Below are positions 1-44,276 of a stretch of 44,276 nucleotides of DNA, one piece after another. Numbering within the stretch: position 1 is the stretch's first letter; the number at the start of each line of letters is the position of its first letter. The translations under genes were made by a program, and so were the position numbers. This DNA comes from a virus. A model generated the notes under the pieces. The model did no database searches. It worked only from the letters and a program-made list of their open reading frames with translations, and had not been told where the DNA came from. The DNA lies in IMG/VR virus record IMGVR_UViG_3300023251_000005, positions 1 to 44,276 of that record. One strand, given 5' to 3'.

Positions 1-139
1 TGCCATTAGCCCTCGGAGCGGCTAAGGTTGCCTCAATAGCGTCACTGTCAACAGGCGGCAGAGATGCAGCTAAGCTCTCGAACTGCGCGTTTGGTGACAA
101 CCACATCGTGAAGGGTTTGCTGAAAGATGCTGCCCAACC
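1..139. repeat. Terminal direct repeat, left copy
   Basis: These 139 bases recur at 44138-44276 with one mismatch (T at 13, G at 44150). The copy lies inside the tail tubular protein B gene and the mismatch is synonymous (AGG or CGG arginine on the minus strand). Removing one copy gives a 44,137-bp circle in which that gene reads through without a frameshift. The simplest reading is assembly overlap of a circular or circularly permuted genome, with the mismatch reflecting population variation. A true terminal repeat is possible but less likely inside a structural gene. Confidence 0.95.
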
Positions 140-1306
140 AAGCCTCTGCTCCCAAAAGTAAACCAAAGCAGGCATGTTGTTCGTGCCACTAAAAGGCTCT
201 TCAGCAGATGGTGGTGCGTCTTCGTTATCTGCTTTAATGTTATCATCGACAAACACCTCTGTCTCTGTGAGCTGCCACTTCGTAACTGAGTCTGTACGAG
301 TTACCTTGCAAATCTCAGTAAGTCCATCTACAACAGTTGGATCTGCCGGGGTAAAGATGATGGGGCTCCCCTGCCGTGCGGTGCCATACTCTTCACCACT
401 TGCATCGTTCTCAATCACAACCGTCCCATCAACCCCTGCCTCGATAATCAACACATACTCGGTTTTTGTTTTCAGAGTCCGACCAACGATGGACGAGGCA
501 GGCCAGTCGTCACCAAGCTCAGCCATCGGGTCGGGCCAAGCTCTCAACTTGTTTCTCGCGTACGGGTCTGGTTCCACAGTACCAATGTAACCAAAAACTC
601 CGATGTCATACTTGTAGAACCGGTACTCTTTAGGTCCACCGGCTGCAGGTATCCACCAAGCAATCAGGTTGACGTTGCCATCTGTCGAGTTCAACTTGTA
701 CGTGTTGACCTTCAGCTCCGTGCCGGGTAGACTCTCTTCACCAGTGTCCCCGTCCACTGCAGTCACCAGGTACCGGTACGTCAAGCTCCCCTTTGTTTCC
801 TTCCCCACGTTAGCACCAAGCTGCATATCAGGTGGTGGATCGGTTGCCGGTAAGAAATCAATAACCTCCAGATTCCAATTAGTATCACTGAGCCGCGAGA
901 GCTTCCTTGGATCGTAATATGGGTCTGCAATGTAGACAACGTCACCAGACTGCGCGAGCCTCAAATTCCTCAAACCCCCATCAGAATACGGGGTAACGAT
1001 TGAATCTATTCTAGCGTCATCTTTCCAAACAGACATCTTATCATCTGAAAACTCCAACACACGAGACTCGATTGTAGAAAACACAAAAGGTTTAAGCAGC
1101 ACAGAATCATGGCTCGAACCCTGATCGTCTGCATACCCTAGAAAGCGGAAACCCGGTCTACGCGTTGCCGGTCCCTGTGCTATGCCAACGGCGTTCAGCA
1201 TCTTCTTGCAGCTAGACTTCACACGAGCATGTTCCACTCGTGCAGCCATAAGCTCAGAGCTTTCGCCACCACTAAATATATTAACCAGTATTGCGTTGCC
1301 TGGCAC
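1..1306 (-). CDS. Tail tubular protein B-like (gp12-like), N-terminal part; continues at the right end of the window
   Basis: This is the 5' part of a minus-strand gene that leaves the window at base 1 and continues at 44137 down to 43065, giving 792 residues in the closed circle. The start is GTG at 1306, which shares one base with the TAG stop of the upstream tail gene (TAGTG); a later in-frame ATG lies at 1249. The N-terminus (MPGNAILVNIFSGGESSELM, then AARVEH and ATRRPGFRF) has the pattern typical of the large nozzle or tail tubular protein B family: a glycine-rich FSGGE start, an AARV segment, then a TRRPG segment. In T7-type virions this protein forms the tail nozzle below the gp11-like adaptor ring. 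Its position directly after the gp11-like gene and before a gp14-like gene supports the call. Confidence 0.85.
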   Translation of the reverse strand, partial: MPGNAILVNIFSGGESSELMAARVEHARVKSSCKKMLNAVGIAQGPATRRPGFRFLGYADDQGSSHDSVLLKPFVFSTIESRVLEFSDDKMSVWKDDARIDSIVTPYSDGGLRNLRLAQSGDVVYIADPYYDPRKLSRLSDTNWNLEVIDFLPATDPPPDMQLGANVGKETKGSLTYRYLVTAVDGDTGEESLPGTELKVNTYKLNSTDGNVNLIAWWIPAAGGPKEYRFYKYDIGVFGYIGTVEPDPYARNKLRAWPDPMAELGDDWPASSIVGRTLKTKTEYVLIIEAGVDGTVVIENDASGEEYGTARQGSPIIFTPADPTVVDGLTEICKVTRTDSVTKWQLTETEVFVDDNIKADNEDAPPSAEEPFSGTNNMPALVYFWEQRLGWAASFSKPFTMWLSPNAQFESLAASLPPVDSDAIEATLAAPRANG

Positions 1307-1923
1307 TATACATCCCCCCCATCAGCAGTCATGCCGGGGTATTCGCGAGCTGCGAGAATGGTACTTGTACGGTTCTCGTCTTGCACGCGCACGTGGTTCG
1401 ATTTAGCATCACTGAGCTTCGCCAGCTCAAACGCGAGTCCATAGTTCTTCAGCGCAGTCTGCCCCTCTTCCATCCGGGCAAGAGGCGGTCCTATTTCAGC
1501 AGCCAACTTGAAAGCTGCAGCATCAAGAAAGTCAGCCTTTGCTTTACCGAGATCCGACTCATAATACACAACGATCCGAGCGTATGCAGGTGAGGCATCC
1601 GTGTATATCTTTTTACCACGCACCTCTTCAAAGTCGATGATAGGAGCTTTCAGATCCGCAGACTCACGTACATCCACAACACACTCGCACTCTGCTGTGA
1701 TCTGGTACGCGAGTTCATACCCAAAAGCCGGAGCAGCTTCCAGAAGCGTCAACTCAAGCCACTCTGTAGCGAAGCTGAAGGGGTGAGCACACAACAACTC
1801 TTTCACGATCTGAACAACAGCCGCGTTGCATCGCCTTGCAGAGTTGGTGCCCTGCGTCAGAGATGAGATCTCTTTAAGCCCCAACTTCCGGCATGCTTTT
1901 TGTGAGATAATTAACAGACTCAT
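1306..1923 (-). CDS. Tail tubular protein A-like (gp11-like adaptor)
   Basis: This 205-residue protein begins MSLLIISQKACRKLGLKEIS, the helical N-terminus common in T7 gp11-type proteins. A later part (AELGPPLARMEEG-like text: aromatic-poor helices with Y/DAAAFKLAAEIG) resembles the gp11 helix bundle. In the virion such proteins form the dodecameric gatekeeper or adaptor ring between portal and nozzle. The length matches T7 gp11 (about 196 residues). It is preceded by a strong hairpin at 1942-1967 and an AAAGGAA ribosome-binding site, and its stop overlaps the GTG start of the gp12-like gene by one base, so the two tail proteins are probably translationally coupled. Confidence 0.8.
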   Translation of the reverse strand: MSLLIISQKACRKLGLKEISSLTQGTNSARRCNAAVVQIVKELLCAHPFSFATEWLELTLLEAAPAFGYELAYQITAECECVVDVRESADLKAPIIDFEEVRGKKIYTDASPAYARIVVYYESDLGKAKADFLDAAAFKLAAEIGPPLARMEEGQTALKNYGLAFELAKLSDAKSNHVRVQDENRTSTILAAREYPGMTADGGDV

Positions 1924-1941
1924 GTGCTTGTTCCTTTAAAA

Positions 1942-1967
1942 GTGCAGGGCTGCGTGCAGCCCTGCAC
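1942..1967 (-). terminator. Perfect 12-bp hairpin before the tail genes; terminator-like or leaky terminator
   Basis: GTGCAGGGCTGC and its exact reverse complement are separated by two bases (realistically an 11-bp stem with a 4-base loop). Read on the minus strand, the 3' arm is followed by TTTT and then the ribosome-binding site of the gp11-like gene. It lies between two co-directional virion genes. It may partly terminate transcription, reducing tail relative to capsid mRNA, or mark an RNA-processing site. Confidence 0.7.
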
Positions 1968-1987
1968 AGGCTCTACAGGGTCAACAG

Positions 1988-2275
1988 CTAGACTAGGCTG
2001 TTAGACTTCACCTTCCCCGAACCGTCCGGGTTCAAACCGGCTTTGATGTTCGCTTCCTCTTCAGCCACTTTTGCATCAGCAGCTTCTTTAACCTTGTCAG
2101 CCGCTTTTTCCTTGTCTGTCTTAACAACAGGCTTAGGCGGTGCTTCCCGCCAACACTTATGATCGTCAAGAGTGGTCTTACCTTTCACCACCGGGACTGC
2201 AACTTCTTTGCCGAGTGGGACCAGAAGACCACGATAGTTGGTCGGTCCTACGGCTATGAATGTTTTAGTAGCCAT
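1988..2275 (-). CDS. Small charged protein of the capsid cluster
   Basis: This is a 95-residue protein. The ATG at 2275 (MATKTFIAVGPTNYRGLLVP) is chosen because AGGAGG lies 9 bases upstream, while the longer frame would run through a hairpin. The N-terminal half is beta-like and the middle is rich in lysine, alanine and glutamate (KTDKEKAADKVKEAADAKVA), probably helical. No family is recognised. It sits between the decoration-like protein and the tail adaptor gene, so a head-completion or minor head role is possible but not shown. Hairpins flank it on both sides. Confidence 0.7.
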   Translation of the reverse strand: MATKTFIAVGPTNYRGLLVPLGKEVAVPVVKGKTTLDDHKCWREAPPKPVVKTDKEKAADKVKEAADAKVAEEEANIKAGLNPDGSGKVKSNSLV

Positions 2276-2311
2276 CAGTGCATGCCTCCTCTTTTCCATA
2301 AACAAAGTAAA

Positions 2312-2341
2312 GGGTGTGCCCGGTGCTACCACCGGACACCC
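2312..2341 (-). terminator. Intercistronic hairpin after the decoration-like gene
   Basis: Two 6-bp stems (GGGTGT with ACACCC, CCGGTG with CACCGG) stack across a 2-base bulge around a 4-base loop. On the minus strand the structure follows the stop of the 2356-2784 gene and precedes the ribosome-binding site for the 1988-2275 gene. No clear T-run follows (CTTTACTTTG), so stabilisation or processing of mRNA is as likely as termination. Confidence 0.6.
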
Positions 2342-2355
2342 CAAGTTAAGCCACC

Positions 2356-2784
2356 TTAGTTGGCGAGATACTCAAGAGCCACATCAATGGTACCTTCAAC
2401 ATCATCAGCATCATCAGTGCCGACCGACACCTTCGCCCACTTGTCAATCCCCATAGGAATCAGGAAACGTGTGAGCACATCACCCACCGCGAAAGACGTT
2501 TCAGCCGCAAAAGTAGTAACCTGCGACACCGCAGGAGCCACTGCAGCGTAAGCGTCAGCCACACCATCATCGCTGCTGTCCTGCAGCGACAGAGTGAGTT
2601 TGTGACCAAGACCAATCACGCACGCTGTTTTTGCCACAACAACAACAGCCAGAAGACCTTCCTGACCACCAACACGCAATCCGTTTTCTGCAAGCGCGGT
2701 CGTGTTTACCGGGAGAGTCATGCCAAGCTCAAAAGCATTACTTTCAAAAATCAATTTATGTCCGTACATTTCTTTCACCTCCAT
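2356..2784 (-). CDS. Head decoration-like protein (Bbp16-type candidate)
   Basis: This 142-residue protein is encoded directly downstream of the major capsid gene, where many podoviruses carry a decoration protein. It is a small-residue-rich beta protein with alternating hydrophobic stretches (LLAVVVVAKTACVIGLGHKL) and a C-terminus in the style of a capsid-binding jelly-roll (GTIDVALEYLAN). The overall pattern resembles Bordetella phage Bbp16-like proteins, but this is judged by eye. Its role would be to stabilise the expanded capsid. A GAGG-type ribosome-binding site precedes the ATG at 2784. Confidence 0.55.
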   Translation of the reverse strand: MEVKEMYGHKLIFESNAFELGMTLPVNTTALAENGLRVGGQEGLLAVVVVAKTACVIGLGHKLTLSLQDSSDDGVADAYAAVAPAVSQVTTFAAETSFAVGDVLTRFLIPMGIDKWAKVSVGTDDADDVEGTIDVALEYLAN

Positions 2785-2829
2785 AGTGAATTAAAAATCA
2801 ATACATCAGTTTGCTACAAGGTTACAGCC

Positions 2830-2848
2830 GCTGCCCCAAAGGGGCAGC
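2830..2848 (-). terminator. Perfect 8-bp hairpin just downstream of the major capsid gene
   Basis: GCTGCCCC, a 3-base loop and GGGGCAGC form a perfect stem 14 bases after the capsid stop codon. No T-run follows on the minus strand, so it is not a classical Rho-independent terminator. It could protect the 3' end of abundant capsid mRNA or act as an RNase processing site. Confidence 0.65.
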
Positions 2849-2861
2849 AACCAGTTACGTT

Positions 2862-3779
2862 CTAGGCAGCGAGAAAAGCCTCGGAACCGTCCAACAGGTT
2901 GTACGAAGTGACAACCGGGATACCATTCCATGTGTCAATCTGACGATTGAACTCAGTGTCCTGCACACCCATCTGCAACGCGGTCTGCTTGAAAGGAGCC
3001 AGAGCCATGTTGCGGCACTTCGGATGACACATGATGAGCGTGTCAGAAGGTGTTCCACGAACGTCCGCGATCAGATCGTCAATCTGCGTGGCAGTCGGCA
3101 GCTTGGCGGCTTGAACGTTGGCGATCAGTCCAACAGTCTTGTTGGAGATATTCTGCCAACCGAAGCGACCCTTCAGCGCAACACCATAACCAAGTACATT
3201 GGTCTTGCTGCGAAGATGGTACAGCGAGCCACCGTAGAGCAGTTCACGATTGAGCAACGCGCCCATCTTGAACCCGGAAGGATCGAACAGACCCATGTTG
3301 ATGCCCTCTTCAAAGCGCACGATCATGATGGTGTACACGGCACCTGTGGTTGCAGCGGTACGCATGACGTTTCCATCAGCGATAGCTTTTGCCATCCAGT
3401 TGTCGTAGTACAGCTTCCGCTCAGTGTCCATTCCTGCCTGCTTCAGCACCATTGTTTCCTTGGCAGCAAAGTACGCAGCAGGACCACCGAACTGGTCGAT
3501 GGTATCCTGTGCCTGCTCCATCTCACCACCAAGCACGGACAAGTCCGTCTTGACGAGTCCAGTGCTTGCGTTCACGACAGGCAGCGGAGCATCAGCATTA
3601 ACGAACTGTGCACCGGTGATTTCGGTCAGTTTCTCTGCCATGTTCCACAAACCGTGACTTGCCGCTTCCCAACGCAGACGCTCCAGAATCGGGGTCTTCT
3701 CCGTGAGGTCATCAGCCATCTTCGGCTGCTTCTTGGCAAACTTCAGTCCAATTTCTTTCAGATTATATGTTTCACTCAT
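2862..3779 (-). CDS. Major capsid protein (GP7/podovirus type)
   Basis: This 305-residue protein has the order and features of the podoviral major capsid family often labelled GP7. A helical N-terminus (LKEIGLKFAKKQPKMADDL) is followed by a central region ending AALLNRELL-like text, a segment DTLIMCHPKCRNMALAPFK, and a conserved C-terminal strand (DTWNGIPVVTSYNLLDGSEA). It assembles the icosahedral shell on the scaffold encoded immediately upstream. GAGGAGG precedes the ATG at 3779, consistent with high expression. A hairpin follows the stop. The portal-small protein-scaffold-capsid order is standard. Confidence 0.9.
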   Translation of the reverse strand: MSETYNLKEIGLKFAKKQPKMADDLTEKTPILERLRWEAASHGLWNMAEKLTEITGAQFVNADAPLPVVNASTGLVKTDLSVLGGEMEQAQDTIDQFGGPAAYFAAKETMVLKQAGMDTERKLYYDNWMAKAIADGNVMRTAATTGAVYTIMIVRFEEGINMGLFDPSGFKMGALLNRELLYGGSLYHLRSKTNVLGYGVALKGRFGWQNISNKTVGLIANVQAAKLPTATQIDDLIADVRGTPSDTLIMCHPKCRNMALAPFKQTALQMGVQDTEFNRQIDTWNGIPVVTSYNLLDGSEAFLAA

Positions 3780-3816
3780 GACTCTTGTTCCTCCTCGTTA
3801 CTACGTGTAGCCGATA

Positions 3817-4647
3817 CTACGTCTTCGCCTCTTTAAAAAGTTCCTGATATGACGTTTTAGTATCGACAGGTTTGTCTGGATCGTTCCCACCACCGGGTCC
3901 CCCGGCACCGAGACTCTCCTCTCCAATTAAGGTGCTGACTAAATGCAGTACCTCTACTACAACGGGATCATTAACCTTCCCACTGTTTGAAAGCGCAGGT
4001 GCGAGTCTACCTTCCATCCTGCGGTCGAGCAGAGCTAAGGTTACCAACGCTTTTGCTCTGTTGGCATCGTACGTGGTTCCCACCCACTTCGTCTTCAAGA
4101 AGGATTCACCGGCTGCGATCAGATCTGCCTGACCGGCAGCAAGCTCTCCTGCCTGCCACACAGCAAGTGCTTGCGCGGCTTCAGGATCTACCCGGTTCTC
4201 CAAACAAAACTGTCTGAAACGATCAATCGAGCCTGTTTGATCGTTGGCTGCGATGTCATTACCCTCTGCATCCTTACCAAAATCAAACACATAGTCCTCA
4301 GCTTTAAGACCTGTGAGTGTATTACCTCTCTCAGCAGCACTCAGAGCAGCCTCAAGCGACTCAAAGCCTTTCAGCTTCTCGTGGGACGCTTCAGGCAAGT
4401 CCTTGTACCACACCTCAGCCGGGGGCTGTTTGAGAGCTTCTTCTGCTGCTAACCTCGCAGCATCCGACAAATTAGCTGCCGGTGGATCTGCTGCAGGTGG
4501 ATCTGCTGCAGGTGGATCTGCTGCAGGTGGATCTGCTGCAGGTGGATCTGCTGCCGGTGGTGTTGCTGCCGGTGGTGTTGCTGCCGGTGGTGCCGCTGTT
4601 CCTGCCGCATCGTTTGCTGCGCCCGTAGGCTTTGCAAAGTCAGTCAT
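3817..4647 (-). CDS. Capsid scaffolding protein-like, with proline-rich repeat
   Basis: This is a 276-residue acidic, alanine-rich protein between portal and capsid, the normal place of a scaffold. Residues about 18-58 are a PPAAD/PPAAT repeat encoded by eight 15-bp units. After it comes a charged helical region (LSDAARLAAEEALKQPP, then VWYKDLPEASHEKLKGFESL). In this protein class a peptide near the N-terminus typically binds other head proteins and a long disordered linker is tolerated. The C-terminus is short and basic-acidic (YQELFKEAKT). It is expected inside the procapsid and released or degraded on maturation. An identity as scaffold is inferred from composition and position. Confidence 0.75.
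   Translation of the reverse strand: MTDFAKPTGAANDAAGTAAPPAATPPAATPPAADPPAADPPAADPPAADPPAADPPAANLSDAARLAAEEALKQPPAEVWYKDLPEASHEKLKGFESLEAALSAAERGNTLTGLKAEDYVFDFGKDAEGNDIAANDQTGSIDRFRQFCLENRVDPEAAQALAVWQAGELAAGQADLIAAGESFLKTKWVGTTYDANRAKALVTLALLDRRMEGRLAPALSNSGKVNDPVVVEVLHLVSTLIGEESLGAGGPGGGNDPDKPVDTKTSYQELFKEAKT
4475..4594 (-). repeat. Eight tandem 15-bp units encoding a PPAA(D/T) repeat
   Basis: The plus-strand unit is GCTGCAGGTGGATCT with small variants (GCTGCC, GGTGTT). Units run 4475-4594 in frame in the scaffold gene. Four central units are identical, indicating recent expansion. Copy number is likely to vary between isolates. Confidence 0.9.
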
Positions 4648-4657
4648 GACGTTCTCC

Positions 4658-5035
4658 TCATCTCTGCTTGATTAGTGTATTCAGCGAACCTGCAGACTTT
4701 CTGCGGATACGCATCATACGTTGAATTAAGTCGTGCACTTCGTCATCTGCGACTGCCAAGTCATCCATAAGATCTTGACCGAAGTCCTTCAACACCGCTG
4801 CCTTGGCGAGCCGTGCGTTCTTGTCTGACCATGAGGGGTTGAAGGTGCCAAGCCTGTCGAGGATCTCACAGAGAACACGCGCACCTGAACCTGAGCGAGC
4901 GACCGAATAAAGGTCTGTGAGGAAGTTTTTATAATCCTCGTCTTGCACTAAAGCCTTACGCGTGTCCTCTGGATCACCTGTATATGTTTCAACAGCATCA
5001 CTGTAGTCGTTGTCTGGCTTTTGTGGCTTACCCAT
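4658..5035 (-). CDS. Small head-cluster protein, Bbp19-like candidate
   Basis: This is a 125-residue, mostly helical protein between portal and scaffold. The pattern DYKNFLTDLYSVARSGSGAR followed by VLCEIL, F-x-P and a final basic helix resembles small Bbp19-type podovirus proteins, in which a short F..vf....G..VL..L motif is typical. The function of that family is not known to me. It ends 11 bases before the scaffold gene, so co-transcription with the head genes is clear. Confidence 0.7.
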   Translation of the reverse strand: MGKPQKPDNDYSDAVETYTGDPEDTRKALVQDEDYKNFLTDLYSVARSGSGARVLCEILDRLGTFNPSWSDKNARLAKAAVLKDFGQDLMDDLAVADDEVHDLIQRMMRIRRKSAGSLNTLIKQR

Positions 5036-5047
5036 GCGACCCCTCTG

Positions 5048-6745
5048 CTATTTTTCGGCTGACTGCATCAGCTCAGAAGCCATCGTACCCTCTGTAGGCA
5101 CGCTGCCGAGCTGAGACATTGAGTTCATTGCTCTCTCTTCCTGCTCCATCTCAGCTGCACTTGCTTCTCTCTCTGCTTCCTCAGCCATTGCTTTTTCAAA
5201 GGCTACATCATCAATTATTATACGAGCCGGTGCTCCAATGCCCCTTGCGAGTTCATCAACAGCCTGCGGTATGTCGAGCTTCATCATCGCAGTCGGTTTC
5301 AACCCGGCTTCTGACTGAGCTTTAGCAAGTGCACTGACTTCAATCACCAGAGCGCGTGTGGACTCCGCACCAAACTGTCTCAAGGCTTTGGCTACACTTG
5401 AGATGTACTCAACCTCAAGGGTACCTGCCTCTGCGAGCGCAGGCGGGGGAGGGGGAAACATACCCGCCCGGTCCAACACATTATTCGCTCGCTCAATATT
5501 GTGGTCAAGCACAACAGGTTCATATATCGAGATAACAGGCGCGACCATCTGTAGCTTCTCGCGCTTGCGTTCCATGTACTCACCAAGCGTCATGTCCGGT
5601 GGTCGCATCTCCGCTGAGATCGTTACGAATAGATCCGCGTTGGACACGGCTGCAATCCTCTTCGCTATGTCGTTGATCTCCTGCAGCGCGTACTGGTAGC
5701 CCTGCACCGGTACTTCATAGATAGGACCAACAGCAGTAGTGTCCGTCACAGACACTACAGTCTCCTGCCCCGGACCGACATTGAGCCGGTTCTTTACGGT
5801 GCTTGGTCTTTTGGTTGCCGGGTTTATCATCTTCTGCAGACAGAGAACCTTCAGTCGTTCTGTCTCGTTGAGCTGCCGATCGTGCCCCACCATCAGGTGA
5901 CCGCGACCCATACCGTAGTCGGAGGCACCTACACGCTCGAAAGGTGCGTAAGAGTATGGGTTCTCATGGTATCCCCCCTCTTTAAGAATGTCTTCAGTGC
6001 CTGCGTCATCACCATCAATGTTATCCTCATACATGATGGACTGCCAAGGCATGTTAAGACTATCAATCTTGGTTGAATCTCGATCAAGGCGCGGTCGGAC
6101 CACATGAATGACGTTGATCTTTTTATAGGGGTCCGTATCGAGCAGCTCCTGTGTTGCTTTGGTCAGCTTCGCCTTGCCATACTTTTTCTCAAGCTGCCGG
6201 GGGCTTCTGCGGATCACCCGGACTGTGGTGTCGAGCATGCCCTCGTCGTCCAAAGCGATACTGTACGTGCCTGCAGTGCAGCACTCCCACCTTAGCAAAG
6301 TTTTGTCAGAATGGTCTGCGAACAACAACAGGCCACCAAAGCCAAACAGCTCAAGGTTGCACATGTGTATAGCCTGATAGAAGCCGCCTGCGCGCAGCAA
6401 CGCGTTGATGAGCCGCTCACGTGTTGCAAGATGCTCGCGCACTCCGGGCTGCTCAAGTATTGCCGGGTCTTTCAGCGTGAGTCCGAACCAAGGCTGTCCC
6501 TCTGGAGTCATGCCGGTAGTCATCCCACCTGCAGCCCGTTGCAGCGACAAGGTTGATGAGGGGTTGATGTTTTTCTTCCCTCGCTGCAGGATGGACTCGC
6601 GCTCTTCACCGTCCTGTGGAAAGAAGCCTCGATGCGGTAGCAGACACTCGCTGATCTTTTTCAGATCCTCGTCTTCAGTGGCTTGGCGTTCGCCCTGAAG
6701 GTGCCGTGCTATGTCGCGTGCGTCCTTGAGTAGCGTAGTCTCCAT
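5048..6745 (-). CDS. Portal (head-to-tail connector) protein
   Basis: This 565-residue protein is of the podoviral head-tail connecting family (T7 gp8 type). Recognisable stretches are the N-terminal helix with LLPHRGFF and SILQRGKK, the segment LINALLRAGGFYQAIHMCN with LELFGFGGLLLF, ENPYSYAPFERVGASDYGMG and GHDRQLNETERLKVLCLQKM. It forms the dodecameric ring at one vertex through which DNA is packaged and ejected. The C-terminus is a long acidic, glutamate/methionine-rich helix (about residues 515-565). The length matches the family (about 535-560). The start ATG at 6745 lies just after the TGA of the upstream gene. Confidence 0.92.
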   Translation of the reverse strand: METTLLKDARDIARHLQGERQATEDEDLKKISECLLPHRGFFPQDGEERESILQRGKKNINPSSTLSLQRAAGGMTTGMTPEGQPWFGLTLKDPAILEQPGVREHLATRERLINALLRAGGFYQAIHMCNLELFGFGGLLLFADHSDKTLLRWECCTAGTYSIALDDEGMLDTTVRVIRRSPRQLEKKYGKAKLTKATQELLDTDPYKKINVIHVVRPRLDRDSTKIDSLNMPWQSIMYEDNIDGDDAGTEDILKEGGYHENPYSYAPFERVGASDYGMGRGHLMVGHDRQLNETERLKVLCLQKMINPATKRPSTVKNRLNVGPGQETVVSVTDTTAVGPIYEVPVQGYQYALQEINDIAKRIAAVSNADLFVTISAEMRPPDMTLGEYMERKREKLQMVAPVISIYEPVVLDHNIERANNVLDRAGMFPPPPPALAEAGTLEVEYISSVAKALRQFGAESTRALVIEVSALAKAQSEAGLKPTAMMKLDIPQAVDELARGIGAPARIIIDDVAFEKAMAEEAEREASAAEMEQEERAMNSMSQLGSVPTEGTMASELMQSAEK

Positions 6746-6746
6746 A

Positions 6747-6980
6747 TCATTTCACCTGCTTGGGCAGACCCAACGCCTGCGACAAACCTGCAACACCTGC
6801 ACCTGCAGCACCCAAGGGGTGAAGGATGTTACCTGCATGCCCTGTGTTCTGAGCGCGTATCTTTCTCAGATTGCTATCGCGTATAGACTTACTTAAAGGC
6901 TCCTTCTCCTCTTCCCTTGTCGGGAATTCTTCAGGATCAGGGGGTGCTATTGGTTCTGGTGATTTGCCGCCTCCACCCAT
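6747..6980 (-). CDS. Small proline/charged protein before the portal gene
   Basis: This is a 77-residue protein. The ATG at 6980 (MGGGGKSPEPIAPPDPEEFP) is preferred because GAAGGAG lies 6 bases upstream. It has a glycine-rich N-terminus, a proline/glutamate-rich middle and a C-terminal small-residue hydrophobic patch (LGAAGAGVAGLSQALGLP). No family is recognised with certainty. Similar short GGGG-starting proteins occur beside internal virion and portal genes in other podoviruses, so a virion role is a guess. Confidence 0.7.
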   Translation of the reverse strand: MGGGGKSPEPIAPPDPEEFPTREEEKEPLSKSIRDSNLRKIRAQNTGHAGNILHPLGAAGAGVAGLSQALGLPKQVK

Positions 6981-7009
6981 TGTGTACTCCTTCACTACTA
7001 AAATGTTTA

Positions 7010-7399
7010 CTACAGTAATCCGTTACCTCTATCCCAAGGCATCTTATTTTTGTTGAGCTTGTTCCTTGCTACCCTTTGATCGTCTGCTGTGGTATTCTTA
7101 CCCATGCCTGCTACCTGCTTCACCAGACTCTTCTCCTCGTGCAGGAGCGTACCATCGGATCTATATTGAGTGCGTCCGGTGCTGTTATTAAAATCATCGC
7201 CTCCAAGTAAACCCCCCACGCCATCATGCCATGTGTCTGCTTTGACAAGAGACTCCAGTGTGCCCTCCATGCCAATCTGCTCCATTACAGGGTCAATGAT
7301 TACATCCCCCGCTTTCATAATTGGCTTCAGTATAGGTTCAAGCGCACCCACTATATAGCCTGAAACATCACCAAAGAAATTACCAACACCTGATCCCAT
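7010..7399 (-). CDS. Hypothetical protein of the packaging/portal cluster
   Basis: This is a 129-residue protein starting at ATG 7399, which overlaps the TGA of the upstream gene by one base (TGATG). The N-terminal third is amphipathic and hydrophobic (FFGDVSGYIVGALEPILKPI). The middle is glycine/aspartate-rich (GGLLGGDDFNN) and the C-terminus is basic and probably extended (VARNKLNKNKMPWDRGNGLL). No family is recognised. Conserved placement between terminase and portal suggests a minor virion or head-assembly protein. Confidence 0.65.
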   Translation of the reverse strand: MGSGVGNFFGDVSGYIVGALEPILKPIMKAGDVIIDPVMEQIGMEGTLESLVKADTWHDGVGGLLGGDDFNNSTGRTQYRSDGTLLHEEKSLVKQVAGMGKNTTADDQRVARNKLNKNKMPWDRGNGLL

Positions 7400-7911
7400 C
7401 AAACACCCTCCCCATAGTGCCGGAGATCCAACACGGAGATAACTCCATCAACAAACCTGTCATGCTTCACCAGATGACACGCACCCGGTAATATCGCACC
7501 TCTATCAAAACCAACTGCATCCATCAGAGGAAACACATTCCTGTACACAACAGGAGTCACCCCGTAGATACTATCGAGGTGCCCAAGACCTGCTAACCAC
7601 TGCGCGGACTGTTTCATCATTTCAATACTCTCTTCAAGATCCAGAGGCGCGAACGTGCAGAAGTGTATCATCGCAGTGCGACCGTGAAACCCATTAAGCC
7701 ACCAACACCCGGTGGTGCCATGCTCAGGATGATCGCAGCGGACCAACCAACACTGCACGTCTATGACGTATGACACCCAAGTCTGCCAAGAGGTGACCTG
7801 CCCATCGTAGAACACGAAGTCTGCTGAACCATCACGCCTCATCAACCCGTACAATGCTGCGATGTCTGCAGGCTTTAAAAACCTCTTATGTGTAAAACCA
7901 TACTTAGTCAT
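7399..7911 (-). CDS. GNAT-fold-like protein (phage acetyltransferase-like)
   Basis: This 170-residue protein has a C-terminal half that follows the GNAT acetyltransferase pattern: AQWLAGLGHLDSIYGVTPVV, then NVFPLMDAVGFDRGAILPGA, a helix plus 'GF' beta-bulge segment typical of acetyl-CoA-dependent transferases. Proteins of this appearance are frequent between terminase and portal genes of T7-type phages, where some are internal virion proteins rather than enzymes. The substrate is unknown. The start overlaps the end of the large terminase gene by four bases (ATGA), so translation is probably coupled. Confidence 0.55.
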   Translation of the reverse strand: MTKYGFTHKRFLKPADIAALYGLMRRDGSADFVFYDGQVTSWQTWVSYVIDVQCWLVRCDHPEHGTTGCWWLNGFHGRTAMIHFCTFAPLDLEESIEMMKQSAQWLAGLGHLDSIYGVTPVVYRNVFPLMDAVGFDRGAILPGACHLVKHDRFVDGVISVLDLRHYGEGV

Positions 7912-9491
7912 GCGTTCTCCAGTGGATCAATGTCAACACCATTACTCATATTCGCACCCGCACCCGTGTTGGGGTAGCCACCGCGTGTGTGGATATACTC
8001 ATCAGGATCTGGAAAGGTTATACCAAGTGCCGGGTCCAGCACGCGTGCCAAGCAGTCCAACATATCATCATGTGAGGACACCGGGAACGCGAGGAACTCT
8101 TCATCCACGAACTCTTGTATGATGTCCCTGTAGGCACCTTCCCGGTCGCGTATGGTCAACACTCCGGGGGTGAAGATCTCGTGACTCTCAAAGTACGGGA
8201 TGAGCTTTCTTATTCTGTCGTTCTTCGGCATCGCACCACCAAGCTCGACAATCTCAAAGTGGAAGTTCAGCCGGTCCTGTTCCAGTTTTATGTGAGCGAT
8301 GTCAGCCTGCATGCCATACTGCTCGTACCCGACTGCATCTGGTTTATACTTGCGTACAAACTCGAACAGCTTCTTGGTGCGCTCTGCAAGATTCAGCCGG
8401 TCGCGTGTTCCATCAATGAGGTAGTATCGTCCATCCTCACCCAAGCCTATAACCCAAAACACCGTGTAGTCGCTACCAGTTGCTTTGATCTTTTTCTCAC
8501 CTGCAGGATCGCAGATAATACATATGTTCATGTGATCCCAAAACTCAGACTTCGGGGTCCATGCGCGGATGTCCTTGCTTTGGAAGCCCTGAGCCTGATC
8601 CGCTTTGGGGTCTAACAGCATCTGACATGCAAAGATGTACGAACCCATGTCTTTGCGTTTCTGTGCTAGTGCCTCTTCCGTCAGGAACACCGACTTACCG
8701 GTAACCGTACCGTCATCGGTTGCTGGGTACATGCGCTCTTTCGCAATACCTGCCTTAACAACAGACCGCCACGCATCGTTGAAGTGGTAGTAGGTGCCAA
8801 TCATGCGTCTGGTACCACCATGTGATCCTAGAGCAAAGGAGAGCCGCAGAGCAGCGAATGTTTTAGTGAGCTGCTCATGGTTGGTTACAGACTTCTCAGT
8901 AACAACATCATCGTACACAAGTTTCTTGTAGTGCTTGCCAGTGGGCATACCATTGATAAGCCCCCAAGCCTCAACTGTCTCTTCCCGGCTGTTGGCTTTG
9001 CGCTTGACTCTGATGCCTTTGTCAATACCCCAACACCCGGACTCCCGTTCAGGATCTTGGTACAGTATGTCAGGGAACAGTCGCTTCAGTGTCGCATTGT
9101 TCTCAAGTTCCTGTTTGATCTGCTTTAGAAAGTCCTGTGCAAGCTCGCGCTTAACAGAGAAGATTCCAAAAGTGACCTCCGGGTCATTGAGTATATCTTG
9201 GGTTGTTAGTGCGAAGGTAATGATCGTGCTTTTATAACCTTCACGCATCCAAAGGTCCAAGAAGCCATCAGGGTCTGCCTCAACTTCTCTGGTGCGCTCG
9301 TACAACCACTCCGGGTTGATCTCCGGTCTGGTGTTCATCTCATCACGCCTCATCACAACAGTGAGCAGGAACCAGAGATCCTCTTTGCATAACTTACGCA
9401 TCGTAAGGTCCAGTACTCCCTGACCCTTACTACGTGCGAGGTTCATCACCTCTATGTAAAATGCGTTAGTTTTTTCTCTTGCTGTTAACAC
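7908..9491 (-). CDS. Terminase large subunit (packaging ATPase-nuclease)
   Basis: This is a 527-residue packaging motor protein. The N-terminal ATPase region has a degenerate Walker A of the podovirus kind (REGYKSTIITFA, about residues 82-93) and Walker B KLVYDDVVTE. The C-terminal RNase H-like nuclease shows ICDPAGEKK with SDYTVFWVIG, the acidic VGYEQYGMQADI, and the final SSHDDMLDCLARVLDPALG. It cuts concatemeric DNA and pumps it through the portal. The start is GTG at 9491, inside the end of the small-subunit gene (26-base overlap), with GAGGAA about 10 bases upstream. The length fits the family. Confidence 0.92.
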   Translation of the reverse strand: MLTAREKTNAFYIEVMNLARSKGQGVLDLTMRKLCKEDLWFLLTVVMRRDEMNTRPEINPEWLYERTREVEADPDGFLDLWMREGYKSTIITFALTTQDILNDPEVTFGIFSVKRELAQDFLKQIKQELENNATLKRLFPDILYQDPERESGCWGIDKGIRVKRKANSREETVEAWGLINGMPTGKHYKKLVYDDVVTEKSVTNHEQLTKTFAALRLSFALGSHGGTRRMIGTYYHFNDAWRSVVKAGIAKERMYPATDDGTVTGKSVFLTEEALAQKRKDMGSYIFACQMLLDPKADQAQGFQSKDIRAWTPKSEFWDHMNICIICDPAGEKKIKATGSDYTVFWVIGLGEDGRYYLIDGTRDRLNLAERTKKLFEFVRKYKPDAVGYEQYGMQADIAHIKLEQDRLNFHFEIVELGGAMPKNDRIRKLIPYFESHEIFTPGVLTIRDREGAYRDIIQEFVDEEFLAFPVSSHDDMLDCLARVLDPALGITFPDPDEYIHTRGGYPNTGAGANMSNGVDIDPLENA

Positions 9492-9927
9492 GGTCGAATA
9501 TTTCCTCTATGTCTGGTGGTAGCTCGTTTACACTTGTGACTCTGGTTTCAGTGGCTGCGTTGAACCCGAAGATCTCACACAACCCCTTCGCGCCTGACAT
9601 ACGTGTGCGGTGCTCAGGCACTTTGACTGCTATCTTATTGGCATCCTCGTCCATATCAATGATGGTTGTCTCTGCAACTGCAGCAGCGCGGTACACGCTC
9701 AGCACCAGATTGTAGTCGGTGTCGTTCTGCTTGCGGTATGCGTTCAGCATCTCACCGAACTCTTCATACAGTGTGTCCGCGCAACCTTCCGGGTCCGGGT
9801 AGTCTGCTGCCTTGGCAGCAGCGAGACAGCCCACGTTCTTTAAGATCAAACGGCAAAACATCAACGATCGCGCGTTGAGGTATAAGCCCTTTGACTCTGC
9901 AAACATTTGTAGTGTATCAGCACCCAT
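9466..9927 (-). CDS. Terminase small subunit-like protein
   Basis: This 153-residue protein is encoded immediately before and overlapping the large subunit. Its N-terminal half contains a helix-turn-helix-like segment (FCRLILKNVGCLAAAKAADY) of the kind used by small terminases to recognise packaging sites. The middle is a long helical oligomerisation region and the C-terminus is short and basic (NSKRKN). The call rests on position, size and HTH pattern rather than a specific family signature. ATG 9927 lies two bases after the upstream stop. Confidence 0.65.
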   Translation of the reverse strand: MGADTLQMFAESKGLYLNARSLMFCRLILKNVGCLAAAKAADYPDPEGCADTLYEEFGEMLNAYRKQNDTDYNLVLSVYRAAAVAETTIIDMDEDANKIAVKVPEHRTRMSGAKGLCEIFGFNAATETRVTSVNELPPDIEEIFDRVNSKRKN

Positions 9928-9929
9928 AG

Positions 9930-10250
9930 CTAGTCAGTGCTCTCACTTGTATCAACGCTCTCGCCCGGATCACCCTCAACACTCTCGCCCGGATTCTCGT
10001 CCGTACTGATAGGCTGCGGTGCGATCTCACGCGGTAGTGGACTGTGCGGGCCATCATCATCCGGTATGCCAAACGTATTGCGTATCAGCTTGCACAGCGG
10101 CAGCACGATAGCATCGTCAACAGTCGAGGCAGTGCCGAGCACCTTATCCTCAACGAAGTCAAGCGCGATGTCCACAAACTTTTTTAGCAGCTCAGGGGGC
10201 AGTGCCCGGAGCAGTAGCGAGATAAGCATTCCAACTATTTTTGCCTGCAT
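9930..10250 (-). CDS. Small protein with hydrophobic N-terminus and acidic tail
   Basis: This 106-residue protein has an amphipathic/hydrophobic N-terminal helix (IVGMLISLLLRALPPELLKK) followed by a region of the common phage pattern 'VEDKVLGTASTVDDAIVLPL' plus a short IRNTFGIPDDD. It ends in an acidic, repetitive PGESVEGDPGESVDTSESTD tail. Comparable small proteins are widespread beside terminase or lysis genes, with no function known to me. GAGGAG precedes the ATG at 10250. A membrane or virion-associated role is possible. Confidence 0.65.
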   Translation of the reverse strand: MQAKIVGMLISLLLRALPPELLKKFVDIALDFVEDKVLGTASTVDDAIVLPLCKLIRNTFGIPDDDGPHSPLPREIAPQPISTDENPGESVEGDPGESVDTSESTD

Positions 10251-10290
10251 GATGTTTCTCCTCTATAGGTTACGCAGCTTTGTTGCCGCT

Positions 10291-10725
10291 CTACCCCTCA
10301 CTCTTAAACCACGACCGAATACCCAACGAAAGCAACAGACCCACTCCGCTGAGCACAAATATAATCACCCAAGATCCAATGCGCTCAGCCATACGACTGA
10401 TCCGGGTCCGGTGTTCCTGTACATAATGATGGTTGTCCATGACTACACCGACCCCTGCTGCCACATCGCCATCACCAAGCACGCGCAGCCCGTCAAAGAT
10501 AACCCGCATCTGCTGCGCTTCATGAGCACCTATAGGCATGCGGCAGTGTACACGTATGCCTTCAGTGATTGCTTCAATCACCATCGCACGTGCGATACCG
10601 CGTGTCGCGGGATCTTCTATTAGCTTTTCAAATTTGAATGTCTTGCCTGCCATACTGGTGGGGTCTATCTCAAATAGGGCATCATCACTTGCTGCTGCTC
10701 TGCGATCTTTTTCTGGTCCGCTCAT
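10291..10725 (-). CDS. Tail-anchored membrane protein; holin-like candidate
   Basis: This is a 144-residue protein with a soluble N-terminal domain (FEKLIEDPATRGIARAMVIE, then HCRMPIGAHEAQQMRV) and one C-terminal transmembrane helix at about residues 118-138 (WVIIFVLSGVGLLLSLGI) followed by RSWFKSEG. The juxtamembrane HRTRISRMAERIG is amphipathic. The arrangement resembles phage holin-superfamily or DUF6127-like proteins placed before terminase genes. No canonical endolysin is adjacent, so the lysis role is inferred. It is the first gene after a 219-base leader with a hairpin and GTTAC repeats. Confidence 0.6.
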   Translation of the reverse strand: MSGPEKDRRAAASDDALFEIDPTSMAGKTFKFEKLIEDPATRGIARAMVIEAITEGIRVHCRMPIGAHEAQQMRVIFDGLRVLGDGDVAAGVGVVMDNHHYVQEHRTRISRMAERIGSWVIIFVLSGVGLLLSLGIRSWFKSEG

Positions 10726-10944
10726 GTAATACCCAATCCATTAATGTTACGTTACGTTACATGCAGCAACGCCCCCACTGCCGTGTACAGTGGAGGCGTG
10801 CTTCATGTTGACCCGAACCTATTTCATGCGACTTCCTCCACGTGGCTACTTAAACCATTGATGCAGAAGTATGAGATAGACTCACGAATAACACTACTGG
10901 CTGTGGTATGTCAAGCTGACCAACGCTACCGGTAGCATAAAGTT
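10726..10944 (-). promoter_or_regulatory. Leader region before the membrane/terminase genes: promoter candidate, hairpin, GTTAC repeat
   Basis: This gap holds several features. On the minus strand there is a perfect TTGACA -35 (plus 10909-10914) with a weak -10 (TATTCG) 18 bases further on. A hairpin lies at 10769-10799 (5 bp, one mismatch, 6 bp, 7-base loop). The repeat ATGTTACGTTACGTTACAT is at 10744-10762. A Shine-Dalgarno GGAGG sits 7 bases before the two-codon frame ATG AAA TAG at 10827-10819. No longer coding frame was seen. It is a good candidate for the start of the late virion transcript. Confidence 0.45.
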
Positions 10945-11079
10945 TTATGTACGTGATTGGTCCGTAAAGAACTCAACACCACAGTTCGGGCACCGGTGGT
11001 GCCGAGTAACAACACCCTTATCTGTCTCCGGGTACACACGGATCACTTTAGTTTTGATCTTACACTTTGGACACTTCAT
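10945..11079 (-). CDS. 44-residue zinc-ribbon protein
   Basis: The reading frame begins MKCPKCKIKTKVIRVYPETD and ends GVEFFTDQSRT, with two CxxC knuckles (CPKC at residues 3-6, CPNC near 30-33) separated by a basic beta-hairpin. This is a complete zinc ribbon resembling the N-terminal ribbon of NrdR or small phage Ogr/Com-like regulators. GGAGAGG lies 5 bases before the ATG at 11079. DNA or RNA binding and a regulatory role before the late genes are inferred. Confidence 0.75.
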   Translation of the reverse strand: MKCPKCKIKTKVIRVYPETDKGVVTRHHRCPNCGVEFFTDQSRT

Positions 11080-11165
11080 ATGAACCTCTCCATTTCCACA
11101 CCCTCAAAAATTAAACCCTCCAACATTGTGTTGCGATCATACACGTGGTGCGTCTTCATATACAT
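11076..11165 (-). CDS. Possible 29-residue peptide coupled to the zinc-ribbon gene
   Basis: ATG 11165 opens a short frame (MYMKTHHVYDRNTMLEGLIF then EGVEMERFI) whose TGA overlaps the next ATG by four bases (ATGA), as at many junctions in this genome. A TTG start at 11174 would have GGAG about 9 bases upstream. There is no family and no strong start signal. It could be a chance frame. Confidence 0.3.
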   Translation of the reverse strand: MYMKTHHVYDRNTMLEGLIFEGVEMERFI

Positions 11166-11199
11166 CCATATCAACAGCTCACACTCCAGTTACCGTGCA

Positions 11200-11358
11200 T
11201 CATCTCACCCCCATTCCAAACTGTATAGGTGCCGGTCCTGTTGGTGCACCATACCGCAGTCTGCAGGTGACCTGATGCAACACGATCAGCCACACACACT
11301 CGATCCGTATCACGTTAATCTTTGTCTCCAGTTCAGTGCACTGTTGCTCGTAGTTCAT
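11200..11358 (-). CDS. Possible small protein (52 residues)
   Basis: This frame starts at ATG 11358 (MNYEQQCTELETKINVIRIE) inside the end of the upstream 86-residue gene, with GGGGG as a possible ribosome-binding site. The N-terminal half looks like a short coiled coil and the C-terminus is GMGVR. No family is recognised. The overlap with the preceding gene is 26 bases. It fills an otherwise empty stretch in a compact operon, which is the main support. Confidence 0.45.
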   Translation of the reverse strand: MNYEQQCTELETKINVIRIECVWLIVLHQVTCRLRYGAPTGPAPIQFGMGVR

Positions 11359-11593
11359 CAAGCAGCCCCCATTCATGCCGGTCAACATCATAGCCGATAG
11401 TCGGCAGCTCCAGGTTCGCTGCAACCAGTGCCACAGCGTAGACACGTGTTGTTACACCAACCTCGTGTTGGTTCCTTTGAAACTGTTGGACCATATTCAT
11501 CTTTGTGTCTGCAGTTTGATATGCTTCGGGCAGCACCCAAGTAGCCTCAAACAGCAGTGCCTCTTCCAGCTCTTTATTGTACGCCTCTACCAT
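11333..11593 (-). CDS. Hypothetical 86-residue protein
   Basis: The ATG at 11593 (MVEAYNKELEEALLFEATWV) is chosen because AAGGAG lies 8 bases upstream; a longer frame would overlap the resolvase gene extensively. The protein is helical with a small-residue middle (VYAVALVAANLELPTIGYDV). No family is recognised. It overlaps the resolvase 3' end by about 20 bases. Confidence 0.6.
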   Translation of the reverse strand: MVEAYNKELEEALLFEATWVLPEAYQTADTKMNMVQQFQRNQHEVGVTTRVYAVALVAANLELPTIGYDVDRHEWGLLDELRATVH

Positions 11594-12068
11594 CGAGTGC
11601 TCCTTTCTGAAACTGTTCACGTGCGTATTCAGCCATGCACAACGCATCGGCTCTTCCATCCTTAGCACCACCCTTCGGACCACGCACATTAAATCCGGGA
11701 TAGCGTGCCTCGACATAAGGCACGGATGGTTTGTCTGCTCTGTTCTTCTTTGCAACCACACGCCTGTGCATCCACTGCTGCGGTGTTGCCTCAATGAGTG
11801 GCAGCCCTGTCAACTTGATGACAGCACGCAGTGCACCAACATGCTGTTGGAATGTTGTGCTGCTCTTCGATGCGTTACCTTTGCGTGCCCACAACTTCTC
11901 AAGCACAACCATCTTGATGTCGTAGCAGTCCTGGTAGAAGAGCAGCATCTTGTACATCAGGATCTCATCAACCCAATCAAGGTACACTGGGTGCCCGAAG
12001 TCATCGAGCAGCACCATCGCTCCGGTCGCTCCGGGGTCCACACCTACCCACGCTTTAATATTGATCAT
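11574..12068 (-). CDS. RuvC-like Holliday junction resolvase
   Basis: This 164-residue RNase H-fold nuclease carries the RuvC-type acidic residues: GVDPGATGAM near residues 9-18, VVLEKL near 54-59 and the C-terminal KDGRADALCMAEYA near 140-153. The catalytic site would bind two metal ions and resolve four-way junctions or branched concatemers before packaging. A basic loop (HRRVVAKKNRADKP) precedes the last motif. The length is normal for phage RuvC-like proteins. It lies downstream of the repeat region with a zinc-binding protein overlapping its start. Confidence 0.85.
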   Translation of the reverse strand: MINIKAWVGVDPGATGAMVLLDDFGHPVYLDWVDEILMYKMLLFYQDCYDIKMVVLEKLWARKGNASKSSTTFQQHVGALRAVIKLTGLPLIEATPQQWMHRRVVAKKNRADKPSVPYVEARYPGFNVRGPKGGAKDGRADALCMAEYAREQFQKGALDGRGVQ

Positions 12069-12309
12069 GGTACAAGCCCCCCTTCACATCAAGCACCTGC
12101 TCGCGCTGGCACACGCACAGGATCGTCACCTCAGCACCCAACACAGAACTCTCCATGTGATACTCAGATCCGCAGTCAGGGCACACAGCTCCAAAGCGAT
12201 AAAACCGCTGTGTCCCTCGGTCGCACTTGATCGTGAGCCTCAAAGGTTTCTTACCTGTACACCCCTGTAAGGGGGGTGCTTTATCATCCAACACCTCTTT
12301 AATGCTCAT
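12055..12309 (-). CDS. Small cysteine-rich (zinc-binding) protein
   Basis: This is an 84-residue protein. The ATG at 12309 (MSIKEVLDDKAPPLQGCTGK) has AAGGAGG 5 bases upstream. Cysteines are arranged as C (GCTG), C (IKCDRG), CPDC and CVC, suggesting a zinc ribbon (VCPDCGSEYHME paired with ILCVCQRE). No family is recognised. Its end overlaps the resolvase start by 14 bases. It is the first gene downstream of the large repeat region and may bind nucleic acid. Confidence 0.7.
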   Translation of the reverse strand: MSIKEVLDDKAPPLQGCTGKKPLRLTIKCDRGTQRFYRFGAVCPDCGSEYHMESSVLGAEVTILCVCQREQVLDVKGGLYHDQY

Positions 12310-12334
12310 TTGTACCTCCTTTTTCAATGTTATC

Positions 12335-12574
12335 TGTTACACCTGTTACACCTGTTACACCTACTTTCTATTACCCCCAAAACAAGGCATTCTGCGTATA
12401 GCTATAACCCTCTGAAGCTGCGTATAGTACATTTCCTTACAAACAATATATTAGTCTCATTAATAGATAAAAGGTGTAACAGGTGTAACAGAGTAGTATA
12501 TACCCCCGTCTTTATTGCCTCTCCGCTGTTACACCTGCTGCGTTGAGGTGTAACCACAGGTGTAACGTGTAACA
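12335..12574. repeat. Iteron array A: TGTTACACC / GGTGTAACA
   Basis: Three head-to-tail 9-bp copies of TGTTACACC fill 12335-12361. Two tandem copies in the opposite orientation are at 12473-12490, one more TGTTACACC at 12527-12535, GGTGTAAC at 12547-12554 and 12559-12566, and a degenerate copy at 12566-12574. The copies are in both orientations in a non-coding, AT-rich stretch. Multiple short binding sites of this sort are typical of initiator- or repressor-binding regions. The lower-case open frames across it are produced by the repeats. Confidence 0.9.
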
Positions 12575-12657
12575 TGCGTATAGCTATACGCAGATTCCGC
12601 GTATCTATACGCAGATTCCGCGTATCTATACGCAGACTAGTTCCTATACGCAGATTG
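12392..12657. repeat. Repeat family C: CTGCGTATAG / TATACGCAGATT, with an 18-bp palindrome
   Basis: CTGCGTATAG occurs at 12392-12401 and 12418-12427. A perfect 18-bp palindrome TGCGTATAGCTATACGCA lies at 12575-12592. It runs into two exact 21-bp tandem units (12591-12611 and 12612-12632) and two partial ones (to about 12657) that carry CAGATT plus TATACG. The block directly abuts array A. It looks like a cluster of operator or initiator sites with dyad symmetry rather than a gene. Confidence 0.85.
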
Positions 12658-12710
12658 TTATCGTGATAGCACATGTGTATAGCCTTAACGCTGATACTGG
12701 TTATAGAGTA

Positions 12711-12790
12711 GCTACTTTAAAAGCAACCCCCATCCTATACGTTGTGCGTATCCGAGCCAACCCCGGTACGCGATGAGGGTTGCTACTTTA
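12711..12790. other. Inverted repeat with flanking direct repeat at the end of the 86-residue gene
   Basis: AGCAACCCCCATC (12722-12734) and GATGAGGGTTGCT (12772-12784) pair at all but one position around a 37-base loop. GCTACTTTA also occurs directly at 12711-12719 and 12782-12790. On the minus strand the structure begins at the stop codon of the preceding gene and the 3' arm is followed by TTT. It could be a terminator with a long loop or a structured RNA. Confidence 0.45.
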
Positions 12791-13043
12791 TGTTGTGTTG
12801 AACTGCGAGCATTATTTCTGCTGCCGCTTGTTGTAAAGATGCTCTGTATCTCGCATCATTATTATTATAATCAACGCGCAGCATCTCTTCCGTTATTTCT
12901 GATGCAGGCATTGGGTACGCGCAGCTATACATGCACACGATGAGAGCGGCTATGACAGCCTCATGGATCTTTGAATAGTTAGGTGTTGCATCATCCCGCA
13001 CAACTGTGTTTGCAATAAATTTTATCTTTACAAAACCAATCAT
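12783..13043 (-). CDS. Hypothetical 86-residue protein between the iteron arrays
   Basis: The ATG at 13043 has GAGGAGG 5 bases upstream, with three GGTAACAT repeats directly before it. The protein (MIGFVKIKFIANTVVRDDAT at the start) has a central hydrophobic helix with cysteines (IVCMYSCAYPMPASEITEEM) and a helical C-terminus. No family is recognised. Its place between two sets of repeats and its short length suggest a replication accessory or copy-control protein, possibly controlled through the upstream repeats; this is inference only. Confidence 0.65.
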   Translation of the reverse strand: MIGFVKIKFIANTVVRDDATPNYSKIHEAVIAALIVCMYSCAYPMPASEITEEMLRVDYNNNDARYRASLQQAAAEIMLAVQHNIK

Positions 13044-13058
13044 GGTCTCCTCCTCAAA

Positions 13059-13297
13059 GGTAACATGGTAACATGGTAACCATCTTTTCCCTATATTAGG
13101 GCAAGTGGGTCTGGCTCCCGGTCATATGTACGTGTACGCACCGCGTTAGCTTCTATACCCCTATACTTCTTTTATACTTTATACCTATAGTAAAGATGTT
13201 ACCATGTTACCTGTATTAATATTAGCCCCATTTTTATTGGGGATTGTACTGGTAACATGTTGACGCAAACATGTTACCAGCATGTTACCTTGTTACC
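13059..13297. repeat. Iteron array B: ATGTTACC / GGTAACAT
   Basis: GGTAACAT is repeated at 13059-13066 and 13067-13074, with a third partial copy to 13080. ATGTTACC is tandem at 13196-13203 and 13204-13211. Further copies are GGTAACAT 13251-13258 and ATGTTACC 13271-13278 and 13282-13289, with TGTTACC at 13291-13297. A separate dyad GCGTTAGTAACGC lies at 13313-13325, and a short CCCCA/TGGGG hairpin near 13226-13242. The region between the groups is AT-rich (13150-13195). Together with array A it is the best candidate for a replication origin. Confidence 0.88.
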
Positions 13298-13393
13298 CGC
13301 ATACACAGTTTCGCGTTAGTAACGCAGTCAGGCCGCGGGTTTTAGCCTTTTGACATATTACCCTTGTTTTGTAAAGCGCAGTGTGTGTTCTGT

Positions 13394-13564
13394 TCACACA
13401 TCCTCCTGCCCACCGAGCAGCCCGTCACGTGTGATGCTTACCATCTCGTTAGCACCAAGGCTCATCTTCAGCTCGCTGCGCCGGACGATGTCCATCACCT
13501 CAGACATAATATTCATTTCATGTTGTGATTCCAGTGTAATTGTACATGTGGTTTTAAATAACAT
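13394..13564 (-). CDS. Small protein coupled to the primase-helicase gene (56 residues)
   Basis: ATG 13564 shares one base with the TGA of the primase-helicase gene (TGATG), and AAGGAGG lies 7 bases upstream, so the start is well supported. The protein begins MLFKTTCTITLESQHEMNIM and continues with a helical, methionine-rich middle and the end LLGGQEDV. No family is recognised. Coupling to the replication gene suggests a partner or accessory role. Confidence 0.75.
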   Translation of the reverse strand: MLFKTTCTITLESQHEMNIMSEVMDIVRRSELKMSLGANEMVSITRDGLLGGQEDV

Positions 13565-16035
13565 CAGATTTCCTCCTTGTTAAAAGGTAATACGGTTGCT
13601 GCCTGTTTGTTTTCATCAACCCCATCGAACAGGTCGCGTCTATAGGGCATATCAAAGTATCGACCGAGAGCGCCTTTCACACGTTTGAGTACGCTGCGAC
13701 CGGCAAGCCGCTTGAGCACAGCCCCCGCTTTGGTCATCTGACTGCGGTTAGGTTGGCGCATGCCAATGACACCGAGGACCTCTGCTGCGGTCATGGGGTT
13801 ATTCCATGAAGCCTTGAGCGAATCAAACTTGAAGCCCTTCTGCATGCCATCCTCCAGAGGGTCACCGATCTCGTGCTGTCTGTTCAGCTCGTTGAGCACG
13901 CGCATCTCTTCTGGGTTTAAGAACCATGACTCTTTAAGATCAAACAGGATCTTAACTTCAGCCCACACCTGCTGCATGTTGATGTCGTGGTTGAAGTTGA
14001 TCTCCAGAGCATCAACAGTCCACCACCGAGAGTTGCCGGTTGGATCTACCAGGTAGTCCTGATCGTTGACAGTGCCACCGAAGATGGTCTGTCGTTTGAA
14101 CACATCAGGTGCGCGTGAGTAAGGAGTGCGAAGCTCGTCTTTCATTTGCGAGGTGAACGCTTTGAGCCGGGAGATGTCTGCCTTTTTAAATGTAGCGTCA
14201 AGCTCACCCAACTCAACGAGCCAGTGCTGTATCACGAGCATCACCGAGTCCTTGTTCGCAGGATCTAACTGCTTACCTTCACCGAACGCGCTTGGTACCT
14301 TAGAACAAAGCCGCCTGAACCATGAAGTCTTGCCCACATTCTGCTCACCAGTGAACACGAGCACACCCCGGCAGCTAAAATCCGGCTGATACAGAGCCGC
14401 TATGCCCTGCAGGAGCCACCTTTTCAAATACACACGCCATTGATCCTCATAGCCCGGTACAACCGTCACAGTCTGAGCCAGAGCTTCTAACCGGGTGACA
14501 CCATCCCACTTAGCAGACTCGATATGGTCGCGGACCGGATGGTATGCGTTCTCTTCGCTGATGAGTTGAATGAAGCTCTGCATCCGGGTGAAGGGCATGC
14601 CATGCCTCACGCACAGCTCTTCTATAAATGCGAGTGCAGTGTTAGCGATACGATCACTGTCAGCGAACCGACCGTCCGTGAGCTTGAACTCCACCTTCCG
14701 GGTCATCAGGTTGTACGCTAATCCTACGCGATAAGCCTTGAGCAGTGCCCGGAAGTTTTCAACACGACCGACCGGCTTGCCCTTCTTGTTCACGTGTGGA
14801 AACTCAACACCGAAGCTGCCACCCTCCATCCACTGACCGAGAGATGCGTCACCGGAGATGATCTCACGTGCCTGCTTCCACTTACGCTCTGGATCGTTGG
14901 TGCATGACTCGTGAAAGCACTGATAGAACAGCATGCCCTCTACACTCTGACACACTGCAGCTTCACCACCTGCATGTGTTGGATCGAACAGGCACCGCTC
15001 CAGAATGTACATGGTGCAGCCGCCTGGACCTTCCTTAACTGTATTGACTTTGATGTTGTTGTCACGCAGGTACTCATCCAACCTGAGTGAGCCGCCTTGC
15101 CTCAGAGGTTCAACGCCATCAATAGAGTTGAACATGTCAGCTTTGTCCGGTCGCGGATGGTTGCTGCCTGCCGGAGCCGGTGCGCGAGGAACGTCTTGCA
15201 CCTCTTCTTCACCGAGCGATTTACGCATGTAGTCCACAGCCTGCTGCAGCAGCTCCAGAGTGACAGGTGGTGTGTCCTCTGTCACCTCTGGTATGTAGAG
15301 AGCACAACTCCTGCGATGTGGTCTGGTTTCAGTAGCGTCACCCTTGCGGACCACAGTGCCGTATGCCTTGGTGAGTCTGCCCGGTGTGAACACTGTAGTA
15401 TCAAACTTGAGCGGTAGTTCAGGGTTGGTAGGTGCTTGCCATTTACCGAGCAACGAGAGGAACTCTTTAGCGAGGGCTGCGTTCTCTTTGGTGTTAGCAA
15501 AGTGTGCCTTATACATAAGATGAGCACCGTTGCCTGAATCGCACACCATCGGCTCCGACCAGAAGAAGGTGTTCCTGATCCGGGTGCGTGTCGTGTCAGC
15601 CATTGCGATAGCTGCATCATGCTCCGGGTCCGTTGATGAGATACCTGCAGGAAGGTCAACATCAATATCAATAAAAAGATTAGTGTACTGCTCGATGTCG
15701 ATGTCGCGTGTGCGTGCTGCCCCGGCTGTGAGTTGGTTGTTGCTGCGACCGAGCAGAGTCTCCGGGGGTTGATTGACTGTGAAGTATATAGACTCAGGAT
15801 ACTCAGGTTCGCCTGATCTACCGCGCCAACCCTTATCGAGATCCCGGATCGCACTGATGAGTTTTTTTACATCATTATACCAACCGGCTAAGATGCCCTT
15901 GTTGCCACCACAGAACCCTCTCCAGAGTCCGCGCTGCTCACCTCTGCATCCTGCCGCCATAACTTCAACCACGCCACCTAAGCTGCCAAGCTCCGGGTGC
16001 ATGAACTTCAATACATCTGCAATAGTATAACTCAT
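13564..16035 (-). CDS. Primase-helicase: PrimPol-like N-terminus plus VirE-type superfamily 3-like ATPase
   Basis: This is an 823-residue replication protein. The N-terminal AEP/PrimPol-like region shows DIDVD (residues 123-127), SGNGAH (about 167-172) and then FDTTVFTPGRLTKAYGTVVR, the motif order of archaeo-eukaryotic primases. A linker with several cysteines and histidines (about 300-400) may bind zinc. The C-terminal half is the virulence-associated E family ATPase: HPVRDHIESAKWDGVTRL, Walker A GEQNVGKTS (near 562), acidic Walker B-like HWLVELGELD (near 608), and the sensor region FGGTVNDQDYLVDPTGNSRW. It should synthesise primers and unwind DNA at the origin. GGAG precedes ATG 16035. The repeat arrays lie just downstream, as for other iteron-binding primase-helicases. 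Confidence 0.88.
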   Translation of the reverse strand: MSYTIADVLKFMHPELGSLGGVVEVMAAGCRGEQRGLWRGFCGGNKGILAGWYNDVKKLISAIRDLDKGWRGRSGEPEYPESIYFTVNQPPETLLGRSNNQLTAGAARTRDIDIEQYTNLFIDIDVDLPAGISSTDPEHDAAIAMADTTRTRIRNTFFWSEPMVCDSGNGAHLMYKAHFANTKENAALAKEFLSLLGKWQAPTNPELPLKFDTTVFTPGRLTKAYGTVVRKGDATETRPHRRSCALYIPEVTEDTPPVTLELLQQAVDYMRKSLGEEEVQDVPRAPAPAGSNHPRPDKADMFNSIDGVEPLRQGGSLRLDEYLRDNNIKVNTVKEGPGGCTMYILERCLFDPTHAGGEAAVCQSVEGMLFYQCFHESCTNDPERKWKQAREIISGDASLGQWMEGGSFGVEFPHVNKKGKPVGRVENFRALLKAYRVGLAYNLMTRKVEFKLTDGRFADSDRIANTALAFIEELCVRHGMPFTRMQSFIQLISEENAYHPVRDHIESAKWDGVTRLEALAQTVTVVPGYEDQWRVYLKRWLLQGIAALYQPDFSCRGVLVFTGEQNVGKTSWFRRLCSKVPSAFGEGKQLDPANKDSVMLVIQHWLVELGELDATFKKADISRLKAFTSQMKDELRTPYSRAPDVFKRQTIFGGTVNDQDYLVDPTGNSRWWTVDALEINFNHDINMQQVWAEVKILFDLKESWFLNPEEMRVLNELNRQHEIGDPLEDGMQKGFKFDSLKASWNNPMTAAEVLGVIGMRQPNRSQMTKAGAVLKRLAGRSVLKRVKGALGRYFDMPYRRDLFDGVDENKQAATVLPFNKEEI

Positions 16036-16086
16036 ACCAACAACTCCACGTTATAAGGTTTCGGGCCAGTCACCTACAACGCAGAA

Positions 16087-16335
16087 CTATTCCACTTTTG
16101 GTGAGAAGTATGGGTTGGCCGTCTCAGTGTTCAACATCCAATCCTTCCAAGGAATGTTGATGCCCACCTTGAGTGCTGCAGCAGCTAACCTGTCTGCCAT
16201 GTCACGCTTTGGCACACGACACCTGCGCGCGAGGATCTCGTTGAGATGCTGCCGGGAGATCCCTGCGCCATCTGCAACACGCGACTTCTGTGTGCGCTTC
16301 CATAGTGGGGTTTCCGCTTCGGCAATTTTAGGCAT
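16087..16335 (-). CDS. HTH protein, Cro/repressor-like
   Basis: This 82-residue protein has a helix-turn-helix of the XRE/YdaS type: KSRVADGAGISRQHLNEILA, then RRCRVPKRDMADRLAAAA. It ends with a short non-HTH tail (WMLNTETANPYFSPKVE). It is the first gene of the leftward unit and lies beside the divergent promoter region, the standard place for a phage transcription switch. GGAG is 7 bases upstream of ATG 16335. There is no recognisable C-terminal cleavage or dimerisation domain, so a Cro-like role is favoured over a CI-like one. No integrase was found. Confidence 0.75.
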   Translation of the reverse strand: MPKIAEAETPLWKRTQKSRVADGAGISRQHLNEILARRCRVPKRDMADRLAAAALKVGINIPWKDWMLNTETANPYFSPKVE

Positions 16336-16368
16336 GTTCAGACTCCATAAAAAGATTATATATTTTGT

Positions 16369-16483
16369 ATTATACGTTCTTTACACTACCCTATCGGACA
16401 AGTCAAGCATAAAATAAAGCTAAAGTTTATTTTAATAAAGTCGAAAATAATGCTTGACAGATGCAAAGTGGAGGGTGTATAAG
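16369..16483. promoter_or_regulatory. Divergent promoter/operator region
   Basis: Rightward: TTGACA at 16454-16459 and TATAAG at 16478-16483 (18-base spacer), upstream of thyX. Leftward: TTGACT at 16406-16401 on the minus strand with a weak TAAAGA 17 bases on, and a separate perfect TATAAT (plus ATTATA 16369-16374). GTCAAGCAT (16402-16410) and ATGCTTGAC (16450-16458) form a 9-bp inverted repeat with an AT-rich centre; each arm carries one -35-like hexamer. The likely ligand is the adjacent HTH protein. Confidence 0.65.
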
Positions 16484-16546
16484 AGCAGCAGTAGTTGATT
16501 GTGTGTAGTGTTTACAGTGTTTAAATCATTTTAAGGAGGAAAAGCT

Positions 16547-17224
16547 ATGCAGTTATTAAAACCGGGATTTAATTTTGAGAACTTCGACAGTGAAGCGTTG
16601 TTGCACAAAATAGAAGAAGCTGGTCGTGTTTGCTACCAAAGCGCAAGTGGGGCTGAGAGTGCGAACACCTTCATATCTAATATCATAAAACGCGGACATG
16701 AGTCTGTCCTTGAACATGAAAAAATCACAGCAGTTGTTATTTGTGATCGCGGTGTTACCCATGAAATCGTCCGGCACCGTCTGGCGAGCTACTCGCAAGA
16801 GTCAACCCGGTATTGCAACTACTCTGGGGGCGTTGCTTTTATTATCCCTCCTTGGGTTGCGGCCCAGCCGGGCAGATACCCGATTGATTGGTTATGGTTA
16901 CATGGTGACCCACGAGGTTGCCCGGACGCGTTATTAAAACCAGAAAACAGTGCGGCAGTTGTCTGGTTTTGGAACATGGCGGTTGCTGAGCGCGACTACT
17001 TGAAATTGCTAAAAAGAGGTTGGTCACCACAGGAAGCACGATCCGTGCTCCCCAACAGCCTGAAAACAGAGATCGTGATGACCATGAACATCCGAGAGTG
17101 GCGGCACTTCTTCAAGCTCCGCACAGCGCCCGCCGCGCACCCACAGATGAGAGAAGTGGCGTGCCCAATGCTGACCGTCCTTCAAAAGCGGTTGCCTGTT
17201 CTCTTTGAGGATATAAAAATATGA
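16547..17224 (+). CDS. thyX: Flavin-dependent thymidylate synthase ThyX
   Basis: This 225-residue enzyme methylates dUMP to dTMP using FAD and methylenetetrahydrofolate. The signature RHR-x7-S is present (EIVRHRLASYSQESTRYCNY), and an N-terminal HESVLEHEKIT matches the family. The C-terminal FKLRTAPAAHPQMREVACPM is also conserved in ThyX. The gene leads the rightward operon behind a strong promoter and AAGGAGG. It supplies thymidylate for phage DNA synthesis and would complement hosts using either ThyA or ThyX. Confidence 0.95.
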   Translation: MQLLKPGFNFENFDSEALLHKIEEAGRVCYQSASGAESANTFISNIIKRGHESVLEHEKITAVVICDRGVTHEIVRHRLASYSQESTRYCNYSGGVAFIIPPWVAAQPGRYPIDWLWLHGDPRGCPDALLKPENSAAVVWFWNMAVAERDYLKLLKRGWSPQEARSVLPNSLKTEIVMTMNIREWRHFFKLRTAPAAHPQMREVACPMLTVLQKRLPVLFEDIKI

Positions 17225-17382
17225 ACACCGCAACCGTGAAACGAGTTTGGCTGACGAGGTATGGCAAGCCAAAGAAAAACCCGGAGTATCTTATCGAGCG
17301 AATGAGGCGTGCGCTCAAAAAGCGAAAAGCCATTTTTGGTGAGAGCAACGAACGGGAACGTGTCACTTTTACGTGGGTGTGA
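17221..17382 (+). CDS. Basic 53-residue protein
   Basis: ATG 17221 overlaps the thyX stop (ATGA), and the frame runs to TGA at 17380-17382. The product is strongly basic (RVWLTRYGKPKKNP, then RMRRALKKRKAIFG), consistent with nucleic-acid or membrane-surface binding. No family is recognised. The tight coupling to thyX on one side and a 2-base gap to the next gene on the other support it being real. Confidence 0.7.
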   Translation: MNTATVKRVWLTRYGKPKKNPEYLIERMRRALKKRKAIFGESNERERVTFTWV

Positions 17383-17384
17383 TT

Positions 17385-17906
17385 ATGAGAAACGCTTGGG
17401 ATCTATTAACACTGTTGGCAGTCGTTTGCATCCTCTTCGCTGCAGCCACCTATCAGGTAGCGCGGCAGCATGAGATCATCGCTAAGCTGCAGCATGACAA
17501 CAGGAAGCAGAGTACAACGCTTGCGGTGTGTCAGTCGCAGGTCGAGCGGCAGGCAGATCTCCTGCACAAGGCTTTTGGTGAACCAGTGGGGCAGCGTCCG
17601 CTTCTGACTAAGAAGGTCATAGCGACAGCCTACACAGCTCGCGCGGAGGAGTGCGATGGCACCCCTTGGTTCACAGCAAGCATGACACTCAGTAGGGTTG
17701 GTGTACTTGCAGTCAGCCGGGATCTCGAAGCCTTGGGGCTGACGCTTGGCAAGACTGTAATCATTAAAGGCATGGGACTGTTCCGCATCGAGGACCGCAT
17801 GAACGCTAGATGGTTCAACCGTGTGGACATCCTGCACGCGAACGTAGAGGCTGCACGCAGGTTCGCTAAACAAGACATTGAAATATTATGGATAGGAGAG
17901 GGATGA
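17385..17906 (+). CDS. Membrane-anchored 3D-domain protein
   Basis: ATG 17385 gives 173 residues (GTG starts at 17373 or 17379 are alternatives). An N-terminal transmembrane helix (about residues 4-22, WDLLTLLAVVCILFAAATYQ) is followed by a short coiled coil. The C-terminal 3D domain is a double-psi beta-barrel named for three aspartates, with TAYTARAEECDGTPWFTAS, VLAVSRDLEALGLTLG and FRIEDRMNARWFNRVDIL. 3D and RlpA-like folds often cleave or bind peptidoglycan. Its early-operon position is unusual for a lysis gene, so a cell-wall role early in infection or a lysis role are both possible. Confidence 0.8.
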   Translation: MRNAWDLLTLLAVVCILFAAATYQVARQHEIIAKLQHDNRKQSTTLAVCQSQVERQADLLHKAFGEPVGQRPLLTKKVIATAYTARAEECDGTPWFTASMTLSRVGVLAVSRDLEALGLTLGKTVIIKGMGLFRIEDRMNARWFNRVDILHANVEAARRFAKQDIEILWIGEG

Positions 17907-18205
17907 TGGATTGCCCACAATTTCCAGACGAACAAAAATACTCAACTAAAGAAATGGCGCAGGCTGCAGGAGTGAAAGTGTCCAGAGTACGGCAGTGGGT
18001 GGACCGAGGGATCATAGTGCCTGCGTACCCCGGACGCGGCACCGGGAACCGCAGCTTCTGGACGTTTGAAAACATGGTCGAAGTGGCTGTGCTTAAAAAA
18101 CTAGGTGACCTAGGTTTTTCACTAGAACGGGTGTCTGGTCTGTTAGACGCAGATGCTCTAAAAAACGAGCCACGATCTTATCTCAGCAAAGGGGGCAGAA
18201 TATGA
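17903..18205 (+). CDS. MerR-type HTH DNA-binding protein
   Basis: ATG 17903 (or 17906) overlaps the upstream stop, with AGGAGAG just before it. The protein of about 100 residues begins MMDCPQFPDEQKYSTKEMAQ. It continues AGVKVSRVRQWVDRGIIVPA, a MerR-like winged helix that reads KYST-K-EMA-x-GV-x-x-R-x-W-D-G-IV-P. A second helical segment (FSLERVSGLLDADAL) follows. No metal- or drug-sensing tail exists. It probably regulates phage or host transcription. Confidence 0.75.
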   Translation: MMDCPQFPDEQKYSTKEMAQAAGVKVSRVRQWVDRGIIVPAYPGRGTGNRSFWTFENMVEVAVLKKLGDLGFSLERVSGLLDADALKNEPRSYLSKGGRI

Positions 18206-18450
18206 CCGAGACAGCAAAAGCACGTAAAAAGAGAATATCCAAGCACGGAACGTACATGGGACCAGTGACGCGGCTCCTCTGCAGGGAGGCGCTCATCATG
18301 GAGCTGCTACCACCAGACCCGGAGCGAGTTGAAGCGCAGTTCGATGACATAGATCTTGACCATGACATTGAGGACCTCACAGACGGTGTGGCGCATGGTT
18401 GGAAGATTTACCTGCGTAAACACTTTGTCATGGACGAGGGAGGAGCCTGA
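18202..18450 (+). CDS. Hypothetical acidic 82-residue protein
   Basis: ATG 18202 overlaps the previous stop by four bases. The start is basic (MTETAKARKKRISKHGTYMG) and the middle is acidic (FDDIDLDHDIEDLTDG). The end is FVMDEGGA. No family is recognised. It sits between two regulators and its TGA overlaps the ATG of the next gene by one base, so it belongs to the same coupled chain. Confidence 0.65.
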   Translation: MTETAKARKKRISKHGTYMGPVTRLLCREALIMELLPPDPERVEAQFDDIDLDHDIEDLTDGVAHGWKIYLRKHFVMDEGGA

Positions 18451-19103
18451 TGCGAAGAGAATCCAAGGCGCTTGAGCGTGCGCTAGAAGGTTTTATTGTT
18501 TATGGGTGGGATAGCCCGGAGTACATGAACCCGGAGCAGGCTTTGGTAGCCAAGCAATATACGCAGTGTCTACAGGCTGCGCTGCACGCGGGTCTTATGA
18601 GTTTGTCACCGCGTGAGTTCATATATGTGTCGCTGCGGTATGGCACCCTCTCCGCAGAGGGTGAGCCTTGCACCCTCCGGGTGATAGCAGACTTAGAGGG
18701 TATCAGCCCCACGCGTGTTTCTCAAATCATAGCAAAAGCATTGCGGAAACTCAAACACCCGAAGCACAAAGCACTGCATGCGATACACCCTTACAAAAAA
18801 GCAGTGCCTGTAGAAATAAAGGAGTACGTTCCTGAAAAGAAAACACCTCAGAAGCTGCAGGAGTGCTCTGCTTGTTGGATTGGGGCCACGCACCACCTGA
18901 GTGATAGATGCGGAATAACACCGAGGCGCGGCAGTATTTATATGGTGGTCTGTGAAAAGAAGCACGTGTACAACAGCACACAGTTCATTAAGTGCCCAAT
19001 ATGCGCTGCTGCAGAAGCCACAAGGCTGAAGGTGTTGGCTTATAAAAACGCAGCACTGAAAGACAGGGCACAGCATAGATACAAACATGATTACGTCATA
19101 TAG
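18450..19103 (+). CDS. Sigma-70 region 4-like protein with cysteine-rich C-terminus
   Basis: This 217-residue protein has a segment at about 51-112 that matches sigma-70 region 4: SLSPREFIYVSLRYG, then LRVIADLEGISPTRVSQIIA and KALRKLKHP. The last part is nearly the classic region 4.2 recognition helix and KALRKLRHP tail. No region 2 is visible. The C-terminal half has cysteine pairs (ECSACWIG, DRCG, VCEKKHV, KCPICAAAEA) that could form zinc-binding knuckles. It might recruit or redirect host RNA polymerase. ATG 18450 overlaps the previous TGA by one base. A plain HTH regulator is the alternative. Confidence 0.7.
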   Translation: MRRESKALERALEGFIVYGWDSPEYMNPEQALVAKQYTQCLQAALHAGLMSLSPREFIYVSLRYGTLSAEGEPCTLRVIADLEGISPTRVSQIIAKALRKLKHPKHKALHAIHPYKKAVPVEIKEYVPEKKTPQKLQECSACWIGATHHLSDRCGITPRRGSIYMVVCEKKHVYNSTQFIKCPICAAAEATRLKVLAYKNAALKDRAQHRYKHDYVI

Positions 19104-19136
19104 ACAAACCACTCAACCCACTCAAGGAGAAGCACT

Positions 19137-19337
19137 ATGAAGTTTAACACATTTTTTAATCCGAGCGTTATGTCTTCTAATCCCAAGGCGGGTATGTCAC
19201 CAATGGCGATGTTCGCTGCCTTGAGGCAGGGGCACACAGGCTCTCCGGCTGACTTCTACACAGGTGCTTCTAAAACCTTCAAGCAGAACAGACGCAAAGA
19301 ATTGAAAAAGTCTGCACGCAGAAAGGCTCGGAGATAG
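19137..19337 (+). CDS. Small basic protein
   Basis: This 66-residue protein (MKFNTFFNPSVMSSNPKAGM start) ends in a strongly basic helix (FKQNRRKELKKSARRKARR). AAGGAG lies 7 bases before ATG 19137. No family is recognised. A basic tail suggests nucleic acid binding. It is followed two bases later by a zinc-ribbon gene. Confidence 0.7.
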   Translation: MKFNTFFNPSVMSSNPKAGMSPMAMFAALRQGHTGSPADFYTGASKTFKQNRRKELKKSARRKARR

Positions 19338-19338
19338 C

Positions 19339-19485
19339 ATGTTGTATCCTGACGGAAACGAATATTGGGTACACAAACAAACACTCTACAGAGTGCTCCG
19401 GGTTCGGTGTTCGCGGTGTAGCATGTGGTTTAAGGGTGTCCGAGCACTCACGTGCCCCTACTGCGGAGAGGACAACGAAACATGA
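19339..19485 (+). CDS. 48-residue zinc-ribbon protein
   Basis: The frame begins MLYPDGNEYWVHKQTLYRVL and contains CSRC and CPYC knuckles separated by WFKGVRALT, a complete small zinc ribbon. Its TGA overlaps the SNF2 gene ATG (ATGA), which also fixes the start of that helicase at 19482. It could bind DNA or the helicase. Confidence 0.75.
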   Translation: MLYPDGNEYWVHKQTLYRVLRVRCSRCSMWFKGVRALTCPYCGEDNET

Positions 19486-21077
19486 TCCTGAACTACAACA
19501 CAGCCGACAAGTATTTCTACATCCGACCACAGGACATGTACAGATACGACATAAGTCCGGTGATGGCTGCAGGGATGCAATGGTCTGATGACTTGGGTGT
19601 GTGGTTCACTGCAGATCCTTACCGGGCTTTGTCGCTGCCCACAGGCACCATGCCAAGCCCCTCTGCTTTCGAGGTGACAAAGCCCTACATATCAAACAGA
19701 GTAACAAGTCAGGCGAGCCGCATCGAGGGACTGCCCAACATCCCGGCACCTGCAGCCGAAGAGTACCTTGACTTTCAAGAGGCAGGTGTCGCGGTCCTCT
19801 ATGATAGGTTCAGTGCAGGACATCGCGCTGCGCTGCTTGCAGATCCGATGGGCGTTGGTAAAACCATTCAAGCCTGCGGACTGATAAACTACTGCTACTT
19901 TGACCCGAAGCGCGTGCTTGTAATTTCCCCGGCATCGCTCCGGTTGAACTGGCAGCGCGAGATGGACAAGTGGATACTCTGGTCCGGCAAAGCATTCCCG
20001 GTGCTGCACAGTAGCTACGCAGACGCGTACAGATCCGGCTCGCTGTTGATCTCATACGAAATGACACTCAATGACAGGCTGTTCGACTACCTCATCTCAC
20101 AGCAGTGGGATCTGGTGATCGCTGATGAGGCTCACTACCTGAAAAACTTTGAAGCTGAGCGCACCAAGCGCGTGCTCGCTCCCGGCGGAATCGCGGACCA
20201 TGCAACGCATGTGCTGCCGATGACAGGCACACCAATCCCTAATTGGGCACACGAGTTCTACCCCATGCTGAGCAGCCTCGCGCCTGATGTTATTAGCGGC
20301 ATGACAGAGCGGCAGTTCTCCGGGCGCTATACAGCCGGGTTCATGGGGGATCATGGTTGGCAGGTCACAGATGGCAGGAACCATGCAGAGCTCGGGTGGA
20401 GATTACGCGGATCAGGGTTCATGGTGCGGCGAGATAAACGCGCTGTGCTGCCTCAGTTGCCCCCTGAGCGCAATCAAATCGTAGTCCTGCCGCAGAACCG
20501 GGGCACAGCTCAGATCGTCCGTAAGGAGCAAGATAACGCTCCATTCACGGCTGAAGAGATCCTCAGAGCCGGTCAGCCTCTTGGATACGGAGCGACACCA
20601 GAGCTGCGGCATGAGATGGGGCTTGAAAAGGTGCCGGACTGCCTTGCTTGGGTGAAGGATGTGCTCGATGGTGGCTGCGAGAAGATCGTACTGTTCGGCT
20701 ATCATCAGGATGTTTTAGAGAACATGTTTGAAGGACTTAAAAAGTACAACCCGGTCATGGTCTATGGTCCTACACCAATGACGACCCGGCAGGCAAACGT
20801 GGATCGCTTTCAGCAAGATCCAAACTGCCGCGTCATCATTGGTAGTTGGCAGCCCCTCGGCACCGGTTGGACTTTGACTGCAGCGCACGCGTGTACGTTT
20901 GTCGAGGGTAGCTTCGTACCGAAGGATAACGAGCAATGCAAGGACCGGATAGTGCGTATTGGTACAGAAGCAGAGTACATCAATGTGTACTATCTGGTAG
21001 TTGAAGGATCTACAGAAGCATCAGTGTTGGCTAAGGCTGCTATGAAATTAGAAAACACAAACCGGATTTTAAAATGA
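19482..21077 (+). CDS. SNF2-type DEAD-like helicase/ATPase
   Basis: ATG 19482 gives 531 residues; it overlaps the upstream stop and has GGAGAGG 10 bases before it. Motif I is LADPMGVGKTIQACGLINYC, motif Ia VLVISPASLRLNWQREMDKW, motif II VIADEAHYLKN (DEAH), motif III MTGTPIPNWAHEF, and the C-terminal RecA-like lobe has VIIGSWQPLGTGWTLTAA then CKDRIVRIG. Single-subunit SNF2-like proteins of this short type are common beside phage polymerases. It probably translocates on duplex DNA in replication or recombination. Confidence 0.9.
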   Translation: MILNYNTADKYFYIRPQDMYRYDISPVMAAGMQWSDDLGVWFTADPYRALSLPTGTMPSPSAFEVTKPYISNRVTSQASRIEGLPNIPAPAAEEYLDFQEAGVAVLYDRFSAGHRAALLADPMGVGKTIQACGLINYCYFDPKRVLVISPASLRLNWQREMDKWILWSGKAFPVLHSSYADAYRSGSLLISYEMTLNDRLFDYLISQQWDLVIADEAHYLKNFEAERTKRVLAPGGIADHATHVLPMTGTPIPNWAHEFYPMLSSLAPDVISGMTERQFSGRYTAGFMGDHGWQVTDGRNHAELGWRLRGSGFMVRRDKRAVLPQLPPERNQIVVLPQNRGTAQIVRKEQDNAPFTAEEILRAGQPLGYGATPELRHEMGLEKVPDCLAWVKDVLDGGCEKIVLFGYHQDVLENMFEGLKKYNPVMVYGPTPMTTRQANVDRFQQDPNCRVIIGSWQPLGTGWTLTAAHACTFVEGSFVPKDNEQCKDRIVRIGTEAEYINVYYLVVEGSTEASVLAKAAMKLENTNRILK

Positions 21078-21253
21078 GAGTTACCACATTAAAAAACTGC
21101 TATTGCCACACTTGTGAGAGAGCATTTCACTACCTTGGGATTACAAGGCACCGGGCGATGCACAGAGATAGAAAAGAAAACTGCACCATCGAGTTTACAC
21201 ATGGTGACATTTATGAGTACCAATATGCCAACCCAAAACCAAAGGGAGACTGA
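21074..21253 (+). CDS. 59-residue C2H2 zinc-finger protein
   Basis: The frame (MRVTTLKNCYCHTCERAFHY start) has the pattern C-x2-C-x11-H-x4-H: CHTC, then TRHRAMHRDRKEN. ATG 21074 overlaps the SNF2 stop (ATGA). It ends NPKPKGD just before the next gene. Similar single C2H2 fingers occur in phage genomes; DNA binding is likely. Confidence 0.7.
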   Translation: MRVTTLKNCYCHTCERAFHYLGITRHRAMHRDRKENCTIEFTHGDIYEYQYANPKPKGD

Positions 21254-21254
21254 T

Positions 21255-21602
21255 ATGAAATGCAGAGGGTATAAACCCTTCTCGATGTTTAAGCGTGCAC
21301 AGGTCGTGGAGTACAAACTGAAAATGTTCTCTTCAAAAACACCAGAAGAAAACCTAGCAATCGCAGTTATAGTAGGCGCGATGAATGACTTTATAAAAAC
21401 CGAACCCAAACAGGGTGGAAAGGAGAGAGAAGGTGGTTTTGAGTCAAGGCACGGCAAGTGGAAGTCCAGACGCAACAAGGCTCTGGAATTTTTAACTGGA
21501 GAGATGCAGGCAATCGACACCTGCAACATCGAACCGACATGGGTGCATAGATTGTTGAAAGAATGTGGAGTCATTACAGGCTCTGAAACCAAAATCGCAT
21601 AA
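21255..21602 (+). CDS. Hypothetical 115-residue protein
   Basis: ATG 21255 (MKCRGYKPFSMFKRAQVVEY) is chosen because AAAGGGAG precedes it and the longer frame would overlap the zinc-finger gene. The protein is basic and helical, with a lysine/arginine-rich middle (FESRHGKWKSRRNKALEF) and a C-terminal hydrophobic helix (VHRLLKECGVIT). No family is recognised. Confidence 0.65.
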   Translation: MKCRGYKPFSMFKRAQVVEYKLKMFSSKTPEENLAIAVIVGAMNDFIKTEPKQGGKEREGGFESRHGKWKSRRNKALEFLTGEMQAIDTCNIEPTWVHRLLKECGVITGSETKIA

Positions 21603-21613
21603 GGAGTATGAGT

Positions 21614-22546
21614 ATGTCTATTGAACAAAGTTTTGAACGTATCGCAATAGCACTGGAAGCACAGGTGCTGCTGAACAAGCAACTCTTGCAGCACACCATG
21701 AACCCTCTCATAACAGCGGGAGAAGATGGCACGCTGCTGGAGCGCAAGCCCTACCATGCAGGACAGACCCCGGTGGACACAATCCCATGCAGCGCAGCAG
21801 CAGGCAAAGCAGCAGCGCAGAGGCCGATTGCCGGTATCGATGACCCTTTGGATGGTTCGGACGCTTCCACCGCCCCGGAGACAGACGAAAGCAAAGGTGA
21901 CAGTTCGGATGCCCCGGCAGTTGTGGGCTGGAACCCGATGACTGAAGCCCCGATGAAGCGTTACCCGGATCAGTTGAAAAAGGACGCCATTGACATGTGT
22001 ATCAACACCCTGAAGATCGAGATACCTGCATCAAGCAACTACGTGCAGAAGCACAACGCGATCCTCATGCATGTGAACGCATGCGATCAGATCAAATCTG
22101 CTGCTGCAATAAACTCTGATCCGATAAGCTACAGCACCTTTCAGCCTGCGGTGTTGGAACAGGTTAAGCTGCGCGGCAAGGAAGCAGTCATCGCTGCAAC
22201 CGTGAAGTTCACCGGACAGAACCTCGTTAACATGGAAACATGTGCTGGTCAGTATGAGAACATCCTGCACGAGTTGGACCCGACTAAGTATGCAGCGCGT
22301 GACGAGGGGAAGACCCCACCTGCAGCACCTGTAGCAGAGGTTGCGAGCGCAATCATTACCGCAGTGCGGACAGGCAGCACTCTGCAGGATGTGTGTGATC
22401 TTGCGCGGGTACTTATATTAGAGCAGGGGATCACCCCGGCACAGATTCAGGATGCTATTAAAGACATCGCTCCCGGTGTTACGCAGGTACCTGTCGAGCG
22501 TATTGCTGACGCACTCACCGCACTCAACGCTTTGAAAAAAGCGTAG
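21614..22546 (+). CDS. Hypothetical replication-cluster protein with flexible linker
   Basis: The ATG at 21614 (MSIEQSFERIAIALEAQVLL) is preferred because AAGGAG lies 7 bases before it, whereas ATG 21608 is only one base away. The protein of about 310 residues has a helical N-terminus, an alanine/aspartate-rich linker (about residues 55-105), and a folded C-terminal region with helices such as RYPDQLKKDAIDMCINTLKI and GITPAQIQDAIKDI. No family is recognised. Position between helicase and nuclease genes suggests a replication or recombination partner. Confidence 0.65.
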   Translation: MSIEQSFERIAIALEAQVLLNKQLLQHTMNPLITAGEDGTLLERKPYHAGQTPVDTIPCSAAAGKAAAQRPIAGIDDPLDGSDASTAPETDESKGDSSDAPAVVGWNPMTEAPMKRYPDQLKKDAIDMCINTLKIEIPASSNYVQKHNAILMHVNACDQIKSAAAINSDPISYSTFQPAVLEQVKLRGKEAVIAATVKFTGQNLVNMETCAGQYENILHELDPTKYAARDEGKTPPAAPVAEVASAIITAVRTGSTLQDVCDLARVLILEQGITPAQIQDAIKDIAPGVTQVPVERIADALTALNALKKA

Positions 22547-22561
22547 GAAGGAAGGTCTATT

Positions 22562-23800
22562 TTGACACACGCATTTTTATCACCATCAGGGGCTAAGTTG
22601 GATCTCCACTGCCCCGGTAACAGACACATGCAGGCGAAGGTCGAGCGCAGCAGCACAGAACATAGTGCGCTTGGTACCGGGCTGCATGCGCTTGGAGCTG
22701 CATGCCTGCTGCGCGATCACAACACGGACCGTTACATCGGTTGGTGGTGTGGCGAAAACGCAGTGGGCGCGGACTATCTGATACAGGACAAACCAGACGC
22801 TGCAGGCACGAAAGGCTTTTGGGCTTTTCAAATAAAAGCGGAGCATGCACAGAACGTGCAGATCTACATCAACCACGTGCGCGAGGTCCGCGCATCCATG
22901 CCGGGTAGCATCTCCGGTGTGGAGAAAAAAGTTGTCATCTCTGATGACTGTTGGGGTACTGCAGATAGCTCTGAGCTGCAGCCCTTCGGCATTTGTCATG
23001 TCAGTGACTACAAGAACGGCTTCACGTTTGTGGGGGCAGGCACACCACAACTGAAGCTGTACCTGATCGGAGAGGTTGGAGTCTTAAACCCCTACGAGAT
23101 CCAAACCTGTATAGCCACCATCGTGCAGCCAAACGCTAAGGGTGCTGAGATCGTCCGCAGCGTTTCCTACACATGGATGGAGCTAATTAGTTGGTATATG
23201 GATATATATCTTCCTGCAGCGACAGCGTGCCTCGATGAGGGTGCTGTGTTGTGTGCCGGTGACTGGTGTAAAGACGGTTGGTGTGACGCTCGTCATATGT
23301 GCCCCGCGCTCCTCGCGCTTGGTGATGAGATAGCACAGGGCATGTTCACTGACACGACCACAGCGGTAGCAGTTCCCATGCCTGCACCGGTTGACATGAC
23401 CCCGGATGTGTATCACCGGATCTTGGAGTTCGGTCCTGCAGTCGCGGACATGATTAAAAAGGTTCAGGAACACGAGTACGCGTTGGCTATGAAAGGCGAG
23501 AACTCGTGGGGTAAGTTGGTTACCGGTAGGAACTCGCGCAGTTGGGCAGATCCTGAAGTGGCAAACCAAAGGCTGAGCGTGCTGCTGCATGGCGAACAGT
23601 TCAACCGGAATCTCAAAAGTCCAGCACAGGTAGAAGAAGCTCTGAAGGGTATGGGGCACAAACCCAAAGCTGCTAAAGAGCACATAGTCGATCTTATTAA
23701 GACAACGGCAGGCAAGCCTAAACTTGTACACCGGAACGCGAAAGGTAAGGCATACGATCCGGTCGGTAGCATGTTCGGAAACACAGAAAGTGTCGTGTAG
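22562..23800 (+). CDS. DUF2800 protein, Cas4/PD-(D/E)XK nuclease-like
   Basis: The start is TTG 22562 with AAGGAAGG about 8 bases upstream, giving 412 residues. The N-terminus LSPSGAKLDLHCPGNRHMQA with ALGTGLHALGAACLL is the DUF2800 signature. The central part shows GTAD, then VSDYKNGFTFVGAGTPQLKL and TCIATIVQP, matching the PD-(D/E)XK core (D...D-x-K). Such proteins are thought to act as recombination/replication exonucleases. In phages they commonly precede a DUF2815 ssDNA-binding-like gene and a family-A polymerase, exactly as here. Activity is inferred. Confidence 0.85.
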   Translation: MTHAFLSPSGAKLDLHCPGNRHMQAKVERSSTEHSALGTGLHALGAACLLRDHNTDRYIGWWCGENAVGADYLIQDKPDAAGTKGFWAFQIKAEHAQNVQIYINHVREVRASMPGSISGVEKKVVISDDCWGTADSSELQPFGICHVSDYKNGFTFVGAGTPQLKLYLIGEVGVLNPYEIQTCIATIVQPNAKGAEIVRSVSYTWMELISWYMDIYLPAATACLDEGAVLCAGDWCKDGWCDARHMCPALLALGDEIAQGMFTDTTTAVAVPMPAPVDMTPDVYHRILEFGPAVADMIKKVQEHEYALAMKGENSWGKLVTGRNSRSWADPEVANQRLSVLLHGEQFNRNLKSPAQVEEALKGMGHKPKAAKEHIVDLIKTTAGKPKLVHRNAKGKAYDPVGSMFGNTESVV

Positions 23801-23843
23801 TTCAAATAACAATAATTGCAGTAAAAAGGAGAATCAAAATATC

Positions 23844-24578
23844 ATGGCTAAAAGTGTAAACAAACCGGCAGTAACCGTACCCTGTCAAGAGGGCCTAGAC
23901 GCAATCCGCTGTAGCTTCGTGACACTCGCAACCCCTCGTGCATTTCAGGAGGGGTCAGCCCCTAAGTTCGAGGTCACTCTGATGTTCGATAAGAAGAACG
24001 AGACGCACCTCACAGTCCTGCGTAAGTTGATTGATGATCTGGTCGCTTGTTCGCTTGAACAGTGGCCTGATGAAGCCACGCGTCCGCGCACACCCATCGT
24101 TGCCAAGAACTCCGGTGAGGGTCCACGCAGCCCGGTCAAAGATGGAGATGTAGCAATAAACGACAAGCGCATTAAGCTCTGCGAATCGAACCCGGAGTAT
24201 GCCGGTCACTACATCGTAAAGGCATCCTGTGTTGAGTCACAGCGTCCACACGTTGTTGGTCCTAACAAGGAAGCCATCGACCCCAACCTGTGCCGCTCTG
24301 GTTACTGGTACAAGGTCAACCTCAATGCCTATGCCTACACAGGCGGCAGCGGTGGTGTGACTGTTGGGCTGAACGGTGTGCAGCTCATCCGTGAAGACGA
24401 AACCCTCGGTGGTGGCAAGCCCTCTGCAGACTCCATGTTCGGGGCTGTTGCAGGTGGTGATGTTGGTGCGTACAAGGGCGATGATCCCTTGGCTGCTACA
24501 ACACCCGGTACGGGTGCTGCAGGAGATCTGCTTGGTCAGCCTGCAGGTGCTGCCAAAGACACAAGCTCCATCATATAG
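23844..24578 (+). CDS. DUF2815 ssDNA-binding-like protein
   Basis: ATG 23844 follows AAAAGGAG by 8 bases; the longer upstream frame overlaps the nuclease gene end and is rejected. The 244-residue protein has the DUF2815 pattern: VRC-type start, FVTLATPRAFQEG, FEVTLMFDKKNETHL, and SGYWYKVNLNAYAYTGGSGG. The tail is glycine/alanine-rich and disordered with acidic residues (about 195-244, GGDVGAYKGDDPL), the usual arrangement for ssDNA-binding proteins that recruit partners through an acidic tip. It should coat single-stranded DNA in replication. Confidence 0.85.
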   Translation: MAKSVNKPAVTVPCQEGLDAIRCSFVTLATPRAFQEGSAPKFEVTLMFDKKNETHLTVLRKLIDDLVACSLEQWPDEATRPRTPIVAKNSGEGPRSPVKDGDVAINDKRIKLCESNPEYAGHYIVKASCVESQRPHVVGPNKEAIDPNLCRSGYWYKVNLNAYAYTGGSGGVTVGLNGVQLIREDETLGGGKPSADSMFGAVAGGDVGAYKGDDPLAATTPGTGAAGDLLGQPAGAAKDTSSII

Positions 24579-24599
24579 GTTAAACCTTTCAGCGATGTG

Positions 24600-24616
24600 G
24601 GGCTGCTCTGCAGCCC
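24600..24616 (+). terminator. Small hairpin between SSB and polymerase genes
   Basis: GGGCTGC, three bases and GCAGCCC make a perfect 7-bp stem, directly upstream of the polymerase ribosome-binding site (AGGAG at about 24626). No T-run follows. It may reduce or stabilise polymerase message rather than terminate. Confidence 0.5.
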
Positions 24617-24635
24617 TGCATTGCAGGAGTCCTGC

Positions 24636-26972
24636 ATGCCCAACGTATTAACACGCGACTATGAAACATTCTCAGCCACTAATTTGAAAACAACCGGAGC
24701 CGATAAGTACGCACGGCATCCGTCCACTAATGTGTTTTGTATAGCACTAAAAGTTGACCACCACCCACCCATGCTATGGGTCAACCCTGACATGCTAAAA
24801 CTAATGCCGAAAGAACACGGTTTGCCACTCTTCCGGCTCGACCAACTAAATCTGCAGCAGTCTCTCGCTGATACATCAGAGTCACACAACGATGGCTTCG
24901 AGCAGGCTATTGACGAGCACATCATGCAGCCCCAGTATAAGGTACCAACCTTCCCACTCACCATGCGAAGGTGCAGCGCGGCTCAGGCTGCGACCAACGC
25001 GCTGCCGCGAGATCTTGAAACACTGAGCACAGCTTTGGGTTTTAAAGAAGGTGAGGGTAAAAGTAAAGAAGGGCACGCGCTGATGCTCAAGATGTGCAAG
25101 CCGCTGCCAATGTATGCAAAAGATTGGAAGCAACTAGAAGAAGAGTTCGGTCTGGTTAAGATATACCAACGGGCACGCGCCACGTACAAGGCTGCAACAG
25201 CAAGTAAGGGTCAGACGTACACGCAGTTTGTAGCGGACCATTGGCGCGAGATCGAGCAGCTAGGATACAACCCACACCTGTGGCTGAAGTGGCACCACAA
25301 CACCCCTGAAGGTTCGCAGGATCTCGTAAGACTGTGCCGGTACTGCCTGCAGGATGTTGAAGCAGAATACCGGGTGTCGAACGCGATGCCGCGCATGACA
25401 GACGAGGAGCAGCGGCTGTGGCTTCTGGACCAGACAATCAACAGACGCGGTGTGCGGATAGATGTTGAAGGTGCACAAGCTGCGATCAAGATGGTAGCTG
25501 ACTACAAAGGAGAGACGGAAGCAGAGCTGTCGCGCACCACCCTTGGTGAGGTCACGCAAGTGTCCCAAAACAAAAAGCTAAAAGAGTGGTGCGGCAGGCG
25601 TGGAGTCGAGATGCCCAACACAGCGAAGGACACTGTTGCATATTTCCTGCGCGACATTGAGATGCCGGATGACGTTCGCAGAGCCTTGGAGATCCGCGCA
25701 ACCTGTGGACAGACATCGGTCACCAAGTACGATGCGATGCTCAGAGCTGCAGACGAAGAGCTGCAGCGCGTGCGAGGTTGGGCAATGTATTGTGGTGCCA
25801 GTACCGGCAGGTGGACTGCTAAACTGCTGCAGCTCCACAACATGCCACGTGGCACAATCAAACTGAAAACAGATGAAGCCATCTCAGCAGCGTACCAAGC
25901 GATGAAGTGTGGGTATAAAGAAGTGCAGGCTCTGTATGGTGATGTCATGGAGTTGGCAGCGTCTGCGGTCCGGGGCTGCATCATCGCTGCACCCGGCAAA
26001 GACTTCCTCGTATCTGACTTCAAATCCATCGAGGCGCGTGTGCTCGCGTGGTTGGCTTCTGAGCAACGCGCACTGCAGGTGTTCATAGATGGTCTGGATA
26101 CTTACAAAGTAGCAGCAGGGGGCATATTTGGCACCCCATATGACGATATAAGCGATGACCAACGGCAGGTTGGTAAATGTTCCGAGCTTGCCCTTGGTTT
26201 TGGTGGTGGAATTGGTGCGTATGCGTCAATAGCACGCAACTACGGCATCGACCTCGAAACGCTCCCGGCTATTGTACTGCCGGGTGCCAGTGGCTACGAG
26301 ATCAAGATGGGTGAAGCGATAGCAACCTCATATCTGAAGGATCTGGAGAAGCGCATCAAGCTCAAGCAGGAGCAGGGTGTTGGCAAGGCATCCTTTCTGG
26401 ACCGTATGAGTCTGGACGCTGCGACCGCGTGCGATATTATCAAGCAGAGATGGCGTTCTAGCAGACCCGGTGCATGTGAGTTTTGGAAGCATCTGGAGTC
26501 TGCAGCCTTTGCCGCGATCCAGAACCCCGGACAGGTGTTCTCTGCAGGGGCACATATTGTGCTTGGCGTGCATGAAGACTTCCTGCTTATGAAGCTGCCC
26601 TCTGGTCGCTGCCTGCGCTACTACAAACCGAAGATCAAGATGACGAAGAAGTTCGATGCAATGGCACCTACGATCACGTTCATGCGGACCATTGAGAGCA
26701 GGTGGATGAGTTCATCCACATATGGTGGTAAGCTCTGTGAGAACGCAGTGCAGGCTGTAGCGAACGATCTGCTGCGGCATGGCATGTTCACCGTTGAAGC
26801 TGCCGGGTACCCGGTAGTGATGCACGTGCACGATGAGGTGGTCACCGAGGTGGCTCAGGACTTTGGATCTCAAGAAGAGTTGGATACTTTAATGGCACAG
26901 ACCCCGGCATGGGCAGATGGTCTGCCTGTAGCTGCAGAGGGTTGGCGTGGTCGTAGATATAGGAAGGACTAA
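24636..26972 (+). CDS. Family-A DNA polymerase with 3'-5' exonuclease domain
   Basis: ATG 24636 (MPNVLTRDYETFSATNLKTT) follows AGGAG by 6 bases and gives 778 residues. Exonuclease motifs are DYETFS (Exo I), SHNDGFEQAIDEH (Exo II) and YCLQDVEAEYR (Exo III). Polymerase motifs are SDFKSIEARVLAWLA (motif A, catalytic aspartate), QVGKCSELALGFGGGIGAYA (motif B) and MHVHDEVVTEV (motif C). The type is the phage PolA variant found next to DUF2800 and DUF2815 proteins. It is the main replicative polymerase here; no 5'-3' exonuclease domain is visible. All key residues are present. Confidence 0.95.
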   Translation: MPNVLTRDYETFSATNLKTTGADKYARHPSTNVFCIALKVDHHPPMLWVNPDMLKLMPKEHGLPLFRLDQLNLQQSLADTSESHNDGFEQAIDEHIMQPQYKVPTFPLTMRRCSAAQAATNALPRDLETLSTALGFKEGEGKSKEGHALMLKMCKPLPMYAKDWKQLEEEFGLVKIYQRARATYKAATASKGQTYTQFVADHWREIEQLGYNPHLWLKWHHNTPEGSQDLVRLCRYCLQDVEAEYRVSNAMPRMTDEEQRLWLLDQTINRRGVRIDVEGAQAAIKMVADYKGETEAELSRTTLGEVTQVSQNKKLKEWCGRRGVEMPNTAKDTVAYFLRDIEMPDDVRRALEIRATCGQTSVTKYDAMLRAADEELQRVRGWAMYCGASTGRWTAKLLQLHNMPRGTIKLKTDEAISAAYQAMKCGYKEVQALYGDVMELAASAVRGCIIAAPGKDFLVSDFKSIEARVLAWLASEQRALQVFIDGLDTYKVAAGGIFGTPYDDISDDQRQVGKCSELALGFGGGIGAYASIARNYGIDLETLPAIVLPGASGYEIKMGEAIATSYLKDLEKRIKLKQEQGVGKASFLDRMSLDAATACDIIKQRWRSSRPGACEFWKHLESAAFAAIQNPGQVFSAGAHIVLGVHEDFLLMKLPSGRCLRYYKPKIKMTKKFDAMAPTITFMRTIESRWMSSSTYGGKLCENAVQAVANDLLRHGMFTVEAAGYPVVMHVHDEVVTEVAQDFGSQEELDTLMAQTPAWADGLPVAAEGWRGRRYRKD

Positions 26973-26975
26973 GCG

Positions 26976-27254
26976 ATGAAAACACTGACTAAAGAAGAGT
27001 TCGATAGCACTTGTGAACGGCTAGGTGAGGAGGGCGTTGCACTTAAAGCCGATGGCTTTGATGACTGCTGCGTTGGAACCTGCTCCAGATTTAATCAGCC
27101 AGAGATATTGGCATACTCGATCAGCGCGGTGATAGAAAGATTGATGGAGCCGGAAGAGGTGACCAGTTTGGACGCATGGGAGTTCTTCGAGTACAACATC
27201 ATAGGGGTTTGGGTCGGTGAGGGCACCCCCTGCTTCATAGAAGACACCCCCTAA
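26976..27254 (+). CDS. Conserved small phage protein of unknown function
   Basis: This 92-residue protein has the pattern GFDDCCVGTCSRFNQPEILA, then YSISAVIERLME, DAWEFFEYNIIGVWVGEGTP. I recall this pattern from small proteins of other phages, but no function is known to me. It is the last gene of the rightward operon; its TAA stop overlaps the TAG of the convergent DUF5675 gene. Confidence 0.75.
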   Translation: MKTLTKEEFDSTCERLGEEGVALKADGFDDCCVGTCSRFNQPEILAYSISAVIERLMEPEEVTSLDAWEFFEYNIIGVWVGEGTPCFIEDTP

Positions 27255-27646
27255 ACATCCACGATAAACAGATCGAACTCCATAACACCTTCAGTGAGTT
27301 TTATGAAATCATTGAAGGTGTTACGCGAGTCGAGCACAGCACGTTTCACACCAAGCCTGCCATGATACTTCCCCGGCAGGATGCAGCCAAGCGTATCCTC
27401 TTCGGTGTTCCCGGCATGAAACAGGATGTGCGTCCGACCGGGTACATCAACAACCTCGAAGGTGTTACCAAAGTGAGGGCTGCTCACGCGCTCTGCCATA
27501 TAGCAGCCGACCGGGATGCAGGACTCACATGGCGTGTTGTCGAGCCAAGAGTTCTCCAACGTAGCGCAGAAGATCTCGCCATCAACGCGCAGCATGCCGA
27601 GGGTGCAGCCGCTCTTGCGTTCCATCCTGAACAGTTCTACTTTCAT
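27251..27646 (-). CDS. DUF5675 family protein
   Basis: This 131-residue protein has the typical pattern ERKSGCTLGMLRVDGEIFCA, TLENSW, CIPVGCYMAERVSSPHFGNT, FEVVDVPGRTHILFHAGNTE and GCILPGKYHG. The histidine and cysteine placed in HILFHAGN and LGCILPG are reminiscent of L,D-transpeptidase-like catalytic pairs, a comparison made by eye. The family is frequent at the end of phage virion operons. A cell-wall or lysis role is plausible because no other endolysin was recognised. ATG 27646 overlaps the previous stop (ATGA). Confidence 0.8.
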   Translation of the reverse strand: MKVELFRMERKSGCTLGMLRVDGEIFCATLENSWLDNTPCESCIPVGCYMAERVSSPHFGNTFEVVDVPGRTHILFHAGNTEEDTLGCILPGKYHGRLGVKRAVLDSRNTFNDFIKLTEGVMEFDLFIVDV

Positions 27647-28068
27647 GTTGCACCTCCATCAATGAGCAGTTGTTTGAGTGCGACAACGTCTGTGGTCGTG
27701 TCGATGTCGAGCTGCAGTTGGTCATCTTTGTCGCGGATCTTCTGCCTTTTAGCCTCAGCTTTAATAGCCTTGCCGGGGATTGTTGCTTCAATATCAAGGG
27801 GTTTAAATAATAGATCTCGTGCTTCACGCCTGTGCCCATGCGCTATTTCTTTGGCTCTTGGCATATCAAAACCTATTTTTTTATCTTCTAGTTTCCATGC
27901 CCCCCTAAAAGTCCGATCAGTAGGGATATCGCTACTGTCTATTATTTCATAAGATAAATCCGGGTAATGCTTGCCTGCCTGTTCTTCAGGTGTTAGCTTG
28001 CAGCTTTCTGTAGGGTACATAATACTAACTTTACCGTTTGGTCTTTGAAGTAACACATGCTTAGACAT
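27643..28068 (-). CDS. Tail-fibre-associated protein (141 residues)
   Basis: ATG 28068 (MSKHVLLQRPNGKVSIMYPT) is chosen because GAGGAGG lies about 10 bases upstream. The middle has SYEIIDSSDIPTDRTFRGAW, a pattern (sdiPtDRtFRnAW) I recognise from small proteins coded next to podovirus and siphovirus tail fibres. The rest is charged and helical (AEAKRQKIRDKDDQLQLDID). A role as fibre chaperone or tail attachment protein is inferred from position. Confidence 0.65.
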   Translation of the reverse strand: MSKHVLLQRPNGKVSIMYPTESCKLTPEEQAGKHYPDLSYEIIDSSDIPTDRTFRGAWKLEDKKIGFDMPRAKEIAHGHRREARDLLFKPLDIEATIPGKAIKAEAKRQKIRDKDDQLQLDIDTTTDVVALKQLLIDGGAT

Positions 28069-28087
28069 ATTGCTTTGTCCTCCTCTA

Positions 28088-29071
28088 TTAAGTATCACCA
28101 GCCGGGAATACCATAACGCTTATGTTGTCAGAATCTTTTAAATTACCAACTTCATTTACAACGTTGATTTGAAGCAATGAAGTTGTTTTCGTTCCACCTG
28201 AAGGGGAAGAAACCGTAAAAGTGCCCTTAGAAGTGTTGTCGCTTTCAGCAGAACCAGCCCAAGTATAATCAACAGCGGCACCCGTTCCATCCGAGGTTAT
28301 ATTGGACTCAAAGTTTAAATCAAAATCTCCATGACCGTTGTCCGTGATATCATCAATATTTTCCTGACTTGCAGTAGTGGGGGTCGTAGTTGTCGAGTCA
28401 AAAAGTATTCTTGAAATATCTTTCAAAGCACCAATAACTGAAGTTGAATTTATTATAGGGTTTTTTGCTGTTCCACCAAGTGTGATGTTTGTTCCTGCGG
28501 TAATCGACTCAACACCAAAGTCAATGTCACCAATGATGTCCGCTACGTCCTGTGCGTCCTGTGCCGACACTGCCGCTGCTTCTGCGGACGCAAGGGCATC
28601 ATCAGCAGATGACTCAGCAGCGCTAGCAGAAGCCACAGCCACGCCCCTCGCAACCTCGCATGATTCAAGCAGACCCTGTGGCAGCGCGTTACTGATGTCA
28701 AGCCCGGTACCGAGGTAGCCAATGTCACTCTCAATCACCTGCCGTGCGAGAGCCGCGTAGTCGAAGTCCTCTTCGAGCACTTCGAGGTCGAGCCTGCCCA
28801 TGCTCTGATAGTCAGAGAGCTGCAGGTTCGGCATGTCCATATAGATTGTGACCCGGTCACCTGCCGGGTGCTGTATGGCAGTGTGAACTGTGGTGCCAGA
28901 TACGGAGAAGTCTGCGCCCTGCGAGAGTAGCAAGTTCGCCCCGGTTGTCTGGTCCGTAATCACAACCTTGATGTGCGTTGTGTTGAGGAAATCAAAGGAG
29001 ATCGGAAAGTACCGGTTCGATCCTGATGATATGGTGTAGTGGTCCGGCATGTACTTGGTAGCGATCGTCAT
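28088..29071 (-). CDS. Short tail fibre protein (T7-type attachment domain)
   Basis: ATG 29071 (MTIATKYMPDHYTISSGSNR) gives 327 residues; GAGAGGGA lies within the end of the giant gene upstream. The N-terminal region (FPISFDFLNTTHIKVVITDQ, then MPNLQLSDYQSMGRLDLEVL and EEDFDYAALARQVIESD) is the T7 tail fibre attachment domain. A short alanine-rich coiled coil follows (VASASAAESSADDALASAEA). The C-terminal part is beta-rich and Ig-like (TWAGSAESDNTSKGTFTVSS). It is far shorter than T7 gp17, so receptor binding may be done by a separate protein. Confidence 0.8.
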   Translation of the reverse strand: MTIATKYMPDHYTISSGSNRYFPISFDFLNTTHIKVVITDQTTGANLLLSQGADFSVSGTTVHTAIQHPAGDRVTIYMDMPNLQLSDYQSMGRLDLEVLEEDFDYAALARQVIESDIGYLGTGLDISNALPQGLLESCEVARGVAVASASAAESSADDALASAEAAAVSAQDAQDVADIIGDIDFGVESITAGTNITLGGTAKNPIINSTSVIGALKDISRILFDSTTTTPTTASQENIDDITDNGHGDFDLNFESNITSDGTGAAVDYTWAGSAESDNTSKGTFTVSSPSGGTKTTSLLQINVVNEVGNLKDSDNISVMVFPAGDT

Positions 29072-29072
29072 A

Positions 29073-32000
29073 CTATTCCCTCTCTTCTGGATCTGGTTTG
29101 AATAACAACTTGAACCAAGCATCGAAGCCATCGCTGCGCTCGAACTGCCTAGCACTTTCTTTCATATCCTCGTACATCTTAACAGCAGGTATGCCCTTCA
29201 GAGCCAACCCAACATCAATAGCAGCGAGTGCTGCCTCTCCGCTGTCTATGTCACCTTGGAACCAACCGGCAAGGGTGTTCATGTTTCGCTCCATTGCTTT
29301 CACAGGAGTCAGCAGTGGGGTGTTGAACACTGACCAACTCTGAAAGTCAGGATCGTATGCGCGTCTGATGGTGTTAGAGCCAAGCACTGCAAGCTCACGC
29401 ACCCCGGGGAATCCACACACCTGATACATTAGCATGTCCCACAGCACATCGTCAAGCTCTGGATCGTCACCGGCTCCCAAGGTGAAGAGCAGGTTCATAA
29501 ACATCGGAGGTGCCATGCGCTCAAGCAGTACATGAAACATGAACTGCCCCAACGGGATCTTACCTTCGAGGAACCCACGCACGTACACGCGCTTCCTGTT
29601 TTCAAACTTCATAACGAACCCGGAGAAAAAGGTCAGCAGCCGCGACAAGCCATTGCGGTCGAGCTGCAGGGCTGACAGATCCATGTTGCGCGACATGGGC
29701 TGTGTGTCGAAAATGATCTTCTCTGTCTCGCGGATCGCACGCTGACCGGGGCCGTACTTCCGCTCCATGTTTTGCTTGGTACCGTAGTATGCCGGGAACA
29801 CTGCAATACCATCAAAGAAGCGGATGTACGCAAACAGCACGCCATCAATTATCTCAGTCGGAACACCGGACAGCTTCGTGCGAGCTATCAGCTTCTTGCG
29901 CTGCCGTACAACCTCGCGGTCGATGTCTCCACCTTCCATGCGCTGCCGCATAGCAGGGGATTCTTCCATCAGCTGCTGCCATGCATCATACATCTTGCGC
30001 GGTGAACCCAATATGTGTCCAAGCCCTTTGTGCCACGACCCACCCTCTACATATATTGCAGGGATAGAGAACGTCTGTTTAATACCAACACTCCGATTAC
30101 CACCGAGTATGTACTTCGATGCAGCCGTGCCCATGCCGCGCATCAGCCTACCGAAAAACTTGGTGTTAGCTTCCACACCGGGAGTTGCAACCTTCGACAA
30201 TATGATACGCATTACCGGGAGCCATTCCGGTCCAACCTTATCCGCGATAGCATCTGCGACTTCTTGATTATTCAACACACGAGACAGATCCCTGATCGTT
30301 TCAGCGAACGCGGTGTACTGCAGGTTGTAATCAAACTGCCGTGCGATCCCTGAGAAGTCCAACCGGATGGGCATGCCACCAGCACTGACTGCACGAGACT
30401 TAGAAGCGCGTGCGTTCACTGATGCTCGTTGGTGCCCGGCATTTGCTGATTCTTTCATAAGCTGCTTTTCATCAAGCTCAGCAGCTTTCACGTTCTGGTG
30501 CTCGTAATACGCAGGCACGTAACCGCCTCGCATCACCTTACCGCTTGGCGTGGTGAAGGTGCGTGGCTCGATGCGCGGAGGTGCTACACCATTGATACGC
30601 TCGCTTGCTGCAAAGAACTCTGGTCGCATCTCTTCAAAGATGTCCCATATCTCCTGCACTGCATCAAGCTCTGCATCATTGAGCACGTTCAGCAACGAGT
30701 TGAGCTGCTCATCGTTCCAACCGTAGCCCTCTTTCAAGCGCAACAGGTTGGACTCGTTACCCATGTTCAGGACTGCAGATGCGATAGCTTCAAAGTCCAA
30801 CTCTCTCCCATCTGCTTCCAAAGGTCGCGGTACCGCGACTCCCTCAACATTAATCCACACCGGGGCACCGAACCCGGTCCTGCCTGCAAACAGTTTTGCA
30901 AAGGCAGATCTGATCTTGGGTGTGTAGTAGCTGACATCCTTTGACTTCCTCGCGTATGCTCTCTCCAAGTTGTCACGGAAGTATTTCTCATACGGACCCG
31001 GCTCGCCCTCTGTGTAGTAGGTGAATCCATCCAGTATACGGATCATCGCCCACATCTGGTACGTGTCCGCATACGCTCCGCGAGCTTTGTCCTGTGCGCT
31101 CCGCAACCACGCGGTAGGATCAATACCGAAGAAAGACTTGCCGCGCTTTTTCCACACCTTCTTATCCTTCAGGGTAGAAGTCGCATCAACCAGATCTGTC
31201 TTCACCTCTTCCAGTGTTAAGTCAAGAGAGGTGAGCCGGGGGTCGATAGCATCCCTGCCTAGTATAATCAAAGCGTTGAGCAGGGTCCGCAGCTCTTCAA
31301 CAGCAGTCGCGCTCATATCTTTGTAGTTGAAAGGTGAGGTGCTGTCCGTTAAGAACAGGTCGAACCCAAAGTCATCCGCGCCCATCTCGTCATTGGAAGC
31401 CGCGAGCAGATCGCGGATCTTGCCTGCCTTATCGGTCAGAGGCTTGTGCCCTTCGTTGAGCTGAACCAGACCGAACCGCTCAGCGAGCTTCAGGGCAGCT
31501 CCGAGGTACTTAGCGTGTACCTTCTTTGGACTTGCTTTTTTAATGCGTCTGCCGAGCCGCTCGAACTTCTCCATCTCCAGACGGATCTTCCGGGACTCTT
31601 TAGCCATCTCAAAATTGAGTCGCATCTGCTCGTTAGCTTTCTGCGCTGCAGCCCAATCACTCTTCTTAATAGCAACACGCTCAGCAACGGCTGCTTTCTT
31701 AACTGCAGCCATGAACAGGTCCGCACGCACTGCGTCACGCAGCGGCATGTCCCGGATCAGCTTCTTAGCGTACTGCTTGAACGCGCTGCGTGCCATGACC
31801 GGCTGCGATGCACCACGCGCTGCGCTTCCCGGCTTCCGGTTTGAGATGGATTCAAGCCGTGCATCATACTTTGCTTCCTCATTCATTTTACCGGATGTGT
31901 AGTTACTCATCACACCGAGGTACTCAGCGAACTCTTCAGTATCAAAGATGAAGTCAGAGGCATCGAAGCTGTTTTCAAACTCAGCCTTTTGCTGCGCGAT

Positions 32001-35000
32001 GTAGTTTGCAATCTCCTGCTTGCGAGGCACGTACGCTTCCAGTGCTTCGATCAACTCAGTTGCAGAATTGAACCCGGCAGCGTATGCAGCCTCGTCCGGG
32101 TGCAACCCTGCAGCTTGCGGATCTTTAACACCCTGCTCTTTATGTTTAGCAATCTCTTCATCAATGGCTGCGACCGCAGCACGCTCTCTGGTTATGTCTG
32201 CAGTCGCTGTGGTCACCGCATTTTCCAGATCCAACATTCGATCTATAAAAGACTGAACGTCACCTCCATCCACATCCATCGCAGCTTGGTCTGGTGCGTC
32301 CGCTGTATCTCGCTTTGTCTTAAAATGAGCAGGCAGCTCTGACAGTTCATCGTTCTTGTAGCGATCCGTTATACGGATACTGTTCAGATATGGTTTGCGA
32401 TCAGCCTGAGCTTGGACGAGCATCTCACGCGCTGCATCCAACATGTCTTGTGCTTCAGCCCGATAGTTCTGCAGCTCACCTAAGTCCAACTCAGCAGCAT
32501 CGGTGCTGCCCTTGAACACCCGGTCCAGACCTGCAGGCATGCGCTCAACGATGTCAGGTCCGAAGATGCTGATCGCAGTAGCCTTGTCGATACCTCTACT
32601 CTTGATAAAGGCACGCACGTTCTGGTGCATGGGGTTGTTGTCTGCAGCTTCATTGGCATCTTTACGCCAACCTTTGATCTGGTTCTTAATGCCTTTAGTG
32701 ATCGTAGAGAACATGCTGCGCTCTGCTTCATCCTGAGCATCAGCGTACAGCTTATCCAGATACTCTTTATCTTCCGGCAGCACACCAAGTGCTTTCATCT
32801 CAGAGTCGGTCAGCGGCTGCAGTCCGATCTCGCCAAGCGTTGCCTCCACCTTCGCGTCAACAGTCAGCATCCGGTCGAACACGCCCCGGATCTCAGGAGT
32901 CAGGTTCACACCCAGGCTCTTCACATGTCTGTATATTGCTTTGAGCCACTGCGCGTATCGCTTAAACGCAGGGATCAGCTCTGCCGATGGAGCTTTACCT
33001 TCCATCAGGTATGCTTCAAAGCCGCGAGCGAACTGCTCGTGCTGCTCTCTACCGATCTGCTCAACACCACCAACACCCAACCAAGCCATGATGTGAGTCA
33101 GCTCTTTGGTCATCTCGGGAGTCGCAGCACCACTCTGGACCACGTTCATCATCTCAAGCAGGTACACGTGTGAGAACTCATGGAAAGGCGTAGAGGCATC
33201 AGCACGCTCGAACAGGTTCATCAGGTACGCATCATCGGTTACCTGTATAGACCCCTTCGGTCCTGCAGTCTTCTCTTTCTGGAGCAGCTCAGTACGCGCT
33301 TCCAGTTTTTCACCGTTACGTTCAAGCAGCGCAATCTGGTCAAGTGCGTCTTGATCCCATATCACATAGTTGGAAGTGAGCTTCGGTCCTTTGCCCACAA
33401 GATCCTTCATCGCGCCAAGAGGGGTCTGCTGCCGCACTGCAGCGTATCTGCTGTTTTGGTCGAGGTACTTGTTGCCGGGGATTCCGATTGAAGCTAGGTG
33501 CCTAGCTGCTTCTCTTGGGCTTCCAAAAAGGTGGTAGTATTCAGCCCCCGTAATTGTCTCAGGGTCTACGCTACTGTCTCGCTCTTCTCTTAATCCCTTC
33601 CTTACATACGGGGCAGGAACGCCCATAGCTTCCCACTTGCGTTCACTGTCTTTGTATTCACTATCTAAGCCAATCGCTTTCCGCACTTCAGGACTCTGTG
33701 CGCTCAGCGGTTTGTCCCAATCAAGTAGCTTCGGGATTACGCTGTCGGGGAGGTCGAGTTCGTAGAGGGAGTTATCACTTTCTAACTTCTCTACCAATAA
33801 GCGGTCATACTCTGCTTTTAGCTCATACCCTTTGGGGTCACTGTATTTTCCGTATTGCTCTGTTTGATAGTCATCGGAGAGTGTTTTTGCTATTTTGCTA
33901 AGTTGTTTGTTTATGCGGTCAACTTTTTCACGGTCAAACAGCTGTTCAGAATAAACCCTCGCCACATTCTGCTCTTCCGCACTGTACCACCCCCACCCAT
34001 AAGCAGCAGCACCTTCGCCTGTGCCTATCTTGTCGAGGCGCGGTCTGCCATGGGGGAAGCCGGGTTCCGGCTCCCAGATGTGTGGCGTGCCGTGAAACAC
34101 TGGTTGGTAGTAGATATTATCTGTATCCGAGCTGTACGTGCCCCGGTTGTCTACTGACTTGATGTTGGTCCGGTTCTCATGGAACACGTGGATGTGTGCG
34201 GCACCCTCATTCATGTTCATGCGAGGGAACACCTTGTCCGCGTTCTTCATTATGATGGAGTCATATCCCATCGCCTGAATGATCGCAGACACGACATGCG
34301 AGCCAATGAGGTCATTCTTCTCGTCCACGAGGTCGTAGTCGAGCGTCTCATTGTGCCGGAGCATCTCTTCGATGTCAGTCGCGTTTGCTTCACCTTCAGG
34401 GAAGTTTTCATACACCTCGCTAAGAATGGCACCGGGGTCTATATCGTACTGAGATGCAACCTCGTTGATGGCATCGACCAACACGTTCGGTGTCTCTTCC
34501 ATGATCTCCCAGCGTGCGTCCTGCAGCGCTTCCTCATGCGCGTCCGGGTCTGCCTCGATGTCCGCAATGTCGATGCCGGTACTGTCAGCAGCGCGAGACA
34601 TAACTTCGGCTTCATCAATCTCCTGCAGCGTAAACCACTGAGGGTTGTCGGCATCGCCTATAACAAAAGGCTTTTCAGTTTTGATGAACACTTCCATTGC
34701 AATCGCATCACCACCGGACAACTCCTTGCGTGCGAGTTGAAGAGCAAGCTCGTCAATGACAACCCCTGCATCAGCATCACCACCCAAAAAGCTAGGATCA
34801 AGTGCTAACCCAGCCTCAGCTACGATAAGCGCGACCTCTGCGGCTGCGTCTTCGCTTTCATCTATCCGGCCCTGCAGGACATCGGTGATACTTTCAGCCC
34901 TGCGCTCGATACGCTTGGTGAGATCTGGTCCCTCGCCCACGTAGTTGCTGTGTGCGTCACACTCATCTGAGGAGAAGTAGTTAACGCGACCGAAGTGCCC

Positions 35001-38000
35001 CTCTACGTTACCGCGTGTAGCGTCAAAGGCATCGAACGTGTGCGTGGTGCCGTGGTAGCCCTGCAGGATGTGCGGACCTGGCTGAGTGAAGTCAAAGTCG
35101 TTGATGTCCTGTGGCTCGATGACAGGTGCATCTGTACCTGCCCAAGTCAAGAAGTCATCAGTCTCTGTGTCCGTTTGAAACAGCTCTTTTATTGCTGCTG
35201 ATTCTGCAGCCGCGCTACGAGAGCTGCTCTCTTCTTCGGGGTCAATGCCTGCCCGTATCTCAGCAGAGATACTGTCCACTGTCGCAATAAGTCTGGACCC
35301 CAACTCTTCGGGGAGTTCTGCTGCAAGTCTTTTGATGTCTGCGATTCGCTCATCTATATCGCTCCTCTCCATTAGTGGTGCGAACATCGCACCGGTGTCT
35401 GCAGTGGTCTGACCAAAGTAGCACCCGGTCCCACCGCTCTTATCACACTTAGTACACACCCAACCCTGCGGATTGTTCTTACCAAGCTGTTTAACCTTGC
35501 CTGTGTTTACCGGGCATGAGTATGGTTGTGCCCATGCAGGCAGCGCGTCTATGTCGGACTGTGGTAGTGTCTTCTTCCCAACCTTAATCGGCAGGATCAC
35601 ACCACCATGTTTCTCAAATCGCTCACGCTGTGTCTCCAGATACGCAACATCATCAGCACCTGAATATGTGAAAGCAATACCGAGATCCGGGTTGTCATCA
35701 GCGAGCTGTATGTTGCCACTATCAATCGACAGCAGCCGCAGGTTTTTCTTACCAACTCTGCGAAGCAATTCAGGTCGCTTGGAGAACGCCTGCACCCGGA
35801 CCTCCTTCTTATTCAATTCCTCGATAAAGGTGATCCAACCCTCCGTCATGTCACCCTTATCAAGCAGTCGCAGTGCTTTCTTCGCCTCGAACTCAGGCAT
35901 CCACGTGTACTGTTGCGCGACTATCTCTGCAGCCCGGACCGGATCTTTCTCAATCGCCCATGCTACAGCCTCAGATTTTGTCGCAACAACGGGCCATGTG
36001 TAGTTGCCCCCGGTAGCATAGCAAAACCACGCGCAGGCATCAGATGGACTGCAGTTGATAAAGGAGCCATTTATGGAATTAACGGGCTTTGAAGCGTGAC
36101 CGATAAGACCTGTCCGCATAAGATGCCCCCACAGCCCCTCAGCACCCCCTGTGCCCAATGCTTTGCGGATAGCCCCTGCAGTGTCTTCATCGAGCTTTGA
36201 CTCCACTGAAGGGGCTTTTCCTGCCATCAGATCGTGCATAGCGACCCGAATCAGGATGGATTCTACAGCTTGCTTCTCCCAAGGACTGCCCTGCAGCCGG
36301 TCGAGTGTTTCGCGGATACGCACACCATCGGGGTGATTGGATATGAAGTCATCGACTGCAGCACGTTGTGCTGACTTGAGATCAGGGTAGGATTGGTAGA
36401 GGGTTGTTATTTCCGGTTCAGAAAACTGGCTATCTGTCGCAGGGGTGTAGTCTTCTTGCGCTCCTGCTGTGCGAGTTCTTTGCTGAAGTCGAACTGCGAC
36501 TTCACCTGCCGGTCGGCTGCGACTTGCTTCTGTCCCTCTTCGCTGTTCTGCCATTCTCCGAGTGTCATCAGTTGCCTCCTGTGCAATGTACTCATCATTG
36601 CGGTATACCACATCTGCAAGTGCTACACTCGCAGGTAGTGGTGATTGAATGTGAAGTGCGGTACCGTCTGCTCGATCACTCGGTACCTGTGCCACAAAAC
36701 TGTCTGCAACATCTTGCGGCTGTATTCTGTACATTAGATACTTTACATTTGGCTCCGTGTCAAGTTTATGCTGCAGGAAGTTCTGAGCGTCTTTGAACGA
36801 TGTGGTGTATGAATGGACCTTGACCGGCTTGCCTCTTTTGAACCGGTGCTTGTATTTCTTATTGCCGACATCAAAACCATTCTCAACAGCAGACACCCGG
36901 ATCACCCGGTACATGAATCCATCGCCATGTGTATCGAGATGGTTCTGCAGTCCGGCTGCAGTGACGTTGTAATACTCACCCTTCAACGCCATCGAAGGTA
37001 GCAGTCCTTTAGTATCTGCAGGCAGCACCAGTGGCGCGATGTCAGTGGGCGCGAAGTTCGGCTCTGTTTGGTGCAGGGTATCTTTTTCCTGTGTTGCAGT
37101 GTAGAAAACTGCCTCAACAGCCTCCCCGGCTGTGTTAGTGTCCCACGCTACGGCAACCCGGTTTATTATTTCATCGAGATCATCATTGAGATTAAACTTT
37201 CTTGATTCGTTTTCCCCTGTCGATTTTTCCCCAAGCTCAGTATCGAAACCTGCACTTATTTGTTCCCCATCTTTGTGGATAACCCTTGCTCTTAGGAGGT
37301 CACCATCTTTATCAAAGGTCAAGCGCAGCGTGCGTCCTCCACCATCCTCTGCATCAATCATTCCTATATCTTTTATGGTCCTTCCAGACTTTTCACCAAC
37401 AGTTGTTTTCTCAACAGCGAAACCACCGGGGGTGCGCTCAACCTCTTCCGGCTGCATGGTGTTCAGCACATCGTTGATCTTCACTTTCTTGAGCAGCCGA
37501 AGTGTGTCCGCTTTGTTGCCGGACAGACGAGCGAAGTTTGTAACCATGCGCGTGTATGAATCGACCGCGCCCTTTGCCACCTCAGTGGACTGACCGGCTG
37601 CAACGATGCCCTGCTCTAAGCGTTCGATCTCTGCAGTGAGATCCTCATTGGCTGCAACGTGACCCACGTACCGCTCATTGAACTCGTCCTCTGACAGAGC
37701 CAAGCCCTCAGACACCTGCGATACAGAGTACGCGCCCGGTGCAGGTTTGATGTGGTCGTACAGTTTGGTTTTTACTTCAGGAGCCACACGCGCATGAAAC
37801 GAGCCAAGGTTGATCTTAGCAGCGTGCCCCAGCTTCGCGGCTTCCTGCAGACCCTCGACTTCGAGCTTCATCGCGGACATGAAAGAGCCAAAGGCTTCAC
37901 CTTCGGTCTGCTGCAGCTCAAGCAACACCTCAGCGTCAATGTATATGTCCTGATCCTGCAGACCCATCTGCTCATTTAAGAACTTCTCCATGAGCACCGG

Positions 38001-39356
38001 GTTGCGTTCTGCTGTTTTTGTTTTAGCTATCTTCTCAGCCAGAAGCATCTGCTGTTCTTTGAACTTCTCTGCGCGAGATGCACCGGCTTGGCTGTCAACA
38101 CGTTGATTAGAAAAAGAGGTACCACCACCTGATACCATTGCACCGAAGAACACATCAATGTTCTTAGCACCTTCACCTGCAGCAGTGAGTGCCTCGATGA
38201 AAGTCCCACCTTCACCAAGCACACGCATGTACTCGCTGACAGGCTCCTCAGCCCACTCAGTGAGTCCTTCCAGACCACCTGCAGCAAGTGCCTTACCAAG
38301 CCGCATGAGCATACTTGTTGATGTACGGGATGCCATGATCCCACCAAGACCAATAGAGTTCAACACAGTGGACACCATGCCATATCCTGTTGCAGTAGCA
38401 AGTGCAGCCTCTTCAGAGGACTCACCATTCTCGATCATCTCGTTGTACAGACCACCGGCTTCCATCGTACCCCCCAAAGCACCACCTGCCCAAATACTGC
38501 CGCCTGATGCTATGTGAGCAACAACTATGGGTATCATACTCGCAGCAGCGTCACCGGTCTGCTCGATCCAGTACTCCGGCTGCAGCAGCACGCCCCAATC
38601 GCCCCAAGCCTGCCGACCTTTGGTGTCTTCTGATTTTGTTGTGAGGTTGTGGTCATCCCAATACGCACGCGTGACTCGCGTCATCTCATGCTGCGTATCG
38701 CGCATGTCTTTGAGGTAGTTTGGTCCTGTCTCGATGCCGGTGATTGGCTCTAAACCCTCAGCACCAACACTCACCATGTTGGTGATCTGCTCTAGCCTTT
38801 GTGCACCCACATCCATCGCACCCCAAAGCAGCGCGAACATGTCAGACGTTATCGCACCGGCTGTTGGGAACGCACGGTTCGCGGTCCGGGCAAGAGCATA
38901 TAGCGGATCTACAATTGCTTCATCAAGAATAGCTGCAGGCAGACTGCGCTCGACTTCTGCAAGCTCAGATGCATCATCTCGCGCCCCGGCAAGATTTATG
39001 GGATCTCTAAAGAACTCACCAGTTTTCGGAAACTTAACAGCTATGTCGTTGATCTGCTGCCGCTCTGCACTTGCCTTAGCTGCAGCGATATTAACACGTG
39101 CCAAGTCTGCAGGCATGCGTGCTTCTGCAGCAGTCTGAACGATCTCTGCTTCACTATCAGGGGTTGATGTTTCCGATATGGTGCGGTGTATTGTAGGGTC
39201 CACAGGAGGAGGGTTCTCCTGCTCCTGCTTCATACCTTGCACGATGCTGCTATACCCACCCTCAGAAGTTTGCTCAGGCTCGGTTCGCTGCGCTTCAGGT
39301 GCTACACCTGTCTGCTCTGCTGCCATGCCTGCTGCAATGCCGCTGTATTTTCCCAT
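29073..39356 (-). CDS. Giant polyvalent internal virion protein (3427 residues)
   Basis: One uninterrupted gene covers 23% of the genome. By position it takes the place of T7 gp16 (ejected core protein). In order: a hydrophobic, small-residue stretch at about 275-350 (MIPIVVAHIASGGSIWAGGA); a GP88-like region at about 1080-1310 with cysteines (FINCSPSDACAWFC, CPVNTGK, WVCTKCDKSGGTGCYFG); an ADP-ribosyltransferase-like region at about 1430-1740 (GYHGTTHTFDAFDATRG); a second at about 1750-2010 (FHGTPHIWEPEPG, KIGTGEGAAAYGWGWY); a zincin motif HEFSH near 2060 (TPFHEFSHVYLLEMM); long helical coils; and a C-terminal region of the large polyvalent-protein type (MAPPMFMNLLFTLGAGDDPE). It is probably packaged and injected with DNA, delivering enzymes to the cytoplasm. 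Individual activities are inferred. Confidence 0.88.
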   Translation of the reverse strand: MGKYSGIAAGMAAEQTGVAPEAQRTEPEQTSEGGYSSIVQGMKQEQENPPPVDPTIHRTISETSTPDSEAEIVQTAAEARMPADLARVNIAAAKASAERQQINDIAVKFPKTGEFFRDPINLAGARDDASELAEVERSLPAAILDEAIVDPLYALARTANRAFPTAGAITSDMFALLWGAMDVGAQRLEQITNMVSVGAEGLEPITGIETGPNYLKDMRDTQHEMTRVTRAYWDDHNLTTKSEDTKGRQAWGDWGVLLQPEYWIEQTGDAAASMIPIVVAHIASGGSIWAGGALGGTMEAGGLYNEMIENGESSEEAALATATGYGMVSTVLNSIGLGGIMASRTSTSMLMRLGKALAAGGLEGLTEWAEEPVSEYMRVLGEGGTFIEALTAAGEGAKNIDVFFGAMVSGGGTSFSNQRVDSQAGASRAEKFKEQQMLLAEKIAKTKTAERNPVLMEKFLNEQMGLQDQDIYIDAEVLLELQQTEGEAFGSFMSAMKLEVEGLQEAAKLGHAAKINLGSFHARVAPEVKTKLYDHIKPAPGAYSVSQVSEGLALSEDEFNERYVGHVAANEDLTAEIERLEQGIVAAGQSTEVAKGAVDSYTRMVTNFARLSGNKADTLRLLKKVKINDVLNTMQPEEVERTPGGFAVEKTTVGEKSGRTIKDIGMIDAEDGGGRTLRLTFDKDGDLLRARVIHKDGEQISAGFDTELGEKSTGENESRKFNLNDDLDEIINRVAVAWDTNTAGEAVEAVFYTATQEKDTLHQTEPNFAPTDIAPLVLPADTKGLLPSMALKGEYYNVTAAGLQNHLDTHGDGFMYRVIRVSAVENGFDVGNKKYKHRFKRGKPVKVHSYTTSFKDAQNFLQHKLDTEPNVKYLMYRIQPQDVADSFVAQVPSDRADGTALHIQSPLPASVALADVVYRNDEYIAQEATDDTRRMAEQRRGTEASRSRPAGEVAVRLQQRTRTAGAQEDYTPATDSQFSEPEITTLYQSYPDLKSAQRAAVDDFISNHPDGVRIRETLDRLQGSPWEKQAVESILIRVAMHDLMAGKAPSVESKLDEDTAGAIRKALGTGGAEGLWGHLMRTGLIGHASKPVNSINGSFINCSPSDACAWFCYATGGNYTWPVVATKSEAVAWAIEKDPVRAAEIVAQQYTWMPEFEAKKALRLLDKGDMTEGWITFIEELNKKEVRVQAFSKRPELLRRVGKKNLRLLSIDSGNIQLADDNPDLGIAFTYSGADDVAYLETQRERFEKHGGVILPIKVGKKTLPQSDIDALPAWAQPYSCPVNTGKVKQLGKNNPQGWVCTKCDKSGGTGCYFGQTTADTGAMFAPLMERSDIDERIADIKRLAAELPEELGSRLIATVDSISAEIRAGIDPEEESSSRSAAAESAAIKELFQTDTETDDFLTWAGTDAPVIEPQDINDFDFTQPGPHILQGYHGTTHTFDAFDATRGNVEGHFGRVNYFSSDECDAHSNYVGEGPDLTKRIERRAESITDVLQGRIDESEDAAAEVALIVAEAGLALDPSFLGGDADAGVVIDELALQLARKELSGGDAIAMEVFIKTEKPFVIGDADNPQWFTLQEIDEAEVMSRAADSTGIDIADIEADPDAHEEALQDARWEIMEETPNVLVDAINEVASQYDIDPGAILSEVYENFPEGEANATDIEEMLRHNETLDYDLVDEKNDLIGSHVVSAIIQAMGYDSIIMKNADKVFPRMNMNEGAAHIHVFHENRTNIKSVDNRGTYSSDTDNIYYQPVFHGTPHIWEPEPGFPHGRPRLDKIGTGEGAAAYGWGWYSAEEQNVARVYSEQLFDREKVDRINKQLSKIAKTLSDDYQTEQYGKYSDPKGYELKAEYDRLLVEKLESDNSLYELDLPDSVIPKLLDWDKPLSAQSPEVRKAIGLDSEYKDSERKWEAMGVPAPYVRKGLREERDSSVDPETITGAEYYHLFGSPREAARHLASIGIPGNKYLDQNSRYAAVRQQTPLGAMKDLVGKGPKLTSNYVIWDQDALDQIALLERNGEKLEARTELLQKEKTAGPKGSIQVTDDAYLMNLFERADASTPFHEFSHVYLLEMMNVVQSGAATPEMTKELTHIMAWLGVGGVEQIGREQHEQFARGFEAYLMEGKAPSAELIPAFKRYAQWLKAIYRHVKSLGVNLTPEIRGVFDRMLTVDAKVEATLGEIGLQPLTDSEMKALGVLPEDKEYLDKLYADAQDEAERSMFSTITKGIKNQIKGWRKDANEAADNNPMHQNVRAFIKSRGIDKATAISIFGPDIVERMPAGLDRVFKGSTDAAELDLGELQNYRAEAQDMLDAAREMLVQAQADRKPYLNSIRITDRYKNDELSELPAHFKTKRDTADAPDQAAMDVDGGDVQSFIDRMLDLENAVTTATADITRERAAVAAIDEEIAKHKEQGVKDPQAAGLHPDEAAYAAGFNSATELIEALEAYVPRKQEIANYIAQQKAEFENSFDASDFIFDTEEFAEYLGVMSNYTSGKMNEEAKYDARLESISNRKPGSAARGASQPVMARSAFKQYAKKLIRDMPLRDAVRADLFMAAVKKAAVAERVAIKKSDWAAAQKANEQMRLNFEMAKESRKIRLEMEKFERLGRRIKKASPKKVHAKYLGAALKLAERFGLVQLNEGHKPLTDKAGKIRDLLAASNDEMGADDFGFDLFLTDSTSPFNYKDMSATAVEELRTLLNALIILGRDAIDPRLTSLDLTLEEVKTDLVDATSTLKDKKVWKKRGKSFFGIDPTAWLRSAQDKARGAYADTYQMWAMIRILDGFTYYTEGEPGPYEKYFRDNLERAYARKSKDVSYYTPKIRSAFAKLFAGRTGFGAPVWINVEGVAVPRPLEADGRELDFEAIASAVLNMGNESNLLRLKEGYGWNDEQLNSLLNVLNDAELDAVQEIWDIFEEMRPEFFAASERINGVAPPRIEPRTFTTPSGKVMRGGYVPAYYEHQNVKAAELDEKQLMKESANAGHQRASVNARASKSRAVSAGGMPIRLDFSGIARQFDYNLQYTAFAETIRDLSRVLNNQEVADAIADKVGPEWLPVMRIILSKVATPGVEANTKFFGRLMRGMGTAASKYILGGNRSVGIKQTFSIPAIYVEGGSWHKGLGHILGSPRKMYDAWQQLMEESPAMRQRMEGGDIDREVVRQRKKLIARTKLSGVPTEIIDGVLFAYIRFFDGIAVFPAYYGTKQNMERKYGPGQRAIRETEKIIFDTQPMSRNMDLSALQLDRNGLSRLLTFFSGFVMKFENRKRVYVRGFLEGKIPLGQFMFHVLLERMAPPMFMNLLFTLGAGDDPELDDVLWDMLMYQVCGFPGVRELAVLGSNTIRRAYDPDFQSWSVFNTPLLTPVKAMERNMNTLAGWFQGDIDSGEAALAAIDVGLALKGIPAVKMYEDMKESARQFERSDGFDAWFKLLFKPDPEERE

Positions 39357-40999
39357 TAGTTCCCCTGCTCAAGGTTTCTGCGATAGGCTTCAATTATGTT
39401 CTCTTCGGTAGGCTCCAACCCGACAGCACGCAGCTCTCTAGCAATCATCCCTCGCTCGCTTGTCGAAGGATCTAACATATCATCGGTGATGGTATCAAGT
39501 TCATGGCGCGGTACTGTCTTGTTCCACCATGCGTGGTTATGATTAACTATAACCTCTTCAAGCAAGAACTTCTCTTGTGCGTCCAGCTCCTCGTTGGTGG
39601 GCTGCCGATGCTTGTCTGCTATCACACCTTTGATCCACAACCCCATATCTTCTACAAAAGGGATTAGTCGCTTATCCTGTTCGGACTTAGTTTTATAGGT
39701 GGAAGCACTCAGGCGTTTTTGCATACTAGACAGGTACTTAGCGACACGAATCTCATTAGCACCCCCGAAGCCCTTCAACTCTGCCGCAAGGTAGTTCTTC
39801 TCTAACAGCTCATAGTATTTAACATTCAGTTCATCTTCGGTGAACAGCCCACTAGCAATATCATCATTCAGGCTAAGAATAGCACTTGGCTTGCTGAAGC
39901 GAGGTGACTTTGCCCCTCTTGTATTAAAAGCTGCTGCCCAAACTTGATTCTCTGGACTGACGTTTGGGTCGGCAGCAGTTTTAGCGAGCAGGGCTTGCTT
40001 CTCTGCAAGACTCCCGGCAGCGGCCCACTGAGCACTGAACGAAGTCCGAAACGCTTTGCTGCTTTGCTTCTTGGCTTGGTCGATGTCGCTAAACGCCTGA
40101 TTGATATAGCCGCGACCTTTAGCGTACACCTCCCGGTCACCGTCTGCCATTTGGTAGAGCTTGTCGAACATCTCACCGCGAGTAGCTTCCGGCATTGTCT
40201 TGCGGATGAACTCAGTGTGGTCCATCGCATCTTTGTTTATGCGGACGTTGCGGACCTGCTTAGTCACATCATCAAGAGACTTACCAAGCTGTTTACCGTG
40301 AACCACTATCAGCCGCTCACCCTCATCAGGATCGTTGTTAGCGTTGGCAAGTCCGATGCGTGTAATTGCGATGTCAAGCTCAGCCTGCGCGTACAGCGCA
40401 GTCATGTCCCTGCCGGGGTTCATCACATCCACTTCAGCCTTATAGAACTGAATAGCTTTTACAACACCGGTATCATTGCTACCAAAAGATGCTACCTTAT
40501 TCAGCAGCGTAGCGGTCCGCGCCTTGGTGGTGTCTGCCCGGTACAGTTGATCCTGCTGATCCATGTACCCTATGCTGCTTCTGAGACTCGTCTGCCGGAG
40601 CTGAGCCTGCTGCTTTTTCCAAAGCTCCTGCTGCTGTGGGTTCCCGGCAAAACGCATACCACTCTCGTTCGCTCGCTCCGTATGGAACGCATCGAGATCT
40701 GCCCCGAAGGTCGCAGCATCTTTACCCATGTGTGTGTCGCGGTACTCTTTCTCAAAAGCGCGAGTTGCATCAGAGTAGGCTGTTGCCTCATCAAGTACGT
40801 CCGTTGCGAGAGCAGCATCGTGGTCCGCTTTCTCAACCTTCATCTGATCTTCAGAGAGTTTAGCCCCTGAAGCAAGGACGGACTTTATCGCCATCTGATC
40901 GCCTGTGTTGCGCGTGTCAAGAGCCTGCTGCAGGGGCACGCGAGGTGTCCCTGCGGGGCTTGCGGCTTGAACCTGCGAACCATAAACTTGAATAGCCAT
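39356..40999 (-). CDS. Internal virion core protein (gp15-like)
   Basis: This 547-residue, almost entirely helical protein has an alanine/glutamine-rich N-terminus (AASPAGTPRVPLQQALDTRN) and many charged helices (FEKEYRDTHMGKDA, LWKKQQAQLRQTSLRSS). It lies between the giant protein and the gp14-like and small genes, as T7 gp15 does between gp14 and gp16. The gp15 family helps build the internal core and a channel for DNA ejection. Its stop and the giant gene's start share a base. Identity is from position and composition. Confidence 0.65.
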   Translation of the reverse strand: MAIQVYGSQVQAASPAGTPRVPLQQALDTRNTGDQMAIKSVLASGAKLSEDQMKVEKADHDAALATDVLDEATAYSDATRAFEKEYRDTHMGKDAATFGADLDAFHTERANESGMRFAGNPQQQELWKKQQAQLRQTSLRSSIGYMDQQDQLYRADTTKARTATLLNKVASFGSNDTGVVKAIQFYKAEVDVMNPGRDMTALYAQAELDIAITRIGLANANNDPDEGERLIVVHGKQLGKSLDDVTKQVRNVRINKDAMDHTEFIRKTMPEATRGEMFDKLYQMADGDREVYAKGRGYINQAFSDIDQAKKQSSKAFRTSFSAQWAAAGSLAEKQALLAKTAADPNVSPENQVWAAAFNTRGAKSPRFSKPSAILSLNDDIASGLFTEDELNVKYYELLEKNYLAAELKGFGGANEIRVAKYLSSMQKRLSASTYKTKSEQDKRLIPFVEDMGLWIKGVIADKHRQPTNEELDAQEKFLLEEVIVNHNHAWWNKTVPRHELDTITDDMLDPSTSERGMIARELRAVGLEPTEENIIEAYRRNLEQGN

Positions 41000-41002
41000 A
41001 GG

Positions 41003-41275
41003 TTACATCACTTCACATTTAGCGGTTCCAATTATTGTAAAGGTGATACTCTCGACAGCCCTGTCAACAACACGCACCGCGCCTGCAGGTAGGATAGCCT
41101 CACCCCCGGCAGCATTGATCTGGTACGTGACATTCACTTCAGGGAAACAAAACGCCAACCAGTTGGTCGTGTCCTGTGACCCGGTAGTGAGTGCCTCAAT
41201 ACTACGAGGTGCGAAGCCTTGTATGACCGCGCCCATGCCACTGCCGCTATCTGATGTTGCTAAAGCCTTAATCAT
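41003..41275 (-). CDS. Small beta-rich virion-cluster protein
   Basis: This is a 90-residue protein with GGAGG before ATG 41275. It is a compact beta protein with an N-terminal glycine stretch (SDSGSGMGAVIQGF) and hydrophobic strands (WLAFCFPEVNVTYQI, ESITFTIIGTAKCEVM). No family is recognised. Position before the gp15-like gene suggests a minor virion or tail component. Confidence 0.65.
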   Translation of the reverse strand: MIKALATSDSGSGMGAVIQGFAPRSIEALTTGSQDTTNWLAFCFPEVNVTYQINAAGGEAILPAGAVRVVDRAVESITFTIIGTAKCEVM

Positions 41276-41302
41276 GTCACATCCTCCAAAATGTTAGCAC
41301 TG

Positions 41303-41512
41303 CTATTGTCTGTCCAAAAGTAGCTTAGTCTGAGCAATTAACAAGATACTATTGTCGCACAGATCTTCGTCAAGAACACCAAAGTACTTGGCTACCTTTA
41401 CTGTGTTAAAACTCTTGAGGGAATTCTTATAGTCCTTCATCACCCGCTTACCAACTTTATCCTTTTTATCTTTGAGCTTTTTAGCCTTTTTATCTTTGAG
41501 CTTTTTAGCCAT
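41303..41512 (-). CDS. Lysine-rich small protein with tandem repeat
   Basis: ATG 41512 gives 69 residues: a KKLKDKKA repeat at the N-terminus, then a helical segment (YKNSLKSFNTVKVAKYFGVL) ending LLLDRQ. GGGGG lies 11 bases upstream. The lysine-rich start resembles DNA-binding or packaging peptides; no family is recognised. Confidence 0.6.
   Translation of the reverse strand: MAKKLKDKKAKKLKDKKDKVGKRVMKDYKNSLKSFNTVKVAKYFGVLDEDLCDNSILLIAQTKLLLDRQ
41461..41508 (-). repeat. Two exact 24-bp tandem units in the lysine-rich gene
   Basis: Two perfect 24-base copies (41461-41484 and 41485-41508) encode the KKLKDKKA peptide twice. Exact identity indicates a recent duplication or slippage. Confidence 0.85.
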
Positions 41513-41514
41513 TG

Positions 41515-41751
41515 TCAACAACCCCCGTATTCATAGACATATAAAACGCCTGCGTATGCTTCGAGTTCAGCAAACCTGTCTCCAACCGTTGTGAACTCAA
41601 CCAGATACTCAGGATTGCTGGCAGAAGGTGTGGGGTACTTGTAACCTGCAGGCGAGCGTTTCCATGTGCAACCTTTTGGTAGGTCGGGCAACGGGCCGAC
41701 TTGTGGATGCTGAACAACACTACAACGTGCTATACCCTTAAATTTTTCCAT
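41515..41751 (-). CDS. Hypothetical 78-residue protein
   Basis: ATG 41751 overlaps the previous TAA by one base (TAATG). The protein begins MEKFKGIARCSVVQHPQVGP and ends EAYAGVLYVYEYGGC. No family is recognised. It lies among small virion-cluster genes. Confidence 0.6.
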   Translation of the reverse strand: MEKFKGIARCSVVQHPQVGPLPDLPKGCTWKRSPAGYKYPTPSASNPEYLVEFTTVGDRFAELEAYAGVLYVYEYGGC

Positions 41752-42440
41752 TAGACTATACCCTCGTAAACTCTAATATTATCGAACAGCGTGTTAGGTG
41801 AACCAGCTGCACTGTCGTTTAATCTACATTCAACGTGTTTAATCGCTGTAGCTGTTAGCCCATCATCAATAGTGATGTTTATATTTTCCTCAAGATCAAG
41901 CCCACTGCATGCAACAAGATTGACTTCTTTAGTTGTTAAATTAATTTGCATCTTCCAAGTCATAGTGGAAAGTAGGTCAGGAATCTGCGTATAGTCCGCC
42001 ACAGGTGGGGAAGAAACATAGACCTCAGCAACAGACACCAGCCCGTTGTCCCGTACATAAATGTTGACTGTAGTCGGCCATCGAACCATGATCAAAATGC
42101 ACACAAGAGTATCATCTTCTCCGTATACGTGAACTGCTTGTGTACCCCATAAACCTCTTAGGTCTGAAGCAATATCAAACATAACGGTTGCCAGTGGGCC
42201 TGTCTGCTCGTTGAGCGTTCCACGAGCCACCCTTTCACCAGCACCGGAACCTGTTCCCGTTCCTTTGAGAACACCGTCATTTATTTCTAAATAGGAATCA
42301 GCCGAGAACGCACTCACATCGTCAAATGTGCCCCCATAAGCCCCTGAGCCATCAGCAAAATCAAAGGGCTGATAGAAAACACAGCCCGCCCCCTGTTGCC
42401 ACGCCAAACCCCACAAATTAAAACCAAAGCCTAAGCCCAT
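41751..42440 (-). CDS. Beta-sandwich protein, LamG/concanavalin-like candidate
   Basis: This 229-residue protein has a pattern common to jelly-roll lectin-like domains: VFYQPFDFADGSGAYGG at the start, ATVMFDIASDLRGLW, TWKMQINLTTKEVNLV, and SPNTLFDNIRVYEGIV at the end. Each is one of the long antiparallel strands of a LamG-like fold. Such domains in phage virions often bind cell-surface sugars. Position between gp14-like and small genes is unusual for a receptor-binding protein; an accessory adhesin is a reasonable guess. Confidence 0.6.
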   Translation of the reverse strand: MGLGFGFNLWGLAWQQGAGCVFYQPFDFADGSGAYGGTFDDVSAFSADSYLEINDGVLKGTGTGSGAGERVARGTLNEQTGPLATVMFDIASDLRGLWGTQAVHVYGEDDTLVCILIMVRWPTTVNIYVRDNGLVSVAEVYVSSPPVADYTQIPDLLSTMTWKMQINLTTKEVNLVACSGLDLEENINITIDDGLTATAIKHVECRLNDSAAGSPNTLFDNIRVYEGIV

Positions 42441-42480
42441 GACCCTCTCCTTTTATATTAACCTGTTGTGTACGTGCTGC

Positions 42481-43062
42481 CTATACTGCACCACCGGACT
42501 TGCTCTTGGATGCCGCTGCACCACCGGACTTGAAGCCGCCTGCTACTGCGTAGGTACCCATGCCTGTGCTCGCGCCTGACAGCCCTGCAGTGAGCAGAGA
42601 CTGCCCTAGACTACCTGCTGTTGCATCAAGGAACGAAGCGTTTTCACGCAGCGAATCTGCTTCCCAATCAAGCACCTGAGACTCGCGTCTACCCGCCCAT
42701 GACTTCAGCTCCTTGGCGTATTCAAGTTCACCCATGTCATCCGCGTACCTGTTCAGATTACCTTCAAACAGATCCATCGCGGACCCGGTGCCGACTGCTA
42801 AGTTGCTCGCTGCAAGGATGCTCATGTTCTCACCTGCAGAAGCCCGGTACTTGTGGCTCAACTTATTCTTTTCGACATCTGCAGCTTCACGCTCTGCCTC
42901 TGTTTGAGCGGCTACAATCTCAGCCTGCTGCTCCTTAGCAAGCGCGTTGTTGCGTGCAACATCTGCTTGGTATTCCTGCTGCCTGCGCTGAGCTTCAGCT
43001 TGCTGAAAAGTCTGCATCGCTGAAAACACACCCATGAGTATCGATGCTATAATCAATCCCAT
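42481..43062 (-). CDS. Internal virion protein B-like (gp14-like)
   Basis: This 193-residue protein has a short hydrophobic start (MGLIIASILMGVFSAMQTFQ) and a long glutamine/alanine-rich helix (about residues 20-75, EAQRRQQEYQADVARNNALA). A glycine-rich middle (ASNLAVGTGSAMDLF) and a glycine/serine-rich C-terminus (SGGAAASKSKSGGAV) follow. The pattern and place right after the tail nozzle gene match T7 gp14, an ejected inner core protein that helps span the outer membrane. Confidence 0.75.
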   Translation of the reverse strand: MGLIIASILMGVFSAMQTFQQAEAQRRQQEYQADVARNNALAKEQQAEIVAAQTEAEREAADVEKNKLSHKYRASAGENMSILAASNLAVGTGSAMDLFEGNLNRYADDMGELEYAKELKSWAGRRESQVLDWEADSLRENASFLDATAGSLGQSLLTAGLSGASTGMGTYAVAGGFKSGGAAASKSKSGGAV

Positions 43063-43064
43063 AT

Positions 43065-44276
43065 CTAGTCTCCTAACTCAACATCATAAACAGCGGCAAG
43101 GACCGTCATCGGTCCTGGTCCGACTGCGCGTATTAATGGATTCCAATCCTCTTCCCAACCCATGTCGATTGGAAAGTCAATATCACCTGTGAAGTACAAA
43201 GGCTCGTTGGGGTTGTCCTCTGATGGCAGCAGCAGCTCTTCAAGCCCGTCCTCGTCTTCACTCGGTCCTGCCCAAACACCCATCGACCGGTACAGCCTGA
43301 TCGTGGCGCGACTGACCTTATACCGCTTCCCAACGGTGGAAGCTGCAGTCTCGACAAGCTCCGGTCTGTTCGGAATTATATCAGATACCATGCCAAGCCC
43401 TACGTGCACTTTATTGGCTGAGTGGTCAAGACGCACTGTACCAGTGCTCTCAACAACTTTATCAGACTGCGCGGCACCATCTGCCCAAACCTTAACTGTC
43501 TCCCCGGCAAGGTGCGGTGCGATTGCAGTCAGCACTGAGGTACGCACCCCATCATATGTGGCCCCTGAGTCAACAAAGAAAGCGTCTTCAGGATCGTTTT
43601 GCTTCACGAAATAGTCTTCCATAACTTCAATGCAACGCTTCGTGCCTACGGCTAGATCACGCCTGACAACAATGTACACCCGGTCGTACCCATCTCCCGG
43701 CACGCTGCATATATCTTCAACGTAGCCGCCAACATCGTGCCGGTGCCATCCAATAACTTCGTGCTCGCGCATATACGTCAGCGCGACCAAGCTGCCATCA
43801 TCCAAAACCACCCAAGCAATCGAATATGGTTTTTGCTGATAGCACCAGTTGACAATGCGCTTACCATCAAACAGGTGACTCGCTATGATGGATATATCAG
43901 GTGCATCATACTTGTCGCTCGAAAAGCTATAGATAAGCTCGCGGACGTTTGAGCCACCACCCTCTACAACTAACATCGTATCGCTTGTAACCAGAGGCGG
44001 CAGTTTTTCGCTGCCTATGTTGCCCTGTGGGTTGAACCCTACATTTTTCGGTGTGAGAACTTTGTCTGCCTCTCCTACGGACCACTCGTTCCCGGTCGTG
44101 CCTGCCATCAAAACCCGGTCACCCACTACCCACTGGATGCCATTAGCCCGCGGAGCGGCTAAGGTTGCCTCAATAGCGTCACTGTCAACAGGCGGCAGAG
44201 ATGCAGCTAAGCTCTCGAACTGCGCGTTTGGTGACAACCACATCGTGAAGGGTTTGCTGAAAGATGCTGCCCAACC
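43065..44276 (-). CDS. Tail tubular protein B-like (gp12-like), C-terminal part; starts at the left end of the window
   Basis: This is the 3' part of the 792-residue nozzle gene whose start lies at 1306. The methionine near 44243 is internal to the frame (FTMWLSPNAQ), not a start. The segment is beta-rich with the repeated pattern of nozzle proteins: YCYQQKPYSIAWVVLDDGSL-like text followed by LTYMREHEVIGWHRHD and a C-terminal VGPGPMTVLAAVYDVELGD. WHRHD is a widely conserved signature of this family. The gene ends 3 bases before the gp14-like gene. Confidence 0.88.
   Translation of the reverse strand, partial: GWAASFSKPFTMWLSPNAQFESLAASLPPVDSDAIEATLAAPRANGIQWVVGDRVLMAGTTGNEWSVGEADKVLTPKNVGFNPQGNIGSEKLPPLVTSDTMLVVEGGGSNVRELIYSFSSDKYDAPDISIIASHLFDGKRIVNWCYQQKPYSIAWVVLDDGSLVALTYMREHEVIGWHRHDVGGYVEDICSVPGDGYDRVYIVVRRDLAVGTKRCIEVMEDYFVKQNDPEDAFFVDSGATYDGVRTSVLTAIAPHLAGETVKVWADGAAQSDKVVESTGTVRLDHSANKVHVGLGMVSDIIPNRPELVETAASTVGKRYKVSRATIRLYRSMGVWAGPSEDEDGLEELLLPSEDNPNEPLYFTGDIDFPIDMGWEEDWNPLIRAVGPGPMTVLAAVYDVELGD
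44138..44276. repeat. Terminal direct repeat, right copy
   Basis: This is the second copy of bases 1-139, with G at 44150 in place of T at 13. It closes the genome to a 44,137-bp circle. Confidence 0.95.

Follow-up and report, generated by a model that had tools for sequence, protein, structure and literature searches.

Every PICI origin consists of an AT-rich region with an iteron set on each side, placed immediately 3' of rep (PMC6092414). SaPI Rep and Cch2 recognize repeats just downstream of their own genes via a C-terminal domain (PMC7581432). Here we describe two repeat arrays, A and B, in a viral genome (IMG/VR record IMGVR_UViG_3300023251_000005), of which the whole 44,276-base stretch was analyzed and is called the window below. 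Both arrays lie on the 3' side of a gene for a primase-helicase, whose stop codon is 266 bp from the end of array B and 989 bp from the end of array A (Table 1). As in PICI and SaPI origins, each array has an AT-rich region bracketed by two iteron sets, and both stand just 3' of the candidate initiator gene. The best reading of this arrangement, in our analysis, is a pair of P4/PICI-type origins that would be bound by a VapE initiator. Our material is the sequence of one genome, and what is said of replication and binding is prediction.

Table 1. Features of the candidate origin region, in window coordinates.
Feature	Coordinates	Strand	Basis or remark
Small gene, weak zinc-ribbon match	12055..12309	-	profile match
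Array A outer set, three TGTTACACC, 9-bp period	12335..12361	+	
Array A AT-rich gap, candidate melting region	12362..12472	.	
Array C, seven CTATACGCA	12391..12654	.	repeat search
Array A inner inverted set, two TGTTACACC	12473..12490	-	
Array A lone direct iteron, 54 bp from inner set	12527..12535	+	
Array A distal inverted set, three iterons, one mismatch apiece	12547..12574	-	
86-aa ORF between the arrays	12783..13043	-	without family match
Array B outer set, two GGTAACATG and one partial, 8-bp period	13059..13083	+	
Array B gap	13084..13194	.	AT content
Array B inner inverted set, two iterons	13195..13211	-	
Array B lone direct iteron, 56 bp from inner set	13251..13259	+	
Array B distal inverted set, three iterons	13270..13297	-	
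56-aa ORF, ATG overlapping the helicase stop codon	13394..13564	-	sequence
Primase-helicase, 823 aa, candidate initiator	13564..16035	-	

Array A comprises nine TGTTACACC sites between 12335 and 12574, six of them exact (12335+, 12344+, 12353+, 12473-, 12482-, 12527+); the remaining three (12547-, 12559-, 12566-) each depart from the word at one base. Array B comprises nine GGTAACATG sites between 13059 and 13297, eight reading GGTAACA and one partial (13059+, 13067+, partial 13075+, 13195-, 13203-, 13251+, 13270-, 13281-, 13289-). A preliminary description of the locus had counted at least eight and at least seven copies, respectively. Within 300 bp, GTGTAAC occurs nine times and GGTAACA eight times, against at most five occurrences of any 7-mer in 30 order-3 Markov genomes, and with the exception of a coding repeat near 4.4 kb the arrays are the densest word clusters genome-wide. 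Both arrays are real and well above chance expectation. The gap of array A has an AT content of 0.67, the 99.6th percentile of the genome, and its best 50 bp, at 12422, reach 0.78; that of array B has 0.58, with its best 50 bp, at 13144, reaching 0.70 (99th percentile). We dropped a description of array B as TGTTACC in the opposite direction because GGTAACATG is in register with A. A literature search for the literal repeat found nothing relevant among the papers listed. Tandem repeats of other kinds occur elsewhere in the window, one of 15 bp in 7.7 copies at 4475-4590, within the ORF at 3817-4647, and one of 24 bp in 2.3 copies at 41456-41510.

The two arrays follow the same order: a group of three sites, some 110 bp of gap, an inverted pair, a lone direct site and an inverted group of three. 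Counted from the first site, the offsets are 0, 9, 18, 138, 147, 192, 212, 224 and 231 in array A and 0, 8, 16, 136, 144, 192, 211, 222 and 230 in array B, so that at an offset of 724 bp all nine sites superpose to within 2 bp, a match reached by none of 8,000 random layouts. The best of 3,000 uniform random layouts superposed six of nine sites, and the best of 5,000 in which B's gaps and orientations were shuffled superposed eight of nine, both at a limit of 3 bp. Outside the repeats, 81 of 266 bases are identical at the exact offset (z ~2), and the two stretches are not clearly alike there. Since the sites superpose while the flanking DNA is unlike, the geometry has been kept and the sequence has not. 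The cores stand in register, GTTACA versus GTAACA, and the flanks differ between the A and B words. Nearly identical spacing in two different words suggests that how the sites are spaced counts for more than which word they carry.

In P4 ori, a known origin, the type 1 repeats as annotated show this same spacing, with six of six superposing on A and on B to within 3 bp, against at most five in 3,000 random six-site layouts. A word-free scan (fixed spacing, any 7-mer, one mismatch, six slots) picks out two places only in the window, A and B, with all six slots filled in each, and recovers ori in P4. Its slot ranges were drawn after viewing A, B, P4 and five relatives (L036, L066, L011, L232, L233), so the independent test lies in the other loci only, namely L075, ECO1230-10, QT1, Javan293 and several TTGTCCAC phages. 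In L036, L066, L075 and Acinetobacter phage Alexa the scan found the layout, written in other words, on the 3' side of a VapE helicase, and in later records directly 3' of the VapE gene in Staphylococcus phage QT1 and the streptococcal satellite Javan293; in E. coli phage ECO1230-10 it occurs at one slot fewer, 2.2 kb 3' of the helicase. None of 276 shuffled loci had the layout at the strict setting, and one did at a looser one. The word differs from group to group (CGACCCT, GTGGCAC, TTGCACT, TAGTCCC, AAGGGAC, TGCTACA), and the window alone has two full scaffolds among 30 scaffold-bearing loci, drawn from loci picked for array words or helicases and not from a random sample. For most of 26 non-redundant VapE relatives, the 1.3 kb on the 3' side of the gene contained no significant array, which may reflect biology or limited sensitivity. 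Phages with VapE helicases appear, in sum, also to share the PICI-type origin plan.

Two phages deserve separate mention. A large intergenic region of ECO1230-10, a Jilinvirus, contains an AT-rich stretch flanked by inverted GGGACTATC arrays (L226:9230-9560), a candidate origin that is unannotated in the record. Where the VapE gene of Paenibacillus phage Bloomfield ends on its 3' side, CTGCAAC occurs ten times, with copies in either orientation (L354:5474-5635).

The candidate initiator has three regions: an AEP-like primase (residues ~46-397), a VapE-like AAA+ helicase (505-722) and a winged helix (~726-796). A profile search places the helicase region with VapE-like proteins (PF05272, 1e-48), and its sole sequence match among solved structures (2.8e-23) is 7pds, which we take to be the SaPI protein PriRep1. 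The same entry is the best fold match, and 7ola and 7om0, which are SaPI5 primase-helicase entries, are among the fold matches, in agreement with that identity. The helicase is thus nearer to SaPI/PICI PriRep than to P4 alpha. As in PICI and SaPI initiators of the VapE/PriRep family, a C-terminal DNA-binding domain is predicted, here a winged-helix topology modelled with a pLDDT of ~80, and it sits where the iteron-reading part of Cch2 and SaPI Rep lies (PMC7581432). We read the N-terminal half as an AEP-like primase from its motifs and its homology to a DnaB-fused primase: residues 46-397 match the N-terminus of such a phage protein and hold the motifs IDID, SGNG-HL-YK and KxYGT, as expected of AEP primases. 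Modelled alone, the N-terminal 400 residues have a pLDDT of 35. Elsewhere this region is a Toprim domain (L008, Alexa) or a Prim-Pol domain (phiWae15, CKB-S1), so the primase half has been exchanged among VapE relatives.

The association between array and helicase extends to other genomes that use the word of array A. A tandem TGTTACACC pair was found in 112 viral stretches, 42 of which have arrays in both orientations; the other 70 are often coding repeats. At 22 of the 42 mixed-orientation loci versus 1 of the 70 others, a primase-helicase homologue is found no more than 1.5 kb away, most often on the 3' side (p = 8e-11). The search proteins had partly been taken from those same loci, and the test was therefore repeated on a separate set, GTDB genomes, where a helicase was nearby in 12 of 18 mixed arrays versus 1 of 42 (p = 2e-7). 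With related DNA merged, a helicase was present in 17 of 31 groups. The helicases beside TGTTACACC arrays belong to the DUF927, DUF3987, DUF5906/D5 and VapE families, and the word is therefore not bound to one helicase family. A reversed-motif control (CCACATTGT twice) gave 52 loci, none with a helicase within 1.5 kb. Many of these loci were themselves scaffolds with the TTGTCCAC word, several at 1.5-3 kb from a DUF5906-type helicase, so the control is not a clean negative; it was set aside and replaced by non-mixed-orientation loci and shuffles. Mixed TTGTCCAC arrays on the same scaffold occur in L237, L251, L262, L265, L275, L280, L286 and L287, and these phages make up a further lineage of candidate origins.

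The preliminary description had overlooked the AT-rich gaps, the layout common to A and B, and a third repeat family, array C. Its seven CTATACGCA copies, in both orientations, are interleaved with array A, two of them inside the gap of that array, and four (12584, 12605, 12626, 12644) follow one another at intervals of 21, 21 and 18 bp, close to two turns of the helix. The ATGA overlap of the 56-aa ORF with the helicase stop codon possibly allows translational coupling.

We consider it probable that A and B are both complete origins, which the adjacent VapE primase-helicase would bind, melt and prime. The protein would bind the iterons through its C-terminal winged helix and assemble as inverted complexes on both sides of the AT-rich gap. 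It would next melt the gap and load itself as helicase, and its N-terminal AEP-like primase would make the first primers for the phage PolA. This model accords with what can be read directly: the repeats and the layout that A and B share, their AT-rich gaps, the recurrence of that layout in P4 ori and next to VapE helicases of other elements, and the homology to PriRep1. Most likely both arrays serve one protein, because the layout, the direction and a GT[T/A]ACA core are common to both. A single protein would then read two different words; this, like binding, melting and priming, is inferred. It seems unlikely to us that this helicase has its origin in one array only, the other being a relic, a decoy or the target of a second initiator from a satellite, plasmid or phage resident in the same cell. 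That the words differ would fit such a division, as would the use of each word alone beside one helicase elsewhere (TGTTACACC widely, a TGTTACC-type word in L201, L206 and L209), the single VapE gene of the window, where we found no second VapE helicase, and the lack of two full scaffolds at any other locus examined. The nine sites are nevertheless alike in spacing and direction, which suggests upkeep by the same nucleoprotein complex, and their similar cores are in register.

Another role for the arrays might be read from the position of their outer sets, which lie directly upstream of ribosome-binding sites, that of array A before the gene starting at 12309 and that of array B before the 86-aa ORF starting at 13043. 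The product of 16087-16335 is a small HTH-like protein, and the arrays might be operators by which a phage regulator controls these two adjoining small genes, with replication starting elsewhere. We hold this to be very improbable: it leaves unexplained a 240-bp layout that is common to P4 ori and to arrays 3' of unrelated helicases, and promoter-like sites are no commoner here than in shuffles. Iteron-like arrays are also found at centromeres, and terminase genes are found close to some TGTTACACC arrays for which no helicase was detected, as might be expected if the repeats were a partition or packaging site and not an origin. To this we give next to no credence, since the layout equals that of P4 ori, the terminase gene (7908-9491) ends nearly 3 kb off, and no ParA or ParB was recognized among the window proteins scanned.

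Returning to two origins served by the VapE protein, one genome with two full scaffolds and two words is new here. A wider generalization, which we offer as speculation and think quite unlikely, is that P4, PICI and VapE/DUF927 origins share one fixed scaffold with a freely changing word, and that this phage doubled the scaffold with two words to serve its own and a second initiator, or two initiation modes. The doubled, two-word origin is in any case a natural test of word change under constant assembly geometry. Phage origins are hard to predict because their repeats are unlike one another; a word-free spacing rule that finds P4 ori and candidates beside VapE helicases in several phages is therefore usable for origin prediction, and it could link the words to their winged-helix domains.

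The genome itself is podophage-like and is that of a phage. The portal, terminase and tail genes present in the window set it apart from a PICI, which would have satellite content without a full structural set. The terminal 139 bases of the record agree at 138 positions between start and end, which makes the circle of 44,137 bp proposed in the preliminary description reasonable. That description also expected the GC skew to change sign at 12.3-13.3 kb, and it does not: the detrended skew has its minimum at 14,970, following a gene-strand switch near 16.3 kb, and its maximum at 29,068. As these extremes track gene direction, the skew neither supports nor refutes the origin. Nor is the combination of VapE with a PolA/SNF2/DUF28xx set unusual, as had been supposed. 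Aeromonas phage phiWae15 has VapE, DUF2800 and DNA polymerase genes near one another, Corynebacterium phage Stiles and Bloomfield have a polymerase, VapE, a nuclease and a second helicase, and VapE together with PolA and SNF2 or DUF2800 is recurrent among other phages. Searches by resolvase, PolA or DNA identity found no useful close relatives. Elsewhere in the window, a quarter of the genome (29073-39356) encodes a 3,427-aa protein whose C-terminal third matches phrog_9880, a function-unassigned family, and the product of 18450-19103 has a short sigma-factor-like match (phrog_351, 3e-8).

Among known systems, P4 was the parallel first drawn for this locus, on the grounds of two both-orientation clusters beside a fused primase-helicase. 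As regards layout the parallel holds and can be sharpened, since P4 has a fused primase-helicase, two cis regions and an ori spacing that A and B reproduce, and its crr lies 46 bp 3' of alpha, much as the arrays lie 3' of the gene here. It fails for the helicase, which is VapE-like (PF05272) with an AEP-like N-terminus and is no homologue of alpha, a protein from another helicase family. The alpha primase is Toprim-type. P4 also uses one word, TGTTCACC, in both cis regions (our literature search found no paper pairing it with 'iteron'), whereas this phage has TGTTACACC in A and GGTAACATG in B; its ori and crr lie on either side of alpha; and its crr consists of two 120-bp repeats, in contrast to A and B, each a full scaffold. 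Because each array alone amounts to a full PICI-type origin, "ori plus crr" is not an exact parallel.

The NrS-1 primase-polymerase/helicase, compared at the protein level, is the second-best fold match and likewise joins an AEP primase to a helicase (PMC7102993), but the match is weaker than that to PriRep1. SCCmec Cch2 is an initiator helicase whose C-terminal domain binds direct repeats just downstream of its gene (PMC7581432), as is proposed for the present protein, but it is a separate helicase without a fused primase and has three short iterons only. Alexa and QT1 also have a VapE helicase with this scaffold on the 3' side of its gene; they differ in having another word and one scaffold, and Alexa has a Toprim primase region. 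SaPI/PICI pri-rep-ori modules resemble this locus in having a VapE-family helicase, that of the window being homologous to SaPI PriRep1, in iterons 3' of the gene, and in two inverted sets flanking an AT-rich region, a layout also seen 3' of VapE in Javan293. Unlike them, this is a full-sized phage with structural genes, an AEP-like primase fused to its helicase, and two scaffolds that bear two words.
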